Assembly: GCA_010672825.2 (NCBI GenBank)
Contig: JAAHFU020000001.1
Location: forward strand, 2,232,001-2,296,000
Length of the DNA: 64,000 nt
Source: Leptolyngbya sp. SIO1E4
Lineage (GTDB): Bacteria > Cyanobacteriota > Cyanobacteriia > Phormidesmidales > Phormidesmidaceae
Direction of reading: 5' to 3'
Under the pieces are notes generated by a model that was not told the origin of the DNA, did no database searches, and saw only the letters and a program-made list of their open reading frames with translations. The position numbers and the translations under genes were made by a program. This document shows, in pieces, positions 1-64,000 of this stretch (its first letter is position 1; each line of letters begins with the position of its first letter).

Positions 1-21
1 GTTCTATAAAAAGTGTTTATC

Positions 22-2328
22 TTACGATTCAACCGGCAGTGTGATGTAAAAAGTACTGCCCTCATTAGGGGTAGAGTTTAAGGAAACTGAACCGCCATGG
101 CGTTCGACAATCCGTTGCACTAGCGTTAATCCGATCCCGGTTCCCCCCTGGTACTTTTTAGCAGAGTGTAAGCGCTTAAAAAGCCTAAAGATGCTGCTGT
201 GATGTTTTTCCGGGATACCAATCCCATTGTCTTTGACATACAGCGTTACGGTTTGACCCATCGCCTGAGACGAGGCTTCAGAAACGGACTGATCGGCATA
301 ATGTAACCCAATTTCAATGTGCTTCATATGGTGCTCATTATATTTGATAGCATTACTAATCAAATTTGTGAACATTTCTCTGAGCTGTACGGAGTTCCCT
401 GAAATTGCGGGTAAGGGTTCTTCTATCTGAAACTTGACCTCTGCCTTTGAAAAGCGTACGTGAAAAAGTTCGGTAACCTCCCGCAGCAGTTCTGAAATAT
501 TGAGGGGCGTTTTGACGATTTCTGTTTGCCCTAGGCGTGAATAGTGCAGCAGAGAATCAATCAGGCTTTCCATGCGTTGGGCCAGTTTAGAAATCCCGGT
601 TAAATAACCCCTGCCTTCTTCAGTCAGTAAATTAGAAAAGTCTTCTAGTAAAAAGTTTGAATAGTTGTGGATACCTCTCAAGGGTTCCTTCAAATCGTGA
701 GATGCTGCATAGGCAAATGCGTCTAGCTCGTTATTACTGGTCATAAGCTGTCGATTGAGTTCTGCGAGTGCATCAGCCTGGCGCAGCACCGTGCTCACGA
801 TCGCATTCTTGAGGGCAAATACGCTACTGATTTCACAGGCTTTCCAGGGCAAAGACTTGCCATGGACGGTTTCTTGCCAGCGTTCAAAAGATTGACGGGG
901 TGTGAGATACAGGCTGCCATCTGCCAGGACCTTGGCTGGCTTATTCGGGTTGCCTGCCCAGGTCACCGACTGGGTGACTTCAGGCCGAAACCAGACAATA
1001 TAGTTCTTGGTCAGACGCGTGATGGATAAGGCAAGCAGACCGCTGGCGATCGCCTGATAGTTTTTAGCGGGTGGATAATGCTCAGAGAGATTTTGAGTGA
1101 CGTACAGATCATCTTGAATTTCGTCCCTTACCCATTCCATTAAAGCTTCGACTTGTTTGGGGCTAGGGGTTTTGCCGAGTAAAGAGAGCCCATCATCGGT
1201 ATAGATGGCTGCGCCTTGGGCGCTGACCAGCTCTAATAAGGTAGAGGCATTGTTGCTTAAACTTTGGGTAAAGGCATCTTCAGTCGATAAGCTGTCAATC
1301 AGGCATGTCTGTAGTGTTTGGACGTGTGTCCTGTGCTGTAAATCTTCAATATCCTCCTTGGATGCCAGTTCAAGGGACATTGCCTGACCCAAGAATTCAC
1401 AGGATGTTCGGATCTGGTAGCTGACATACCGGGGCACAGAGTTATGGCAGGCGATGAGGCCCCAAAGCTGGCCATTCTTGATTAATGAAATCGACATGGA
1501 CGCCTGAACGCCCATATTTTTGAGGTACTCAATGTGGAGGGGTGACACGCTCCGTAACACGGAATAGCTCAAGTCTAGGGGAGGCAGGGGAGGGGAGGCT
1601 TCATCCCCCACCAACGCGACAGGCTGATAGCCCACATCTGGAATAATCCGCAGCCAGTTCAGCAGGTAAAGCCGTCGCGCCGGGGCCGGAATGTCTGTCG
1701 AGGGATACCGTAGACCGAGAAAGGTTTCTAAGCCCTCTTGCACACTCTCTGCTTCAACAATGCCGCTGCCATCGCCTTCGAAGCGGTAAATCATAACCCG
1801 GTCATATCCGGTTAAATGACGGACATCTTCCACTACCACTTTGCAGAGTTCCTGCAGAGTATGTGTTTTTTGCAGCTTAATGAGGGTCGTTTTGACCAAT
1901 CGATAAAAGTTGAAAAAGTCGGTTTTTCCAGCAGCAGGAATCATTTCAAGCTCAAAAAGAACCCGATCCTGACTGCGATGAACAATCCCTTCAAAGGTCA
2001 ATGCCCCAGCTGGGGTTTCAAGCTCGACGGGAATCGGATTCAGGGCCTCAAAATCCCCTAGTAGGGAGTGCTTCAGGTTGTCCAGCACCCGAGTCCCAAC
2101 AAGAGATTCTAAAGATGTCCCCAGTATGGCTTGAGGGCTGAGCCCGATTAAGCTTTCGATGTTATGGCTGACTTGAACAATGACAAAGTCCGGCTCCTGC
2201 AGCGCAAAGAGAATTCCATGGGGCTGGATCGCACTCGGAATGTGCACCTGCTCACGATCACAGTTGGTCAAACTGACAGTCTCTGCTGTGATAACTTGCT
2301 CAAAAGGCTTTGGTGCTGATGTGGCCAT
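22..2328 (-). CDS. Bacteriophytochrome-type sensor histidine kinase (CphB-like)
   Basis: This is a red/far-red photoreceptor kinase of 768 residues with PAS, GAF and PHY domains followed by HisKA and HATPase. Cys23, in the N-terminal motif LTNCDREQVHIPSAIQPHG, is the biliverdin attachment site of bacteriophytochromes. The GAF position that carries the bilin cysteine in Cph1 is Leu264 here, next to the conserved His265 (SPLHIEYLKNMGV), so biliverdin rather than phycocyanobilin is the expected chromophore. The PASDIP-like motif is YPSTDIP (208-214) and the PHY tongue carries PRQSF near 478. The phospho-acceptor is His544 in ASHDLKEPL, and the N box (NLISNAIKYN) and G boxes (DNGIGIP, GGTGIGL) are intact. 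No response regulator lies beside it, so the partner is unknown. Length and domain order are normal for the family. Confidence 0.95.
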   Translation of the reverse strand: MATSAPKPFEQVITAETVSLTNCDREQVHIPSAIQPHGILFALQEPDFVIVQVSHNIESLIGLSPQAILGTSLESLVGTRVLDNLKHSLLGDFEALNPIPVELETPAGALTFEGIVHRSQDRVLFELEMIPAAGKTDFFNFYRLVKTTLIKLQKTHTLQELCKVVVEDVRHLTGYDRVMIYRFEGDGSGIVEAESVQEGLETFLGLRYPSTDIPAPARRLYLLNWLRIIPDVGYQPVALVGDEASPPLPPLDLSYSVLRSVSPLHIEYLKNMGVQASMSISLIKNGQLWGLIACHNSVPRYVSYQIRTSCEFLGQAMSLELASKEDIEDLQHRTHVQTLQTCLIDSLSTEDAFTQSLSNNASTLLELVSAQGAAIYTDDGLSLLGKTPSPKQVEALMEWVRDEIQDDLYVTQNLSEHYPPAKNYQAIASGLLALSITRLTKNYIVWFRPEVTQSVTWAGNPNKPAKVLADGSLYLTPRQSFERWQETVHGKSLPWKACEISSVFALKNAIVSTVLRQADALAELNRQLMTSNNELDAFAYAASHDLKEPLRGIHNYSNFLLEDFSNLLTEEGRGYLTGISKLAQRMESLIDSLLHYSRLGQTEIVKTPLNISELLREVTELFHVRFSKAEVKFQIEEPLPAISGNSVQLREMFTNLISNAIKYNEHHMKHIEIGLHYADQSVSEASSQAMGQTVTLYVKDNGIGIPEKHHSSIFRLFKRLHSAKKYQGGTGIGLTLVQRIVERHGGSVSLNSTPNEGSTFYITLPVES

Positions 2329-2546
2329 ACCCGCCCACGCTTGAAGGTATTTTGAGTTCTGTGTAGATTATCTTCAAAATATATAAATTTATCAATGATC
2401 CATCGCTGTGTAGACTGGACTGCTATGGGTGTGGGCTACACGAATGTGGCCCGATGGGTTGGGTGTGCGATCACGTCAGCGACCCTGCTTGGCTGGCTCA
2501 GATGCTGTAGGGGGCCAGGGCAGGGGAGAAACTGCCAGTGGGGGCT

Positions 2547-3782
2547 TTATTCGTCTGCCCGGCCAATGACAGCGACTGCAGCCTCTAGGGCGATCGCCAC
2601 ATGGGTCCAATGAGTGCCGCCCTGACAATAAACAATGTAGGGCTCCCGCAGAGGGCCATCGGCGGACAGCTCAGAAGTGCTGCCGTCAATAAATGTGCCC
2701 CCTGCCATCACTAACTCACTCTCATAGCCTGGCATCCCAGCGGGTACAGGTTCCACATACGCGTCCACAGGGGACTGTTGCTGGATCGCTTTGCAGAACG
2801 CGATGAGTTTTTCCCGAGACCCTAGCTGAATCGCCTGGATGACATCTCGTTGCTGTGCTTCTGCAGGCGGATTGACGGGATACCCTAAGTCGGCGCAGGT
2901 GGCCGCAATGAGCGCATTTCCTTTCATGGCTTCACCGACCATCTGCGGGGCCAAAAATAATCCCTGAAAGAAAAGACGATTTTGACCCAGGCTCGACCCA
3001 CCGCTACTGCCGATACCCGGTGCTGTTAGCCGACACATCGCAGCGTCTACTAGCGCTGCTCGTCCGGCAATGTATCCCCCTGTCGTGGCAATGGTGCCCC
3101 CTGGATTTTTGATCAATGACCCTGCCATCAGATCGGCTCCAACACCAGTGGGTTCACGGTCTTCGACAAACTCTCCATAGCAGTTGTCCACGAAACAAAT
3201 CACATCAGGCTTTTGCTGTTTGACGGTGTGGACAATCCTTTCGATTTCTGTGATGGTGAGGCTTCTACGCCAGCTATAGCCGCACGATCGCTGGATCAAA
3301 ATCATGCGGGTGCGATCGCTTACAGCCCCTGCTAACCGATCCCAATCTAATTTACCGGCCATATTAAGGGATAATTCCCTATAGGTAACGCCAAACTCCT
3401 TCAGGGAACCCTGGCTATTGCCTCTGAGTCCAATCACTTCTTCTAATGTGTCATAGGGCGCCCCTGCTACGGTAAGCAGTTCGTCTCCTGGCCTCAGAAT
3501 GCCGAATAAGGCGCACGCAATTGCGTGAGTGCCAGACACAAACTGCACACGTACCGCAGCAGCTTCTGCCTGCATGACACTGGCAAAGACGTGATCCAGC
3601 GTGTCACGACCTAAGTCATTGTGACCATATCCAGAGACACTCGCAAAATGATGGCTTCCTACCCTATGCTCACGCATGGCTTTTAGCACTCGGCTCAAAT
3701 TGGCCTTGACCTGCATGTCAATGCCCCAAAAGATCTGGGAGAGTGTGCCCTCAGATGTTTTCAGTGTTTCTGGGCAGTTCAT
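2547..3782 (-). CDS. Methionine gamma-lyase family / aluminium resistance PLP protein
   Basis: This 411-residue protein has fold-type I PLP-dependent features of the family annotated as methionine gamma-lyase-like or aluminium resistance protein. Visible are the cofactor region SGTHAIACALFG (83-94), the aspartate region FVDNCYGEFVE near 197-207 and the presumed Schiff-base lysine Lys225 in SLIKNPGG. The substrate is not established for this family, so no specific reaction is claimed. The gene stands alone, and only about 86 bp separate it from the divergent desC, so the two promoters share that interval. The N-terminus has a later Met at residue 23, which leaves the start slightly uncertain. 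Confidence 0.85.
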   Translation of the reverse strand: MNCPETLKTSEGTLSQIFWGIDMQVKANLSRVLKAMREHRVGSHHFASVSGYGHNDLGRDTLDHVFASVMQAEAAAVRVQFVSGTHAIACALFGILRPGDELLTVAGAPYDTLEEVIGLRGNSQGSLKEFGVTYRELSLNMAGKLDWDRLAGAVSDRTRMILIQRSCGYSWRRSLTITEIERIVHTVKQQKPDVICFVDNCYGEFVEDREPTGVGADLMAGSLIKNPGGTIATTGGYIAGRAALVDAAMCRLTAPGIGSSGGSSLGQNRLFFQGLFLAPQMVGEAMKGNALIAATCADLGYPVNPPAEAQQRDVIQAIQLGSREKLIAFCKAIQQQSPVDAYVEPVPAGMPGYESELVMAGGTFIDGSTSELSADGPLREPYIVYCQGGTHWTHVAIALEAAVAVIGRADE

Positions 3783-3868
3783 TGGAAGTTAATTTCTACA
3801 CCTGGCTTATGTAGAGTTTATTCTCCCGTGAGTTTGTATCTTCCTGTCCAAGAATTGAGAAATATCGA

Positions 3869-4684
3869 ATGACTGTCGCAAGTAATTTTGTTAAGCCCCG
3901 CCTTAACTGGCCTACTACCATCTTTATGGTAGCTATTCACTCTTTAGTATTTCTTGCTTTCATCCCAGGCAATACCTCTTGGGGTGCGGTGGGTGTGGCA
4001 CTATTGCTGCACTGGATCACCGGGTGTTTAGGCATTACCCTGGGATGGCACCGTCTGATTGCCCACCGGAGTTTTCAGGTGCCTCGATGGCTAGAGTATT
4101 TTTTCGTCTTTTGCGGGACTTTAGCCTGTCAACATGGTCCGATTGAGTGGGTTGGCCTGCATCGCCACCATCATCGTTATTCTGATAAAAACAATGACCA
4201 CCACGATTCTGGCAAAGGTTTCTGGTGGAGTCATATGGGCTGGTTACTCCGTCAAGTCCCAGCTGAAGAAGATATTCCCCAATTTACTCGCGATATTAGT
4301 TCTGACCCTGTTTATCAGTTTTTTGAAAAATATTTCTTGGCACTGCAGCTTCCCCTGGCAGTAGCGCTCTATCTGTGGGGCGGGTGGCCCTTTGTGATTT
4401 GGGGAATTTTTGTGCGCTTGGTCGTGGTGTACCACTGCACCTGGCTAGTCAATAGCGCCACTCACAAATTTGGATATCGTAGCCATGAAACCGATGACGC
4501 CTCGACCAATTGCTGGTGGGTTGCTGTCGTGACCTATGGCGAAGGCTGGCACAATAATCATCATGCATTTCAATATTCTGCCCGTCACGGTCTGAAATGG
4601 TGGGAAATAGATCTGACATGGATGCATATCCGGTTGTTGAAGGCATTGGGTTTAGCGTCCAAAGTCAAACTGGTGGACAGCTAA
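3869..4684 (+). CDS. desC: Acyl-lipid delta-9 fatty acid desaturase
   Basis: This is a membrane di-iron desaturase of 271 residues. In cyanobacteria the DesC family puts the first double bond into stearoyl chains on membrane glycerolipids. The three histidine clusters that bind iron are all present: HRLIAH (61-66), HRHHH (98-102) and HNNHH (228-232). Hydrophobic segments near residues 15-55 and 150-195 fit the usual transmembrane pairs. The sequence PIEWVGLHRHHHRYSD is characteristic of the delta-9 class rather than of DesA or DesB. It is divergent from the PLP-protein gene, and a GC-rich hairpin follows the stop. Desaturase genes are often cold-regulated, but no specific regulatory site was recognised here. 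Confidence 0.93.
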   Translation: MTVASNFVKPRLNWPTTIFMVAIHSLVFLAFIPGNTSWGAVGVALLLHWITGCLGITLGWHRLIAHRSFQVPRWLEYFFVFCGTLACQHGPIEWVGLHRHHHRYSDKNNDHHDSGKGFWWSHMGWLLRQVPAEEDIPQFTRDISSDPVYQFFEKYFLALQLPLAVALYLWGGWPFVIWGIFVRLVVVYHCTWLVNSATHKFGYRSHETDDASTNCWWVAVVTYGEGWHNNHHAFQYSARHGLKWWEIDLTWMHIRLLKALGLASKVKLVDS

Positions 4685-4696
4685 AACTCGCCTTGG

Positions 4697-4723
4697 ATTC
4701 CGGGCAAACTCAAGGCCCGGAAT
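4697..4723 (+). terminator. Terminator-like hairpin after desC
   Basis: A perfect 9-bp inverted repeat (ATTCCGGGC / GCCCGGAAT, 9-nt loop) begins 12 nt after the desC stop. There is no clear U tract, so it could be a terminator or an mRNA 3'-end stabiliser. Confidence 0.5.
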
Positions 4724-4790
4724 TCAACCCCCTGCTCGCAGGCCATCTTGCTTTACGGAAAGATTGTGTCGTCTTGAGGTATTCAAGCTC

Positions 4791-5141
4791 ATGCCACTCA
4801 TCAAAGTGCAAACCTCGATTCCTGCTCCTGCTAAGGCTGATGTAGAAGCTCTGCTGAAGCAACTCTCTAGCAGCCTTGCCACCCATTTGGGTAAGCCAGA
4901 GTCCTACGTGATGACTGCGTTTGAAGGGGATATTCCCATGACGTTTTCAGGCTCTACTGACCCTGTCTGTTATGTGGAAATTAAAAGCGTCGGCACCATG
5001 GGCGCTAAAACGAAAGCCATGAGCCAAGATTTTTGTACCCAAATAGAAACTACCCTGGGTGTTCCTAAAAACCGCACCTACATTGAATTCGCGGATGCGG
5101 CTGGAGCCATGTGGGGATGGAACGGCAGCACATTTGGTTAA
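4791..5141 (+). CDS. MIF-family tautomerase
   Basis: This small protein of 116 residues belongs to the macrophage migration inhibitory factor / phenylpyruvate tautomerase superfamily. The start ATG at 4791 was chosen because it puts Pro2 (PLIKVQTS) at the mature N-terminus, and that proline is the catalytic base of the superfamily. An upstream extension of nine codons in the same frame would bury it. The central segment ESYVMTAFEGDIPMTFSGS and the NRTYIEF segment match the trimer core of MIF-like proteins. The physiological substrate in bacteria is unknown. It reads towards dnaX, with only 36 bp of imperfectly repeated AAAACCG-type sequence between the two stops. Confidence 0.85.
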   Translation: MPLIKVQTSIPAPAKADVEALLKQLSSSLATHLGKPESYVMTAFEGDIPMTFSGSTDPVCYVEIKSVGTMGAKTKAMSQDFCTQIETTLGVPKNRTYIEFADAAGAMWGWNGSTFG

Positions 5142-5177
5142 AACCGTTGGTGATTAAAACCGTGATCAAACCGTTGA

Positions 5178-7175
5178 TTAAAACGGCACATCGCTATCGG
5201 AGGCAGCAGGCGGTTTGATGGTTACATCCTTCTGCTGCTTCTGTTTGTCAACGGCTTGTTCAACTTCGTCCTCCTCTAAGGACACGATTTGACCGTTAAA
5301 GAACTCTGCAAAATTCTTAACGGCTCGATCAAAATCGGAAGTGGGTGTCCATGGCGGCGAGGGGTTGGGCACTGGGGGCTCAGGACGTGACCCTGGCGGT
5401 GTTGCTGGTGTTGCCTGCGAAAAGCTGTTAGGGCTTGCCGGTGACCGGGGGCTGGGTGGCCGACTCGCATCAGCAGAGGGCATGACGGGTGGATTGACCG
5501 GCCTTGCGGTTGGTGGTCTAGCCTCGCCTGAGGGCTGACTACTGGCAGGTGCCTCCGCAACTTCTAATGTGACTTTGACAGGCTGATTAAAGAGCTGTTG
5601 GAAGGCGGTCTCAATATTCGACACCCGGCCTTGGGCCATTTTGAACAAAGGCTTAGACTTGATGCCAATGCGGGCACTCTGTCCGTCGTAGCTCAACAGA
5701 TGCCCCTGTTGCTGCATCAAAGCACGCGTGCCCAAGGGCTGCAAGTAGGCCATCACCTGTGCCCAAATTTGTGGAAGGTCTGCCGCAGGGGTGGCTGATG
5801 GGGCTACAGACTCTGTGACGGGAGAGGGGAGCGCAGCATCAGTCGGCGTTGTTGTCTCAGCTGCTGATGAAGGCGGTGGGGTAGCCACCGCCTCTGGGGT
5901 GGCTGCTTCTGCCATTTGAGGTCTGGGAGGCTGCGCAGGCACAGGCGTGGCTTTTGGCGAGGGAGAAGCCGTGACAGGGGGCGCAACCGGAGGCGGTGTG
6001 CTCGATTTCCCGGCACCGGAGCGGGTTGGGGGGGGCGCAGATTTCTGAGGGGGGGCAGCGGCGATCGCCCCTGCCCCTGCTAACAGGGTCGAAGGCAGTA
6101 AACCCATCAGGGTGACCTCTAGCCACAGGCGTGGCTGCGTGGTGTTACGGAGCTGGGTCTCTGCCTGCCGTAGGGTCTGCTGCCCGGACAGCAACAGCGG
6201 CAACTCTAGCGACTGCACAAACGTGCGCATTGCTTCCCAGGTGGGCGGAGTCACGGCGACGAGATCGGCGCGCTGCCCAGCCGTCTTGGCAATGATGAGA
6301 TCGCGATAAAACCCGGCCAGGTTTTGCAGCACGATCATGGGTTCACGCCCCCGATCCATCAGCTTGCGGGCGGTTTCTATCATTACGACGCCATCATCAG
6401 TGGCGATCGCCTGCACCAGCGACAACAAATCCCGCTCTGGGACTGCCCCCACCAAATCCCATACTTTCTCAGCCGTCACGGGGGGAACCAGCAAACTCAA
6501 CTGATCGAGCAAACTTTCAGCGTCCCGTAGACCGCCCTGGGCAATCTGGGCCACTAGCCGCAAGGCCTCTTCCGTAATTTCGATCGCTTCTTGTTGGGCA
6601 ATGGTTTGCAAATGGTTCACCATTGCTTCTAGGGGAATCCGGCGAAAATCAAACCGCTGGCAGCGAGAGATGATAGTAGGCAACACCCGCTGCGGATCGG
6701 TCGTCGCCAGGACAAAAACGACATGGGCCGGGGGTTCTTCCAGGGTTTTGAGTAAGGCATTGAACGCTGCCGTGCTGAGCATGTGGCACTCATCGACCAC
6801 ATATACCTTGTAGCGGCACTGCACCGGGGCAAACTGGGCCCGTTCAATCAGTTCGCGGATATTGTCGACGCCGGTATTGCTGGCAGCATCGATTTCTACA
6901 ATGTCTAGGATGGAACCATTGTTAATACCTCGGCAAACCTCACACTGGCCACAGGGGCTGGAATCGGGGGCTGCATGGCTGAGGCAGTTGAGAGATTTTG
7001 CTAAAATCCGTGCGCTAGAGGTTTTGCCCGTTCCCCGAGGGCCACAAAACAGATAGGCAGGGGCGATGCGCTGCTGCTCTAGTGCGTGGCTCAGCGTTGT
7101 GGCGATCGCATCTTGCCCCACCAGCTGAGTGAAGGTTTGGGGGCGATATTTGTGGTGGAGTGGCTCATAACCCAT
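5178..7175 (-). CDS. dnaX: DNA polymerase III subunit gamma/tau
   Basis: This is the clamp-loader ATPase of the replicative polymerase, 665 residues long. The N-terminal AAA+ domain has Walker A GPRGTGKT (45-52), zinc-module cysteines at 64, 75, 78 and 81, Walker B VYVVDECH (124-131) and sensor-1 region ATTDPQR. From about residue 365 the chain becomes a Pro/Ala/Ser-rich linker, with a small folded block around 470-550 and a further low-complexity stretch up to the acidic C-terminus. No intein interrupts the ATPase domain, although some cyanobacterial dnaX genes carry one. No obvious A-rich slippery site for a short gamma form was recognised. The start ATG gives MGYEPLHHKYRPQTF, the usual family beginning. 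Confidence 0.97.
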   Translation of the reverse strand: MGYEPLHHKYRPQTFTQLVGQDAIATTLSHALEQQRIAPAYLFCGPRGTGKTSSARILAKSLNCLSHAAPDSSPCGQCEVCRGINNGSILDIVEIDAASNTGVDNIRELIERAQFAPVQCRYKVYVVDECHMLSTAAFNALLKTLEEPPAHVVFVLATTDPQRVLPTIISRCQRFDFRRIPLEAMVNHLQTIAQQEAIEITEEALRLVAQIAQGGLRDAESLLDQLSLLVPPVTAEKVWDLVGAVPERDLLSLVQAIATDDGVVMIETARKLMDRGREPMIVLQNLAGFYRDLIIAKTAGQRADLVAVTPPTWEAMRTFVQSLELPLLLSGQQTLRQAETQLRNTTQPRLWLEVTLMGLLPSTLLAGAGAIAAAPPQKSAPPPTRSGAGKSSTPPPVAPPVTASPSPKATPVPAQPPRPQMAEAATPEAVATPPPSSAAETTTPTDAALPSPVTESVAPSATPAADLPQIWAQVMAYLQPLGTRALMQQQGHLLSYDGQSARIGIKSKPLFKMAQGRVSNIETAFQQLFNQPVKVTLEVAEAPASSQPSGEARPPTARPVNPPVMPSADASRPPSPRSPASPNSFSQATPATPPGSRPEPPVPNPSPPWTPTSDFDRAVKNFAEFFNGQIVSLEEDEVEQAVDKQKQQKDVTIKPPAASDSDVPF

Positions 7176-7214
7176 AGCTCTACGATACCGGGGTCAACCG
7201 CAAGCTGCACCCCA

Positions 7215-8858
7215 TTAGGAGACTCCCGTGAATTCTTCATACCATTGCTGCCAGCTTTGCCAGGCCAGCGGCTCGGAGGCGGTTCCCTTTTGGAGTAAAA
7301 CCACGCCATTGCGAAACTCAAGAATGCCGTATCTTTGTGTGTTTAACAGCTCATTCACGATGACACTAAACGAGTCGAGTTCTCTGCGATCGCGGCGAAA
7401 GGCCACCTGATACCGCTGTAACCGCCAAAAATCGGCCACGATGTAGTCTGCATCCTGGGTGACTCCCGCGTCATCTATAAAAGAGAACACTGGCAACCGC
7501 AGCACGGCCCGCCGTCCAGACACATGGGGAACGATATGGTTGGTCGCAGACACACTCGCCTCTGAGGGGATTTGGGCCACAAGCTGGTTCATATCACCGG
7601 CACGCTGCCATTGGGTTAAAGGCGGCACATACACCCACGGCTGAAACGAATCGGGCAAGATAAAGTAGAACACTCGGTTAGAGTTTGCGATCGGCACAAA
7701 GACTAGTGAAATCAGTAAACAGGCACTCCAAAACCGACGAAAGTTGCGAGACGGGCTACGAGGTTCGAGAGATGCCAAGGGCTGATTGAAGCGGGCGAAC
7801 CCTTGGCCCGCCCACCATAGAATGCCTCCATAAAACATGGCGGGCACAACAGAGAGGGCATATCGAATACTGGTGTTTAAGCCTGAGTCTGCCAGGGTTA
7901 ATTTCATTAAAGGAAACGCTGACATCAGCCAAGCCGCTGGGGAAACCGCTGGGACAAAAGCGAGGGGTAACCAGTGGCCTACTAAATATTCCAGCCGGTC
8001 TTCCGGGGGGGAAACGAGTGACTGCAATAACTTACCCGGCTGACTGAGTAAGGCCCACAGCACTTCCAGCGTCGTTGCTTCATCGCCCTCTATAAACTCC
8101 CCAAACTCCTCAATCATGAACCGTTTGGAAATGTCGTCTGAAAAGAAGGGCATGAAGACATTGGTCACCAGCAAGAAATAGATACCGCTGAGGACACAGA
8201 CCCCCAACCCAATGCGAGGATATCGACGGCTAGCCAGCATGTACGCGCCTACACCAAAGAGGGCGATCGCACTGTCTTCTCTCACCGCCAGAATGGCCAG
8301 ACACAGCAGCGCGAAAATCCACCATCGTCGCCTTTCCATCGCCAGCAGCAGGCCAAACATAAAGAGGGGCATCTGGCTCAGATCATGAAAGTTGGCCAGT
8401 ATCGGATTGAGCACCGCCAATGCTCCATAAAAACTGACCATGATGCCTAGGGAGAGGCGCGGCTCTAAATACTGTCTCGCCAGGGCATAGAGCAGAACGC
8501 CTGCCAGTGTGGTGAAGGCGGCCTGCAGCACGCAGAGGGTGACTGGAGACGGAAACAGGGCGTAAATTGGCAACCACAGCAGCAAAGCCGGGGTGAAGTG
8601 TTGCCCTAGGCGATGGTAATTCACCATCGGCAGCTCACCGCTGTGCACCACATTGGTGGATAGCTGCGATGATGCCGAACTTTGGAAAAAGCGACCGTGG
8701 GCATTATTCCAAAACACCTGGTTAAAAATGCCTTGGTCATAGGAGGCGTAGTAGGTGAAATAACGATGCAGCAACAACCCGGCTACAATCACAAAAAATG
8801 TCGCTGCAATCAGCGCAACCCGCTTTACACCTGGTTCTTTGCGCCAACTTAAAATCAT
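7215..8858 (-). CDS. DUF2079 family polytopic membrane protein
   Basis: This 547-residue integral membrane protein has about ten hydrophobic segments. It shows the DUF2079 hallmark near the N-terminus, YYASYDQGIFNQVFWNNAHG, followed by NYHRLGQHFTPALLLWLPIYALFPSP. The overall layout, with membrane spans first and a soluble C-terminal part of about 150 residues, resembles GT-C type glycosyltransferases, but no reaction has been established for the family. It lies 39 bp upstream of dnaX on the same strand and may be co-transcribed with it. The start ATG gives MILSWRKEPG, followed by the first membrane span. Confidence 0.85.
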   Translation of the reverse strand: MILSWRKEPGVKRVALIAATFFVIVAGLLLHRYFTYYASYDQGIFNQVFWNNAHGRFFQSSASSQLSTNVVHSGELPMVNYHRLGQHFTPALLLWLPIYALFPSPVTLCVLQAAFTTLAGVLLYALARQYLEPRLSLGIMVSFYGALAVLNPILANFHDLSQMPLFMFGLLLAMERRRWWIFALLCLAILAVREDSAIALFGVGAYMLASRRYPRIGLGVCVLSGIYFLLVTNVFMPFFSDDISKRFMIEEFGEFIEGDEATTLEVLWALLSQPGKLLQSLVSPPEDRLEYLVGHWLPLAFVPAVSPAAWLMSAFPLMKLTLADSGLNTSIRYALSVVPAMFYGGILWWAGQGFARFNQPLASLEPRSPSRNFRRFWSACLLISLVFVPIANSNRVFYFILPDSFQPWVYVPPLTQWQRAGDMNQLVAQIPSEASVSATNHIVPHVSGRRAVLRLPVFSFIDDAGVTQDADYIVADFWRLQRYQVAFRRDRRELDSFSVIVNELLNTQRYGILEFRNGVVLLQKGTASEPLAWQSWQQWYEEFTGVS

Positions 8859-9158
8859 TCCCGCGACTCCTGGTACCTATCAACCTTGCTGTTTCAACTG
8901 CGCGATCTCAGCGGTCTTTGCTGAGCAGTCTGGATAATCCGTCAGCTGAATACCGCTGCTGTCGCCACATTTTCTCATGGAGACCCTTCATTCCTCAGCG
9001 GGATTCCGGAGTTCTGAGAGGCTGAATCCCGCTGATTAATTTTTGATGCACGGATAATCTGAGGATATCTTTAGCTTTGGGACAACTGCATTAGGATTAC
9101 GGAGTCAGTCCAACCGCTCAGAATAGGTAACCCCAACGCTATTGACCTCGTAACACCC
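8859..9158. other. Divergent intergenic region
   Basis: This 300-bp gap separates the leftward DUF2079 gene from the rightward flavoprotein gene. No plausible coding sequence was seen. Its main structure is the hairpin at 8995-9035, listed separately. Confidence 0.6.
8995..9044 (+). terminator. Rightward terminator-like hairpin with no upstream gene
   Basis: A perfect 11-bp inverted repeat (TCAGCGGGATT at 8995-9005, AATCCCGCTGA at 9025-9035) is followed on the + strand by TTAATTTTTG. It looks like an intrinsic terminator for rightward transcription, but no rightward gene precedes it. It could end a small RNA or act as an attenuator in the leader of the flavoprotein gene at 9159. Confidence 0.5.
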
Positions 9159-10160
9159 ATGGATACAGACAACATTAATCGCAAGATTTGCATCGTTGGC
9201 GGTGGTCCAGCCGGTTTATCCTGTGCCCTCTGGGTTAAATATTTAGGTCTATCCCCCATTATCCTGGAAAAACACAGCCGGCTAGGGGGGCTGCAGCATA
9301 CCAACTCCTTCCAAAATACTTGGTATATGGGGATTCCTGGCAAAAATGGCCAAGCCTTCATTCAGGACTTTATTCGCCATGCCGAAGCAGAAACCTTGCC
9401 CACCCTGCTCAATGCTTCTCCTCAGAAGATTACACAATCAGGCGATGACTTTCACATAACCGTCGGCAGAACTGAAATTCTGGCCAAGGCTCTGGTCATT
9501 TGCACCGGGCAGCATATCAGACGTTATGACCATGTACAGGAGATCGCGGGCAGTGAGGTTTTGAAAGACTCTCCCCAGGTGTGCTTTAACCCTGGTTCTA
9601 CCCCACTGCAGGTGCCCTATGTCGCTGGTCAGCATGTGGCCATCATTGGAGGGGGGGACAATGGGCTGGCTACGGCAGCCCTGATGGCTAGCACTGCAGA
9701 TCACATTCATCTGATTGTGCGATCCGAAATTCGGGGGTTTGGGCTCTACAAGCAATGGGTGATGGATGGCATCCAGTCGGGCAAAATTACGCTGCACCAA
9801 CCGGCCCACATTCAGCGGTTTGAAACGAAGGGCGATCAAATCGGCATTACCTTGTGGAATGGCGACCGCAATCCAGTAACTTTACCAGTAGACTTTATTT
9901 GTTTTCGGCTGGGTTTGTCCCCCAATGTGAAGGCGATCGACACGTCCTTACAAAACAGCGGGATCGGGCGTTTGGCGCTAACGCCCAGCGGCTACATTAA
10001 AACCGATGAATTTTGCCGCACGTCGATTCCGAGAATTTATGCAGCGGGAGATGTGGCTAATCAGCGTGATCCCTGCGTGGCCACTGCGGTGGCCCAGGGC
10101 ACAATTGCTGCACGGAGCCTAGAGGCCGACCTGCGATCGCGGTGTTGGCGCTTTTCTTAA
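9159..10160 (+). CDS. FAD/NAD(P)-binding oxidoreductase, thioredoxin-reductase-like, no CxxC
   Basis: This 333-residue flavoprotein has two Rossmann motifs, GGGPAGLSCA near residues 12-21 for FAD and GGGDNGLATAA near 166-176 for a pyridine nucleotide, and the C-terminal FAD motif RIYAAGDV. The size and order match thioredoxin reductase and type-2 ferredoxin-NADP reductase. The redox pair of TrxB (CATC type) that should precede the second Rossmann fold is absent; that region reads VCFNPGSTPLQVPYVAGQH. A thioredoxin reductase function is therefore unlikely, and a ferredoxin/flavodoxin-NADP reductase or another quinone- or NAD(P)-linked reductase is more plausible. No operon partner is adjacent. 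Confidence 0.8.
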   Translation: MDTDNINRKICIVGGGPAGLSCALWVKYLGLSPIILEKHSRLGGLQHTNSFQNTWYMGIPGKNGQAFIQDFIRHAEAETLPTLLNASPQKITQSGDDFHITVGRTEILAKALVICTGQHIRRYDHVQEIAGSEVLKDSPQVCFNPGSTPLQVPYVAGQHVAIIGGGDNGLATAALMASTADHIHLIVRSEIRGFGLYKQWVMDGIQSGKITLHQPAHIQRFETKGDQIGITLWNGDRNPVTLPVDFICFRLGLSPNVKAIDTSLQNSGIGRLALTPSGYIKTDEFCRTSIPRIYAAGDVANQRDPCVATAVAQGTIAARSLEADLRSRCWRFS

Positions 10161-10213
10161 GAGGAGTCCAGGTCAAAAATCATCCCGCGAGAGAAACCCG
10201 GTTCCTGGACAAT
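10161..10213 (+). repeat. Dispersed repeat family 2, short copy
   Basis: This 53-bp element is bounded by the inverted termini GTCCAGG and CCTGGAC. It matches the reverse complement of 13951-14052, but lacks about 50 bp of that copy's interior. It starts just after the stop of the flavoprotein gene. Confidence 0.7.
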
Positions 10214-10431
10214 TTATTCTTTGGGGAGAAGGGATCATCGACCATAGCCCTCGCTTGCCTGCCAAACTGACTTGGAGCAAGGCACAAGGATGAATAGAAA
10301 CGCTTGATTAGAGAGCCGTCGGATTATCTGGATTGTCCTAACACAAGTGCGGACTGCTATATGATGGCTTCCGGGTTGTCCCAACTAGGCAACTTTGGTT
10401 GCGCGTATAAACCTGCTTCACGGAGATAACG

Positions 10432-10950
10432 ATGGCTTCTTTGCCTACTATTACAGCCATTTATACTGATGGCGCCTGCTCTGGAAATCCCGGCCCGGGT
10501 GGCTGGGGGACAGTGATTTATTTTGCTGATGGATCGGTGCATGAAATGGGCGGTCGCGATGCTCAAACCACGAACAATCGGATGGAAATGCAGGCGGCGA
10601 TCGCAGGCTTGCAACTCCTGGTAACTGCTGGGCAAACAACCCCCGTCGAGCTGTTGACCGACAGCGAGTATGTGAAGAAGGGTATTACGGAATGGATCGC
10701 GGGTTGGAAGCGCCGGGGCTGGAAAAATTCGGCTAAAAAACCGGTTCTCAATCAAGATCTTTGGCAGCAACTGGATCAGGCTAATCAAGCGGCGACTCGC
10801 CAAACTGGAGCCCCGGTGAAATGGACCTATGTACGGGGGCACGCTGGCAATGTTGGTAACGAGCGGTGTGACGAGATAGCACGCGCGTTTTCCCTGAACC
10901 GCAGTATCGACCTGAGCCAACACCCAGACGCGATCGCCTTAGGATCCTAA
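10432..10950 (+). CDS. rnhA: Ribonuclease HI
   Basis: This enzyme degrades the RNA strand of RNA-DNA hybrids, for example primers and R-loops. The protein has 172 residues and starts with an ATG preceded by a good GGAG site. The four catalytic carboxylates are visible: Asp13 in YTDGACSGNPGPGG, Glu52 in NNRMEMQAAI, Asp77 in LLTDSEYV and Asp147 in NERCDEIA, with the assisting His137 in VRGHAGN. The basic handle helix (GWKRRGWKNSAKKPV, about 91-105) is present, as in E. coli RNase HI. It stands alone in the same direction as its neighbours. Confidence 0.96.
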   Translation: MASLPTITAIYTDGACSGNPGPGGWGTVIYFADGSVHEMGGRDAQTTNNRMEMQAAIAGLQLLVTAGQTTPVELLTDSEYVKKGITEWIAGWKRRGWKNSAKKPVLNQDLWQQLDQANQAATRQTGAPVKWTYVRGHAGNVGNERCDEIARAFSLNRSIDLSQHPDAIALGS

Positions 10951-11063
10951 CCTGTCACCCATAGACTTAAATCTTGGATGAAGCCAAAAATGATTGATGT
11001 CTAAACCATGGATCCTTTCAACGTAAGGCATAGAATGAGTTCAAGGCTATTCTTAGGAACAAA

Positions 11064-11345
11064 ATGGCTGATTCAGGCGTCAATGATACGTTCGAGACTA
11101 CAGAGAATTTGCCCCGAGAGGCACGGGTCACGCAGCTCCGCAATATGCTGGAGACCTTACAGATCGCAGATGCGATCGCTAAGGAAGGATATCTCATCAC
11201 CAGTTCTGAACTTGCAGACCTGATGGATGTCAACGCGAGTGCCGTTACCAGTCGAGGTGAATACTGGGCTTGGAGGAACTGGTCCGTGTCTCGGGTTCGT
11301 CGGGAAGGAAACCAGATTCTCTGGCAGCTAGAGCGCCTCGACTAG
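11064..11345 (+). CDS. Small HTH-like conserved hypothetical protein
   Basis: This is a 93-residue protein of unknown function. The middle segment GYLITSSELADLMDVNASAVTSR (about 42-64) reads as a helix-turn-helix, and the tail WSVSRVRREGNQILWQLERLD resembles a wing or strand. Small proteins of this type are frequent in cyanobacterial genomes, but no regulon or partner is known to me. The ATG at 11064 is the only start that keeps the whole HTH. A DNA-binding role is an inference from the motif only. Confidence 0.65.
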   Translation: MADSGVNDTFETTENLPREARVTQLRNMLETLQIADAIAKEGYLITSSELADLMDVNASAVTSRGEYWAWRNWSVSRVRREGNQILWQLERLD

Positions 11346-11445
11346 CTCAGCGACGGTTATGGTGGCGTCTCAGCCCGGTGTCTTTAGTTCATTGGCCGTC
11401 GAGTAGGGGCAATGAACACTGACGGCACTGAATTGCTTTGGAAAG

Positions 11446-11607
11446 ATGGCTACACCACGAGACCTCAACATCATTAAGATATTTGGCGACTTGCCGCTGA
11501 TTTGGAGCAGCCTGCAAGGTACCCATATCCGCGAATTCTGCCCCAATCAAGGTGCTGGGTTAGCCTCTCAAGCTTTCTGGGAGCAGGCGTTACAGGCTTC
11601 ATCGTAA
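11446..11607 (+). CDS. Possible 53-residue ORF of unknown function
   Basis: An ATG-initiated frame of 53 codons lies in the otherwise empty interval 11346-11839. Its C-terminal part (IWSSLQGTHIREFCPNQGAG) has a protein-like composition and could be the remnant of a larger gene. No ribosome binding site or recognisable family was seen. The rest of the interval holds no convincing feature. Confidence 0.22.
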   Translation: MATPRDLNIIKIFGDLPLIWSSLQGTHIREFCPNQGAGLASQAFWEQALQASS

Positions 11608-11839
11608 CAACGCCCATACTCCTGAGCTGGCCCTCTATACTAGAGCTTAGGGAGTAAGCTTTGCAGCATGCAGGGCTTGACGGGTCTACTGCACTCTATG
11701 AGCGCGCTGTGAAGACATGCAGGCTTTTTAGAAAACCCATGGTTAACTAGCTTGCCTTCTCAAAACGGGTTCGTTATGGTGTGATAAACCCACAGCACGG
11801 GTTCATTTTGCCGGTAAGATATACTACATATAGCTGTCT

Positions 11840-12247
11840 GTGCGCTCTAGAAAAGCTCAAAAGATTGACCTCCAGGCAGAGTATCCCTGCCCTTGCCGCC
11901 GCAACGGGACACTATCTCCTATAGCGCTGACAGAGGCTTTTGGTTGTACTCGCTGTCAACAGATTTTTGTTATTCGCGAAGGTGGGTATTTGTTGGAGCA
12001 GATTTCAACTCACTACCCTTATAAGCGAGTCTGGTACTGGACAGGGCAGCAATGGCGCCTTGACCAGTCTGTTCTGAGTAATCACTACTTACCGCTAGCA
12101 ATTATGCTGGTTGGGGTAGCCATGTTTGTTTTGCTGCTGGTGATTGTGCAGCCGCCTGCCAACTTAGGTATGTTTTTGCGGCTCCTGTTTGTGGCGGCTC
12201 TTACCTTATTGTTATTGGGTGTCTTGTGGTTTTCCTGCCGTCGTTAA
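11840..12247 (+). CDS. Zinc-ribbon plus two-TM hypothetical protein
   Basis: This is a 135-residue membrane protein of unknown function that begins with a GTG codon. The N-terminal third contains two cysteine pairs (CPC near residues 17-19 and CTRC near 36-39) that could form a zinc ribbon. They are followed by a soluble segment, KRVWYWTGQQWRLDQ, and two hydrophobic segments at about 84-105 and 112-131, with a basic end (CRR). The sequence appears to be a conserved cyanobacterial type, but I cannot name it. It lies 30 bp upstream of the ProA-like gene and may be co-transcribed with it. Confidence 0.6.
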   Translation: MRSRKAQKIDLQAEYPCPCRRNGTLSPIALTEAFGCTRCQQIFVIREGGYLLEQISTHYPYKRVWYWTGQQWRLDQSVLSNHYLPLAIMLVGVAMFVLLLVIVQPPANLGMFLRLLFVAALTLLLLGVLWFSCRR

Positions 12248-12277
12248 TTCACGGATCTCAATCCCCAAGCTGATGAA

Positions 12278-13528
12278 ATGACCTCTGTTCAATCCTTAGC
12301 AGAATTAACTGGCTTAATTCAACAGGTGCGCCAAGCTGCGAGAGCGTTGGAAAAAGCCGAGCAGGTATCGGTGGCGCTGGCAGATGCCGCTAAAGCATTG
12401 AGAGCAGCTTCAGACAAGATCTTAGAAGCGAACACCCTCGATTTAGAGGCCAGCCTAGAGATGGCGGTGCCAGGGTTAGTGCTTGAGTGGCTAAAACTCA
12501 CGCCAGAACGCCTCAACACCGCGATTACCCTACTGGAGCGTCTTGCCAACCTGGACTCTGTGACCAGCTTTGCGTGCCGGTCTGATTTAGCCACCGCCCC
12601 CACATCGCATTCTTATGTTTTAGGTGAACCTTTAGGGGTTGTGGCCTTTGTCTATGAAGCTTTACCTGAGTTAGCTATTGTTGCTGCCGGGCTCTGTTTG
12701 CGGACGGGGAATGGACTCATCCTCAAAGGCGGGCACGAGGCGAGCCAAACCAATCAGGCGATCGCGACTGCATTTCAAACTGCCTTTGCTCAAACTGGGT
12801 TACCTGAGCACACGATCTTGATGATTTCTCCGAGCGAGGGGGAGGCGGCTCGCCGCTGGCTGATGCAGACGCCTGATTTGGATCTCGTGATCCCTTATGG
12901 GCGGGCGAGTTTAGTTCAGCAGGTCATGAGAGAGGCAAACTCACCCAGCTTGTCGACGGCGATCGGCAATTGTTATTTGTATTGGGCGCATACTGCCCCA
13001 GCTGAAGCCGTCGCCAAGATTGTGCTAGATAGCCAACAAGGTATTCCAGAGCCCATCAACGGGATTGAAAAAATTTTGGTGGATGCCAAAGTCTCTCCGA
13101 ACGCCCTCCATGAGCTACGCAGCCTTTTACAGGCAGGGGGCTTGACGCCTGAAGCTGCCAAGAGTTCTCCTCTCAATGCTCTGCATGCTTTAGAAGATGA
13201 TGAAATTTGGTGGCATGCTCAGTTAAATCACGCGGTGATTCTGGCCCAAGTACCAGACTTGCCGACCGCGATCGCGCTCATTAACGAATATAGCCATGGC
13301 CATGCAGACTGTATTGTGACCAACTCTTATCAGGAAAGCGTTCAATTTACTAATCAAGTTCGCAGTGCCTCGATTTACGTGAATGCCTCTCCTCGGTTTC
13401 AGCGCAATACCTCCCAGGCCAGGGCGATCGCGCTGGGCATGTCAGCTCAACGAGGGCTCCAAGGGGGGCGTATCGGCTTAGATACTCTCCTTACCCACAA
13501 AGCTGTGATTCAGGGCTTTGTCCCTTAA
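12278..13528 (+). CDS. ProA-like aldehyde dehydrogenase paralogue lacking the catalytic Cys
   Basis: The 416-residue chain follows gamma-glutamyl phosphate reductase (glutamate-5-semialdehyde dehydrogenase, proline synthesis) from end to end: GEPLGVVAFVYEALPELAI (117-135), LRTGNGLILKGG (141-152), VPxx-type segment at 204-214, and YVNASPRF near the C-terminus. In bona fide ProA the active-site cysteine sits in RPSxCNxxETLLV. Here the aligned segment is IPEPINGIEKILV, so the position is Ile260. The PRGGKGLI nucleotide loop has also become IPYGRASL. The enzyme is therefore probably unable to carry out the normal thiol chemistry. A regulatory or altered role, or relaxed selection, are alternatives. 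Automated annotation would probably call it proA. Confidence 0.85.
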   Translation: MTSVQSLAELTGLIQQVRQAARALEKAEQVSVALADAAKALRAASDKILEANTLDLEASLEMAVPGLVLEWLKLTPERLNTAITLLERLANLDSVTSFACRSDLATAPTSHSYVLGEPLGVVAFVYEALPELAIVAAGLCLRTGNGLILKGGHEASQTNQAIATAFQTAFAQTGLPEHTILMISPSEGEAARRWLMQTPDLDLVIPYGRASLVQQVMREANSPSLSTAIGNCYLYWAHTAPAEAVAKIVLDSQQGIPEPINGIEKILVDAKVSPNALHELRSLLQAGGLTPEAAKSSPLNALHALEDDEIWWHAQLNHAVILAQVPDLPTAIALINEYSHGHADCIVTNSYQESVQFTNQVRSASIYVNASPRFQRNTSQARAIALGMSAQRGLQGGRIGLDTLLTHKAVIQGFVP

Positions 13529-13582
13529 AAACTCATCTCACCTGTCTGGATCGATGCCACATGCGGTAATCCTCTGGCGGAT

Positions 13583-13828
13583 ATGGCTCGGAGTTCGCTT
13601 CTGATCAACAAGGCGCACTTACAGGAAGATAAGCGTCAGCGTTGGGTGCTTGATGCATCTCGCAAGTTGTTTCATCGAGTTTATCTGAGGCGCTATTTTT
13701 ATCTCTGCCCTGGCGATCGCACAGAACTTGCAAGGTGGCGGATCGTCAATGCAGCCGCTCGGTTGAGTGAGAACATTCCTGAGGCGCAAACATTACTTGC
13801 GTTTATCCATGCTGAGCTGTCGCGGTAG
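13583..13828 (+). CDS. Small hypothetical protein, phosphotransferase-tail-like
   Basis: This 81-residue ORF starts with ATG 55 bp after the ProA-like gene. It is rich in Arg and aromatic residues (LFHRVYLRRYFYLCPGD), and the segment ELARWRIVNAAARLSENIPE resembles the C-terminal helices of aminoglycoside-phosphotransferase-like proteins. None of the catalytic motifs of that fold is present, so it may be a remnant of a larger gene or an independent small protein. Codon usage is unremarkable. The family assignment is weak. Confidence 0.45.
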   Translation: MARSSLLINKAHLQEDKRQRWVLDASRKLFHRVYLRRYFYLCPGDRTELARWRIVNAAARLSENIPEAQTLLAFIHAELSR

Positions 13829-13899
13829 CTGCGATGCTGCCTAATGCGATACTGGAGCAGAGAACGCGTTCGTTTTTGATCCTGGGCTAAACATTAGAA

Positions 13900-13929
13900 C
13901 GATACTCGGTGTCTCGATACTCGGTGTCT
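13900..13929 (+). repeat. Two tandem 15-bp repeats
   Basis: The 15-mer CGATACTCGGTGTCT occurs twice in direct succession (13900-13914 and 13915-13929) in non-coding sequence just before the long copy of repeat family 2. Confidence 0.7.
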
Positions 13930-13950
13930 TAAGAGTGCTCCCAAGAATCA

Positions 13951-14052
13951 ATTGTCCAGGAACCCGGTTTCTCTCAAACCCCAGCCATTCTCTGGTCAGG
14001 CTTTGTAGAAACCGAGTCCCTATCGCGGGATGATTTTTTACCTGGACTCCTC
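13951..14052 (-). repeat. Dispersed repeat family 2, long copy
   Basis: This 102-bp element is bounded by GTCCAGG/CCTGGAC inverted termini, and its reverse complement matches 10161-10213. It carries about 50 bp of extra interior sequence, including a second GAAACC-type segment, so the shorter copy could have arisen by recombination between internal direct repeats. It lies 40 bp upstream of the membrane-protein gene at 14093. Confidence 0.7.
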
Positions 14053-14092
14053 TAATTAAAATAGGCAGCGCGATAAAGTAGTCGGAAGGCAG

Positions 14093-14527
14093 ATGGAACC
14101 TATCAGCAGCCAAGATCGTGAAAACTTGAAGCTACTCTCAATTTTTCATTACTTGCTTGGAGGGATGATTCTGGCATTTTCATTACTCCAAGCAAGCATT
14201 CTATTGTCACTTTTCGCATGGCATAGTATTCCTGACTATCGTTTGCCCAGTGACTTGCCATTAGGCGATAGTAGTTTTTTATTGTCTCAATTTGGCGTGA
14301 TCATTCTTGCGGTAGGTTTAGCCTTTTTGATTTTTGGATTAATGTTTCCATTCTGCTTGATCGCCTCAGGTCGGCTTTTGTCAAAAAGAAAGGGCTATTG
14401 GTTTAGTTTTATGACTGCTTGCATTGAGTGTGTGTATACTCCCTTCGGAACAATCTTGGGGATTTTTACTTTGATTGTTTTATCCAGACAATCCGTGAAA
14501 GCTCTTTATGGTCTCAACAATGGTTAA
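14093..14527 (+). CDS. Hypothetical multi-pass membrane protein
   Basis: This 144-residue protein has three to four hydrophobic segments: about 18-42, 66-92 (with FGVIILAVGLAFLIFGLMFPF) and 100-132. The N-terminus is hydrophilic (MEPISSQDRENLKLL). The arrangement recalls small bacterial membrane proteins with a repeated hairpin, but no family is recognised. The sequence is more AT-rich than that of its neighbours, which fits an accessory gene. The function is unknown. Confidence 0.6.
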   Translation: MEPISSQDRENLKLLSIFHYLLGGMILAFSLLQASILLSLFAWHSIPDYRLPSDLPLGDSSFLLSQFGVIILAVGLAFLIFGLMFPFCLIASGRLLSKRKGYWFSFMTACIECVYTPFGTILGIFTLIVLSRQSVKALYGLNNG

Positions 14528-14695
14528 GTTGAGTGAAGCGTTCTGATGAATCTTTATCTGCGGGTGCGATCGCGACTGCGATATTAAATCTGCGCTGCAT
14601 CGCGAGTTTTGGGAAGCAGGGCATCTGGCTCTGGGGTGGTGAAGCGTTAGCCACAACGCTGTTTACTCACAGCTTAATTGATAAGCTCATTTTTG

Positions 14696-15067
14696 ATGAA
14701 GATTCACTTTCTAAACGTAGATCTTGAAATAGAGAGTCATCAAAATCTTCAGCCTATTGTTGAAGATTTCGGTGATGAGGTGGTGACGCTATATTCTGGT
14801 CAAGCCCAAGGCCACTACGTCGCTACTTTCGAAGCACCCCATACGGCGGATGCAGATTCGATTATTTCCTATTTCTGCGCGCTCATTAAAACGCTGGATG
14901 CAGATGCAAAAGCACTTTGGGAGACTGCGTTTACAAAAGTCTTTGATATTGGATATGAAAGTGGTACGGAGCCGAGAAGTTATCGGTCTGAGATCCGTGC
15001 AGAAACGATTGAGCAAGTTGCATCGTTGGGGGCTTCACTGAGAGTAACGATTTATCCCCCGCATTAG
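14696..15067 (+). CDS. Hypothetical acidic protein
   Basis: This is a 123-residue soluble protein of unknown function. The ATG at 14696 (MKIHFLNVDLEIES) is preferred over an upstream TTG at 14678. The sequence alternates short beta-like stretches with an amphipathic helix (IISYFCALIKTLDADAKALWETAF, in the middle) and ends with LRVTIYPPH. This alpha/beta pattern looks like a single compact domain, as in small immunity or DUF-type proteins, but no motif is diagnostic. It sits in the accessory 13.5-16.4 kb cluster. Confidence 0.5.
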   Translation: MKIHFLNVDLEIESHQNLQPIVEDFGDEVVTLYSGQAQGHYVATFEAPHTADADSIISYFCALIKTLDADAKALWETAFTKVFDIGYESGTEPRSYRSEIRAETIEQVASLGASLRVTIYPPH

Positions 15068-15109
15068 AACCAAATCATTGCAAATGGCATGATAGGACTC
15101 GTTGGCTAA

Positions 15110-15201
15110 TATTGCACGACATGCTAGTTGGGAGAATCAGATTTCCTGGAATCCTGATGCAGTAAGGGTTTGATTTCTGCCTTCTGATTTCTGCTTTTTA
15201 C
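15110..15201 (+). repeat. Dispersed repeat family 1, copy A
   Basis: This 92-bp non-coding element starts with ATTGCAC, has a core with ATTTCCTGGAATCC and ends in a pyrimidine-rich TTCTGCCTTCTG-type tail. Related copies are at 33449-33551 (same strand) and 53652-53753 (opposite strand). Its tail runs to within 4 bp of the acetyltransferase start at 15205. Confidence 0.75.
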
Positions 15202-15204
15202 TAT

Positions 15205-15678
15205 ATGACTAGGGTTGACGTAACCATTCGCAGGATGAAATCTGGGGAGGAAGTGAAAGTTTGTGCTCTGGCTCGGGCTGTCTTTCATGAATTTGTTGCT
15301 CCATGCTATGAACGAGCGGGCGTAGACGAGTTCTTGAGATATGTCGATCCCGGTTCACTGGCCAAACGGTCTAGCAGGGATCACTGCATATTGCTTGCAG
15401 AACACGTTGGCAATCTGGTGGGGATAATCGAAATGAGGCGCTGCAGGCATATTTCTCTTTTGTTTGTTGCAGGAGAGATTCAGCGCCAAGGGGTTGCTAC
15501 GCAGCTTTTGCATGCAGCCATTGAAATCTGTCGCAGCAATGCCCCTAATCTGTCTGAGGTCAGCGTGCACGCTTCGCCCAATGCAGTCGCCGCTTACGCG
15601 AGGTTAGGGTTTCAAGCAGAAGGCGCTGAGCAACTGGAGCATGGTATTCAGTACATTCCGATGAAATTACGACTCTAG
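15205..15678 (+). CDS. GNAT family N-acetyltransferase
   Basis: This 157-residue protein has the acetyl-CoA-binding GNAT fold. The pyrophosphate-binding loop is in LFVAGEIQRQGVATQLLHAAI (about 91-111; Q/RxxGxA type), followed by VSVHASPNAVAAYARLGFQ, the usual beta5-alpha4 region with the ARLGF signature. The substrate cannot be inferred. It is directly followed by a second GNAT gene with no intergenic base, so the two are almost certainly translated from one mRNA. Confidence 0.85.
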   Translation: MTRVDVTIRRMKSGEEVKVCALARAVFHEFVAPCYERAGVDEFLRYVDPGSLAKRSSRDHCILLAEHVGNLVGIIEMRRCRHISLLFVAGEIQRQGVATQLLHAAIEICRSNAPNLSEVSVHASPNAVAAYARLGFQAEGAEQLEHGIQYIPMKLRL

Positions 15679-16389
15679 ATGGAATCAATGGATTCTTTTA
15701 TCACTGCATTACCTGATATTCCTCGTTGGGTTGAGGTTCGAGGGATGTTGCTTGCGGGCCGGGGCCATGTCTATGGTGTTGAACTGGCCCCAGTACTCAC
15801 AGGTGTGGTGCTGCAGCCAGATACTAAACTTGCTGCTGTCGTTGGGCAGCCAGCATTTGAGCTGATTAGAGAGATTGCTCAGAGCGCTGATGAAATTCTT
15901 GCTGTGCCGGAAAATGTAGAGTGGGTCACGCAGGCCCTGCCAGGCTGGGCTTCTGAGTCAGCCACGCTACATGGTTTCAGCGACCTCAATCGATTACTAG
16001 AATCTTCACCGGAGTCTGTGCGTTTGCTCAAGCCTGAGGAAATCAGCACGGTGCCTGATTTACCGATCGCGCTGCAGGAAGAATTTGAAATTGCCTCTCG
16101 CGCTGGTACGCCGATCGCGGCAACCTGGCTAGCCGATCGCCCGGTTGCATTCTGTTACGCGGGTGCCGTTACAGAGACATTATGGGATGTGGCTATCGAT
16201 ACCCTGTCCCCCTACCGCCGCCGAGGATACGCCACCCAATGCTTTCAATATTTAGCACGGCGCATGGCTCAGGAGGGGAAGCAACCCGTTTGGGGCGCCG
16301 TCAAGTCCAACCTGGCCTCTGCTCAGCTAGCCACGAAGCTAGGATTTGCTGCTGTTGACTCTTTGTTTGTGTATTCTCGGGGTACCTAA
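15679..16389 (+). CDS. GNAT family acetyltransferase, second of a pair
   Basis: This 236-residue protein has a GNAT domain in its C-terminal half: LWDVAIDTLSPYRRRGYATQCFQYLARRM (about 171-199) carries the RRxGxA loop, and WGAVKSNLASAQLATKLGFAAVDS follows. The N-terminal half (about 1-120) is a different alpha/beta region without a recognised domain, possibly a degenerate GNAT repeat. The start overlaps nothing but abuts the previous stop exactly; Met4 is an alternative start. The substrate is unknown. Confidence 0.82.
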   Translation: MESMDSFITALPDIPRWVEVRGMLLAGRGHVYGVELAPVLTGVVLQPDTKLAAVVGQPAFELIREIAQSADEILAVPENVEWVTQALPGWASESATLHGFSDLNRLLESSPESVRLLKPEEISTVPDLPIALQEEFEIASRAGTPIAATWLADRPVAFCYAGAVTETLWDVAIDTLSPYRRRGYATQCFQYLARRMAQEGKQPVWGAVKSNLASAQLATKLGFAAVDSLFVYSRGT

Positions 16390-16553
16390 TACTCCACCAG
16401 AGGGAAAGTGACAGGTGCCTGAGCGGAGGCATTTCCACCCTTGGCAACCCTGGGGATTGGCGAGAGTTTTATGGCTGGCATGTTGCAGCAGATCTATAAA
16501 CCGGTATAGTAGGGGCAATTTAGACTAGATCATTCGCACTAGCGATCGCTTCT

Positions 16554-17858
16554 ATGCCCTCCTCTGTGACCCTGACCAATCCAGAAGATCTCAGCAACAA
16601 TAAGCTGCAGCCTTGCGATCGCGCTTTCCATGATTGGTATCGGTTTGTCCTTTCATTTCCGCCCCATCTAGTCCGGCACTACATCGAGCAGTTTGCCCTC
16701 AATACTGATGCAGTGCTTTTAGATCCCTTCTGTGGCACGGGCACTACCATCGTCGAGGCAAAGAAAAATGAACTGGCCTCCGTGGGAATAGAAGCGGTGC
16801 CCATGTCCCACTTTGCCTGTAGTACTAAAGTGCAGTGGCAGGTTGACCTGGAGGCGCTGCATCAGGCCCAAGAACGGGTGCTGTCTCAGGCACAGGCGCG
16901 GGTCGATCTCGAGCCCATGCTGAGTTTTCGCCCAGAACAGGCTGCCATCATCCTAAAAAATTCCATTTGCGATCGCCCCCTCCATCAGTGCCTGGTGCTG
17001 CAATCCGCGATCGCAGCAGAATCCCATCGTGCTGTACGAGATGTGTTCAATTTGGCCTTGGCTTATGTGGCGGTCAATCATGCGAGCAACCTGAAGTTTG
17101 GCCCAGAAGTTGGCATTCGGCGCACCAAGCGAGAAAATGCTGGGGTATTTGAGCACTGGCAAGAAAAAGTCGCCCAAATGACTGAAGATTTAGCGGCCCA
17201 TGCTGCCCTGGCGCATATTCCAGCTCGGTGCCATCGGGGAGATGCCCGTCGGGTGCGATCGCATCTAGAACCCTGCTCTATTGACGCCATTATCACCTCA
17301 CCGCCCTATCCCAACGAAAAAGATTACACCCGCACGACTCGTCTGGAGTCGGTGCTGTTGGGCTTTCTACAGAACAAAGCAGACCTGCGGGCGTTTAAGC
17401 AATCTCTGATTCGCTCGAATACCCGCAATGTATACAAAGTTGATGACGACGATCGACTATTAACGTCCCAAAGTCAAATTACCCGTCTGGCCCAAGAAAT
17501 TGAAGACCGACGCATTGCGTTGAACAAAACCTCTGGCTTTGAGCGCCTTTATCATCGGGTCACCACGCTTTATTTTGGGGGCATGAAGCGTCACTTAACT
17601 GCATTACAGCCCGCCCTCAAACCCGGTGCTAAGTTGGCCTATGTCGTTGGTGACCAAGCGTCTTTCTTTCAGGTCATGATTCGTACTGGGGAGCTGCTGG
17701 CAGAGATTGCGACAGAGGTCGGGTACGACGTGAAAGGGATTGACCTCTTCCGCACCCGCCTGGCCACGGCCACTGGCCAGCAGCTGCGGGAAGAGGTCGT
17801 GGTTTTAGAGTGGCCGGGAACGCCGAAACAGCGACAGTATTTTAGGGTAGGACGTTAG
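16554..17858 (+). CDS. Solitary DNA methyltransferase (N4-cytosine/N6-adenine class)
   Basis: This 434-residue SAM-dependent DNA methylase has motif I, DPFCGTGTTIVEA (57-69), near the N-terminus and the catalytic motif IV, ITSPPYPNEKDY (about 244-255), far downstream. The TSPPY form is typical of N4-cytosine enzymes, though N6-adenine enzymes also carry related motifs. About 180 residues lie between the two motifs and may hold target recognition. No restriction endonuclease gene is adjacent, so it looks like an orphan methylase. It could be the counterpart of the conserved cyanobacterial GGCC N4-methylase of Synechocystis, but that needs an alignment. Its last 4 bp overlap the convergent MscS gene. 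Confidence 0.82.
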   Translation: MPSSVTLTNPEDLSNNKLQPCDRAFHDWYRFVLSFPPHLVRHYIEQFALNTDAVLLDPFCGTGTTIVEAKKNELASVGIEAVPMSHFACSTKVQWQVDLEALHQAQERVLSQAQARVDLEPMLSFRPEQAAIILKNSICDRPLHQCLVLQSAIAAESHRAVRDVFNLALAYVAVNHASNLKFGPEVGIRRTKRENAGVFEHWQEKVAQMTEDLAAHAALAHIPARCHRGDARRVRSHLEPCSIDAIITSPPYPNEKDYTRTTRLESVLLGFLQNKADLRAFKQSLIRSNTRNVYKVDDDDRLLTSQSQITRLAQEIEDRRIALNKTSGFERLYHRVTTLYFGGMKRHLTALQPALKPGAKLAYVVGDQASFFQVMIRTGELLAEIATEVGYDVKGIDLFRTRLATATGQQLREEVVVLEWPGTPKQRQYFRVGR

Positions 17859-18754
17859 TGCGTGAAATGAATAGTTGGCGCTCCGCTAGCGTTGCCTGCT
17901 GCCTCTTGGGACAAGTCAGGCACTTGAGGATATGGCAATTGATGGTGAGCACAGGCTTTTTTGATGCGCAGAATCAGGTCTGTTTTGTAGACAAACTCGT
18001 CTCGGGCATCCATTGGGTAGGCTTTGAGCTGAAGCTGAGTTGCCCACGGAGTTTCTGAAATAATGACGACAACCGGCAGCTTGAGCTGGGTATAACGGCT
18101 GCTATAGGCGGCCTGATACAAGAGTTCGACCGCAAGTTCGATGTTGGCTTCGTGGGCAAAGTAAAACTGGGTCACGACCTGTGCTTCTAGCTGACCGCTG
18201 TTAGCGTTTGAGATGGCATCTGTCCAGGCGATGCTGTGGGGAATGGCAACGGTATTGTCGTCCGGCGTTTGCAGGCGCAGGGTGCGAAAGCCATAATTCA
18301 CGACTTCGCCGTAGTGATCACCAATTTGAACCCGATCGCCCATACGAAATGGCCCCTCAAACAGGGTCACAACCCCAGCAATAATTGAGCTGACATAGTC
18401 TTTAAAGGCGAATCCTAACGCCACTGCGAGCGTGCCAGTCAGCGCCACTAAGTTCGGCCCCGTGACATTGAGCAGCAAATTGAACAGGTAACCCCCCATG
18501 CCAATCAGCACAATTCCCCTTAAAAAGGGAACAGACTGCTTGATGATGAGGCGAAACCGGCGGGGTACGTTCTCTGAAACAGCCGTCGTGAAGCTGCGAA
18601 TGGCAATCAGTAAACCATAGGTGATGAGAACCGCCAAGAGCGCCTGCAGTACCACCTCCAGACTGATTTCTCTAAACAGGTTTTTGAGGGTTTCTTCTGA
18701 TGGCAGGGTTTGTTGGGCCACGACGACAGCAACCCTGAAGCGTTGATCGGTCAT
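17855..18754 (-). CDS. MscS family mechanosensitive ion channel
   Basis: This 299-residue small-conductance channel has membrane segments at about 33-53, 75-95 and the pore-lining region 98-120 (LVALTGTLAVALGFAFKDYVSSIIAG). These are followed by the beta domain with FEGPFRMGDRVQIGDHYGEV and a C-terminal cytoplasmic alpha/beta domain. It should release solutes on osmotic downshift. It starts only 2 bp after the stop of the ATPase-like gene at 18757, so the two are one transcriptional unit and probably translationally coupled. It converges with, and overlaps by 4 bp, the methylase gene. Confidence 0.92.
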   Translation of the reverse strand: MTDQRFRVAVVVAQQTLPSEETLKNLFREISLEVVLQALLAVLITYGLLIAIRSFTTAVSENVPRRFRLIIKQSVPFLRGIVLIGMGGYLFNLLLNVTGPNLVALTGTLAVALGFAFKDYVSSIIAGVVTLFEGPFRMGDRVQIGDHYGEVVNYGFRTLRLQTPDDNTVAIPHSIAWTDAISNANSGQLEAQVVTQFYFAHEANIELAVELLYQAAYSSRYTQLKLPVVVIISETPWATQLQLKAYPMDARDEFVYKTDLILRIKKACAHHQLPYPQVPDLSQEAAGNASGAPTIHFTH

Positions 18755-18756
18755 AG

Positions 18757-19941
18757 TTAGGCCTTCCCGATTAAGAAATTGTTGTTTCCCAGTTCGCTAT
18801 AGAGTTTGGGGTAGTGAGCGGGGCAAACCCGAAGCCGTCGCCCTTGCTGCAGGATAATGCCCTCTCGCTTGAGCACCTGCACCCGAGAACGAATTTTGCG
18901 GTCAGCCTCTCCCAAACTGAGGGCTAAGTGCGATCGCGTCATTTCCCCATGAATCAATAAGGAATGGAGCAAATAGCGATCCATCACCTCTAAGGTCATC
19001 AGCCCCGGTAATGAGGGTTTAGTCTGCAAGAGGGAGATCGCAGTGGCATCAGCCGCCAGGGTACCTTCGTCAGTCAACTTTTCAGCGCGGATGCGAAGGG
19101 AATGGCGCCACATCTGGGCAGCGGTGGCTGCAATGCCTGCCGACAGGCTAACCAGATTAGTCCAATAAGCATCGGTTTCTATCTCAACCTGCAGGGTAGA
19201 GCCATCGGTCATCGGCGTTTCGACCGCTGTTTCAAAAATCGGGCTCAGCCATGCCTGTAGCGCTTCGCCAGTCAGTTCAGGCAGGGGAACCACTTGCTCT
19301 AGGTAGGCATTTACCTGACAAACCCGCGTCAGAAAGGCCCAGGCCCAATGATTGCAGCCAAACACCCAAAACCTGGAGGTGTCTTGGGTTGCCAGGTTTT
19401 GCAAATATTCGATCCCCTGCCAGCCATGAATGCAGCGGAGAAAGCACTGCTCTAGACTAGGAATCACCATTACTGTCGGCACCTCACCCTGGAGATCGGT
19501 CTGCGTCACGGGTGGGGAGGGGGTCTCTTTATCGGCGGTATCTTCCGGGTCGAGCTCGCGCCGGAGGTGGTCAGGAATGGTGAGGGGATCAGGGGGCCGT
19601 TGATAGCCGCCCAAGAAAAGTTGCACATTGCAATTGGGCCACCCTGCCTGGAAACTCTCTTTCAAAATGGGGGCGATCGCCTCTACGGGCCGGCTCAGCA
19701 CTACCAGGCTGTTGTTTGTTGTGTCAGGCTTGGCTTGCCACGCCTGAAGTGCCTCGGTAAATGCGTCTTGGATGGTGGTTTGGTAGGGCTGGGGCGTGGG
19801 CAATTGCCCCATTTTTTCACTCAGGCTATTGAGCACCCCGGGTGGCACAGCAACTAACGCATCATTGAGGTCTGAAACTGGCGCTGGGGAAACCCGAGCC
19901 GAGAGACTCTGTAGCCAAGATTGAATGTGTTTGCCCACCAT
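18757..19941 (-). CDS. Degenerate ATPase-like protein with C-terminal winged helix, MscS partner
   Basis: This 394-residue protein has no confident family name. The segment TVMVIPSLEQCFLRCIHGWQ (about 156-175), followed by DTSRFWVFGCNHWAWAFL (187-204), reads like the Walker B and sensor strands of an AAA/STAND-type ATPase. The strand that should carry Walker A is NNSLVVLSRPVEAIAP (about 76-91), with no GxxxxGK[ST], so nucleotide hydrolysis is unlikely. The C-terminal 70 residues (LLIHGEMTRSHLALSLGEAD, then KIRSRVQVLKREGIILQQG) look like a winged helix. The 2-bp spacing to the MscS gene suggests that it controls or anchors that channel. Several Trp and acidic residues separate the two halves. 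Confidence 0.7.
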   Translation of the reverse strand: MVGKHIQSWLQSLSARVSPAPVSDLNDALVAVPPGVLNSLSEKMGQLPTPQPYQTTIQDAFTEALQAWQAKPDTTNNSLVVLSRPVEAIAPILKESFQAGWPNCNVQLFLGGYQRPPDPLTIPDHLRRELDPEDTADKETPSPPVTQTDLQGEVPTVMVIPSLEQCFLRCIHGWQGIEYLQNLATQDTSRFWVFGCNHWAWAFLTRVCQVNAYLEQVVPLPELTGEALQAWLSPIFETAVETPMTDGSTLQVEIETDAYWTNLVSLSAGIAATAAQMWRHSLRIRAEKLTDEGTLAADATAISLLQTKPSLPGLMTLEVMDRYLLHSLLIHGEMTRSHLALSLGEADRKIRSRVQVLKREGIILQQGRRLRVCPAHYPKLYSELGNNNFLIGKA

Positions 19942-20208
19942 GACAGCGCCCAGACAAGTTCTTAGATACTACGTCCTGAGACTGGGTGAGACTCTGAACG
20001 GTCTTAGAAGTTTGCAGAGCGATGAAAATTCAGCCAGGCATTCGGTGCAGAATTTACTTTCAGTAGCGTATATTAAGAATCATAACGGACGGTCTTCTTT
20101 GATGCAGAAGGCTGATCCTCATAGTGATGATTGCCAGGATAGTTTCCTCAAACTCGGTGGATACGTCCTGGCTTTTCTACATTGAGTCAATATTGAGTAA
20201 AGAGACCC

Positions 20209-20352
20209 ATGGCTGATAAAGCACAAATCCAAAAACACCTCTCCTTAAGTTCAGACATTAAGCTCAGCCCGAATACGCCTGATTCTAAAGGGGATGATCA
20301 GCGCAAAGCCCGCATTATGGAGCACATTAAGCGCAGCCAAGGTCAGAGATAG
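20209..20352 (+). CDS. 47-residue hypothetical protein
   Basis: This short ATG-initiated gene encodes a hydrophilic, lysine-rich protein (MADKAQIQKHLSLSSDI at the start, ARIMEHIKRSQGQR at the end). Its composition, the absence of rare codons and the start at the end of a gene-free stretch make it credible. A purine-rich AAAGAGA lies just upstream of the ATG. Its last 10 bp overlap the convergent 3' end of the M23 peptidase gene. No family is recognised. Confidence 0.5.
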   Translation: MADKAQIQKHLSLSSDIKLSPNTPDSKGDDQRKARIMEHIKRSQGQR

Positions 20353-21545
20353 GCCATTGGGTTAACCGGGTTACCGTTTTGGCGCACCTCGAAATGCAGG
20401 TGTGGGCCGGTGGAAAGCCCTGTTGACCCTACAGCTGCGATCGCCTGCCCCTGGCTCACAGATTGCCCTACGCTGACATATAGACGACTCGCATGGGCGT
20501 ACAAGGTGGTAATGCCGCCGCCATGGTCGATGATGACAGCACGCCCATAGCCCCCATACCATCCAGCAAAAATAACCTCGCCAGCATCTGCGGCGTAAAT
20601 CGCAGTCCCATGGCTGGCCCCAAAATCAACCCCTGCATGGAAGCGAGTGCGACCCAAAATGGGATGTCGGCGATTGCCAAACCCACTGGTAATGCGGCCG
20701 TTGACCGGATATACAAAGATACCGGTGCCACGGACAGCCCCTGAAGAAGCGGCTACTTTCTCTCGAATCAGAACTGCAATGGATTCCGAGTCTCGGGCGA
20801 GCTGGGCTTGAGCCGCTTCTAGGGCCGCCTGATCTTGGTTCAGGCGACTAATAAGCTGTTCTTGCTGAACGGCTTCCGCTTCATATTGTTGCTTTTTCGC
20901 CAGCAGTTCTTGCCTCAGCAGGGCAACATTATTCTTTTGGGCTTCGACAATTTCTCGCTGGGCTTTAATTTCATCTGCCTTGGCCTTAACGTCTATCAGC
21001 ACGTTGCGATCGGCATCATAGACTCGCTTAAGCTGATAGCGGCGCTCTAAAAACTGATTGAAGTTTTCACTCTGTAGCAGGACTGCCCACCCTGTACTGC
21101 CCTGTTGTCGCTGCAGCACCTGGAGGCGTGCCACCGTAGACTGGCGCATTTCTTCATAGGCTGCCTCAGCAATTTCTAAATCTGCCTGCAATGCTTGCAA
21201 TTCGGTTTCAGCCTTAGCCAGGCGATACTCAGTTTCCTCAATTTGGCCTGAAGTGGCAGCAATGGTGTCTTCTAGACCATCGAGCTTTTGTTCAGCCTGT
21301 TGGGTTTCGGTTTGCAGGCGATCGCTTTGCTGGCGCAAATTCTGGCGTTGCTGATCAACATTTTTCTTTTGCTGCTGTAATTCCTGTAGAGACTGGGCTA
21401 GCAACATCGGCTTCTCTGTGGCTTGCGCAGGCACCTTCGTCAGAACTGTCGAGCAGAGAATAAGCGAACACGCGAACAGGACAATACTGACTAGCCAACG
21501 CCATGATCGTACCGATCTGATTTGCCGAATATGCCTTACTGTCAT
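20343..21545 (-). CDS. EnvC-like murein hydrolase activator, M23 domain
   Basis: This exported peptidoglycan-associated protein has 400 residues from the chosen start. An N-terminal signal or anchor (WRWLVSIVLFACSLILCS) is followed by a long coiled coil with repeated Gln/Leu heptads (about 55-260) and a C-terminal LytM/M23 domain. In that domain the zinc ligands are in RFHAGVDFG and GPHLHFEVR, with further GYGRAVIIDHGGGITTLYAH. With these ligands kept it may be catalytically active, whereas E. coli EnvC is degenerate. The start at 21545 was chosen because it forms an ATGA overlap with the stop of the LysE gene. A start 22 codons earlier lies inside that gene. Confidence 0.9.
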   Translation of the reverse strand: MTVRHIRQIRSVRSWRWLVSIVLFACSLILCSTVLTKVPAQATEKPMLLAQSLQELQQQKKNVDQQRQNLRQQSDRLQTETQQAEQKLDGLEDTIAATSGQIEETEYRLAKAETELQALQADLEIAEAAYEEMRQSTVARLQVLQRQQGSTGWAVLLQSENFNQFLERRYQLKRVYDADRNVLIDVKAKADEIKAQREIVEAQKNNVALLRQELLAKKQQYEAEAVQQEQLISRLNQDQAALEAAQAQLARDSESIAVLIREKVAASSGAVRGTGIFVYPVNGRITSGFGNRRHPILGRTRFHAGVDFGASHGTAIYAADAGEVIFAGWYGGYGRAVIIDHGGGITTLYAHASRLYVSVGQSVSQGQAIAAVGSTGLSTGPHLHFEVRQNGNPVNPMAYL

Positions 21546-22210
21546 GATTTGAACGCCAGCGCCACCACACCAAACACAAGAATGATCGTTCCAGAGACTC
21601 GATTTAACCACCGCATTCTAGCGGGGTTCAGACGAGAACGAAAGAGACTTACCATTCCACTTAAGAGCAGCCACCATAGCGCTGATCCTAAGAAAACTCC
21701 GATCACAAGCACCCCAGATGTAGCGTAGTCTCGTCCGGATTCTACTATACCTAGCCCTGCAAAGATAGCTACAAAGGAAAAAATGGTTGCTGGATTGGTG
21801 AGTGTGAGCGCTAGCGTCGAGGTGTAGGCGACCAGCAGGGAGCGTGGTTGCAGTGCCGCAACCGCAGTGGTCGTTTCCTTCGCATCCCCGATGGCAGCTT
21901 CTTTTACAGCATGGGGTGGGTGGTCGGCGGGTTTAGCTAAAAAGGTGGTGATTCCCAGGTAACAGAGGAACACCCCGCCAATGATGCGCAGCCAAAATGC
22001 CTGCTCAACCAGAAAATCGGCGACGGCGGTCAACCCAAAGCCTGCAATGCAGCCATATAAACCGTCTGCCGTGGCCGCTCCCAGGCCCGATACCAGCCCG
22101 ACGAGCTGCCCCATTGCCAAGGTGCGACGAATGCAGAGGATGCCGATAGGTCCGACGGGGATGGCGATCGCTAAGCCGAGCAATAGCCCTTTGAAGAAGA
22201 TGAAAGCCAT
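21542..22210 (-). CDS. LysE/RhtB family exporter
   Basis: This 222-residue polytopic membrane protein is of the amino-acid exporter family LysE/RhtB. The N-terminal signature GLLLGLAIAIPVGPIGILCIRRTL is followed by a glycine-rich second span (GLVSGLGAATADGLYG) and four further hydrophobic segments. A hydrophilic loop near residues 95-115 separates the two halves. The substrate cannot be assigned. Its stop codon overlaps the start of the EnvC-like gene as ATGA, which implies translational coupling of an exporter with a cell-wall protein, an unusual pairing. Confidence 0.88.
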   Translation of the reverse strand: MAFIFFKGLLLGLAIAIPVGPIGILCIRRTLAMGQLVGLVSGLGAATADGLYGCIAGFGLTAVADFLVEQAFWLRIIGGVFLCYLGITTFLAKPADHPPHAVKEAAIGDAKETTTAVAALQPRSLLVAYTSTLALTLTNPATIFSFVAIFAGLGIVESGRDYATSGVLVIGVFLGSALWWLLLSGMVSLFRSRLNPARMRWLNRVSGTIILVFGVVALAFKS

Positions 22211-22316
22211 GGGAGGTGAGGGTGAGGGGTAGAGAGTGGATGGGTGGATGGGTAGGGGCTACTGCTTATGCATAAGTCCTGGTCTGATCCAGAAGCGTGC
22301 GGGAGACCCCCTCTAA

Positions 22317-22366
22317 CTCCCCCTTACGAAAGGGGAGAACAGGCTTTCCCTCCTTGAGAAGGAGGG
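22317..22366. repeat. Intergenic hairpin-rich repeat
   Basis: Two neighbouring hairpins (CTCCCCCTT / AAAGGGGAG-type and the perfect CCCTCCTT / AAGGAGGG with a GAG loop at 22348-22366) lie in a C/G-block sequence of a kind commonly scattered between cyanobacterial genes. No other copy was seen inside this window. Confidence 0.5.
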
Positions 22367-22431
22367 ATTAAGGGAGGTGATGCAGGATTGAGGTTCATCC
22401 ATTTGAGATGTGTATAAGCGGCAAGGTCCTG

Positions 22432-22473
22432 GGATAAACATTGCTTGCCCATGTAGGCAAGCAATGTTTATCC
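22432..22473 (-). terminator. Perfect 18-bp inverted repeat after the Lrp gene
   Basis: Arms of 18 bp (22432-22449 and 22456-22473, GGATAAACATTGCTTGCC and its complement) enclose a 6-nt loop, 8 bp beyond the Lrp stop on its 3' side. No U tract follows on the minus strand. It may be a terminator-like stabilising hairpin or an unrelated palindromic element. Confidence 0.5.
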
Positions 22474-22480
22474 AGAACGC

Positions 22481-22936
22481 CTAAGGCAGAGGCAGGGCGA
22501 TCGTTTCTTTCACGGTGGAAAGCACGATTGTGGTGCGGGTTTTCAGCACGCCCGGAACTTGTTTAAGGCCATCAGTGATCAGGTGCTCTAGCCCTTGGGT
22601 GCCTTGGCAGCGCACCTTCAGCAGATAGTCGTCATCGCCCGTGACGTGATGACACTCCTGGATTTCAGGCATGGCGTGAACCTGGGCCAAAAAAACCTCG
22701 CGATCGCGGGGGTGCTCTAGCGTCACTGAGATAAAGGCCGCCAAGTCATAGCCCAAGCTATGGGCATCGACCTGCGTTACGTAATCCTGGATCACGCCCT
22801 GCTCTTCGAGTTTGCGGACGCGATCGGCAGCGGCAGGCGCTGAGAGCCCCAGATGAGCCGCAAGATCAGCCCAGGTCATCCGTGCCTGCTGCATGAGATG
22901 ACTCAGAATTTTGTAATCCAAAGTGTCTAAGCTCAT
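22481..22936 (-). CDS. Lrp/AsnC family transcriptional regulator
   Basis: This 151-residue feast/famine regulator has an N-terminal HTH (LDYKILSHLMQQARMTWADLAAHLGLSAPAAADRVRKLEEQGVIQDY, residues 6-52). It is followed by the RAM ligand-binding domain with HVTGDDDYLLKVR (about 97-109) and a C-terminal VLSTV strand. It probably binds an amino acid and controls transport or metabolism genes; the nearby LysE exporter (same strand, downstream) is a candidate target, although about 270 bp separate them. The start ATG follows directly from the family pattern M-S-L-D. Confidence 0.92.
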   Translation of the reverse strand: MSLDTLDYKILSHLMQQARMTWADLAAHLGLSAPAAADRVRKLEEQGVIQDYVTQVDAHSLGYDLAAFISVTLEHPRDREVFLAQVHAMPEIQECHHVTGDDDYLLKVRCQGTQGLEHLITDGLKQVPGVLKTRTTIVLSTVKETIALPLP

Positions 22937-23280
22937 TAGCTTATTTTTAGAAGGTAAAAGCCAAAAAATACTTTGTAATTATAATGTATCGACCACCTTG
23001 GCGGATACTTTTAACGGTGTTTTCGTAAGTTTGATTTTTTTGCCAAGGCTGGGAGTGGCCTTTGCTTTAGAAAAGAAAGTCTCTAGGCTGATCGCAACCC
23101 TGAAGCGAGCCGGGCAAAGAAGCGCCGATATTTCTCAAAACGTTAAGATGCGCCGGGCTAACCTTCCCAATGGCGATCGCCTGCATAACAATAGATTGCA
23201 GTCTGTTTACGCTTCGCAAACATCTGCTGATCGGCACTCTCTAACGGTGTTACGAAGGCTCAAATCCTATTAATCTGGCC
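22937..23280. other. Divergent intergenic region lrp-hemJ
   Basis: These 344 bp hold the promoters of the divergent Lrp and hemJ genes and one HIP1 site near 23174. An open frame crosses the interval, but its composition is not protein-like and it overlaps the Lrp start, so no gene is called. Confidence 0.5.
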
Positions 23281-23883
23281 ATGGCATATTACTGGTTCAA
23301 AGCGTTTCACATCATTGGCGTCGTCGTCTGGTTCGCAGGTTTGTTCTACTTAGTGCGCCTGTTCATCTATCACGTTGAGGCAGAGGCAGAGCCCGAACCC
23401 GCTGCCAGCATTCTTAAAAAACAATATGAGCTGATGGAAAAACGGCTCTATCGCATCATCACCACGCCAGGCATGATTGTGACGGTGGCCATGGCGATCG
23501 GGCTACTGGTGGTCAACCCTGAGTGGCTGAAGCAAGGGTGGATGCATGCCAAACTTGGGCTGGTGGCCGTTTTGTTGTTTTATCACCACTACTGCGCCCG
23601 GCTGATGAAGCAGCTTTGGCGGGGCGAATGTAAATGGAGTGGTCAGCAGCTGCGGGCGCTGAACGAGGCTCCAACGTTGCTCCTTGTCGTGATCGTCATG
23701 TTGGTCATTTTTAAGAACAGTTTGCCGACAGACGTGACAACTTGGCTGGTTGCAGGGCTAACGATCTTGATGGCAGTGACCATTCAGCTGTATGCCCGTA
23801 AGCGCCGCCTCGATAAAGAGCGTGAACAGTTGGCAAATGGTGCTGCAGCCGCTGAGCAGGCGCCTGAACCCGCCCAGAGCTAA
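23281..23883 (+). CDS. hemJ: Protoporphyrinogen IX oxidase HemJ
   Basis: This 200-residue integral membrane enzyme of tetrapyrrole synthesis oxidises protoporphyrinogen IX to protoporphyrin IX and replaces HemG and HemY in most cyanobacteria. Four to five hydrophobic segments are visible, beginning with WFKAFHIIGVVVWFAGLFYLVRLFIYH, which contains the conserved His10. Further conserved segments are QYELMEKRLYRIITTPGM and WMHAKLGLVAVLLFYHHY. The C-terminal 25 residues (after about 175) are hydrophilic and Ala/Glu-rich, longer than in minimal HemJ. It is followed 81 bp later by the HerA-like gene. Confidence 0.93.
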   Translation: MAYYWFKAFHIIGVVVWFAGLFYLVRLFIYHVEAEAEPEPAASILKKQYELMEKRLYRIITTPGMIVTVAMAIGLLVVNPEWLKQGWMHAKLGLVAVLLFYHHYCARLMKQLWRGECKWSGQQLRALNEAPTLLLVVIVMLVIFKNSLPTDVTTWLVAGLTILMAVTIQLYARKRRLDKEREQLANGAAAAEQAPEPAQS

Positions 23884-23964
23884 AACAAACGAACTGAAAA
23901 CAAATGTATTAATCTCGGGTGAGACGGGCTACCATGACTCTCAGGGCATGTTCGGAGGGATTTC

Positions 23965-25689
23965 ATGGAGCTGGGAAAGCCGCTAGGGTCTGTGATTGAA
24001 GGCTCTTTGAGTCGAGGCTTAGAAGTACGTCTGCACCCTAATATGTCGGTCGAGGAAGTGCGGGTCGGGAAATTCCTGGTGGTGCAGGGACGACGATCGC
24101 GCTTCTTCTGCATGCTAACGGATGTGTCTTTGGGGACTGCTAGCGCCCGCATTCTGGCAAACCCGCCAGAGCCCTCCAATTTCTTTCTCCAAGAAGTGCT
24201 GTCAGGCACCGGCACCTATGGAACGTTGAGTCTCAGCCCCATGCTGATGCTGACGCCCCAACATGAGGAAGAGAGAGAGAAAGGGGGTGAGGAAGCGACG
24301 ACCCGTAACCCAAAATCATCCCTGGCTTCTTACCAAGCCCAAAGTAGTGCTCCAGTTGAGTTACTGCCGGTCAAAACGATTCCAGGGCATTTTAGTCAAG
24401 TCTACGATGCTATCGAACAGGATTTTCGCATTGTCTTTGGCTGGGAAGATGACCCCCACCGCCGCAATTTTGTCATTGGTGAGCCCATTGACATGGCAGT
24501 GCCGATTTGCCTGGATCTTGATCGGTTTGTCGAACGCAGCAACGGTATCTTCGGGAAGTCTGGTACGGGTAAATCGTTTCTGACCCGCGTTTTGTTATCT
24601 GGCATCATTCAGCGGCAGGCAGCGGTCAACCTGATTTTTGATATGCATTCCGAATATGGCTGGGAGGCTGTCAGTGAAGGGAAGCACTTCAGTACAGTTA
24701 AAGGGTTGCGGCAGCTTTTTCCTGGGCTAGTTCAGATTTTCACCCTTGATCCAGAAGCGACGAAACGGCGCGGTGTGCGAGATGCTCAAGAGCTTTATAT
24801 CAGCTTTGATCAGATTGATGTTGAAGACCTAACGCTGGTGCGCGGCGAGCTTAACTTGTCTGAAGCCAGTCTGGAAAATGCCATCATTCTGCGCAATGAG
24901 TTTGGCAAAGGCTGGATCAACCGCCTCCTGACCCTGACAAATGAGGAAATTCAGGAGTTTTGCGAGACCAAGATGGGCAATAAGTCATCCATCATGGCCC
25001 TGCAACGAAAACTGACGCGCTTGGCGGATTTGAAGTACATTCGAGCGGCCTGTCCTCACAATTATGTCAGCCAGATTTTAGCGGCGTTGGATGCCGGTAA
25101 ACATGTGGTGGTAGAGTTTGGCTCACAGTCAAACATGCTGTCTTATATGTTGGCGACGAATGTGATTGCTCGCCGCATCCATGCTAATTACGTGCGCAAA
25201 GCCGATCGCTTTTTGCAGACCAAAAACCCCAGCGATCGCCCCCAACAACTCATGATCACTATCGAAGAAGCCCACCGCTTCCTCGATCCGGCGACGGCCC
25301 GGCAAACCATCTTCGGCACCATCGCCCGAGAGATGCGCAAGTACTTTGTGACGCTGCTTGTGGTCGATCAGCGCCCCTCTGGTATCGACAACGAGGTGAT
25401 GTCTCAAATCGGCACGCGCATTACCGCCCTGCTGAATGATGAGAAAGATATTGACGCTATTTTTACTGGCGTCTCTGGCGCTCAAAGTCTGCGATCGGTG
25501 CTGGCAAAACTAGATTCTAAACAGCAGGCCCTAGTGCTTGGACACGCTACTCCGATGCCAGTAGTGGTGCGCACCCGTGCCTACGATTCTCAGTTTTATG
25601 CTGAAGTCGGAGCCACTGCTTGGGGTGATATGCCTGATGAACCCCTCTTCCGTGCTGCTGAAGCGGCTAAGGCTGATTTAGGGTTTTGA
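23965..25689 (+). CDS. HerA-like ATPase (HAS-barrel, DUF87)
   Basis: This 574-residue ATPase of the HerA/FtsK-related class acts as a DNA translocase with NurA in archaea. The N-terminal 95 residues fit a HAS-barrel. Walker A is FGKSGTGKS (196-204), Walker B is MITIEEAHRF (about 428-437), and the arginine region RQTIFGTIAREMRKYFVTLLVVDQRPSGID follows, as in HerA. A charged linker at about 99-130 (Glu/Lys/Thr-rich) separates barrel and core. A strong GGAGG site precedes the ATG. No NurA nuclease gene lies beside it, so its partner in cyanobacteria is unclear. Confidence 0.85.
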   Translation: MELGKPLGSVIEGSLSRGLEVRLHPNMSVEEVRVGKFLVVQGRRSRFFCMLTDVSLGTASARILANPPEPSNFFLQEVLSGTGTYGTLSLSPMLMLTPQHEEEREKGGEEATTRNPKSSLASYQAQSSAPVELLPVKTIPGHFSQVYDAIEQDFRIVFGWEDDPHRRNFVIGEPIDMAVPICLDLDRFVERSNGIFGKSGTGKSFLTRVLLSGIIQRQAAVNLIFDMHSEYGWEAVSEGKHFSTVKGLRQLFPGLVQIFTLDPEATKRRGVRDAQELYISFDQIDVEDLTLVRGELNLSEASLENAIILRNEFGKGWINRLLTLTNEEIQEFCETKMGNKSSIMALQRKLTRLADLKYIRAACPHNYVSQILAALDAGKHVVVEFGSQSNMLSYMLATNVIARRIHANYVRKADRFLQTKNPSDRPQQLMITIEEAHRFLDPATARQTIFGTIAREMRKYFVTLLVVDQRPSGIDNEVMSQIGTRITALLNDEKDIDAIFTGVSGAQSLRSVLAKLDSKQQALVLGHATPMPVVVRTRAYDSQFYAEVGATAWGDMPDEPLFRAAEAAKADLGF

Positions 25690-26286
25690 GAACGCGATCT
25701 CAAAATTCGAGAGCTAACGGTAAATTTTACGTTGGCATTCTAATATCAATCCTCAAAATTAGAGGGATCAAACCGCTTGTATCAATTCTGAATAACGTGA
25801 GTTTGACGGCTGCATAAGTGTCTATAGCCTTGTTCAGGTGAGTCCAGTACATCTGGGTCAAGGCAGGGTCTAGGGTTTGGGGTTTAGGGTGTGCTTGATT
25901 AGCCTGCATACCGCAATAAATGCCTCAAGGTTGATACTCATCTAGAGATGTATCTATTAATCTCGATATCGCTAAAGATATGAAATATGGTTGAGATATT
26001 TAGTAAAAAGTAGCGATATTTGAAGACTGTCTAACCCAGCCCCTAAAAGATAGAAATATGGTTTTTCGGATTGTTATCTATTAATGATTTTTGTTAAGGC
26101 CTGAGTTAAATTCGATCAACAGATAATTAGCCATTCTTCAATGGGTTTTCTCCCAAGCATTAAAGTCGCTGCAGAAGGGCCGTTAGAGGGTGACAATTCA
26201 CCTAATTATATGAGTTACTGAGTATCTAATGCGCACATTCAATCATTGCGTAATCTGAGCCCATCGGTCAAACGTAGGGACGGGTA
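25690..26286. other. Non-coding AT-rich region
   Basis: These 597 bp separate the HerA-like gene from the sensor kinase. The region is clearly more AT-rich than its surroundings, and the short sequence GAAATATGGTT occurs twice (around 25981 and 26053). No credible ORF, tRNA or terminator was seen. The right end must hold the promoter of the kinase gene. Confidence 0.5.
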
Positions 26287-27765
26287 ATGCAGTTTCCCAA
26301 AAACCTTAATCAAGCTTGGACCAGCCGCATGATTCAGCGGCTTGGTTCACCCAGATGGAAACCCTTGATCACAGAAACTCGCAGCCAGATTTTGCTGTGC
26401 TACATCGGGCTGATGGCACTTTTCATCGGCATTGCGGTGCCCTGTATCTATCAGGTTTTATATCGTGAAGGCGATCGCCGAGTAAAAGCGGATGTGATTG
26501 AGGAAGTTCAGGAATTTCGAGATTTCCTGGTGGCTCAGCCGCCTGGAACGGTGATGCAAATGCAGCGCCTGATAGTGCAATACATTAATGATGATTTGCC
26601 AGAAGACGAACAATATTTCGTATTTATAGTTGATGAGCAACCCTTTGCCTCTGAACCCAAACCTTTACCCAGCGTGATGCAGGCCGGATCGCCCTTGATG
26701 GAACAATGGCGTCTAGTCAAGCGCCAGGTTCAAGGAGAGTGGGCAACTGGTGATCCGCAGGTGGGCAGAGTGGTATACGACGTGGAGCCAATCTCGGTCG
26801 ATGCGCAAGTCAGGGGGGTATTCGTCATTGCCCATACCACCTTGCAGGAGCGCCTCGAGATTGATCGAATTGTCCGCACAGTTTTGTTGATTATGCTGGC
26901 AATTTTGCTCTTAGCAGTGGTGCTTGCCTGGCTGCTGTCAGCTCGAATTTTAAAGCCCTTGAGATCGCTCGCTATAACTGCTCGCAGCATCAGCGAGTCT
27001 GACTTGTCGCAGCGCATTACCGTGAGTGGCAGAGGCGAACTTGCAGAGGTGGCCGCCACCTTTAATGACATGATGGATCGGCTGCAAGTTGCCTTTACGA
27101 GTCAGAAAACATTTATTCGTGATGCCAGTCACGAATTGCGCACCCCCATTACGATTATTCAAGGACATCTAGAACTGATGGGGTCAGATCCCGAAGAGCA
27201 GCGGGAGACCTTGGAACTCGTCCATGATGAATTAGATCGAATGAACCGTTTTGTCGGTGACATGTTGATTTTGGCAAAGGCGGGACGCCCAGATTTTATT
27301 CAGTCAGAGATGGTTGATTTAGAGACCCTGACGAGCGAGATTTATAACAAGGCAAGAGTCATCACCCACTGCAATTGCGAACTGAGTCAGCGGGGGTACG
27401 GAAAAGTTTGGCTTGATGGCCAAAGAATTACTCAAGCTATGCTCCAATTAGTCCAAAATGCCGATCAGCATACGCCCACAACCGGGCTGATTACCCTCGG
27501 CTCTTCGCGCAGCCACCGTCATGTTCGGTTTTGGGTGACCGATACTGGGAAAGGAATTCGTGCTCAAGATCAAAATCGTATCTTTGAAAGATTCGCCAGA
27601 GTGGCTAACCAATCCCGACAATCAGAAGGGGCGGGGTTGGGTTTGTCAATCGTTCATGCGATCGCAGAAGCCTCAGGAGGGCGTATCACGCTTCAGAGTA
27701 CGCCTGGCCGAGGGGCTACCTTTACCCTGATATTGCCCGTGAAACCTTCCTGCTCCCTTGGGTAG
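26287..27765 (+). CDS. Orphan membrane sensor histidine kinase
   Basis: This 492-residue two-component kinase has a first membrane span at about 34-56, an extracytoplasmic sensor region of some 135 residues and a second span at about 195-218. A HAMP domain (LSARILKPLRSLAITARSI, from about 217) leads to HisKA with the phospho-acceptor His282 in ASHELRTPI, and then HATPase with QNADQH, DTGKGI and GAGLGLSIV. The sensor region has no recognised fold. No response regulator gene is adjacent. The gene ends 7 bp from the convergent NDH-2-like gene, which leaves little room for a terminator. Confidence 0.93.
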   Translation: MQFPKNLNQAWTSRMIQRLGSPRWKPLITETRSQILLCYIGLMALFIGIAVPCIYQVLYREGDRRVKADVIEEVQEFRDFLVAQPPGTVMQMQRLIVQYINDDLPEDEQYFVFIVDEQPFASEPKPLPSVMQAGSPLMEQWRLVKRQVQGEWATGDPQVGRVVYDVEPISVDAQVRGVFVIAHTTLQERLEIDRIVRTVLLIMLAILLLAVVLAWLLSARILKPLRSLAITARSISESDLSQRITVSGRGELAEVAATFNDMMDRLQVAFTSQKTFIRDASHELRTPITIIQGHLELMGSDPEEQRETLELVHDELDRMNRFVGDMLILAKAGRPDFIQSEMVDLETLTSEIYNKARVITHCNCELSQRGYGKVWLDGQRITQAMLQLVQNADQHTPTTGLITLGSSRSHRHVRFWVTDTGKGIRAQDQNRIFERFARVANQSRQSEGAGLGLSIVHAIAEASGGRITLQSTPGRGATFTLILPVKPSCSLG

Positions 27766-27772
27766 AGTCTTT

Positions 27773-29017
27773 TCAACTACCCCAATGCCACAGCCAGTGC
27801 CAGACTCTTGCCAACCGATAGCGGGCCACACGCCAACGGTGATTGCCCCCTGGCGGTAGACGGTAAACATAGGCTACCTGGCGCAAGATACTCGCTACTC
27901 GACCCTTGAGAACAATCCCTGCACTGTCTACTAAGGCATCTTGTTGCCCCAGGGTCATCATGTCTCCCAGGTGAGTGTAGTGAAATGATTTCAACGGTCG
28001 CCGTTGCATCAGTGCCAACAGATTGTGGGCAACGGTGTCTGCCCCTTGATAGGCTGCCTGGGCTGTTTGGGGGGCAGGGCGATCGCCCTGCCCCATCACG
28101 ATGGCCTGATCACCCACCACAAAGACCTCAGGATGCTGAGGTATCTGCAGTGTTGACCGAGGCATAATCGCGCCATTATGGTCACAGTTCACTGAGGTTG
28201 AAGCGGCTAGCCACGCTCTGGGTTGCGTGCCGGCTACCCCAATAACCACATCCGCAGCTAGGGTATCTCCCCCCATTGTTGTGGCGATATGCAGGCGGTT
28301 AGGTTCAATGGCGGTCACCTCTGTCTCAAGGTGTAGGGCTACCCGGCGCTGAGCGAGCGATCGCACCGCTGCCCGTTGTACCCGCGCTGGAAAAGGCTTC
28401 AGAATGACAGAACCCCGCTCAATCAGATGCAGGGTCCCCTGCGACCCTAAACAATCCGCCAGCTTACAGGCTAACTCTACCCCGTTGGGGCCACCCCCAA
28501 CGATGGCCATGTTAATGGGGTGGCTGGCTGCTGCGAGTAAATTAGCCAGCCGTGCGCTCAAACGTTCCACATCTGCCAGGGTGCGAAAGCCGTAGGTGTA
28601 TTCCGCCCAACCCGGGATGGGCAGTGAGCGATCGCGGCTCCCTGTTGCCACCACCAGATAGTCATAGGAAACCCGTTCACCTGAGACCAACTCGACCCTG
28701 CGGGCCGACAACTCAAGGTGCTTCGCTGCGGTCTGCAGATGGCGAATCGTTGTGCCTTGGAGCAGCGTGGCATACCTCGGTACGATTTCCCAAGGCTTAA
28801 GTTCATCGGTTAACAGCTCATAAAGCAGCGGCGTAAACACGAAGTGATCGCGGGGTTCGATCAGCGTGATATGGCAAGGATGACGGGCGCGACGACAGCG
28901 CTGATGTAGATAAAGCGCCGTATACAGCCCCCCAAAACCGCCCCCAACCACACAAACCTGGGGAGGAAACGCAGTATGTTTGGGATGAAACGGATCCACC
29001 GTTGCCAATGGCTGCAT
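27773..29017 (-). CDS. Type II NAD(P)H dehydrogenase family (NdbB-like)
   Basis: This 414-residue membrane-peripheral flavoprotein has the NDH-2 layout: FAD site VVGGGFGGLYTALYL (23-37), ATG-type motif VVATGS (about 121-126), nucleotide site AIVGGGPNGVELACKL (about 168-183) and the FAD-binding VFVVGDQA near 300. The C-terminal amphipathic region (HWRVARYRLARVWHWLWHWGS-like end) may attach it to the membrane. In Synechocystis NdbB reduces demethylphylloquinone in vitamin K1 synthesis. This protein is of that type, but NdbA or NdbC identity cannot be excluded without a tree. It is divergent from the phosphopantetheinyl transferase gene. Confidence 0.87.
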   Translation of the reverse strand: MQPLATVDPFHPKHTAFPPQVCVVGGGFGGLYTALYLHQRCRRARHPCHITLIEPRDHFVFTPLLYELLTDELKPWEIVPRYATLLQGTTIRHLQTAAKHLELSARRVELVSGERVSYDYLVVATGSRDRSLPIPGWAEYTYGFRTLADVERLSARLANLLAAASHPINMAIVGGGPNGVELACKLADCLGSQGTLHLIERGSVILKPFPARVQRAAVRSLAQRRVALHLETEVTAIEPNRLHIATTMGGDTLAADVVIGVAGTQPRAWLAASTSVNCDHNGAIMPRSTLQIPQHPEVFVVGDQAIVMGQGDRPAPQTAQAAYQGADTVAHNLLALMQRRPLKSFHYTHLGDMMTLGQQDALVDSAGIVLKGRVASILRQVAYVYRLPPGGNHRWRVARYRLARVWHWLWHWGS

Positions 29018-29059
29018 TGCTATCGTGCATTTGAGATATTTGCCAGTTTACCCAGGGCA

Positions 29060-29851
29060 ATGTGGGATGATCTGCAGCGAGAGCCTTCTCTAACCTGGAA
29101 ACCGTCTATGCTAAGCCCATTGACAGTTGCGAAACTACTCCCTGCGTTACCGCTGCCTAGCAAGGCTGAAACGCACATTTGGCAGTTGCCCCTTGCCTGG
29201 GTAAGCACCCAAGCAGATAACTGGTCTTTGTGGCTCTCCAGGGATGAGCAAGATCGGGCGCAGCGGTTCTATCGCTCTCAGGATCGCACTCGTTTCATCT
29301 TATGTCGAGGGGGCTTACGCTATCTCCTGGCTCGCTATCTGGGGTGTCCTCCAGACGCCTTAGCATTCGCTTATGGCCCTCACGGTAAACCGAGTTTAGT
29401 CAATCCGCCCAGAGCCTTGCACTTTAATCTGGCCCATACCAAAGAATGGGTGGTGTATGGCGTTGGGCATCACGAACATTTAGGCGTGGATGTTGAACAA
29501 ATTGTCCCGCGTCTTCATCTAGACGGTTTAATCCAGCGGTGTCTGATGCCAGAGGAGCAAGCCTGCCTCTCGGCTGCACCTGCCGAGCGGCTCAACGACT
29601 TCTTCAGGTATTGGACCGTGAAAGAGGCTCACCTGAAGGCGATCGGGCTGGGTCTGAGTTATCCGATGACGGATGTGCAAGTAGCCTGGCAGCCTGCTCC
29701 TTATCTAGTGCGCCCGGCTCAGACAAAGGCCGGGTCTCCTCATGCTTGGACCGTTAAGCTATGGCACCCGACTGAGACTGCGATCGCAGCTGCCTGTGTC
29801 GGCCAGGCAGACAGCAGGCTCTCTATCCGTTTTTTCCCCTTGGACAGCTAG
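29060..29851 (+). CDS. 4'-phosphopantetheinyl transferase (Sfp/HetI type)
   Basis: This enzyme transfers phosphopantetheine from CoA to a serine of carrier proteins in fatty-acid, polyketide or peptide synthesis. The Sfp signatures are present: GKPSL...ALHFNLAHT in the middle, the Mg-binding LGVDVEQI and FFRYWTVKEAHLKAIGLGL. The open frame extends left to 28976, but there it overlaps the divergent NdbB-like gene. Met at 29060 or 29108 fits the family's start better, and 29060 is used here. In cyanobacteria one such enzyme usually serves all carrier proteins. The gene is not next to any synthase. Confidence 0.9.
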   Translation: MWDDLQREPSLTWKPSMLSPLTVAKLLPALPLPSKAETHIWQLPLAWVSTQADNWSLWLSRDEQDRAQRFYRSQDRTRFILCRGGLRYLLARYLGCPPDALAFAYGPHGKPSLVNPPRALHFNLAHTKEWVVYGVGHHEHLGVDVEQIVPRLHLDGLIQRCLMPEEQACLSAAPAERLNDFFRYWTVKEAHLKAIGLGLSYPMTDVQVAWQPAPYLVRPAQTKAGSPHAWTVKLWHPTETAIAAACVGQADSRLSIRFFPLDS

Positions 29852-29897
29852 CGACCCTTGTGCTTGCGTCTTCTGCACCTGACGAGGGGAGATGTCT

Positions 29898-30764
29898 CTA
29901 GAAAGCGCTCTCGCTGCTCCTGCACACCGGGTAAGACGTAATCAGCAGCTCTGAAATTTTGCCCCGGCGCTGAGCATTAGAATTAATTGCCCGTGAGGCT
30001 TGAATGGGGTGCATATAGAAGTCTTGGTATAAGTCACGGATGAACGGGCAATCCGAATTTGACAGCATGACTTTGACGCCTCGTTCAGCCAGACACGCGA
30101 AGGTTTGCTGAAGCCGCGCTTGGTCTTCTGCATTAAATCCATAGCGGTTATAGCCCGTAAAATTGCTGGTGGCGCTAATGGGGTGGTAGGGCGGGTCAAA
30201 ATAGACAAAATCATCTCGGGTTTGGGCCCGCTGCAAAATAGCGGTGAAGGGTTCTCCTAAAATGTCGGTGTGTTGCAGCGCTTTTGAGGCCAGCCGTAAA
30301 GTCGCTATATCGCAAATCTTAGGATTCTTATAGCGCCCCATCGGAACATTGAAATGCCCTCGGGAATTTTCCCGATAGAGGCCGTTAAAGCAGGTTTTGT
30401 TCAAATAAATCAGCCGCGCGGCCCGTTGGCTCGGAGACCCCAAGCTAGTTTGAGCGCGCACCCAATAGTAGTGGTTTTGGCAGTGGTTTATCTGGTGCGT
30501 TTCTAGAAGCTGAATAACGGCTTCGACCTCATCTCGAACACAGCGATAGACCGTAACCAACTCTGAATTCAAATCGGCAAGTACGGCGCTGCGGCAGCGA
30601 TCGGAAAGATGAAAAAAAATTGCCCCGCCACCCAAAAAGGGCTCATAGTAACGCTGAAATTGCCCCGGAAAATAAGGCTGATATTGTTCAATGAGACGCC
30701 CTTTACCGCCCGCCCATTTCAGAAATGGGCGAGGCATGAGAGGGGATGAGACAGCAGCCGTCAT
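29898..30764 (-). CDS. dam: Dam-like DNA adenine methylase (GATC)
   Basis: This N6-adenine methyltransferase of the D12 class has about 288 residues from the chosen Met. Motif I is PFLKWAGGKGRL near the N-terminus, FEPF-type YYEPFLGGGAIFFHL follows, and the catalytic motif is YFDPPYHP. The region LIYLNKTCFNGLYREN is typical of Dam and DpnM. An in-frame Met ten codons further upstream also exists. Dam homologues that modify GATC are widespread in cyanobacteria. No MutH or restriction gene is adjacent, so it is solitary. Every HIP1 octamer in this sequence contains GATC and is therefore a potential target. Confidence 0.92.
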   Translation of the reverse strand: MTAAVSSPLMPRPFLKWAGGKGRLIEQYQPYFPGQFQRYYEPFLGGGAIFFHLSDRCRSAVLADLNSELVTVYRCVRDEVEAVIQLLETHQINHCQNHYYWVRAQTSLGSPSQRAARLIYLNKTCFNGLYRENSRGHFNVPMGRYKNPKICDIATLRLASKALQHTDILGEPFTAILQRAQTRDDFVYFDPPYHPISATSNFTGYNRYGFNAEDQARLQQTFACLAERGVKVMLSNSDCPFIRDLYQDFYMHPIQASRAINSNAQRRGKISELLITSYPVCRSSESAF

Positions 30765-30987
30765 GCTAAAGAGAGGGAAGGCAACCCAGAACAAGTCAGC
30801 GCCTTTGACGGTAAGACAAAGACATTCACTGCCATCCTAGACGAACACATGTACCCATTACAATTATCTACTGTGATTTGCCCCATCAATCCATTCAACC
30901 CCTAACCTGCGATAGGATGAATTACGAAATCACCTCTGGCGGGCGATCGCGCTGCTGACCCAATTCATAGTTGCGCTGGTTTGAATT

Positions 30988-31191
30988 ATGCAAGAGTTTT
31001 TTAATAACGTTTCCCGATATCCCAGATATTTCATTTCCTTTACGTTGGGAATCCTCTTTAACACCATTGAGCCCTTGATGCCAATGCTGAAACGTCCCAC
31101 CACTGCGATTGCCTTGGTGGGGGCAGCGGTGGCGACCCTAGTGTTTTTAACCTTTACCCTGCGGGCAATGTTAGGGCTGGCCGCTGTCTAA
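30988..31191 (+). CDS. ycf33: DUF751 family protein Ycf33
   Basis: This small membrane protein of 67 residues is conserved in cyanobacteria and red-algal-type plastids. The pattern MQEFFNNVSRYPRYFISFTLG followed by a second hydrophobic segment (ALVGAAVATLVFLTFTLRAMLGL) is diagnostic. The function is unknown. It lies upstream of rbfA and the GH3 gene on the same strand, and the 123-bp gap to rbfA leaves open whether all three share a transcript. Confidence 0.92.
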   Translation: MQEFFNNVSRYPRYFISFTLGILFNTIEPLMPMLKRPTTAIALVGAAVATLVFLTFTLRAMLGLAAV

Positions 31192-31314
31192 AAATGACCT
31201 GTCCTAGATAACCTCCGTTGGCAGATACTGCCGTGCTTCTCCTTAGGGAGCCGGTTAAAGGCTGTGCCATCAGGTTGAGGCAGGTGACCCGAGCTTTTTT
31301 GAGAGGAATATGTC

Positions 31315-31764
31315 ATGGCTAATAGTCGGCGAGTCGCCCGTGTGGCGTCTTTGATTAAGCGAGAGGTTAGCCAGATGCTGATGTCTGGTATCAAAGACGA
31401 TCGCGTTGGTGCGGGCATGGTCAGCATTACCGATGTCGACGTTTCCGGCGACTTGCAACATGCCAAGATTTTTGTCAGTATCTACGGTACTGAAGAGGCT
31501 CGGACAGAGACGATGGCGGGTCTGCAAGCGGCGACCAGCTATGTTCGCAGTGAGCTAGGGCAGCGAGTTCGCTTGCGCCGCACCCCAGAAATTTTGTTTA
31601 AAGAAGATCGCTCAGTAGAGCGCGGTACTCAGGTATTGTCCCTAATCAACCGCCTGAGTGCTGAACGCACGGCTAAAGAATCACCGGCAGACACGGACCT
31701 GTTCGCAGGGTCTGAGGATTATTATCCTGACGCAGATATTCCCGCTGCGACTGAGGAGCTGTAG
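31315..31764 (+). CDS. rbfA: Ribosome-binding factor A
   Basis: This KH-type protein of 149 residues binds the 30S subunit and helps 16S rRNA maturation and cold adaptation. Typical segments are [50 protein letters not shown] and the C-terminal [25 protein letters not shown] 20-25 residue acidic tail follows the domain. A GAGAGGA site precedes the ATG. Its TAG stop shares its last G with the GTG start of the next gene. Confidence 0.96.
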
Positions 31765-33422
31765 TGGCTGCTCTTGGTTTACCCAACCCAGAGAGTTTGC
31801 CCCTAGCAGCCCAAGTGGCCCAACTGGTGGTTGTGAGGGCCTCGGGTCACTTGTTTGATCACCAACGTCGCTATCCCCAATGGGAATTAGCCAATGATGA
31901 CCTCCGTCATAGCCTGGAGTCCTTAGGGATTGGTGGAGTGATTTTGCTGGGAGGTAGTGCGGCTGAGGTCGGTGTGCGATCGCAGCAGTTACAGTCCTGG
32001 GCAGAGATACCCCTGCTCATTGCGGCAGATGTGGAAGAAGGTGTTGGGCAACGTTTTGCAGGGGCTACCCACTTTCCGCCTCCCATGGCGCTATCTGCGA
32101 TCGCAACCCACGACCCGGCCTTAGCTTGCCACTACGCTGAGCAGATGGGGGCAGCCACAGCGCAAGAGGCTAGTGCCGTGGGGCTCAACTGGCTGTTAGC
32201 CCCCGTTGTAGACGTCAACAATAATGCTGACAATCCAGTCATCAATGTACGGGCCTTGGGAGAGACGCCTGATCAGGTCAGCCAGCTGAGCCGGGCTTTT
32301 ATCCGAGGTGCCCAACGGTTTCCAGTACTGACAACGGCCAAACACTTTCCAGGCCATGGGGATACCACGGTAGACTCCCATCTGCACTTGCCCGTGATTT
32401 CCCACGATCGCGCCCGCTTAAATCAGGTGGAACTGGTCCCGTTTTGTCAGGCGATCGCAGCCGGTGTAGATGCCGTAATGACGGCTCATTTGCAGGTTCC
32501 AGCCCTTGATAAACAGCGGCCAGCGACCCTATCACCTAAGATTGTGACCGGGTTACTGCGTCAGACTCTAGGATTTGATGGTTTGGTTGTAACCGATGCG
32601 CTCATTATGGGGGCGATCACCGATCACTACGGCCCCTATGAGGCTGCCGTGATGGCCCTAGAAGCCGGATCGGATGTGTTGCTCATGCCTTCAGACCCCG
32701 AGGGGACGATTCAGGCGGTGTGCGAAGCCGTGCGGACCGGACGCCTTGCCCCAGACCGGATTATGGCTTCCGTGGAGCGGTTGTGGCGGGCCAAGCAAAA
32801 GGTGGGCGATCGCCTGACCATTCCCCCCGAGACCTGCCACGCCTGGGAACACATTCCCCCGCCACCCATTCAGCTAGATGCGCTGGCAACGCCTTCGTCA
32901 AGGCAGCTGATCACGCAGATCACTCAAGCATCCAGCAAATTGCGAGGGCAAGTGCCTCCCTTGCCCCCTTCAGCCCAGGGGCGATCGCTGATCATCGTAG
33001 ATGATGTGTTGAACACCGACTGGTTAAACCGCCAGGCACCCGCGATCGCCCACCCCAACCAGTATGGCTATGTGCCCCGGTTACTCGATAGCGCTGCCTG
33101 CCTGCTGACCCCCAGCAGCTCTGCTGTCCCTCAGATTCCAACGCTGCTGCAAATCTTTAGTCGGGGGAATCCTTTCCGAGGCAGTGCTGGTCTTAGCGAC
33201 CTGGCGCTTCATTGGTTTCATTTCCTACAAGCTGCAGATTGCTTGGCAGGGCTAGTCGTTTACGGCAGCCCCTATGTGTTAGAGACATTGCTAGCAGACC
33301 TTGCTTCAGCAGTGCCCTATGGTTTCAGTTACGGTCAAATGCCCGAGGCACAGGGTGTGATTTTATCGGCGATATTGCCTGAGACGCAGGCCCTGGAGCG
33401 AGATAAAACGTTTACAGATTGA
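31764..33422 (+). CDS. Glycoside hydrolase family 3 protein (NagZ-like)
   Basis: This 552-residue protein begins with GTG, overlapping the rbfA stop. The first ~350 residues form the GH3 (beta/alpha)8 domain with AADVEEGVGQRFAGATHFPP, the signature KHFPGHGDTTVDSHLHLP and the nucleophile region GLVVTDALIMGAI. This matches beta-N-acetylhexosaminidases of cell-wall recycling. The C-terminal ~180 residues are an extra region of cyanobacterial type with no catalytic motif that I recognise. No signal peptide is visible, so a cytoplasmic role is expected. The 1-nt overlap indicates coupled translation with rbfA. Confidence 0.9.
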   Translation: MAALGLPNPESLPLAAQVAQLVVVRASGHLFDHQRRYPQWELANDDLRHSLESLGIGGVILLGGSAAEVGVRSQQLQSWAEIPLLIAADVEEGVGQRFAGATHFPPPMALSAIATHDPALACHYAEQMGAATAQEASAVGLNWLLAPVVDVNNNADNPVINVRALGETPDQVSQLSRAFIRGAQRFPVLTTAKHFPGHGDTTVDSHLHLPVISHDRARLNQVELVPFCQAIAAGVDAVMTAHLQVPALDKQRPATLSPKIVTGLLRQTLGFDGLVVTDALIMGAITDHYGPYEAAVMALEAGSDVLLMPSDPEGTIQAVCEAVRTGRLAPDRIMASVERLWRAKQKVGDRLTIPPETCHAWEHIPPPPIQLDALATPSSRQLITQITQASSKLRGQVPPLPPSAQGRSLIIVDDVLNTDWLNRQAPAIAHPNQYGYVPRLLDSAACLLTPSSSAVPQIPTLLQIFSRGNPFRGSAGLSDLALHWFHFLQAADCLAGLVVYGSPYVLETLLADLASAVPYGFSYGQMPEAQGVILSAILPETQALERDKTFTD

Positions 33423-33448
33423 TGACTTCCTGATGATCTCTTGGTCGG

Positions 33449-33551
33449 TATTGCACCTGAAATGCAAGTTGGGACAATCGGATTTCCTGAAATCCCTATG
33501 TAGCAAGGTTTTGAATTCTGCCTTTTGCCTTCTGCGTCTTGCTTTTTGCCA
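33449..33551 (+). repeat. Dispersed repeat family 1, copy B
   Basis: This element of about 103 bp after the GH3 gene is similar to 15110-15201 and to the reverse complement of 53652-53753. It contains TTGCACCTGAAATGCAA, which can form a small hairpin, the core GGACAATCGGATTTCCTG and a TTCTGCCTTTTGCCTTCTG tail. Confidence 0.75.
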
Positions 33552-33672
33552 TAGATGCCATCTTCTGTCGCGATTTGCCTTTGGATCAAGTACCCCCTAG
33601 CCCCAAATCCTAGCCCCCTGCAAGCAGCAGGACAGCCAATATCGCTGGTGCGGTCAAGGTGCCCCATCAGGC

Positions 33673-35388
33673 TTATCCACGAATACTGCGATAGCGATCG
33701 CTCCGGATGCTTGCCAATACCGTTTGAATCTCCTCCGCGCTTTCTCCCAAGGTGCGCAGCAGATGGGACCCCAATTCCATAGCGGCTTCAAACTCAGGCT
33801 GTACGACCTCCCGAGCCCCGAGTTGCGTCAGCAGATCAATCTCTCCGTCCGTATGAGACCGCGCAATGATGTCTAGGTTAGGGACGATGGATAGAGTGTG
33901 CTGCAATAGGAGCCGAGTACTGGTGGGGTCAGGAAGGGCGATCGCCAGTGCCTTAGCGGTTTCTAAGTGAGTCTTTTCTAGCACTTGCTCAGCATCTGCG
34001 TCGCCATAGACAAAAGGGATATGGCGATGACGTAACCGCTGAATAGCAGCCTCACTATTTTCAACCACCAGAACGGTGTAGCCTCGGTTCAACAAAATAT
34101 TGACGATCACCTGACCAACGCGCCCATACCCGGCCACAATAACGTGGTCTTGAATATTGTCGGGCACTGAAAACAGGCGTGGCTCTGAGAGCTGATCAAT
34201 CCATTTACGTAAACCCGGAATCCGTTTCAATCCTCGGGTGATCGCAGATGCGCTGTTAATCCAGGCTGGCGTTAATACCAGGGTAATTGCAGTGGTTCCC
34301 AACAAGAGTAAATACTGCTGCTCAGTAATTAAGCCCAGCGTGAAGCCTTCTAGTGCTAAGACAAAGGAAAATTCGCCGATTTGGTTGAGCCCTATTCCCA
34401 CTAACAAAGCGGTTCTAAAGGAGTACCTAAACGTCAGCACAATGGGTAAAATCACGCAGGCTTTTCCCACCATTACCAGGGTCACCAAGCCCAAAATAGA
34501 GGCCCAGCTGTTGATGAGCACCTCCGGATCAATCAACATGCCCACTGAGGCAAAAAAGAGACAGGCAAAAGTATCCCGCAGGGGTAAAACGCGCCCCAAG
34601 GCTTGCTCAGCATAGTCCACCTCAGCCACCATTAACCCCGCGACAAAGGCGCCCATTTCAATGGATAACCCCAGCAGGGATGTCAGCCACGCTACGCCTA
34701 GACAGAGGGCAATCACCGTTAACAAAAAGAGTTCTTGGCTATCCGTGGCTGCCACCGTGCGCATTAACCACGGCACAAACCATCGACCCAGAGAAATGGC
34801 GCCTCCCAAAAACAAAGTGAATTTTAAGGCCGCAGCCCCTAGGGTGATCCAAAAAGCATCGGGTTGATCTAAAGCTGGTAAAAACGCCAGCATTAACCCC
34901 AGGGCTAAATCCTGGGCAATGAGTAAAGCCAGCATCACCTGCCCATGAACTGATCCCGTTTCCCCTCGCTCCGTTAAAATCTTGAGCACGACTGCTGTAG
35001 AAGACAGCGACAGCACAAATCCGAGAAAGATCCCCTGCAAAGAAGAGTTCGTCCACCCCATCAAGAGCGCGATCGCCGCCACTAACCCAATGGTTATGCC
35101 CATTTGCAGTGAACTGCCCTGAATGGCAATATTCCGAACTCGCCTCAGCTCTGCTAAAGAAAACTCAACGCCTAAGGCAAATAACAAAAAAGCCACTCCA
35201 ATTTCAGCCAGTTCCTCGACCTGGGCAACGTCGCTGAGCCAGCCAAAGCCTGACGGGCCAATGAGCAAACCTGCCAGCAAATAGCCCAAAAGTGCAGGCT
35301 GACGAAGTCGGTGGGCAATAAACCCACCGGCAGCAGACGCCCCTAGAGCGATTGTGAGATCTAAAACAAACTGATGCTCAGATGCCAA
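33673..35388 (-). CDS. CPA2 cation:proton antiporter with RCK domain (KefB type)
   Basis: This 571-residue membrane protein has about 12-13 hydrophobic segments of the Na+/H+ exchanger fold (residues 1-390), with FLLFALGVEFSLAELRRVRN and LGLSIEMGAFVAGLMVAE. The following TrkA-N domain (DHVIVAGYGRVGQVIVNILL from about 414) binds a nucleotide and gates transport. A short C-terminal regulatory tail ends the chain. It should exchange K+ or Na+ for protons across the plasma or thylakoid membrane. The gene stands alone. Confidence 0.92.
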   Translation of the reverse strand: MASEHQFVLDLTIALGASAAGGFIAHRLRQPALLGYLLAGLLIGPSGFGWLSDVAQVEELAEIGVAFLLFALGVEFSLAELRRVRNIAIQGSSLQMGITIGLVAAIALLMGWTNSSLQGIFLGFVLSLSSTAVVLKILTERGETGSVHGQVMLALLIAQDLALGLMLAFLPALDQPDAFWITLGAAALKFTLFLGGAISLGRWFVPWLMRTVAATDSQELFLLTVIALCLGVAWLTSLLGLSIEMGAFVAGLMVAEVDYAEQALGRVLPLRDTFACLFFASVGMLIDPEVLINSWASILGLVTLVMVGKACVILPIVLTFRYSFRTALLVGIGLNQIGEFSFVLALEGFTLGLITEQQYLLLLGTTAITLVLTPAWINSASAITRGLKRIPGLRKWIDQLSEPRLFSVPDNIQDHVIVAGYGRVGQVIVNILLNRGYTVLVVENSEAAIQRLRHRHIPFVYGDADAEQVLEKTHLETAKALAIALPDPTSTRLLLQHTLSIVPNLDIIARSHTDGEIDLLTQLGAREVVQPEFEAAMELGSHLLRTLGESAEEIQTVLASIRSDRYRSIRG

Positions 35389-35664
35389 TGATGACTCCTG
35401 GAAATAGTGATCAAATTGAGGTTAAGTGCTCTGTCCTAGAAACAAATCTCAGAACGATTAAGTGTTCAGTCTTTCCCGTAACTGTTGCCCATCTTTTTAG
35501 CGTCAGCCCCTTCATCATCCCCAGACATTCAAGTTATGATGCAGTCGTGATTTGAGGCGTTAGACATTGTTTCCCAGAGATAGCTTCTAACTTCCTGCCT
35601 ATTCTCAAAGGCTCAAGGTTTGTTTCAAGTAATGTTGTAATCCTGCATACAGTGCAATGCTGAA

Positions 35665-36948
35665 ATGGCAGATAGAGCTTTAAAGATCACAGATCTAAAA
35701 CGCTTAATCATAATTGGTTTTCCAGTCATCTGCGCAATTACTACGACCTCCTTTTTATTAAGATTAATTGTCTTCAGAGAGGTTGATTCTCAGAAAGCAG
35801 ACACGCTTTCATCTACTTGCGAATCAAATAATCCTCAGACACAAGAGCATCCAGACTATTACCTGTTTAAAGAAGGTGCTGGATGTCCCTTCCACGCTGT
35901 ATCTGAGGGGTTGACCTTATTCGATGCGGCTCATTATTTAAACAAAATTATTTATAATGTCAAGACTCCGCCTGCGTTTTATCAGCTAGCGCAAGGGTCA
36001 AAGCAGCCTACGCTAGACGACATTGTGGAAGGTATCCTCTTATTACTGACGAATGAGGGGTACCCGACTGAAAATGTTTCGGTTAGTTTGGTCGATTTAA
36101 CTGGGAACTGCTGCGACTATGCTCAGTATCAAGATACTGAGAGACGTTATCCTGCAAGCATCGTTAAACTCTTTTGGATTGTTGCGCTCTATGGCCATTA
36201 CCAGGCTGGAATGCTTGAGGCAGACAATGCAGTCAATTCTGCTGACGAAGCGTTAATGGTTCACTATTCAAATAATGGGGCCTCTAGTCGGATCTTAGAT
36301 GCGATTACAGGAACCGAATCGGGTGATGATTTAGAGGCAGACCCCCTCAAAGTGTGGATCGCTTCTAGACAGCAGGTGAATGAGTATTTCTTAGGGGCAA
36401 ACTACTCAGATCTCAATATTGCCCACAAGACGTTTCCCATCCCTGATTTAGCGCTGGATGAGCGTGCTGGGAGAGATTCACAGTTTGCTGTAGGGACAGA
36501 GTCAGCAGCAGATGATTTAACTGCCCGCAACTATCTCACAACGCTGTCAACTGCCAGGCTGCTCTATGAAATTCATACTGGACAAGCGATTTCTCAGGAG
36601 TATAGCGATCGCATCAAAGCCCATTTGCAACACAGTACTGATCCAGAGGTTTGGCAATCTGAAGACTCTAATGCGATAGAAGACTTTTTCGGAGAATATT
36701 TGCCACCGACCGTTCAGCTACAGACTAAGCTTGGCTATACCTTCGATGATGGTCGTCAAGAAGCTGCGATTATTGCCTCTGAAGATGGGCAAACTCAATT
36801 CATTTTGGTGGTTTTTGCAAACGATTCCCGCTACTCCCAGGAGGGATCTAAGGCTTTTCCAGAAATTGCTCGCTATGTTTACGAGCAAATGACCTTGCGT
36901 TCCCAATCCTCACGAACTGGGTCAACTACCGCCATGGAGGAAGAGTGA
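35665..36948 (+). CDS. Membrane-anchored serine hydrolase (class A beta-lactamase-like)
   Basis: This 427-residue protein has an N-terminal membrane anchor at about 13-36 and a large extracytoplasmic domain. The penicillin-binding serine motif is S165-I-V-K168 in YPASIVKLFWIVALYGH, the second motif is S202-N-N204 in HYSNNGASS, and the third is TKLGY near 351 in place of KTG. This is the class A beta-lactamase/PBP fold as it appears in cyanobacterial hydrolases, which more likely trim peptidoglycan or other amides than confer drug resistance. The low GC content and lack of operon partners are mildly accessory-like. Confidence 0.8.
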   Translation: MADRALKITDLKRLIIIGFPVICAITTTSFLLRLIVFREVDSQKADTLSSTCESNNPQTQEHPDYYLFKEGAGCPFHAVSEGLTLFDAAHYLNKIIYNVKTPPAFYQLAQGSKQPTLDDIVEGILLLLTNEGYPTENVSVSLVDLTGNCCDYAQYQDTERRYPASIVKLFWIVALYGHYQAGMLEADNAVNSADEALMVHYSNNGASSRILDAITGTESGDDLEADPLKVWIASRQQVNEYFLGANYSDLNIAHKTFPIPDLALDERAGRDSQFAVGTESAADDLTARNYLTTLSTARLLYEIHTGQAISQEYSDRIKAHLQHSTDPEVWQSEDSNAIEDFFGEYLPPTVQLQTKLGYTFDDGRQEAAIIASEDGQTQFILVVFANDSRYSQEGSKAFPEIARYVYEQMTLRSQSSRTGSTTAMEEE

Positions 36949-37006
36949 TGACTGCTGTTCATTGCGGTGAATTCACTCAGTAGTGACTGTCAATAGCGGC
37001 ACGATC

Positions 37007-37639
37007 TTATCCCATTGGGAATTCGGCTGCGATTTCTCTCCCTTTCAGGCCGAGAATCAGGGCATATTTCTGGATGAAGGCCCGAATGTAAAATGGCTCG
37101 GGTAAGCTTCGCAGATTCCCTGACTCAATGGCTTTCAGCATATAGATCTGAATAAAGGTTTGATCATGAATATCCCGTAGAGAAAGTGCCTTTTCTTGAC
37201 GAACCTGTTGTAAGTGGGCCCCAATTTTTTGCAAACTTTCCTGCTGCGAGGCTGCGAGGTTCTCCTTTGAGCGATTGCCCCGGCTTGAAAAACGAGCGAC
37301 TAGTGGATTTTCGACCTTAGTCTGCGCATGGGCATGGGGTTGAGGCCGGGCAGACACTAATTCAGGCATGGGCTGCGCTGTCACTTGCCTGATTTTGGGA
37401 GCCACCTGATGGGCTGAGGTTTCCTCCAAAATGGGGCCGGCAGGTTCGTTTGCCTTCAGTTTTTGATCGAGACGATGACGGTTAAGGAGCCCCAGCGCTA
37501 CGAGTGTTGTCAAGGGCAGAGAAGCTGCAGCGATTTGCTGTGCGGCTAACGATACCGCTGCGGTGGCTCCTGCCCCCAAAATCAACGCATATTCTGAAGA
37601 AGCAGACAATTTCGAAGTAGAAAACTGAGGTGTCTTCAT
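37007..37639 (-). CDS. RodZ-like HTH protein with C-terminal HTH
   Basis: This protein has 210 residues from the chosen ATG at 37639, which has a GAGGGG site just upstream. An earlier in-frame Met at 37708 has no such support. The N-terminal 50 residues are hydrophobic (ALILGAGATAAVSLAAQQIAAASLPLTTLVALGLL). A charged linker follows, and the C-terminal 70 residues are an HTH_25/RodZ-type domain: IGAHLQQVRQEKALSLRDIHDQTFIQIYMLKAIESGN, then LPEPFYIRAFIQKYALILGL. In RodZ itself the HTH is N-terminal and the membrane span follows. A role in cell shape or in regulation is only an inference. Confidence 0.8.
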   Translation of the reverse strand: MKTPQFSTSKLSASSEYALILGAGATAAVSLAAQQIAAASLPLTTLVALGLLNRHRLDQKLKANEPAGPILEETSAHQVAPKIRQVTAQPMPELVSARPQPHAHAQTKVENPLVARFSSRGNRSKENLAASQQESLQKIGAHLQQVRQEKALSLRDIHDQTFIQIYMLKAIESGNLRSLPEPFYIRAFIQKYALILGLKGREIAAEFPMG

Positions 37640-37797
37640 AATCCCCTCTATTCCTTTCTTCCCTTCGCTTTCAGGATGACAGGTTCTCTGTCCGGAAGGA
37701 GTCGGCAATTTAAGTGAAATTACGCATGAAATGTTCGTATTTCATGCTTTGCACTGCTTCTGAGGATAAAACTTGTTAACAAACGACAGATACTGGG

Positions 37798-39555
37798 TTA
37801 CATGCGCTCTAAAACCCGAATGCCGAGCAGCGATAGCCCTAACTTGAGGGTACGGGCTGTTAAATCACACAAGACTAAGCGAGAAATGCGCTGGGGCGGC
37901 TCTGCCTGTAAAACTGAACAGCGATCGTAGAACTGATTAAATTTCTGACTTAGCTCAAACAGATACTGACATAGACGGTTGGGGTACAAATCTTGCGCGA
38001 CTTCTGCAATGACTTCATCCAGCTGCAAAATATGCTTCGCTAGGGTCAGTTCGCTGTCATCCTCTAAGTGAACGGCGGTTTCTTTGCCAAGATTACTGAA
38101 GTCGATTTCCCCTTTGCGGCTAATACCTTGCACACGCACGTAAGCATACAGCAAATAGGGAGCAGTGTTTCCTTGCAGTGCCAGCATTTTGTCATAGCTG
38201 AAGACGTAGTTGCTCGTACGGTTTTGGCTCAAGTCAGCATATTTAACTGCGCCGATCCCCACCGTTTCCGCTACCGTCTGGATGAAATCTTCAGTTTCTT
38301 CACGGTCTTCTTCTCGAATGCGAGTTTCTAAATCATGACGGGCGCGCTTGACCGCTTCATCCAATAAGTCCTTAAGGCGAACCGTTTCTCCCGAACGGGT
38401 TTTAAATTTCTTGCCGTCTTCCCCCTGTACCAGGCCGAAAGGCACATGGGTAAGCTCGACCCCGTTAGGAATCCACCCCGCTTTTGCGGCAACTTGAAAT
38501 ACTTGACTAAAGTGGTTTGCTTGTCCTGCATCCACCACATAAAGAACCCGGTCTACCTGATCGTGCTCAGTGCGATGGCGTACTGCCGCAAGATCAGTAG
38601 TGGCGTAATTAAAGCCGCCATCGGACTTTTGAATGATTAATGGCTGAGGATCTCCTGCCTTGTTAGTAAACCCGTCTAGAAAAACGACTCGAGCACCCTG
38701 ATCTGCCACCAACAGCTCTTGGGTTTCTAGACCTTTAACGACCTCTGACAAGAGCGGGTTGTAGAACGATTCACCCCGTTCGAGAATACGAATGTCCAGA
38801 CGGTCATAGATTTTTTGAAATGCTTGTCGGGATTGATCACACAGAACCTGCCAAGCGTTGCGAGCAGCTTCGTCTCCAGATTGCAGATCTACAACGGCTT
38901 CCCGCGATCGCATCTTAAACGCTTCATCTTCATCAAAGCGCTGCTTCGCCTGCTTATAAAAAGCCACCAAATCTCCAATATCAACGGTCTCAGAACCTGT
39001 CAGCGCCTGTGGACACGCTTCTCTCAGGTGGGTGATGAGCATCCCAAACTGAGTGCCCCAATCACCCACGTGGTTGAGGCGTAATACATCGTGGCCGACA
39101 AATTCCAACACCCGCGCAATCGAGTCGCCAATGATGGTAGATCGCAAGTGCCCCACATGCATTTCCTTGGCAATGTTAGGGCTAGAAAAGTCTACAATCA
39201 CCTTCTGAAGCGGCTGAGCGGAGCCTACCCCAAGTCGCTCATCTGTCTCAATCGCTTTGAGTTGATCTTCTAGGTACGATGCCTTGAGTCGCAGGTTAAT
39301 AAACCCCGGCCCTGCAATTTCGGGTGCTTCACACAGGTCAGTGACATCCAAGTGAGCCACGACAGCTTCTGCAATCGCTCTAGGCTTATTTTTTAGCCGT
39401 TTTGCCAGCGACATCGCGCCGTTGGCCTGATAGTCTCCAAATTTTGGATTGCTTGCAGGTACCAAAATGGGATCAACCCCTGCCAGATCTGGCCCAAAAG
39501 CACTAATAAATGCTTGCTCCAGGCGGGATTTGAGAATCGAGATCGCAGGCAACAT
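37798..39555 (-). CDS. argS: Arginyl-tRNA synthetase
   Basis: This class I aminoacyl-tRNA synthetase of 585 residues charges tRNA-Arg. The family features are the N-terminal Add-1 domain, the HIGH-type motif in [17 protein letters not shown] (about 129-145) and the [34 protein letters not shown] block. The KMSKS loop is replaced by [17 protein letters not shown], as is usual for ArgRS, and the C-terminal anticodon domain ends with [10 protein letters not shown]. Length is normal. It is the only synthetase in the window. Confidence 0.97.
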
Positions 39556-39724
39556 AGAGAATACTCAGTCGGCAATGGGGTGCCACCATCAACACCCTTT
39601 CAATCGTAGAGCATTGCGGCCTACAGGCTCAGCATCGGCCACTCCTTGACCGAGACTTCACTGACTGATTCTAATCGTTAGGACGCTAGATCAACACTGA
39701 TTTGCGTAGATCTAGGCATAAAGC

Positions 39725-40192
39725 TCAATTACGCGTTAGCCATTTCTGACCATTCAGTCGCTGCAGAGTGTATAGCACAATTAAGCCTAAAGTGATTCTG
39801 CGCTCATCACCCATGAATTGCTCTACGGTGCTAGAGAGGCTATCACCTTGGGTGTAATAAAAGAATTTAGGCCCTTTGATATCTTCTTTTGTAAAAACGA
39901 TATTGAACTGGCGATCGCCCCCCATCGGCCAAGTCCCTTGCACTTGCCAATACTCTTCCGAGGGGTTGGCACCTTTGACGGCCAGTTTGTCTTTCTGAAA
40001 TTTCAGATTAATCTCTGCTAATCCGGCTTTACCGAGGGCATCCGCCAGGCCTGGAACCAGATGTTGCTCGATAAACTCAGTAAACGGCTTATCTTCAACT
40101 GCCGGGGGTTTTGCCTTTTTCACCCTAGTAGCTCCGGCCCCTTTTGCTGCGGATGCGTTCTTCGATGGTTGAGCGCTCTTTTCTTCAGCCAT
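39725..40192 (-). CDS. DUF2996 family protein
   Basis: This 155-residue protein is of a family largely restricted to cyanobacteria and plastids. The first 40 residues are a Lys/Ala/Pro-rich disordered tail, followed by the conserved domain PFTEFIEQHLVPGLADALGKAGLAEINLKF. Next come WQVQGTWPMGGDRQFNIVFTKEDIKGPKFFYY and the closing LGLIVLYTLQRLNGQKWL. A plant homologue has been linked to photosynthetic complex assembly, but the function in this organism is not established. The gene is monocistronic. Confidence 0.9.
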   Translation of the reverse strand: MAEEKSAQPSKNASAAKGAGATRVKKAKPPAVEDKPFTEFIEQHLVPGLADALGKAGLAEINLKFQKDKLAVKGANPSEEYWQVQGTWPMGGDRQFNIVFTKEDIKGPKFFYYTQGDSLSSTVEQFMGDERRITLGLIVLYTLQRLNGQKWLTRN

Positions 40193-40343
40193 AATTTTTA
40201 ACGTCTATGTAACCTTGAGCGTTACCTAATTCACAACGCTTTCGTTTCCATAGTAGAGTAAACAGCCTTCTTAGAAAGCGTCCCTTTCCTTGAAGGCTGC
40301 CAGTATTGTAGCTAGAGCCGCATCAATACACTGACCTTTACAA

Positions 40344-41372
<1,029 letters not shown>

Positions 41373-41491
41373 TTAGGGTTAAGGCTAATCTCTCAAGTTT
41401 GAAGGGTGCACCCTGAAAACCTGATGACTATGCATACTACTGTGAGCTATTGGATTTCAGTCCACCCTGAAGGGGTTGATTTCCTTGCTGC

Positions 41492-42565
41492 TCAAGAAAC
41501 AGTCTGACTAAGCTGATCACGACGAACGGTGGCTAAGTCTGTGTATCCGTTCTCACGATTTTGGCTAACACCAACTGCATTCAGGTCAGCTTCAACCATG
41601 AGATGTACCAGCTCTTCGAACGTAACGCTCGGTTCCCATCCCAGTTTTTGGGTAGATTTAGCCGGGTCTCCAATCAGAATATCGACTTCCGTAGGCCGCA
41701 AGTATCGGGGGTCAAATTCGACATAGTCTTGCCAATTGAGATTGACGTATTGGAAGGCAATTTCTAAAAATTCGCTGACAGAATGCGTTTCTCCAGTTGC
41801 AATGACATAGTCATCAGGAGCCTCTTGCTGCAGCATTAACCACATTGCCCGAACGTAGTCTTTGGCATAGCCCCAATCGCGCTTCGCATCCAGGTTGCCT
41901 AAAAAGAGTTTTTTCTGCTGCTTACTGACAATGCGGGCGATCGCTCGAGTGATTTTGCGTGTTACAAATGTTTCTCCTCGACGGGGAGATTCATGGTTAA
42001 ACAAAATTCCGTTACACGCAAAGAGATCGTAAGATTCACGATAGTTCACGGTTTGCCAGTGAGCATAGACCTTGGCACAGGCGTAAGGACTCCGGGGATA
42101 AAATGGGGTTGACTCCTTCTGCGGGATGTCTTGCACTTTCCCGTACATTTCGGAGGAGCCAGCCTGGTAAAAACGAACTTGATTCCCGGTACGGTGCTGG
42201 TAATCTCGAATCGCTTCTAATAGACGTAACGCTCCCATGGCAACGGTATCGACCGTATATTCAGGAGAATCAAAACTGATACGAACGTGGGACTGAGCGC
42301 CCAGGTTGTAAACTTCAGCAGGCTCCACCTCTTCTAAAATGCGGCGCAGCATGGTGCCATCGTTTAAATCTCCGTAATGGAGAAATAGGCGAGCATCTTC
42401 GTTATGGGGATCTACATAAACATGATCGATACGGTCTGTATTGAAGGTCGAGGTGCGGCGAATAATGCCATGAACTTCATATCCCTTCTCTAGTAAAAGC
42501 TCAGTTAGATATGAGCCGTCTTGGCCGGTAATGCCGGTGATGAGGGCACGCTTGGTTTGCGTCAT
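41492..42565 (-). CDS. gmd: GDP-mannose 4,6-dehydratase
   Basis: This SDR enzyme of 357 residues removes water from GDP-D-mannose, the first committed step to GDP-L-fucose and related deoxysugars. The motifs are [28 protein letters not shown] (8-35), the catalytic Thr-Glu region [10 protein letters not shown] and the Tyr/Lys pair in [33 protein letters not shown] and [14 protein letters not shown] complete the family pattern. It is the upstream member of the gmd-fcl pair. Confidence 0.97.
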
Positions 42566-42883
42566 ATCAGTTATGTTTCCTTGTGAGTTAACACGAAATC
42601 AGCTAAAACGTTTGCTGACAATAGATAGACGCCGCCTTCAACTAGATAGCTCCTGGTACAGCGTGAATCAGATGCCAGAGTAGCCGCCACTGCTGCCGTG
42701 TTTATCGTGTTTTTAGGTAAAACTAATGTCAGCTGCCCCTATGGTTAGAGATCGCTAACATCAGAAGAGCTTTAATATCAGCAAGGGTCGGCACGATAAC
42801 GCACTGACTTTCTCAAGCTCTTTACGGGCTGACTTAGAATACCCATCTAACTATGAAAGTTAGCTTTGGGTCATGGAGTCCCC
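42566..42883. other. Intergenic region upstream of gmd
   Basis: This stretch lies between gmd and the terminator of the glutathione reductase gene and should contain the gmd promoter. No ORF of protein-like composition, repeat or RNA structure was recognised in it. Confidence 0.4.
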
Positions 42884-42919
42884 CAAAAAAGAGCCATCCT
42901 GGTATCACAGTCCAGGATG
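42884..42919 (-). terminator. Intrinsic terminator of the glutathione reductase gene
   Basis: Read on the minus strand, CATCCTGG and CCAGGATG pair around a 9-nt loop (42895-42902 with 42912-42919), and GC then TCTTTTTT follows. It lies about 40 bp beyond the stop of the gene at 42960. Confidence 0.75.
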
Positions 42920-42959
42920 ACAGCCTGATATGGCCATCAAATTAGCCATCAGTCAGAAA

Positions 42960-44315
42960 TTAGCGCATCGTGACAAATTCTTCGGCTGCGCTGGGGTGAA
43001 TGGCGACGGTCGCATCGAAATTAGCCTTAGTGGCTCCCATTTTCACGGCGATCGCCACACCCTGAATGATTTCAGCAGCGTCATCTCCGATCATATGTGC
43101 CCCCAGAACCTGGTCAGTCTCCTTCTGAACGATGAGCTTCATTAAGGTTTTGGTCTGGATGTTCGGCAACGTATAAAACATTGGGCGGAATTTGGATCGA
43201 TAGACTTTAATGCCATCTTCTCCATATCTGTCGATGGCTTCAGCTTCTGTTAAGCCCACCGTGGCCGCCTCTGGAGTTGTAAACACAGCAGTGGGGATAT
43301 TGTCATAACTTATGGTGCGTGACTGCCCTCCAAACTGCGTGTCAGCAAGGGCTCGACCTTCTGCAATGGCCACCGGAGTCAAATTGACTTTGTCGGTGCA
43401 GTCTCCTACGGCATAAACATTGGGCTCAGCAGTGGTACTGTATTCATCGACTGCGATTGCGCCAGCGGCCAGCTCAACACCCGTGTTTTCTAGGCCCAGC
43501 TTGTCGATATTAGGCTTGCGTCCCAAAGCCGCTAAACTCACCACATCCGCAAGAATATGCGCTTCATTCCCCTGCGTTTGGATGCTGATGTCTACCCCTT
43601 TCTCAGTTTGAGTAATGCCCTGAATTTGAGTCTGGCTCATGATGTTGATGCCATGAGCCTGCATCGCTGCCTGAATCTCCGACTGGATGTCTTCATCAAA
43701 GCCCCGCAAAATTTTCTCCGAGCGAATCACCTGTGTAACCTTTGTTCCCAGGCTGTTGAGGATACAGGCGAACTCACACCCAATGTAGCCACCCCCCAGG
43801 ATAACTGCGTGGTGTGGTTGCTCTGGCAAATGGAAAATGTCGTCAGAGGTAATGGCATGCTCAATGCCGGGTAATGGGGGGCGCACTGGTTTGCCACCCA
43901 CGGCGATCAAAATCTTGTCAGCCGTTACTTTTGCGTCGCCAACCTCAAGGGTATGAGCATCTAAAAAACGTGCATAGTGTGGAAAGACCTTAACCTGAGA
44001 CCTGTCCAGCATGTTTTCATAGATGCCATTGAGGCGAGCCACTTCATTATTGACTGCAGTAGTGAGCTTACCCCAGTCAAATTGACTCTCAACCGGACTC
44101 CATCCGTAGCCGACTGCTGCCTTAAACTGTTCCGGAAAATGGGATGCATACACCATGAGTTTTTTCGGAACACAGCCACGATTGACGCATGTTCCGCCCA
44201 ATGTCCATGATTCTGCGATCCCGACCTTGGCCCCATACTGAGCCGCACGACGGGCAGAGGCAATCCCCCCTGATCCAGCTCCAATCACAAAAAAGTCAAA
44301 ATCATAGCCCATCAC
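42960..44315 (-). CDS. gor: Glutathione-disulfide reductase
   Basis: This 451-residue class I pyridine nucleotide-disulfide reductase regenerates GSH with NAD(P)H. The FAD site is FFVIGAGSGGIASARRAA, the redox disulfide is in [15 protein letters not shown], the second Rossmann motif is VILGGGYIGCEFACIL, and the C-terminal His-Glu pair is in HPSAAEEFV. An RSEK-type segment after the second Rossmann fold, where Arg residues select NADPH in many enzymes, fits NADPH preference. In photosynthetic cells it supports peroxide removal and redox balance. A separate intrinsic terminator follows. Confidence 0.95.
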   Translation of the reverse strand: MMGYDFDFFVIGAGSGGIASARRAAQYGAKVGIAESWTLGGTCVNRGCVPKKLMVYASHFPEQFKAAVGYGWSPVESQFDWGKLTTAVNNEVARLNGIYENMLDRSQVKVFPHYARFLDAHTLEVGDAKVTADKILIAVGGKPVRPPLPGIEHAITSDDIFHLPEQPHHAVILGGGYIGCEFACILNSLGTKVTQVIRSEKILRGFDEDIQSEIQAAMQAHGINIMSQTQIQGITQTEKGVDISIQTQGNEAHILADVVSLAALGRKPNIDKLGLENTGVELAAGAIAVDEYSTTAEPNVYAVGDCTDKVNLTPVAIAEGRALADTQFGGQSRTISYDNIPTAVFTTPEAATVGLTEAEAIDRYGEDGIKVYRSKFRPMFYTLPNIQTKTLMKLIVQKETDQVLGAHMIGDDAAEIIQGVAIAVKMGATKANFDATVAIHPSAAEEFVTMR

Positions 44316-44611
44316 TTCATCCCCCTAGACAGCACTGCTTCGCTAATCAATTGAATAGGTCTCAGAGCCCCGCACTGGATTCCCTGAACCATAGAAATAG
44401 AATTTCAGCCAAAGCCTCTTGCTAAGACTTTCTTTGTTGGCTATATGACTATCAATCTAGTATTTCTAATCAATCTAGCGTGTTCTCTTCATGACCGAAT
44501 ACGACCGGATTAAGCGTGTTCTCAGACCTCTTCATCATAAAAGGGACATGTTGAAGAGAGGAAAGGAGACCTATCTGAGACATCCCTTCTTGTAATATGT
44601 CAGTGAGATTA

Positions 44612-44817
44612 CTAGCGTGCGATCTCGCCTGATGCACGTTTAAGGTAGGCCAGCATAGTCTCTACAGCCCATACTTCAAAAGGATCGGTAGAGAAACGGT
44701 TGCCAACATCAAACTCCACAAACATCTTAAGAATTAAGTCTCTCGACACACTCGTGGCGAATACGCATCTTCGAATACAACATCGGGGATGCCGCCAAGA
44801 ATGGCAACGATGGAACC
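44612..44817 (-). pseudogene. Possible frameshifted remnant of an unknown gene
   Basis: On the minus strand the frame ending at 44612 reads LILKMFVEFDVGNRFSTD and PFEVWAVETMLAYLKRASGEIAR, which has protein-like composition. Immediately upstream the protein-like text continues in another frame as IVAILGGIPDVVFEDAYS, then PRVCRE, and stops at TAA. The two pieces join if one base is added or lost near 44740. A further frame change may lie above 44817. The family is not recognised. The interval 44316-44611 next to it has no feature that I can support. Confidence 0.35.
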
Positions 44818-45026
44818 TTACGGACATCTTCAAAAAACTACACAGCTCACCTGCAAGTGATCTTAATTCCAATTTCTTCTGAAGTTAGAATAATTCTAAA
44901 ATAAGAAAATAACAATGGTTGAAAATGCTTGTGTTTAAGAGGGGTTGGTGATTTGCTGATTGTGACTGGAGGGCTGTACTCACTCTCTGAGCGCTTGAGA
45001 GATGACCTGAGTGCTTGAGCGGTCAA

Positions 45027-45800
45027 TTAGCCGAGCGCGATATCCAAAAACATCATGATGACAAAGCCGACCATGATTCCTAGTGTGCCGCTTTGTCCTA
45101 GGCTCTTTTGAGCAATATCTGGGATGATTTCATCCACAATGACAAACAGCATGGCCCCTGCTGCAAAAGCCATGCCCCATGGCAAAGCTTCTTGGGCAAT
45201 ACTCACAATGCCGGCACCTAGAATGCCGCCAACCGGTTCCACCAACCCGGTCAGGGTTGAAATCCCAAGGGCATACCAGGGTGAATACTCAAGACTGCGT
45301 AGTGACCAGGCAACGACTAGCCCTTCTGGCATATTTTGTAAGGCGATGCCAAGCGCGAGTGCGACAGCTCCAGAGGTTTCCCCAGCCCCAAAACCAACCC
45401 CGACAGCTAACCCTTCAGGAAAATTATGGAGGGTGATGGCTGCCACAAATAACCAAATTCTCTTGAGATTTTCTACGTGCGGGCCTTCTTGACCCTTAAA
45501 AATGTGCTCATGGGGAAAGCGATTGTGAACAATCCACAGCAATCCTCCCCCCGACAAGACCCCGGCTACCATCACTAATGCTGCGATCTCAGAAGAGTAC
45601 CCTAGTGCAATCGCGGCCTCTGTCCCCGGCAAAATGAGAGAAAAAGAGGTTGCAGCTAGCATAATGCCGCCGCCAATTCCGAGCAAAATGCCTTCTGTTT
45701 TTTCTGAAGGCTGCCCAGGCAGTAGAACAGGGATCGCGCCAACTGCGGTTCCGAGTCCAGCGAGTAAGCTTGCGATCGCCCCAACCATTAAAGTATTCAC
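45027..45800 (-). CDS. ZIP family divalent metal transporter
   Basis: This 257-residue membrane protein has eight hydrophobic segments. The metal-binding signature is ITLHNFPEGLAVGVGFG in the fourth span, and the fifth has QNMPEGLVVAWSL. A His/Glu-containing cytoplasmic loop (FPHEHIFKGQEGPHVE) lies between spans 3 and 4. It should import zinc or a related metal; the ZupT-like type is likely. It is divergent from avtA. No Zur-box could be confirmed by eye. Confidence 0.92.
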   Translation of the reverse strand: MNTLMVGAIASLLAGLGTAVGAIPVLLPGQPSEKTEGILLGIGGGIMLAATSFSLILPGTEAAIALGYSSEIAALVMVAGVLSGGGLLWIVHNRFPHEHIFKGQEGPHVENLKRIWLFVAAITLHNFPEGLAVGVGFGAGETSGAVALALGIALQNMPEGLVVAWSLRSLEYSPWYALGISTLTGLVEPVGGILGAGIVSIAQEALPWGMAFAAGAMLFVIVDEIIPDIAQKSLGQSGTLGIMVGFVIMMFLDIALG

Positions 45801-45983
45801 GATTCGTTAGCTCCTGACCTTGGCGTGGCTTTCCCAATGGCGCCAAGATTTTCGACGAGTGGTGCTTGGCTCACCTGTCATTTCTAAAAAATCCATGCGA
45901 TGCTGAGAGGACTATCCTGACAAGATCCGATAGCATCAATAACAAACAACCTGTCACACTTCGACTTTATTCCGTATTGGCCT

Positions 45984-47285
45984 ATGAACCCTGCCCTAAC
46001 TCAATTTGGCGAACAGATGTCTCACTTAACTGGCGTCCGAGCCATCATGAAAGACATCATTGAGACCTTGCGGGCAGGCAAGGGCAAGACATTTATTAAT
46101 CTCAGCGCAGGCAACCCTGTTATTTTGCCTGAGGTTGAGCAACTTTGGCGCGATTGCACAAGTGACCTGCTATCTAGTTCAGAATATGGCGAAGTTGTTT
46201 GTCGTTACGGCTCTAGCCAAGGATACGAGCCATTCATTGAAGCAGTACTGGCTGATTTCAACCAACGATATGGACTCTCCTTAACAGACCGTAATATTCT
46301 CATTACCCCGGGTAGCCAATCCCTTTACTTTTATGCAGCCAATGCATTTGGTGGCTATACCTCAGACGGAAAGCTGAAAGACATCGTTCTACCTTTGAGC
46401 CCTGACTATACGGGCTATGGTGGGGTTTCGCTGTTCCCAGAGGCTTTGAAAGCCTATAAGCCTGCCATTGACATTGGTGAGAGACCCCACTGCTTTAAGT
46501 ATCGCCCTGACTTTAATCAGCTTGAGATTACTGATAGCACTGGGTTTGTACTGTTCTCTCGTCCCTGTAATCCAACCGGCAATGTCCTGACGGATGAAGA
46601 AGTGCATCGTATTGCCAACTTAGCCAGTGCCTACGATGTCCCGGTGTTTGTAGATTCTGCTTACGCGCCTCCCTATCCTGCCCTCAATTTCACCGAGATG
46701 ACTCCTATCTTCTGCAAAGGGATGGTGCATTGCCTCAGCCTCTCAAAAGCTGGCTTGCCTGGAGAGCGCATTGGTATTGCCTTAGGAGATGAGGCCATTA
46801 TTCAAGTCTTGCAATCGTTTCAAACTAATCTCTGTATTCACTCATCGCGATATGGGCAGGCGATCGCGGCTCGGGCAATTGCTTCAGGCGCGCTAGGGCA
46901 AATCTCTGAAACCGTTATCCGACCTCATTATCAAAGCAAATTTGCTGTTCTGGAAGAAAATCTAGCGCAGTTTATGCCGAAGAGTGCACCCTGGTATTTA
47001 CATCGGGGAGAAGGGGCTATCTTTGCGTGGCTCTGGTTTGATAACCTCCCTGTTCAAGATTGGGAGCTTTACCAGCAGCTAAAACAATATGGTGTCATCG
47101 TGGTTCCTGGCAGCCCATTTTTCCCAGGTCTCAAGAAAGACTGGGCCCATATCAAGCAGTGCATTCGGATTAGCCTAACAGCCACAGATGAAGAAATTGC
47201 AACTGGTGTGCGTCACCTCGCAACATTTGTCGATGCGCTTTATCAACAACAGCCTGCATCTCCTACCCCAATCGCGGTTGGGTAG
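45984..47285 (+). CDS. avtA: Valine-pyruvate aminotransferase (AvtA type)
   Basis: This 433-residue fold-type I PLP aminotransferase transfers the amino group between alanine and 2-ketoisovalerate in E. coli. Typical are LSAGNPVILPEVEQLWR (about 39-55), the cofactor region LITPGSQSLYFYAANAFGG, the Asp/Tyr segment FSRPCNPTGNVLTDEEV and VDSAYAPPYP. The PLP lysine is in CLSLSKAGLPGERIGIALG. The substrate range in cyanobacteria is not certain. It is 20 bp upstream of rimM and probably co-transcribed with it. Confidence 0.93.
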   Translation: MNPALTQFGEQMSHLTGVRAIMKDIIETLRAGKGKTFINLSAGNPVILPEVEQLWRDCTSDLLSSSEYGEVVCRYGSSQGYEPFIEAVLADFNQRYGLSLTDRNILITPGSQSLYFYAANAFGGYTSDGKLKDIVLPLSPDYTGYGGVSLFPEALKAYKPAIDIGERPHCFKYRPDFNQLEITDSTGFVLFSRPCNPTGNVLTDEEVHRIANLASAYDVPVFVDSAYAPPYPALNFTEMTPIFCKGMVHCLSLSKAGLPGERIGIALGDEAIIQVLQSFQTNLCIHSSRYGQAIAARAIASGALGQISETVIRPHYQSKFAVLEENLAQFMPKSAPWYLHRGEGAIFAWLWFDNLPVQDWELYQQLKQYGVIVVPGSPFFPGLKKDWAHIKQCIRISLTATDEEIATGVRHLATFVDALYQQQPASPTPIAVG

Positions 47286-47305
47286 ATAGCAATTGTGGTT
47301 CCACT

Positions 47306-47926
47306 ATGACAGGCTCCCCCCCTGATGAATGGTTAGAAATTGGCCGCATTGTGGCACCTCAAGGTCTGGATGGATCCGTGCGGGTTTACCCCAGTAGTGA
47401 TTTTCCAGAAAGATTTTTAGAGCCGGGGGAGCGCTGGATGAGTAAACCCGGTCAGATGACACAGCCAGAACCGATTCAGATTCTCTCAGGGCGTTATCTG
47501 AATGGGAAAGGTCTTTACGTGCTTAAAATTGCGGGCTTAACGAATCGAGATCATGCAGAAGCGCTGCGAGATGCCAGGTTATGGGTGCCTAAAAGCGATC
47601 GCCTCCCGATTGAAGCTAATGAGTTCCATGTCGCGGATCTCATTGGCCTACACGTTCGATTACAGAAAACTGGTTTAGCGATCGGCATCGTTGTAGATGT
47701 CTATGCTGCAGGTAATGACCTGCTTGCCGTTCAGCTTACCGAAGACACACGTGCATCAACTCAGCCCAAACAAAGCGCTACGCAACACTCTAAATCTGAC
47801 AAAACCTCGTCTGCCCATCGCACTCCTGTCTTGGTGCCCTTTGTTCAAGCAATTGTCCCTGTGGTCGATTTGGATGCCGGGTATGTAGAAATTACCCCTC
47901 CCAAAGGGCTTTTCCCTGGCATTTAA
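47306..47926 (+). CDS. rimM: Ribosome maturation factor RimM
   Basis: This 206-residue 30S assembly factor binds ribosomal protein S19. The N-terminal RimM beta barrel contains EIGRIVAPQGLDGSVRVYPSSDFPERF, and the PRC-barrel follows (NEFHVADLIGLHVRLQKTGLAIGIVVDVYAAGNDLLAVQL). The closing segment VPFVQAIVPVVDLDAGYVEITPPKGLFPG is diagnostic. A Ser/Thr/Lys-rich insertion of about 25 residues (about 150-175) interrupts the PRC-barrel between LAVQL and VLVPFV. Confidence 0.95.
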   Translation: MTGSPPDEWLEIGRIVAPQGLDGSVRVYPSSDFPERFLEPGERWMSKPGQMTQPEPIQILSGRYLNGKGLYVLKIAGLTNRDHAEALRDARLWVPKSDRLPIEANEFHVADLIGLHVRLQKTGLAIGIVVDVYAAGNDLLAVQLTEDTRASTQPKQSATQHSKSDKTSSAHRTPVLVPFVQAIVPVVDLDAGYVEITPPKGLFPGI

Positions 47927-47964
47927 CCGTATGCCTAAACCGCGTCTGGGGCACTTCAGACCGA

Positions 47965-48465
47965 TTATCCTTCAACGCTTGTTCGCAAGAGCATCTGTCT
48001 GGCTCTACCCAAGGCTGCTTTGTCAGGAATTAGTCTTTCTTGATAATTCCGCTGCCAAACGGAGCCTCCTGGGGCATTGCGTAGCAAGTTGATCCGTTTT
48101 GCCGCTGCTGCCTTGTAGCCCGCGATAAATGCAGACAGCAAGCGTGGCTTACTCCCCTGAGTTGCATATCCCTTAGAACTTGAAAACTCCTGAATACCCA
48201 CAATCCCCTCAAGATGATCAGGGAGAACAACCCACTCATCTAGTTCAATACCGCGATAAGCACAAGACGAGCGATCCCATTCATCTGCGGCTATCTGACC
48301 GAGAGCGTTCAAATCTCGTTGACCATTAGCGATAGTTCCAAAGAGTGCTTTGTGGTCGTGGGTGTAGATCTTGATGAGATAAAAGACGGCCCCCGTAAGG
48401 ACTGAAATACGCGGCGGCAAGCTCTCAGTTGACTTGGGATGATATTGTGTCAAGGCACTTCTCAA
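47965..48465 (-). CDS. Degenerate REP-associated tyrosine transposase (RAYT)
   Basis: This protein of about 166 residues follows the IS200-related RAYT pattern: AVFYLIKIYTHDHKALFGTI, ELDEWVVLPDHLEGIVGI, SAFIAGYKAAAAKRINLLRN and SVWQRNYQERLIPD. In active members the metal site is PNHxH; here the second histidine is Glu (PDHLEG). Where many members have RNYYEH it reads RNYQER. The open frame begins with TTG, and the C-terminus ends early compared with usual members. These changes suggest an inactive or domesticated copy. It lies convergent to rimM. Confidence 0.75.
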   Translation of the reverse strand: MRSALTQYHPKSTESLPPRISVLTGAVFYLIKIYTHDHKALFGTIANGQRDLNALGQIAADEWDRSSCAYRGIELDEWVVLPDHLEGIVGIQEFSSSKGYATQGSKPRLLSAFIAGYKAAAAKRINLLRNAPGGSVWQRNYQERLIPDKAALGRARQMLLRTSVEG

Positions 48466-49097
48466 AGTATGTTTTCACTACACACTGTTACCCTTAGGGT
48501 GCCCCACAAGATCAGGAGGCAAACTTAGGGAAAAGTATTAAACCCAGGTACTTAACATTGAGATCAAGATACGAATAATGATCACGCTGTACAGCACCAC
48601 TCAAAACCTAAAACAGTCATATATTTAATATTTATTCTCGTATAAGTCTCAATTTGATGCTTGCGTAATTCCTGTGAAATCTCAATTACTCTCTCGCTAG
48701 CAGCAAACACGAGTCCTGAAAAAGAGGAAGTCTTTAGGGGCTCAATCCATATAAAAGAAATTTACCTATAGTGTCAATGACGCTGATAGCTTAGGAGCGT
48801 TGTTCTCAGCTGATTTGGCATGACGCGACGCATCTGTGTGAGTTGCTAAACCAAACACTTGAAACAACAAATATTGGTGTTCATAGATATTCAGTTTATT
48901 GCGGGCTAATTTTGCTCAAGGTATTGTTAAGCATCTAAAGAAAGTTAATAAAACTCATAATATTGACTGTAAAATGCAAAGCCTTGATGAAGAGTGAGGA
49001 GTCGTCACAAATTTCCTATAAAGGGCATATAAAGATTTTTGTTTTAAGCAAGTTGAATTGATATTTATGGGGGCAGATATTCTGAAAGCTAAGCGCT
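48466..49097. other. AT-rich non-coding region
   Basis: These 632 bp lie upstream of the RAYT remnant. AT content is high, and no ORF of protein-like composition, tRNA or terminator was found. It could contain decayed mobile DNA or an unrecognised RNA. Confidence 0.45.
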
Positions 49098-49346
49098 CTA
49101 AAACCGCTCTAAGTTAATTGCGTCGGTAATTCTGGTTGTTATGGCAGTTGCCAGTCTGATGCAAGACACTAAAAAAGAGAGGTCATTGACCTCTCTTAAC
49201 CCTGAATCTTGCTTGGAATTAGGTTTGAATCGTTTTCGCAAGTGCTGAAGACGCTTACGCTGCTGTCGCTGCTTTGCAGAACCTCCACGCCCTTTATGAT
49301 TCCGCCCCAGCTTGCGGGGCGATTCCCACCGTTTGAGTCTGGTCAT
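49098..49346 (-). CDS. Small basic protein downstream of tRNA-Leu
   Basis: The frame starts with ATG at 49346, 22 nt after the end of tRNA-Leu(CAA), with AGGA eight bases before the start. The first 50 residues are strongly basic (MTRLKRWESPRKLGRNHKGR, then KQRQQRKRLQHLRKRFKPN), like an RNA-binding or ribosome-associated tail. The remaining 30 codons run through an intrinsic terminator at 49171-49197 and have no basic character. A one-base shift would end the protein at a TAA just before that terminator, so the C-terminus is doubtful. No family is recognised. Confidence 0.5.
   Translation of the reverse strand: MTRLKRWESPRKLGRNHKGRGGSAKQRQQRKRLQHLRKRFKPNSKQDSGLREVNDLSFLVSCIRLATAITTRITDAINLERF
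49171..49197 (-). terminator. Intrinsic terminator for the tRNA-Leu / small-protein unit
   Basis: On the minus strand AAGAGAGGTC pairs with GACCTCTCTT around a 3-nt loop, and the right arm runs directly into a TTTTTT tract. This is the clearest intrinsic terminator in the window. It lies inside the 3' part of the small basic ORF. Confidence 0.85.
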
Positions 49347-49368
49347 GGAATTTATCCTAAAAATGTCA

Positions 49369-49450
49369 TGGGCGGAGAGAGACTCGAACTCTCACGACCG
49401 AAGCCGCCACATTTTGAGTGTGGTGCGTCTACCAATTCCGCCATCCGCCC
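49369..49450 (-). tRNA. tRNA-Leu (anticodon CAA)
   Basis: The 82-nt sequence folds with acceptor GGGCGGA / TCCGCCC, D-arm GCGGAATTGGTAGACGC and anticodon stem CCACA / TGTGG with loop CTCAAAA (anticodon CAA). A long variable arm of the leucine type and T-arm GAGAG TTCGAGT CTCTC complete it. The discriminator is A and CCA is not encoded. Its 5' end overlaps the last 22 bp of the M48 protease gene on the same strand. Confidence 0.96.
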
Positions 49451-50307
49451 TGGACTGGCATTTTGCTATTATACTTGACCGCTTCACGCTTTAGCAAAGC
49501 CTGATAATTAGGGCTGCTAAACCATCGATCGACTTCGCGTGCACGGAGAACCGGCAAAGGGTGGGTCAGACTTTGAGCGCGTGTCTGCCTGATGATCTCC
49601 CCCAGCTCAGAGTCGATAGCCATGTCATAAGCCCGGGCCTGCTCTAAAAAAGCATCCAAATTGAGTTGACTAGCTAGGGTTGGAGATCCACCCGACAGTT
49701 TCATCAAGAGGGAGGCAACTGTACGAGCATCTTGAACTACTAACAAGGCGGCGCGATCGCACGTAAACTCTGCGCAACGGACCCACTCCATAATCTGCGA
49801 TTGGAACGTTGATACAATCCACTCTCCCAAGGGAAGTTGACTGGCTAACAGGGTCAACACGTTAGCCAATGTGAGGTATACGCTGTGATCACATTTCAAA
49901 TGTCCGAGTTCATGACCGATGACTGCCTGAATTTCTGCAGGCGTCAAAAGATCAATCAAGGATGTATGCACCACAATAAAGGGGTGCTTTCCTCGCATCG
50001 CAAACGTGTATGCGTTCGGGACAGGATGCTGTCGAACGTAGAGTTGTGGCGGCTCCAGTTCTAGAATCTGGCAAGCTTCTAACAAGAGTGCATGCAGGTG
50101 AGGCAATTGGTGTGGGCCTACCTGCACACTGGTAGAAATATTATCTAAATAGAAAACCTGCTCTGCGACTGTCCCTAAAGCAGCTCGAATGAATAGATCG
50201 AGGCCTGGCAACTGGCGCAAGGTTGAAGTAGCTTGAAAATCGAGGGGATGGCGAAAGTCATCGGCCTTGATCCCAGACAAGATTTTCTTGGTGGAAACGG
50301 CTTCCAT
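49429..50307 (-). CDS. M48 family zinc metalloprotease
   Basis: This protein of about 292 residues has the gluzincin motif HELGHLKCDH and a downstream glutamate region (CAEFTCDRAALLV) that completes the zinc site, as in HtpX and Ste24. Hydrophobic stretches near the catalytic helix and around VYLTLANVLTLLASQLPLG suggest membrane association. The ATG at 50307 is preferred over an upstream GTG at 50361. The stop codon is the TAG inside the D-arm of tRNA-Leu(CAA), so the coding region invades the tRNA gene by 22 bp. It likely degrades damaged or unassembled membrane proteins. Confidence 0.9.
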   Translation of the reverse strand: MEAVSTKKILSGIKADDFRHPLDFQATSTLRQLPGLDLFIRAALGTVAEQVFYLDNISTSVQVGPHQLPHLHALLLEACQILELEPPQLYVRQHPVPNAYTFAMRGKHPFIVVHTSLIDLLTPAEIQAVIGHELGHLKCDHSVYLTLANVLTLLASQLPLGEWIVSTFQSQIMEWVRCAEFTCDRAALLVVQDARTVASLLMKLSGGSPTLASQLNLDAFLEQARAYDMAIDSELGEIIRQTRAQSLTHPLPVLRAREVDRWFSSPNYQALLKREAVKYNSKMPVQGGWRNW

Positions 50308-50430
50308 TGTTGTGTTCTTTGCCAGATCAATAACAATGGGCAAGATGATACCCACCTTCACTATGACGGGTTAACGGCGATCGCGCCAATGACCCCGCTG
50401 CTTTCACACATCACTCGCCTTTACAACTAC

Positions 50431-50455
50431 TAGCTGAGGCTGTAGACCTCAGCTA
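50431..50455 (-). terminator. Terminator-like hairpin after murA
   Basis: A perfect 9-bp inverted repeat (TAGCTGAGG / CCTCAGCTA, 7-nt loop) lies 24 bp past the murA stop on its 3' side. No T tract follows, so its strength as a terminator is uncertain. Confidence 0.5.
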
Positions 50456-50478
50456 GCTGTCATTGTTTCAACTCATTG

Positions 50479-51867
50479 CTAGGGCTGCATGGGTTCAGCT
50501 ATTTGAGCATCGGCACCGACACTGTCAATTCGTTGGATCCGAGCCCCGAGCTGAGCCAGCTTTTGTTCTAACCGCTCATACCCGCGATCCAAATGGTGCA
50601 GGCCACTCATCACTGTTTTGCCCTGGGCCCCTAACCCTGCTAATACCAGGGCTGCAGAAGCTCTTAAATCTGTGGCCATCACTGGTGCTCCAGACAACAT
50701 GGACACCCCTTGTACGATGGCGCAGTTACCCTTGACACGGATATTGGCACCCATCCGACTAAACTCAGCTACGTGGCGTAAACGATTCTCAAAAACCGTT
50801 TCGGTAACCATGCTGCTGCCATTGCTCAGCGTCATGAGGGCCATAAATTGGGCTTGCATATCCGTTGGGAACCCTGGATAAGGAAGGGTTTGGATATCGG
50901 TTGCCAGAATTTCGGTCCCTGGAATAAGCTTCACTCGATTGTGAGATTCGATGACGACCTTAGAGCCTGCCTCACGTAGCTTGGCAATGACTGCACCCAA
51001 GTGCTCAGGCACCACTGGCGATAGGGCTAACTCAGATTGAGTGATTGCTCCAGCGACCAAGAACGTCCCAGCTTCAATGCGATCAGGAATGATGGCATAG
51101 TCGGTGCTGTGGAGGCTCGGGACTCCGACAATTGTTAGCGTTTTGGTTCCGACGCCGCGAACACGGGCACCCATGGCACGGCAAAAATTGGCGAGATCAG
51201 CCACTTCTGGTTCTTGGGCTGCATTATCAATAATGGTTTCGCCATCGGCTAAGGTGGCCGCCATCATCAACGTTTCGGTAGCACCGACACTCGGATAATC
51301 AAGATAAATCTTTGCTCCCTGCAGACGTCCTCGAATGCCAGGAATGCATGCATGAACGGTGCCATGCTCAATATGCACATCCGCCCCCATCGCTTGCAGC
51401 CCGCGCACGTGAAGCTCAACAGGGCGAGCACCGATCGCACATCCACCGGGTAGAGGAATACGCGCGACTCCCATCCGGGCTAGCAATGGCCCGATGATAA
51501 AGAAGCTTGCTCGTAGCTGACTCACAACGTCGTAGGGAGCACGAGTATGGCTAATATCGCTAGGATCAATGTCTAAAACATCACCGTTGCGCTCAAGCTT
51601 AACCCCTAGGGCGTTGAGCACTGTTCCCATACGCCCTACATCCATCAAGTCAGGGATGTTGCGTAAACGGCAGGGTTGGGAACATAGCAGTGCTCCAGCC
51701 ATGACAACGAGCGCCGAGTTCTTGGCGCCACTAATGGCAACGTGGCCTGAGAGGGGATGTTGACCCCAAATTTCAAGAATGGAACCATCTGCTTCAGGTG
51801 AAGCAGATAGCTGTTGTAAACCAGTGGACGTAACGATGGGTCTACCCTCCAAGCCTAAGGACACCAA
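50479..51867 (-). CDS. murA: UDP-N-acetylglucosamine 1-carboxyvinyltransferase
   Basis: This enzyme performs the first committed step of peptidoglycan synthesis, transferring enolpyruvate from PEP to UDP-GlcNAc. Key segments are [17 protein letters not shown] (46-62) with the catalytic Lys, and [15 protein letters not shown] with Cys143, the residue attacked by fosfomycin. [21 protein letters not shown] is also typical. The open frame begins with TTG at 51867 followed at once by GTG, and the first 28 residues are not conserved in the family, so the true start may be further in. It is a single-gene unit. Confidence 0.96.
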
Positions 51868-52071
51868 CTCAGCTATAAATTGCGTCTAGATTCTACCGAA
51901 TCACCTTAATTTCTCGAAACAATTTCTTGACTGGTTGTGGAGAACATGTTTTCTCCTGACTGAGGATAACAGCCAATTCCATAAAATCAATGGTTGACGA
52001 ATGGTTACTTTCTGTCGCATCATTAAAGACTGCTGCGCAAGCTACACGAAACAGCTTGGCTGCTGCCATAG

Positions 52072-52155
52072 GCGGAACTGGCGGAATTGGTAGACGCGCT
52101 AGATTCAGGTTCTAGTGTTCGCAAGAACTTCCGGGTTCAAGTCCCGGGTTCCGCA
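52072..52155 (+). tRNA. tRNA-Leu (anticodon CAG)
   Basis: This 84-nt tRNA has acceptor GCGGAAC / GTTCCGC with discriminator A. The D-arm is GCGGAATTGGTAGACGC, the anticodon stem is CTAGA / TCTAG with loop TTCAGGT (anticodon CAG), and a long variable arm and T-arm CCGGG TTCAAGT CCCGG follow. CCA is not encoded. It reads codon CUG and stands 168 bp before the TrmH gene. Confidence 0.97.
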
Positions 52156-52322
52156 TTGCTGATGTTAATTTAGCGGTGCCTTCGTATAGTATTTGAGGTA
52201 TTGAAAAATTTTGTTTTTTCTTTAGAGCACGATTGATTATTTTCCCGACTTAATAATATTTAATTCAAAAATGGCAGAGCCATTAGTTTTTCTGAGCCAG
52301 AATCCTCAAGTATCCCCTTGTT

Positions 52323-53111
52323 GTGCTGACTAGTCTCAAGAATCCTTGGGTCAAGCAGCTTCGTAAGCTGCACCAGGCAAAATATCGTCGATCGCAGCAG
52401 CAGTTTTTACTGGAAGGCACTCATTTAGTTCAAGAAGCGATCGCGACGCATTATTCCTTAGCCGCAGTTTGTGCAACACAGCATTGGCAAGACCGCCATC
52501 CGGAATTGTGGCGGCAGCTACAAACCAATGCCGATCTGCAAATGCTTGTATCGCCTGAAGTTTTGGGTGCGATGGCGACTACATCAACCCCTGATGGGGT
52601 TATTGCCGTAGCCTGTCAGCAAGCGTATCCTCCGGGTACTCAAACCGCCCCCAAATTGGGCATTGCCCTAGAAACACTACAAGACCCTGGCAACCTCGGA
52701 ACTGTGATTCGCACCGCCGCGGCCGTTGGCAGTGATGGTCTCTGGCTCAGCGAAGGCAGTGTTGATCTCACCCATCCGAAAGTTCTGCGGGCTTCTGCAG
52801 GGCAATGGTTTCGCGTCCCCAAGCAAATGACCCCTGATCTGTACTTACAGCTCTCTGCTTGGAAGGATATGGGCTGTCAGGTGCTTGCGACTGCCGCAGA
52901 AGGTGCATTGCCTTACTGGGATATGGACTTGAAATTGCCCACAGTGTTAGTGCTGGGGAATGAAGGCGCTGGACTCTCTTCAGAAGTAATTGCTGCCGCT
53001 AGCCAGGTGATCTCTATTCCCATGCATCGTACGGTAGAGTCGCTGAATGTCGGGGTCGCTGCAGCGGTCATCTTGTTTGAAGCGTTGCGTCAGCGACAGA
53101 GTCGTCATTAA
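52323..53111 (+). CDS. TrmH/SpoU family RNA 2'-O-methyltransferase
   Basis: This is a 262-residue SPOUT methyltransferase with a GTG start. The N-terminal RNA-binding region (LTSLKNPWVKQLRKLHQAKYRRSQQQFLLEGTHLVQEAI) is followed by the knotted catalytic domain with LGIALETLQDPGNLGTVIRTAAAVG. The later motifs are TVLVLGNEGAGLSSEVI and ISIPMHRTVESLNVGVAAAVILFEA. It methylates rRNA or tRNA ribose; the exact site is unknown. It is followed by a convergent small gene. Confidence 0.93.
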   Translation: MLTSLKNPWVKQLRKLHQAKYRRSQQQFLLEGTHLVQEAIATHYSLAAVCATQHWQDRHPELWRQLQTNADLQMLVSPEVLGAMATTSTPDGVIAVACQQAYPPGTQTAPKLGIALETLQDPGNLGTVIRTAAAVGSDGLWLSEGSVDLTHPKVLRASAGQWFRVPKQMTPDLYLQLSAWKDMGCQVLATAAEGALPYWDMDLKLPTVLVLGNEGAGLSSEVIAAASQVISIPMHRTVESLNVGVAAAVILFEALRQRQSRH

Positions 53112-53123
53112 GCAGGCCTCTCA

Positions 53124-53366
53124 TCAGGGAGTCTCTGGGCGCTCTGACATAAATCGATCAATATCTTGTACGGCTTCTTCGAACCAGGTTTCTAGATCAG
53201 TCTCTCTTGAGAGCCGCGACTTGTTGAGAAGGGCAGGGTCTACATCTGCCTGCCCCTGGGGAGCGATGCCAATGTCCTCAGACTGTAGCGTTACCTTTAA
53301 TTCATCCAGGGAACTTGTAAATTCGTGAGCAGCACTGCGGCGACTGTCCTGTGGCGTCTTTTCCAT
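53124..53366 (-). CDS. Small acidic hypothetical protein
   Basis: This 80-residue hydrophilic protein is of unknown function. The start ATG at 53366 has an AGGGG site 10 bases upstream; a longer frame from 53405 lacks support. The sequence is rich in Asp, Glu and Ser (SLDELKVTLQSEDIGIAPQG) and ends with a predicted helix, DLETWFEEAVQDIDRFM. It looks like a conserved cyanobacterial protein but has no recognised domain. It converges on the TrmH gene with 12 bp between them. Confidence 0.6.
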   Translation of the reverse strand: MEKTPQDSRRSAAHEFTSSLDELKVTLQSEDIGIAPQGQADVDPALLNKSRLSRETDLETWFEEAVQDIDRFMSERPETP

Positions 53367-53651
53367 TGTTTCTGCACCCCTATTGAGCGTAGGTATGACT
53401 GGCAATACAACGATGGCGGCTCATTTTTTCACCACTGTAGCTCTAAATTCCGGAAGGAGAAATTAGCGAGTCAGAGATATTTAAATCCTTATCAAAGGTG
53501 GTTTAACCGTAAACATGTCTCATCCCTGAAGCTCATAATCAGCTCTGCTTATAGTCCCCAAATGTCATTAGAATCAGATGCCTCGGCCCTAGGTTTGACC
53601 AGACTTTACCTTTAGCTGCCCTGCCAGAATATGGACTCGGTAATCCTCTAT

Positions 53652-53753
53652 AGCAAAAGGTAGAAAGCAAAAGGCAGAAGGCAGAAGGCAAAACCTTGCT
53701 GCATAAGGATTCCAGGAAATCCGATTGTCCTAACCAGCACTTCAGGTGCAATA
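53652..53753 (-). repeat. Dispersed repeat family 1, copy C
   Basis: This element of about 102 bp is opposite in orientation to 15110-15201 and 33449-33551. It includes the purine-rich tail (AGGCAGAAGGCAGAAGGC), the core GGAAATCCGATTGTCCTAA and the terminal GCACTTCAGGTGCAAT with its short palindrome. Confidence 0.75.
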
Positions 53754-53764
53754 AGACTTAGATA

Positions 53765-53930
53765 AGGAGAGCCTTCCCCTGAGGCGGTTGCTTATCTAGG
53801 GGGACGCCTCAGGGTGCGATCGCCCAACTTTACAAGAGCGCAGTCGTCAGTCAGGCGCTTAGATAGCGATAATGATGCTAGGTGTTGTCTTAAAGCCCCT
53901 CTCTAGTCAAGAATAGAGAGGCTGTTTTGT
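53765..53930 (+). ncRNA. Candidate small RNA or attenuator upstream of lpdA
   Basis: A perfect 10-bp stem (CCCTGAGGCG at 53777-53786, CGCCTCAGGG at 53805-53814) is followed by about 85 nt. A terminator-like hairpin then comes, CCTCTCTA / TAGAGAGG (53898-53905 with 53914-53921), and CTGTTTTG follows it. No ORF of note lies between. The structure could be a separate small RNA ending at about 53930, or a leader that controls lpdA 70 bp downstream. No known riboswitch class was recognised. Confidence 0.4.
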
Positions 53931-53999
53931 CTGCTTAAAGCATTTAGCTCACTGCTCAGACAGAATGTTTGCTTCGCTACGACTGGCTAGGAGAAAACT

Positions 54000-55433
54000 G
54001 TGAGTCAAGCATTTGACTACGATTTGTTAATTATCGGTGCAGGTGTTGGAGGCCATGGAGCAGCCTTACATGCGGTTCGCCGAGGCCTGAAAGCCGCCAT
54101 TGTAGAAGCCTCTGATATCGGAGGTACTTGCGTTAATCGTGGCTGTATTCCATCCAAGGCTCTCCTGGCGGCATCGGGTCGGGTGCGCGAGTTGCAAAAT
54201 GCCCACCACCTGAATGCGCTAGGGATTAAGGTCGGTGGAGTCACGTTCGAGCGGCAGGAAATCGCAGCTCATGCGCAAAATCTGGTGAGCAAGATCCAAG
54301 GCGATATGGCCAATAGCCTCAAACGCCTGGGGGTAGATATCATTCAGGGTTGGGCTCGCCTCGCAGGAGAACAAAAAGTGATCGTTTCTACTGCTGCAGG
54401 AGACCAAACGATTACAGCTCAAGATGTCATTTTGTCTCCAGGGTCGGTTCCTTTTGTGCCGCCTGGCATTGAAATTGATGGCAAAACCGTCTTCACCAGC
54501 GATGGTGCCTTGAAATTAGAATGGCTGCCCGACTGGGTCGCTATCATCGGCAGCGGTTACATCGGCTTAGAATTTTGTGACATTTACACAGCCTTAGGCT
54601 CTGAAGTCACCTTAATCGAAGCCCTAGACAAAATTATGCCGACTTTCGATCCAGATATTGCCAAGGTGGCACAGCGGGTCTTAATTGGGCCACGGGATGT
54701 TGAAAGCCGAGCTGGTGTCTTAGCGAAGACCGTGACCCCAGGTTCTCCTGTTGTTATTGAACTGGCGGATCGCGAAACTAAAGAGATTGTGGATGTTTTA
54801 GAAGTTGATGCTTGTTTGGTCGCAACGGGCCGCATTCCTGCAACCAAGGACTTAGGGTTGGCGGCTGTTGGGGTCGAAACTGATCGACGGGGATTTATTA
54901 GCGTAGATGATGGGTTAAGGGTGCTGCGAGATAATAAACCTGTACCCCATCTCTGGGCGATTGGCGATGCTACCGGCAAGATGATGTTGGCGCATGCAGC
55001 CTCTGCTCAAGGGGTGATCGCAGTAGACAACATTTGTGGTGAATCTCGCACAGTGAATTATCGCAGTATTCCGGCGGCGGCATTCACCCACCCTGAAGTC
55101 AGCTTTGTAGGACTCACAGAACCCCAAGCGCAAGCATTGGCTGATAAAGAAGGGTTTGCAATAGCGACTGTCAAGACCTACTTCAAAGGCAACTCAAAAG
55201 CGCTCGCTGAAGGGGAATCTGATGGTCTAGCCAAGGTCATCTATCGTAAAGATACGGGTGAAATTTTGGGCGCTCACATTTTAGGGTTGCACGCTTCTGA
55301 TTTGATTCAAGAAGCTGCCAATGCCATCGCCCAGGGGCAAACCGTTACCGACTTGTCCTATTGCGTTCATACCCATCCCACTCTGTCAGAGGTGATGGAT
55401 GAGGCGTTTAAGCGCGCTGTTGTTAGTGCATGA
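54000..55433 (+). CDS. lpdA: Dihydrolipoyl dehydrogenase (E3)
   Basis: This 477-residue flavoprotein is the E3 component of pyruvate dehydrogenase and of the glycine cleavage system. It has a GTG start with an AGGAG site. The FAD motif is [17 protein letters not shown], the redox disulfide is in [16 protein letters not shown], the NAD site is [22 protein letters not shown], and the catalytic His-Glu pair is in [17 protein letters not shown]. It is followed after 12 bp by trpC and then by a small gene, so the three probably form one operon. Confidence 0.96.
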
Positions 55434-55445
55434 GGCCAATTAAGC

Positions 55446-56327
55446 ATGCAGTTTCGTCGTCGGGCTCCCTATCCTGAGGTATCTGTGCAACATCTAACCT
55501 ATCGGGTCAAAGTACCCGGTGCCGAGCCAAGCAACATCTTGGAAAAGATCGTTTGGCATAAGGAAAAAGAAGTTGAAAAGCTGCGGCAGCGCTTGCCTTT
55601 GGCAGATCTTCAGCGAGAAGTATTGAGTGCGCCCCCAACGCGCGATTTTTTAGAGGCTTTACGAAGTAGCGATCGCACTCCCGCCCTGATCGCGGAAGTC
55701 AAGAAGGCCTCGCCCAGCCGAGGCGTTATTCGGGAATCGTTTGATCCTGTAGAGATTGCTCAGGCTTACCAGGCTGGAGGGGCAACTTGTCTTTCTGTTC
55801 TGACAGATGAATCGTTTTTTCAAGGTAGCTTCGATTACTTGGCACAGATTCGGGCGGCAGTTGCGCTACCGTTGTTGTGTAAAGAATTTATTCTTTATCC
55901 CTACCAGATGTATCTGGCTCGAACCAAAGGGGCCGATGCGGTGTTGCTCATTGCGGCCATTTTAAGTGATAAAGATTTGCAGTACTTCACCCGAATTGCT
56001 CAGGCCCTTGGCATGCGAGCGCTTGTAGAAGTTCATACCCTAGAAGAATTCGATCGCGTGCTGGCCATTGAAGCAATTCAACTGATTGGTATCAATAATC
56101 GCAATCTTGAAACCTTTGAAACTTCACTGACCACCACACAGCAGCTTTTGCAGGCGCGACAATCGCAGCTGCGCGATCGAGATATTTTTGTTGTCAGTGA
56201 GTCGGGTATTTATACTCCTGCAGATGTTGCCCAAGTGAGTCAAACGGGTGCTGAGGGCATCTTAGTGGGAGAATCTCTAATGCGACAGAGCAACTTAGTA
56301 GACGCGATCGCTCATCTCTATGCCTGA
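55446..56327 (+). CDS. trpC: Indole-3-glycerol phosphate synthase
   Basis: This (beta/alpha)8 enzyme of tryptophan synthesis closes the indole ring from CdRP. The chain has 293 residues. Catalytic lysines are in [21 protein letters not shown] and [33 protein letters not shown], and the glutamate/asparagine region is [44 protein letters not shown] is the closing phosphate-binding segment. The first 40 residues are an extension seen in cyanobacterial TrpC. It is downstream of lpdA in the same operon, away from other trp genes. Confidence 0.95.
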
Positions 56328-56374
56328 TCCTGTCGCATCATTATTTCCTTTCAGCATGGTTTACAAGGATCCCT

Positions 56375-56614
56375 ATGAGCGAGTCTATACCGGTACCTTC
56401 CCATGTTCACTATGAATCGTTGCTGCAACTCTTAGAGCAACAAACTCTATTCGCTGCCTATGAACAGCCTCATCTGAAGGCTGAGGTTAGTGAGCTGATC
56501 ATTACCCTCAGGAAGGCGTTCTCTCAACAGCGAAAATTGGAAGAAGATTGCGGTCGGGTTGGGCTTGCCATTGATTATCGCTGGTCTATCAATGAGTCAG
56601 AAACTGAGGACTGA
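56375..56614 (+). CDS. Small conserved hypothetical protein
   Basis: This 79-residue hydrophilic protein has two amphipathic helices (LLQLLEQQTLFAAYEQPHLK and VSELIITLRKAFSQQRKLEED). It follows trpC by 47 bp on the same strand, so it is probably the last gene of the lpdA-trpC unit. The function is unknown and no motif is diagnostic. Confidence 0.6.
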   Translation: MSESIPVPSHVHYESLLQLLEQQTLFAAYEQPHLKAEVSELIITLRKAFSQQRKLEEDCGRVGLAIDYRWSINESETED

Positions 56615-56769
56615 TACACGCGGTCGGTCATATCAGTCTGGCGGTGAGTTCTGATTGAATGATCGGCTGCATTACGAGAACTCCATGCCAGGAGCACTCA
56701 CCTTTGAAGCAGCCATCTTGGAACAAGGGGTTAAGAAGGGCCGTTAAGATTAAGGATAACTACGCCGCC

Positions 56770-58404
56770 CTACAAATCTTCTACCTGCTGACCAGCGACG
56801 ACAGGGGCAGTCTTCCTCAGCTTTAGCTCGGGGTGATCTCCCTCAATTTGCTGTACGTTCCATTCATTGCGGAACAATAAAACGGGCCGACCCCAGCTAT
56901 CTCTAACTGTGACTGTGTTAAATAGACGTCCGGCTTTCTCCAGGGCTTCCCAGTCTCCTTCAACCCAACGAGCCACGCTGTAGGGTAAGGGGTCTAGTCG
57001 GGTTTCGACGTTGTACTCGTTTTGCATGCGAAACTGCACCACCTCAAACTGAAGCTGCCCGACTGCCGCCAGAATAGGATCGCGCTTCGCCTCATCGGCA
57101 GAAAACATGATTTGCACGGCTCCTTCTTCTCGCAGTTCAGTTACCCCTTTATGAAACTGCTTGAATTTAGAAGGATTAGGATTTCTTAGGTAGGCAAACA
57201 TTTCTGGGGAAAAGCAGGGAATGCCTTCGTACTCCAACTTTTTACCCTGATAGATCGTGTCTCCGATCGCAAAGACACCGGGATTATTCAAGCCAATGAC
57301 ATCTCCTGGAAAAGCCTCGTCAAGAGACTCACGCCCTTGGGCAAACAATTTTTGAGGGTGCGATAAACGCACGTTTTTGCCCAGACGTGCATGGTTGACG
57401 ACCATGTCTTTTTCAAACTTGCCAGAGCATACTCGAATAAACGCGACGCGATCTCGGTGCTTAGGATCCATATTGGCCTGGAGCTTAAACACAAAGCCGC
57501 TAAAGTCTTCTTCAGTGGGTTTGACTTCACCAATGGTGCTGTTGCGAGGGCTGGGCTTCAAGGCATATTCTAAAAACGCTTCCAGAAAAAGCTGAACCCC
57601 AAAGTTCGTCATGGCACTGCCGAAAAAAACAGGGGTTTGTTGCCCAGCATGAACGGCTTCTAGGTCGAGACTCGGTCCCAATTCTTCAATCATTTCCAGC
57701 TCTTCTTTGAACTGGTAGTAGAGGTCTTGATCGACTAATTCCTCAATTTTAGGATCCCCTAACTCCACAATGGTCACAGCGGCTTCTTTACTGCCATGAG
57801 ACATGCGCTCGAACAGGTGAAACTTACGAGTGCGGCGATCAAACACCCCCCGGAAGCGATCGCCCATCCCAATGGGCCAATTTACAGCATAGGTTTGTAG
57901 ATCAAGTTCTTGTTCAATTTCATCCAGCAGCTCTAACGTATCTCTAGCCGGACGATCCATCTTGTTGAAGAAGGTGAAGATAGGTAGTTCTCGCATTCGG
58001 CAGACTTCAAATAACTTGCGCGTTTGAGGTTCTAGCCCTTTGGCGGCATCTTCTAACATGACGGCATTGTCCGCCGCTGCCAGTGTGCGATAGGTGTCTT
58101 CACTAAAGTCTTGGTGACCTGGTGTATCTAGCAGATTAATCCAGCGGTTTTTATAATCAAACTGCAGCACTGTTGAGGTAATGGAGATACCCCGCTGCTG
58201 CTCCATCTCCATCCAGTCTGAGGTCGCATGACGTTGGGCACGGCGGGCTTTGACGGAACCGGCTTCATGGATTGCACCTCCGTACAGCAACAGTTTCTCG
58301 GTTAAGGTTGTTTTACCGGCATCCGGGTGAGAAATGATAGCGAAGTTACGTCGCTTCTCGACCTCGGCCTTCAGGAACTCTGGTGGAACCGCTGATGCTG
58401 ACAT
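56770..58404 (-). CDS. prfC: Peptide chain release factor 3
   Basis: This 544-residue translational GTPase recycles RF1 and RF2 after termination. The G1 motif is [22 protein letters not shown] (about 24-45), G2/switch I includes [17 protein letters not shown]3 is [16 protein letters not shown] and G4 is TFFNKMDRP. The domain 2 and C-terminal sequence ([20 protein letters not shown]) is that of RF3 rather than EF-G. It is downstream of hsp20 on the same strand, separated by a terminator. Confidence 0.96.
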
Positions 58405-58510
58405 GAATGCTCGTAAATAATGGAAATTGGCATGTCTATCTATCTTAGGTCAATCACCGGGTATCCAACGTGGGCTAAGACAGGCAGACAGTTGGAATCG
58501 TCCTCAAAGC

Positions 58511-58535
58511 AAAAAAAGGGCAGCTTTTGCTGCCC
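58511..58535 (-). terminator. Intrinsic terminator of hsp20
   Basis: On the minus strand GGGCAGC and GCTGCCC pair around an AAAA loop (58518-58535) and TTTTTTT follows. It lies about 47 bp after the hsp20 stop and before prfC. Confidence 0.85.
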
Positions 58536-58581
58536 AAAACATCATGACTCATTCATCTGCTGAACTGTTGATCTCTGTGCC

Positions 58582-59052
58582 TTATTCAGGGGCTATCTCA
58601 GGGGTCGATTCGTGCTGTCCCAGGTTAATTTTCACGACTTTATTACGAGCTTCTTCAACTTTTGGCAGCGTGAGTGTCAGCAGACCATGATTGAGGTCTG
58701 CTACAACTGCATCGTTTTGTACGGCGTCGGGCAGGGTGACTACACGGCGGAAGGTGCCGTAGCGAATATCGTTATAGAGAACGCGATCGCCCTCTTCAAC
58801 TTCAGGTTGCTTACGATCTCCTGCAATCACGACCGCTTCTCGCATGACTTGAACATCAATTGTGTCAGAGTCAATTCCTGCCAACTGAACGGTTAAACGG
58901 TAAGTATCTCCAGTTTCAACCAGCTGCACTGCGGGCGTCCAAGCAGCAGGAGCTGTTTCAATGGCATGACTCACGTCATCAAAAACTTTATCGAGTTGGC
59001 GACGTAGCGTTTCAACTTCTTGAAAAGGATGCCAGTAACGAACAATCATCAT
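58582..59052 (-). CDS. hspA: Hsp20 / alpha-crystallin small heat-shock protein
   Basis: This 156-residue ATP-independent holdase binds unfolding proteins and thylakoid membranes under heat. The N-terminal arm (MMIVRYWHPFQEVETLRRQLDKVFDDV) is typical of the cyanobacterial HspA class. The alpha-crystallin domain runs from about 43 (QLVETGDTYRLTVQLAG) to 140 (LNHGLLTLTLPKVEEARNK), and the short tail contains VVKINL in the I-x-I position. A strong AGGAGG site precedes the ATG. No CIRCE element or RNA thermometer was confirmed by eye. Confidence 0.93.
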   Translation of the reverse strand: MMIVRYWHPFQEVETLRRQLDKVFDDVSHAIETAPAAWTPAVQLVETGDTYRLTVQLAGIDSDTIDVQVMREAVVIAGDRKQPEVEEGDRVLYNDIRYGTFRRVVTLPDAVQNDAVVADLNHGLLTLTLPKVEEARNKVVKINLGQHESTPEIAPE

Positions 59053-59770
59053 TGCCTCCTAAATCTCTGATTGAGTGTTGCGCTCTCAAGTTCTCTACGG
59101 TTTCTATGATGCGTTTCTTAGCCCGTAAATAGCAGTCGCAAGAACCCCTCTAAAAAGGCGAAGTTTTACACCGAATCGACCGTACCGAATTCTCCGTAAT
59201 AGAAGGTTTGGGATATATATCTTTTGGTGTGCTTGAGAATACGTGGCTTAAAAACGAATGCTACCCTTTGGGACACGCTCTCCTGACGGAGTAGATTTCC
59301 TGCCATCAGACTCCTTCCATGGCGCGATCGCGACGGTGGTTTATTCAAACTTTTCTACATCTACCCGATGAGTTTCCACACAGTCCGCCGTTTTGCCCTA
59401 TCGGAAGCTAATGGATTTTGAGAACAATCAGGGCTCTGGATGCATCATTTTTGAAACCCATAATGGGATCACAGTGCTTGCGATCGCTCGCCGTTGGGCA
59501 TTTTAATCTGGTTCCTAGAGTTAGGAGTGGGTAAAAGCCTGAATGAGTGAATGCGCACGCTCATAGCCCCTTTAATGAGATATATCAGGATCGGATAATT
59601 CCCTTACTCGCCTTTACTCTCAAGTTCAGATCGAGAAGACTCTGGCCTTCGATCTCCCCGATCGCCTGTTTGTCGAGAAGGAAGTGTTTATCATGTAGGA
59701 GATTAATAAATCGCAATAATTCACTCGGCAACTGGTTATTCAGGCTGCCAATGCTGAACTAAGGGTTTAC
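59053..59770. other. Long intergenic region hsp20 - transporter
   Basis: This 718-bp divergent region separates hsp20 from the transporter gene and should hold the hsp20 heat-responsive promoter. Open frames in it are short and not protein-like. No tRNA, repeat of the two families or clear terminator was seen. Confidence 0.5.
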
Positions 59771-61201
59771 ATGACCGTTTCCTCCGTTAACAAAGACACT
59801 ATCCAGCGGTTTGTGGAAAAGCGCGTGCTTTTTGGGCAAAAGCTGTCTCTAGAGCTGACGGCGATTCTGCTGGTGTATTTTGTGCAGGGTATTTTGGGGC
59901 TGGCCCGCTTAGCAGTCAGCTTCTTTTTAAAGGATGACCTGGGGCTCACCCCTGCCGAGGTGGCAGCACTCACAGGGATTGCGACTGCTCCCTGGACAAT
60001 TAAACCCCTCTTCGGCTTTATCTCTGATGGGTTTCCCATCTTTCGCTACCGACGGCGGCCTTACTTGATTTTGTCAGGGATACTGGGGGCACTGTCTTGG
60101 TTGGCGATGGCAACGATCGTGGGCACTGGGTGGGCCGCGATCACGGCGATTACCCTCAGTTCCTTGGCGGTTGCGATCGGTGACGTCATTGTAGATTCTC
60201 TGGTTGTCGAGCGGGCGCGTCGCGAGTCGCAGAGCGATGCGGGGTCTTTACAGTCGCTCGCCTGGGGAGCCTCTGCTGTGGGAGGTGTGATCACAGCTTA
60301 TTTGGGTGGGCTGTTGCTGGAGTATGTCGGCACTCGCTTCGTGTTTGGTGTCACCGCAACGTTCCCATTAATTGTGTCCCTGGTGGCCTGGTGGATTGCA
60401 GAAGACCCCGTGACAGAATCTTCTACCTGGCAAGTCATTAGCGGCCAAATTAAACAGCTTAAAAATGCGGTGACACAGAAGGTCATCTGGATGCCTGCCC
60501 TGTTCATTTTTCTCTGGCAGGCAACCCCTACAGCGGATTCAGCATTCTTTTTCTTCACGACCAATGATCTGGGCTTTCAGCCAGAGTTTTTAGGCCGAGT
60601 GCGGTTAGTAACCAGCATTGCAGCGTTAATTGGTATCTGGGTTTTTCAGCGCTTCTTAAAGGCAGTCCCGTTTCGGGTAATTTTTGCCTGGTCAACGATT
60701 CTTTCGACATTGTTTGGGTTTACCACTTTATTGCTTGTGACCCATGCCAACCGGGCGATCGGCATCGATGATCAGTGGTTTAGTCTGGGTGACAGCTTGA
60801 TTTTGACGGTAATGGGGGAAATTTCCTTTATGCCGGTGCTAGTGCTCTCAGCCCGTATCTGCCCCCCTGGCGTAGAGGCGACTTTGTTTGCCCTACTGAT
60901 GTCTGTGCTGAATTTGGCAGGGCTGCTTTCCCATGAGTTTGGCGCCATTCTGACTCACTGGCTTGGGGTCACAGAAACGGATTTCAAGAGTCTATGGCTA
61001 TTGGTGACGTTGACAAACTTGTCTACATTGCTACCTTTGCCTCTTCTGTTCTTGCTGCCGAAAACGTCTTCTCAAAGTGACACTGAGCTGATTTCGAGCA
61101 AGATGTTGAAAGCTTCCGAGGCGGCTGAAATACCCCTTGAGGCTGAGATTACACCTGAGCCCATTGCCTTACCTGTGGCCGCTATCGAGCCCGAAGGTTG
61201 A
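59771..61201 (+). CDS. Folate/biopterin family transporter (BT1, MFS)
   Basis: This 476-residue membrane protein has 12 predicted spans. The BT1 pattern shows in VYFVQGILGLARLAVSFFLKDDLGLTPAEVAALTGIATAPWTIKPLFGFISDGFPIF and in GDVIVDSLVVERAR. Cyanobacterial and plastid homologues transport folates. The long hydrophilic C-terminal tail (about 435-476) is Glu/Pro-rich. It is followed 101 bp later by the carotenoid oxygenase gene in the same direction. Confidence 0.9.
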   Translation: MTVSSVNKDTIQRFVEKRVLFGQKLSLELTAILLVYFVQGILGLARLAVSFFLKDDLGLTPAEVAALTGIATAPWTIKPLFGFISDGFPIFRYRRRPYLILSGILGALSWLAMATIVGTGWAAITAITLSSLAVAIGDVIVDSLVVERARRESQSDAGSLQSLAWGASAVGGVITAYLGGLLLEYVGTRFVFGVTATFPLIVSLVAWWIAEDPVTESSTWQVISGQIKQLKNAVTQKVIWMPALFIFLWQATPTADSAFFFFTTNDLGFQPEFLGRVRLVTSIAALIGIWVFQRFLKAVPFRVIFAWSTILSTLFGFTTLLLVTHANRAIGIDDQWFSLGDSLILTVMGEISFMPVLVLSARICPPGVEATLFALLMSVLNLAGLLSHEFGAILTHWLGVTETDFKSLWLLVTLTNLSTLLPLPLLFLLPKTSSQSDTELISSKMLKASEAAEIPLEAEITPEPIALPVAAIEPEG

Positions 61202-61302
61202 AGTCGCGATCGCGCCTTTATAGCGCCTTTACTGTGCGCGATCAATGATTCTGTTTGTTTGTTCACCCCTTATTTGCATCTGCATTGATTTCTTGAGAAC
61301 CC

Positions 61303-62814
61303 ATGCAAACTCTACCGTCTCCCCAAAGTGCTGAAGCCGCTTCTGTTCAATCTTTTTCGATGTCAGATTGGCGCAGTGGCTATCGCTCACAGCCTGAAGA
61401 ATTTGCCTATTGGATTGAAGATATTGAAGGCACTATCCCCGCAGCCTTAGAGGGAACGCTGTTTCGTAACGGCCCCGGTTTGCTGGATGTTCAAGGGCAT
61501 CCGATTCGACATCCCTTTGATGGCGATGGCATGGTTAACAGCATTGCGTTTAAGCAAGGGCGTGCTTACTATCGCAATCGCTTTGTCCGTACGGAGGGGT
61601 ATGTAGCGGAGCAAGCAGCAGGTAAACCCCTTTATCGCGGGGTGTTTGGGACGCAAAAGCCAGGGGGCTTCTTTGCCAATATATTTGACCTGAAGTTGAA
61701 AAATATTGCCAATACCCATGTAGTTTACTGGGGGGGCAAACTACTAGCGCTTTGGGAAGCTGCTGAACCTCATCGCCTGAATCCTGAAACTCTGGAAACC
61801 ATGGGGATGGATTATCTTGATGGACTCTTAAAGCCAGGGGATGCCTTTGCTGCTCACCCGCGCATTGAGCCCGGAGATGCTGCCTACGGAAAAGAACCAA
61901 AACTGGTCAATTTTGCAGTTAAGGCAGGGCTATCTAGTACCATCACCCTGCATGAGTTTGCATCTTCAGGTAACTGTATAAAGTCCTATCGCCACACCAT
62001 TCCCGGATTTGCTTTCCTGCACGACTTCGCTATTACCCCTAACTACGCCATCTTTTTCCAAAATCCTGTCAGCTTTGATCCCCTATTGTTTGTATTGGGT
62101 TTAAAAGGTGCTGGAGAGTGTGTTCAGTTCAATCCCAAGACTGCCTCAAAGGTGGTTGTGATTCCTCGGGATGGACAAAGCCCAGTACAGTTTTTGGATG
62201 CCCCCGCTGGGTTCGTATTTCACCATGCCAACGCCTTTGAACAGGATGGCAAGGTAATCGTGGATTCTATTGTTTATCCTAGTCTGCCGACTTTAGATGA
62301 GGGGGCAAGCTATGAAGAGGTCGACTTTTCCAAAGTGCCATCAGGGCAACTATGGCGTTTCACTCTGGAGTTAGAAACTGCTACCGTCAAGTCTACCTGT
62401 CTAATTTCTCGCTGTTGTGAATTTCCCACCTTGCACCCTCGAAAGGTTGGGCAGCCCTATCGCTATCTGTACATTGGTGCGACCTATACACCCCGAGGTA
62501 ATTCCCCGCTTCAGGTCTTGTTGAAACGGGATCTGGAAACTGGGGAAGAACAGATTTGGAGTGAGGCTCCCCGTGGGTTTATGGGAGAACCTATCTTTGT
62601 ATCTCACCCCAATGGAACAGCTGAAGATGAAGGCTGGATACTCTGTTTGATATACAATGCTGCCCGCCAGTGTTCTGATCTAGTCATTCTGAATGCTCAA
62701 GATATTGAGGCAGGCCCAATTGCCCGCCTCAAGCTTAAGCACCATGTGCCTTATGGCCTACATGGCAGCTTTACATCACAGTATTTTGGACCAAACTCTG
62801 ATCTAGAGGCGTAA
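61303..62814 (+). CDS. Apocarotenoid 15,15'-oxygenase-type carotenoid oxygenase
   Basis: This non-heme iron dioxygenase of 503 residues cleaves apocarotenoids to retinal-like products in the Synechocystis Diox1 type. Four iron-binding histidines are visible: His185 in AAHPRIEP, His240 in FAFLHDFAIT, His307 or 308 in GFVFHHANAFE and His487 in YGLHGSFTSQYFG. The N-terminal ~35 residues are a loose extension, and EGTLFRNGPGLLDVQG begins the seven-bladed propeller. The length is that of cyanobacterial ACO. Retinal could feed opsin-like or signalling pathways, but no opsin gene is in the window. Confidence 0.9.
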   Translation: MQTLPSPQSAEAASVQSFSMSDWRSGYRSQPEEFAYWIEDIEGTIPAALEGTLFRNGPGLLDVQGHPIRHPFDGDGMVNSIAFKQGRAYYRNRFVRTEGYVAEQAAGKPLYRGVFGTQKPGGFFANIFDLKLKNIANTHVVYWGGKLLALWEAAEPHRLNPETLETMGMDYLDGLLKPGDAFAAHPRIEPGDAAYGKEPKLVNFAVKAGLSSTITLHEFASSGNCIKSYRHTIPGFAFLHDFAITPNYAIFFQNPVSFDPLLFVLGLKGAGECVQFNPKTASKVVVIPRDGQSPVQFLDAPAGFVFHHANAFEQDGKVIVDSIVYPSLPTLDEGASYEEVDFSKVPSGQLWRFTLELETATVKSTCLISRCCEFPTLHPRKVGQPYRYLYIGATYTPRGNSPLQVLLKRDLETGEEQIWSEAPRGFMGEPIFVSHPNGTAEDEGWILCLIYNAARQCSDLVILNAQDIEAGPIARLKLKHHVPYGLHGSFTSQYFGPNSDLEA

Positions 62815-62884
62815 ACCTGCCTCTGTCGTTTAGTCCAAGGTTACAATTAAAATCCCTTCTCTGTTGCTTTTCAACCCTTAATAA

Positions 62885-63370
62885 CTACCCTGCCAACCGC
62901 TGCCAAATCCGAGCGACTTCTGCGAGTAAAGTTTGAAAAGTCTCTCTGAATGCTCGATGTTCATTTTCATTGAGCGTGCGATCGCGTCTCAATTCCTCTA
63001 AGGTTTCATCAATTCGTTGTCGATCTGCACGGGCATCGGCGAGCAGGTTTTCAAAGCGCTGATTCGATTCACTAATCTGTGCGTCTTGTTCCTGAGTTTG
63101 CTCAGTCATCATTTCGACTACCTCAGAGATACCCTCTCTCAGTTCACGAATTTGTGTGCCTTGCTGCTGGATATTTTCTCTGAGTTCACCAATTTGCGTG
63201 CCTTGCTGCTGGATACTCTCCCTCAATTCACCAATCTGTGTGCCCTGCTGCTGGATACTCTCCCTAAGTTTGCCAATTTGCCCACCTTGTTGCCGTATTG
63301 CCAACAGGGAGGTTTCTGCTAGAGCTTCAAGGCGATCTAGTCGAGAGTCTGAGGTAGAGCCGTCGGTCAT
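62885..63370 (-). CDS. Coiled-coil protein with four 14-residue repeats
   Basis: This 161-residue hydrophilic protein has no known domain. After a short N-terminal segment, residues 26-81 are four consecutive 14-residue units of the type QQQGTQIGELRESI, equal to two heptads each. A second coiled coil (RFENLLADARADRQRIDETLEELRRDRTL) and a C-terminal helix complete it. Such proteins are common and variable in cyanobacteria. They may be structural or may oligomerise, but the function is unknown. It lies convergent to the carotenoid oxygenase gene. Confidence 0.75.
   Translation of the reverse strand: MTDGSTSDSRLDRLEALAETSLLAIRQQGGQIGKLRESIQQQGTQIGELRESIQQQGTQIGELRENIQQQGTQIRELREGISEVVEMMTEQTQEQDAQISESNQRFENLLADARADRQRIDETLEELRRDRTLNENEHRAFRETFQTLLAEVARIWQRLAG
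63128..63295 (-). repeat. Four 42-bp tandem repeats
   Basis: The four 14-codon units of the coiled-coil gene are also similar at DNA level (CTGCTGGATA / CTCAGTTCACCAATTTG-like text recurs every 42 bp). They probably arose by unit duplication. Confidence 0.8.
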
Positions 63371-63542
63371 TTTTGTGCAAGTGCAAGTGTGAAAATTTTA
63401 ACCTGCTTGATACCAGGCGCTAACCCCCTGCCCTTGAAACCTTCCTAACTAGCCTCAGGCAAGGCATCTTTCTAAATTTATGTGAGTTCAAAATTGCTCA
63501 GTTTATAAACGAAGTGCTCTTTCCCAAGCTGATAACAGCCGC

Positions 63543-64000
63543 CTAAACTCGCGCAAGAGTAACCTTCTCAGGCTGATCTTGATATTTACCACGTCGAGTT
63601 TCATAGCTAACCTCGCACGGTTCTCCTTCCAAGAAGAGAAGCTGCACGACACCTTCATTAGCGTAAATACGACAATCAGCACTAGAGGAGTTGGAAAATT
63701 CCAGCGTTAGGTGACCGCGCCAGCCTGCTTCAGCCGGGGTCAGGTTAGCAATGATGCCGCAGCGGGCGTAGGTCGATTTGCCAATGCAAATGACGCTGAT
63801 ATTGTCCGGTACCTGAATCCGTTCTAAAGCCACGCCTAAGCCATAAGAATGTGCTGGCAAGATGAAATAGCTGCCGCTTGTGTCCGTGCGCAACGGTGTC
63901 GGCTCTAGATTCTCAGGGTTAAATCGCTTGGGATCAACGACAGTGCCAGGAACGTGGCGAAAAATCCGAAATTCCGAAGGCGATAGGCGGATATCGTAGC
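63543..64000 (-). CDS. dcd: dCTP deaminase (5' end beyond the window)
   Basis: This enzyme deaminates dCTP to dUTP, which is then hydrolysed to dUMP for thymidylate synthesis. The frame is open to the right edge of the window, so the start is missing and only about 151 C-terminal residues are seen. Visible are YDIRLSPSEFRIFRHVPGT at the edge, and then FILPAHSYGLGVALERIQVPDNISVICIGKSTYARCG. The nucleotide-binding strand LTPAEAGWRGHLTLEFSNSS follows, and QLLFLEGEPCEVSY lies near the end. The TTG-initiated shorter frame at 63893 is not the true start, because family sequence continues upstream. Confidence 0.92.
   Translation of the reverse strand, partial: YDIRLSPSEFRIFRHVPGTVVDPKRFNPENLEPTPLRTDTSGSYFILPAHSYGLGVALERIQVPDNISVICIGKSTYARCGIIANLTPAEAGWRGHLTLEFSNSSSADCRIYANEGVVQLLFLEGEPCEVSYETRRGKYQDQPEKVTLARV

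Follow-up and report, generated by a model that had tools for sequence, protein, structure and literature searches.

Gamma-glutamyl phosphate reductase (GPR, ProA; EC 1.2.1.41), described by the NCBI models TIGR00407 and NF001221 and by the solved structures 1o20, 4ghk and 8zok, is the known enzyme closest to the protein considered here. Within the wider aldehyde dehydrogenase (ALDH) superfamily, animals possess ALDH16A1, a pseudoenzyme that has no catalytic cysteine and is presumed to be non-catalytic. It resembles our protein in being a superfamily member without this residue, but it belongs to a different ALDH family and is found in another domain of life, and we know of no site or partner that the two would have in common. 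A literature search, in which subscription journals were thinly covered, yielded no description of a cyanobacterial ProA lacking the catalytic cysteine. A single ProA gene is tabulated for each of 27 cyanobacteria in one paper (PMC11061531), and Synechocystis 6803 is stated to hold two proA genes, sll0461 and sll0373, the transcripts of which both increase without nitrogen (PMC12386471).

The window, i.e., the whole stretch of 64,000 nucleotides from Leptolyngbya sp. SIO1E4 that was analysed, contains at positions 12278–13528 of the plus strand a gene for a ProA homologue of 416 residues. In the following, its Cys-less type is termed ProA2, and ProA1 denotes the Cys-containing type that represents the usual cyanobacterial ProA. 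The frame is intact, in agreement with an earlier note made from these letters, and starts with ATG. Over its full extent the protein aligns with GPRs of known structure (1o20, residues 11–413, E 9.2e-44), and TIGR00407 and NF001221 match it along almost all of its length, so the homology along the entire protein claimed in that note is well founded. With 209.6 bits against a cut-off of 317.45 for TIGR00407 and 243.9 bits against 289 for NF001221, it stays below both NCBI equivalog thresholds for ProA. Its affiliation with the ALDH superfamily fold is indicated by PF00171 (47.5 bits, cut-off 23) and by an AlphaFold model for which Foldseek returned 1o20 as the top match (E 2.5e-25). The model is weak (pLDDT 68, below 50 for residues 363–416) and too poor around residue 260 and at the C-terminus for the pocket to be read from it. 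Seven of nine relatives picked for comparison exceed the NF001221 cut-off and none exceeds that of TIGR00407, so many ProA2 proteins are likely to be named glutamate-5-semialdehyde dehydrogenase; the predicted mis-annotation as proA would thus apply to relatives, but not on these scores to the window protein itself. The genome also encodes the second, Cys-containing ProA for which a search had been proposed: this ProA1 (C1:484577-485749, 544 bits) is found at a distance of about 1.76 Mb on the contig that also carries ProA2.

Codon 260 of ProA2 (positions 13055–13057, plus strand) reads ATC, and the resulting Ile260 aligns with the catalytic cysteine (E. coli C253) that occurs in 62 of 62 catalytic ProA rows, as had been noticed from the sequence; Asn261, immediately following, is retained. 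The loop that had been described as a changed PRGGKGLI loop is indeed altered and reads IPYGRASL (codons 205–212), Y-G-R at codons 207–209 (12896–12904, plus strand) standing in place of the R-G-(S/G) of catalytic ProAs. A further replacement, at codon 376 (13403–13405, plus strand), puts Arg where the TRFxDG motif has Asp. The ProA position C260 corresponds to C598 of Drosophila P5CS, the catalytic residue of that enzyme (PMC11061531, PMC8963878), and its R712 and D715, described in the former paper as binding glutamyl phosphate, correspond to the Arg and Asp of TRFxDG when mapped by motif spacing rather than by alignment with that protein.

The catalytic cysteine was found in none of 112 members of the ProA2 clade, two of which (L083 and L086) do not differ in their last 350 residues. 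In 94 of these proteins the position is held by Val (86), Ile (4), Ala (3) or Gln (1, with an unsure alignment), and the seven catalytic ProA rows aligned beside them all have Cys. Ten further members uniformly show Val, and eight more early-branching members lack a Cys in the aligned stretch examined, where their alignment is unsure; the ninth gene of that order, L121, is already contained in the count. Isoleucine at position 260 is therefore a minority state and the usual residue is valine, so that of the feature highlighted in the earlier note it is the absence of Cys that is common to the whole clade examined. Being shared in this way, the absence is ruled out as a product of chance or of a sequencing error.

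Loss of the nucleophile is accompanied by a reconstruction of the site. For this comparison, 99 ProA2 rows (the set without L116–L118 of family f35 and without the f5 group) were set against 62 catalytic rows that represent 59 genes, three of them entered twice with different starts (L115/L162, L122/L196, L123/L192), and columns with at least 90% identity in the catalytic rows were regarded as conserved. ProA2 keeps 38 of these 87 columns, has switched 12 to another residue present in at least 80% of its rows and is looser in the remaining 37. Seven residues found in 100% of the catalytic rows are mostly switched: R71 to Trp, R207 to Tyr and H233 to Tyr (98/99 each), K253 to His (88/99, with Gln in the window), C260 to Val or Ile (99/99 switched), T372 to Pro (93/99) and D376, an Asp in 62/62 catalytic rows, to Arg (99/99). 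Glu314, likewise present in 62/62 catalytic rows, is Ala, Pro or Ser in 97/99 ProA2 rows, and Glu385 is gone. What ProA2 retains includes the Asn after the Cys position, Arg373 of the TRF element (at least 90% of rows), a G-x-C strand and other structural residues, so that of the substrate-site pair in TRFxDG the Arg has stayed and the Asp has been replaced. On the other side, R209 (99/99), N231, S252, K265 and L386 show complete or near-complete conservation in ProA2 but not in catalytic ProAs. Such loss followed by new conservation looks like the acquisition of a new function and not like decay, and we consider it almost certain that ProA2 does not work as a GPR by the known mechanism.

The nearest relative of ProA2 in our trees is the ProA of an order that we name the Gloeobacter order by inference (the order of G047). 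In all nine genomes of this order a single ProA scores above the cut-off, and it has the catalytic Cys and, unlike ProA2, the loop motifs of the enzyme; it shares with ProA2 an EANT-x-DLE-like stretch and, in 8/9 genomes, the same upstream gene, termed UP below. In a tree of 65 rows, ProA2 forms one side of a branch (100/98), as does ProA2 together with the Gloeobacter-type ProA (100/99). ProA1 (15 rows, one gene appearing twice; 100/98) is placed apart from ProA2 and groups with sequences from f43, a family from another class of the phylum, and from a haloarchaeon, with alphaproteobacteria beyond (82/93). A clade uniting ProA1 and ProA2 was rejected in the AU test (p-AU 0.0004; 0.0003 with the Gloeobacter order added), which disposes of an origin of ProA2 by duplication of ProA1 within the cyanobacteria. 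Another tree, computed quickly from 77 rows with more sequences from the Gloeobacter order and from f5 and without the long rows L116, L120 and L121, gave SH-aLRT values of 99 for ProA2 with f5 and of 97 for these with the Gloeobacter order. The early ProA2 lineages f5 and f35 have long branches and are much further diverged. The trees thus make ProA1 the outsider and ProA2 something other than a recent copy of the working ProA of the genome. Since ProA2 is sister to the Gloeobacter-order ProA with the same upstream neighbour and ProA1 sits on another branch, ProA2 is probably the original cyanobacterial ProA, now displaced.

The first tree also included L181, a very divergent ProA-like gene from a plasmid of Streptomyces sp. 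NBC_00704, which was left out of the second tree and of the residue comparison; it is located between genes for an SDR oxidoreductase and a phosphopantetheine-binding protein and is perhaps part of a biosynthetic cluster.

With respect to distribution, a profile built from 18 sequences and searched against one genome per species for 84,980 species returned 522 related stretches, the best 80 of which are all cyanobacterial by title. Of 291 genomes drawn from the phylum, 142 belong to the class of the window and 149 to other classes. ProA2 is present in 103 of the 142, with 99 strong matches and four weak ones (three from f35, one from f5) that were confirmed by the shared neighbour and by alignment. 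By score it is absent from the other 39 genomes of the class, namely 36 of f2, two of f16 and G088; f2 genomes measure 1.6–3.7 Mb, and the family is probably that of Prochlorococcus and Synechococcus. None of the 149 genomes from other classes gave a match with a ProA2-like score (best 4.2e-88). Both types commonly occur side by side in the order of G039, where a Cys-less copy linked to UP was found in 9/9 genomes and a normal ProA1 in 8/9 of them.

The upstream gene UP (positions 11840–12247, plus strand) starts with GTG, ends 30 bases before ProA2 and encodes an uncharacterised protein of 135 residues that resembles a membrane protein. It features a YPCPC...GCxRC motif (CPC...CxxC) and two long predicted helices (model pLDDT 78), and the CPC...CxxC part may bind metal. 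We obtained no Pfam match below E 0.01 for 32 members (best 0.011), no NCBIfam match below 0.1 for the window copy, no match among PDB sequences up to E 1 and nothing better than E 0.96 in a fold search. Of the 80 named loci, 79 have a UP homologue no more than 300 bases upstream of ProA2, and the remaining one is cut by a contig end. UP was detected in 75 of 194 genomes of the phylum and in none of the 13 f2 rows among the rows listed. The two genes are also lost independently of each other: ProA2 is present and UP unmatched in G046, G102, G126, G119 and G135, UP carries one or more stops next to an open ProA2 in G188, G222 and G123, and G050 has UP (L213 4982-5419) without ProA2. An obligate complex of the two proteins is not upheld by these uncoupled losses, so a fixed UP–ProA2 assembly cannot be general. 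The regions from G188 and G222 (L211 and L212; genomes of 2.8 and 3.0 Mb, possibly of endosymbionts) have few long open reading frames, and ProA2 is open there at 420 residues.

Many genomes carry a second, weaker UP homologue elsewhere. A ribH-like gene is present in the flank before UP–ProA2 in 40/80 named loci, and a psbZ-like ORF stands nearby in L077 (region 4034-4219). For the genes downstream of ProA2 in the window, a comparison with the 80 named loci gave no match at E 1e-6. A promoter scan found nothing (2.4 in shuffles) and three terminator-like sites compare with 2.8 in shuffles, so neither gives a signal.

Several explanations of a ProA without its cysteine have to be weighed, among them a decaying pseudogene. 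The lost catalytic residues, the long early branches, an internal stop in L036, which stems from a metagenome contig, and an early end in L117 are what decay would produce. The remaining 110 of 112 members are open, however, and the median dN/dS of ProA2 is 0.061 (range 0.015–0.142; Nei–Gojobori, the 140 of 3081 pairs with dS 0.1–1, from a set omitting L036 and L044, whose span entered the final stop); the corresponding median for UP is 0.084 (458 of 3160 pairs). Owing to their common ancestry these pairs are not independent, and the values describe close pairs of relatives, the nearest pairs of the window gene itself being saturated in dS. Purifying selection of this strength, as proposed for checking in the earlier note, agrees with its view that plain decay is not at work. 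Taken together with the occurrence in 103/142 genomes of the class and with the retention of ProA2 in small genomes where the neighbouring UP decays, it leads us to reject the pseudogene, which is extremely improbable; loss of catalytic residues combined with selection measured on relatives is instead what characterizes a pseudoenzyme. Hardly more probable is a GPR that still works with its nucleophile at another position. A conserved Cys elsewhere in the active site, the observation that the earlier note had named as speaking against its reading, was looked for, and the only residue that qualifies is C232, the single Cys invariant in 26 ProA2 members compared, which 90% or more of the 99 rows retain. 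C232 is equally a residue of catalytic ProAs (at least 90% of the 62 rows), is Thr in three early-diverging f35 members and is absent from the f5 group, which has a GYG/GQG motif, and with Arg in place of the substrate-site Asp in 99/99 rows the proposal was rejected.

Two further explanations take the new site or the retained fold as their starting point. ProA2 might be an enzyme with other chemistry that uses the ALDH fold without a covalent thioester and relies on Y207, R209, Y233, H253 and R376. Most of the new residues are near-invariant, as would be expected of a functioning site; at least 90% of rows retain G151 and E127, and many members still display a KGG-type loop. Glu314, which we take to be a cofactor-side residue of ALDHs, is replaced along with Arg207, Lys253 and Glu385, so productive NADPH binding appears unlikely; H253 reaches only 88/99 and is Gln in the window, and we know of no Cys-free dehydrogenase of this fold. 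We regard such an activity as unlikely. A purely structural role, in mixed oligomers with ProA1 or in the docking of ProB or UP, with the former site serving in packing, strikes us as similarly doubtful. In its favour, oligomers are formed by catalytic GPRs (the title of 8zok names a tetramer), and ProA2 has retained the fold and 38/87 conserved columns. Against it stand the near-invariant charged and aromatic exchanges at positions that are invariant in the enzyme, some of them at known ligand sites, and the genomes of f2, f16 and the Gloeobacter order that manage without ProA2.

A link to published phenotypes is offered by Synechocystis. Genome G119, which we take to be a Synechocystis from its Cph1-like neighbour, has a Cys-containing and a Cys-less ProA at separate loci; presumably, the ORF adjoining the former encodes UrtE and those near the latter encode ribosomal protein S4 and Cph1. 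The legend of a gene-order figure for strain 6803 lists proA with the genes drawn beside urea genes, and a table of that paper identifies urtE as sll0374 (PMC6737895). On these neighbourhoods sll0373 should be ProA1 and sll0461 ProA2, which suggests, from gene order and not from the sequence of sll0461, that sll0461, annotated as "proA", is the ProA2 of Synechocystis. When sll0461 is disrupted, PHB reportedly increases (PMC3859321, PMC3766872), and two papers treat this gene as encoding GPR (PMC12386471, PMC3766872). For a Synechocystis proA mutant, decreased proline reduction and more glutamate are given in a further study (PMC10788017).

The reading we prefer, with a probability of roughly 0.55, is that ProA2 is a displaced ancestral ProA kept as a ligand-binding regulatory pseudoenzyme of carbon and nitrogen metabolism. 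It builds on sequence comparisons, namely those for homology, Cys loss, newly conserved residues, ancestry, selection and linkage to UP. ProA2 would have been the ancestral cyanobacterial gamma-glutamyl phosphate reductase until, in the ancestor of all cyanobacteria other than Gloeobacter, proline synthesis passed to ProA1, acquired by transfer or present as an old paralogue. Thereafter ProA2 would have lost its Cys nucleophile, along with many residues invariant in catalytic ProAs, and would have persisted as a pseudoenzyme whose site is rebuilt and strongly conserved. With Arg373 kept and Asp changed to Arg376, this site may bind a ligand, which would probably be an acidic compound from the glutamate/2-oxoglutarate branch, and ProA2 may modulate carbon and nitrogen metabolism without catalysis, by way of a partner protein (ProA1, ProB or UP). 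The PHB effect of sll0461 and the open ProA2 of G188 and G222, where UP has stops, count in favour of this reading. Against it count the mutant result of PMC10788017, which can be read as lost GPR activity, the dependence of the sll0461 assignment on gene order, the inconstant retention of UP and the one internal stop and one short member among 112; the long f5 and f35 branches could reflect constraint on something other than the pocket. Tentatively, and with the odds rather against this more specific version, ProA2 might be a metabolite sensor that arose from a displaced biosynthetic enzyme and is present in most of the sampled cyanobacterial families; its rebuilt site would read an acidic glutamate-branch metabolite and set carbon/nitrogen partitioning via ProA1 or ProB and, where present, the CxxC membrane partner.

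Should ProA2 be a sensor, the published sll0461 phenotypes would be those of a sensor rather than of proline synthesis. If the preferred reading is right, a gene often liable to annotation as proA in cyanobacteria makes no proline, papers in which sll0461 figures as GPR (PMC12386471, PMC3766872) need rereading, and the PHB phenotype of sll0461 points to an unrecognised regulator. ProA2 would then clearly exemplify the displacement of an enzyme, with the catalytic ancestor still present in the corresponding gene pair of the Gloeobacter order.
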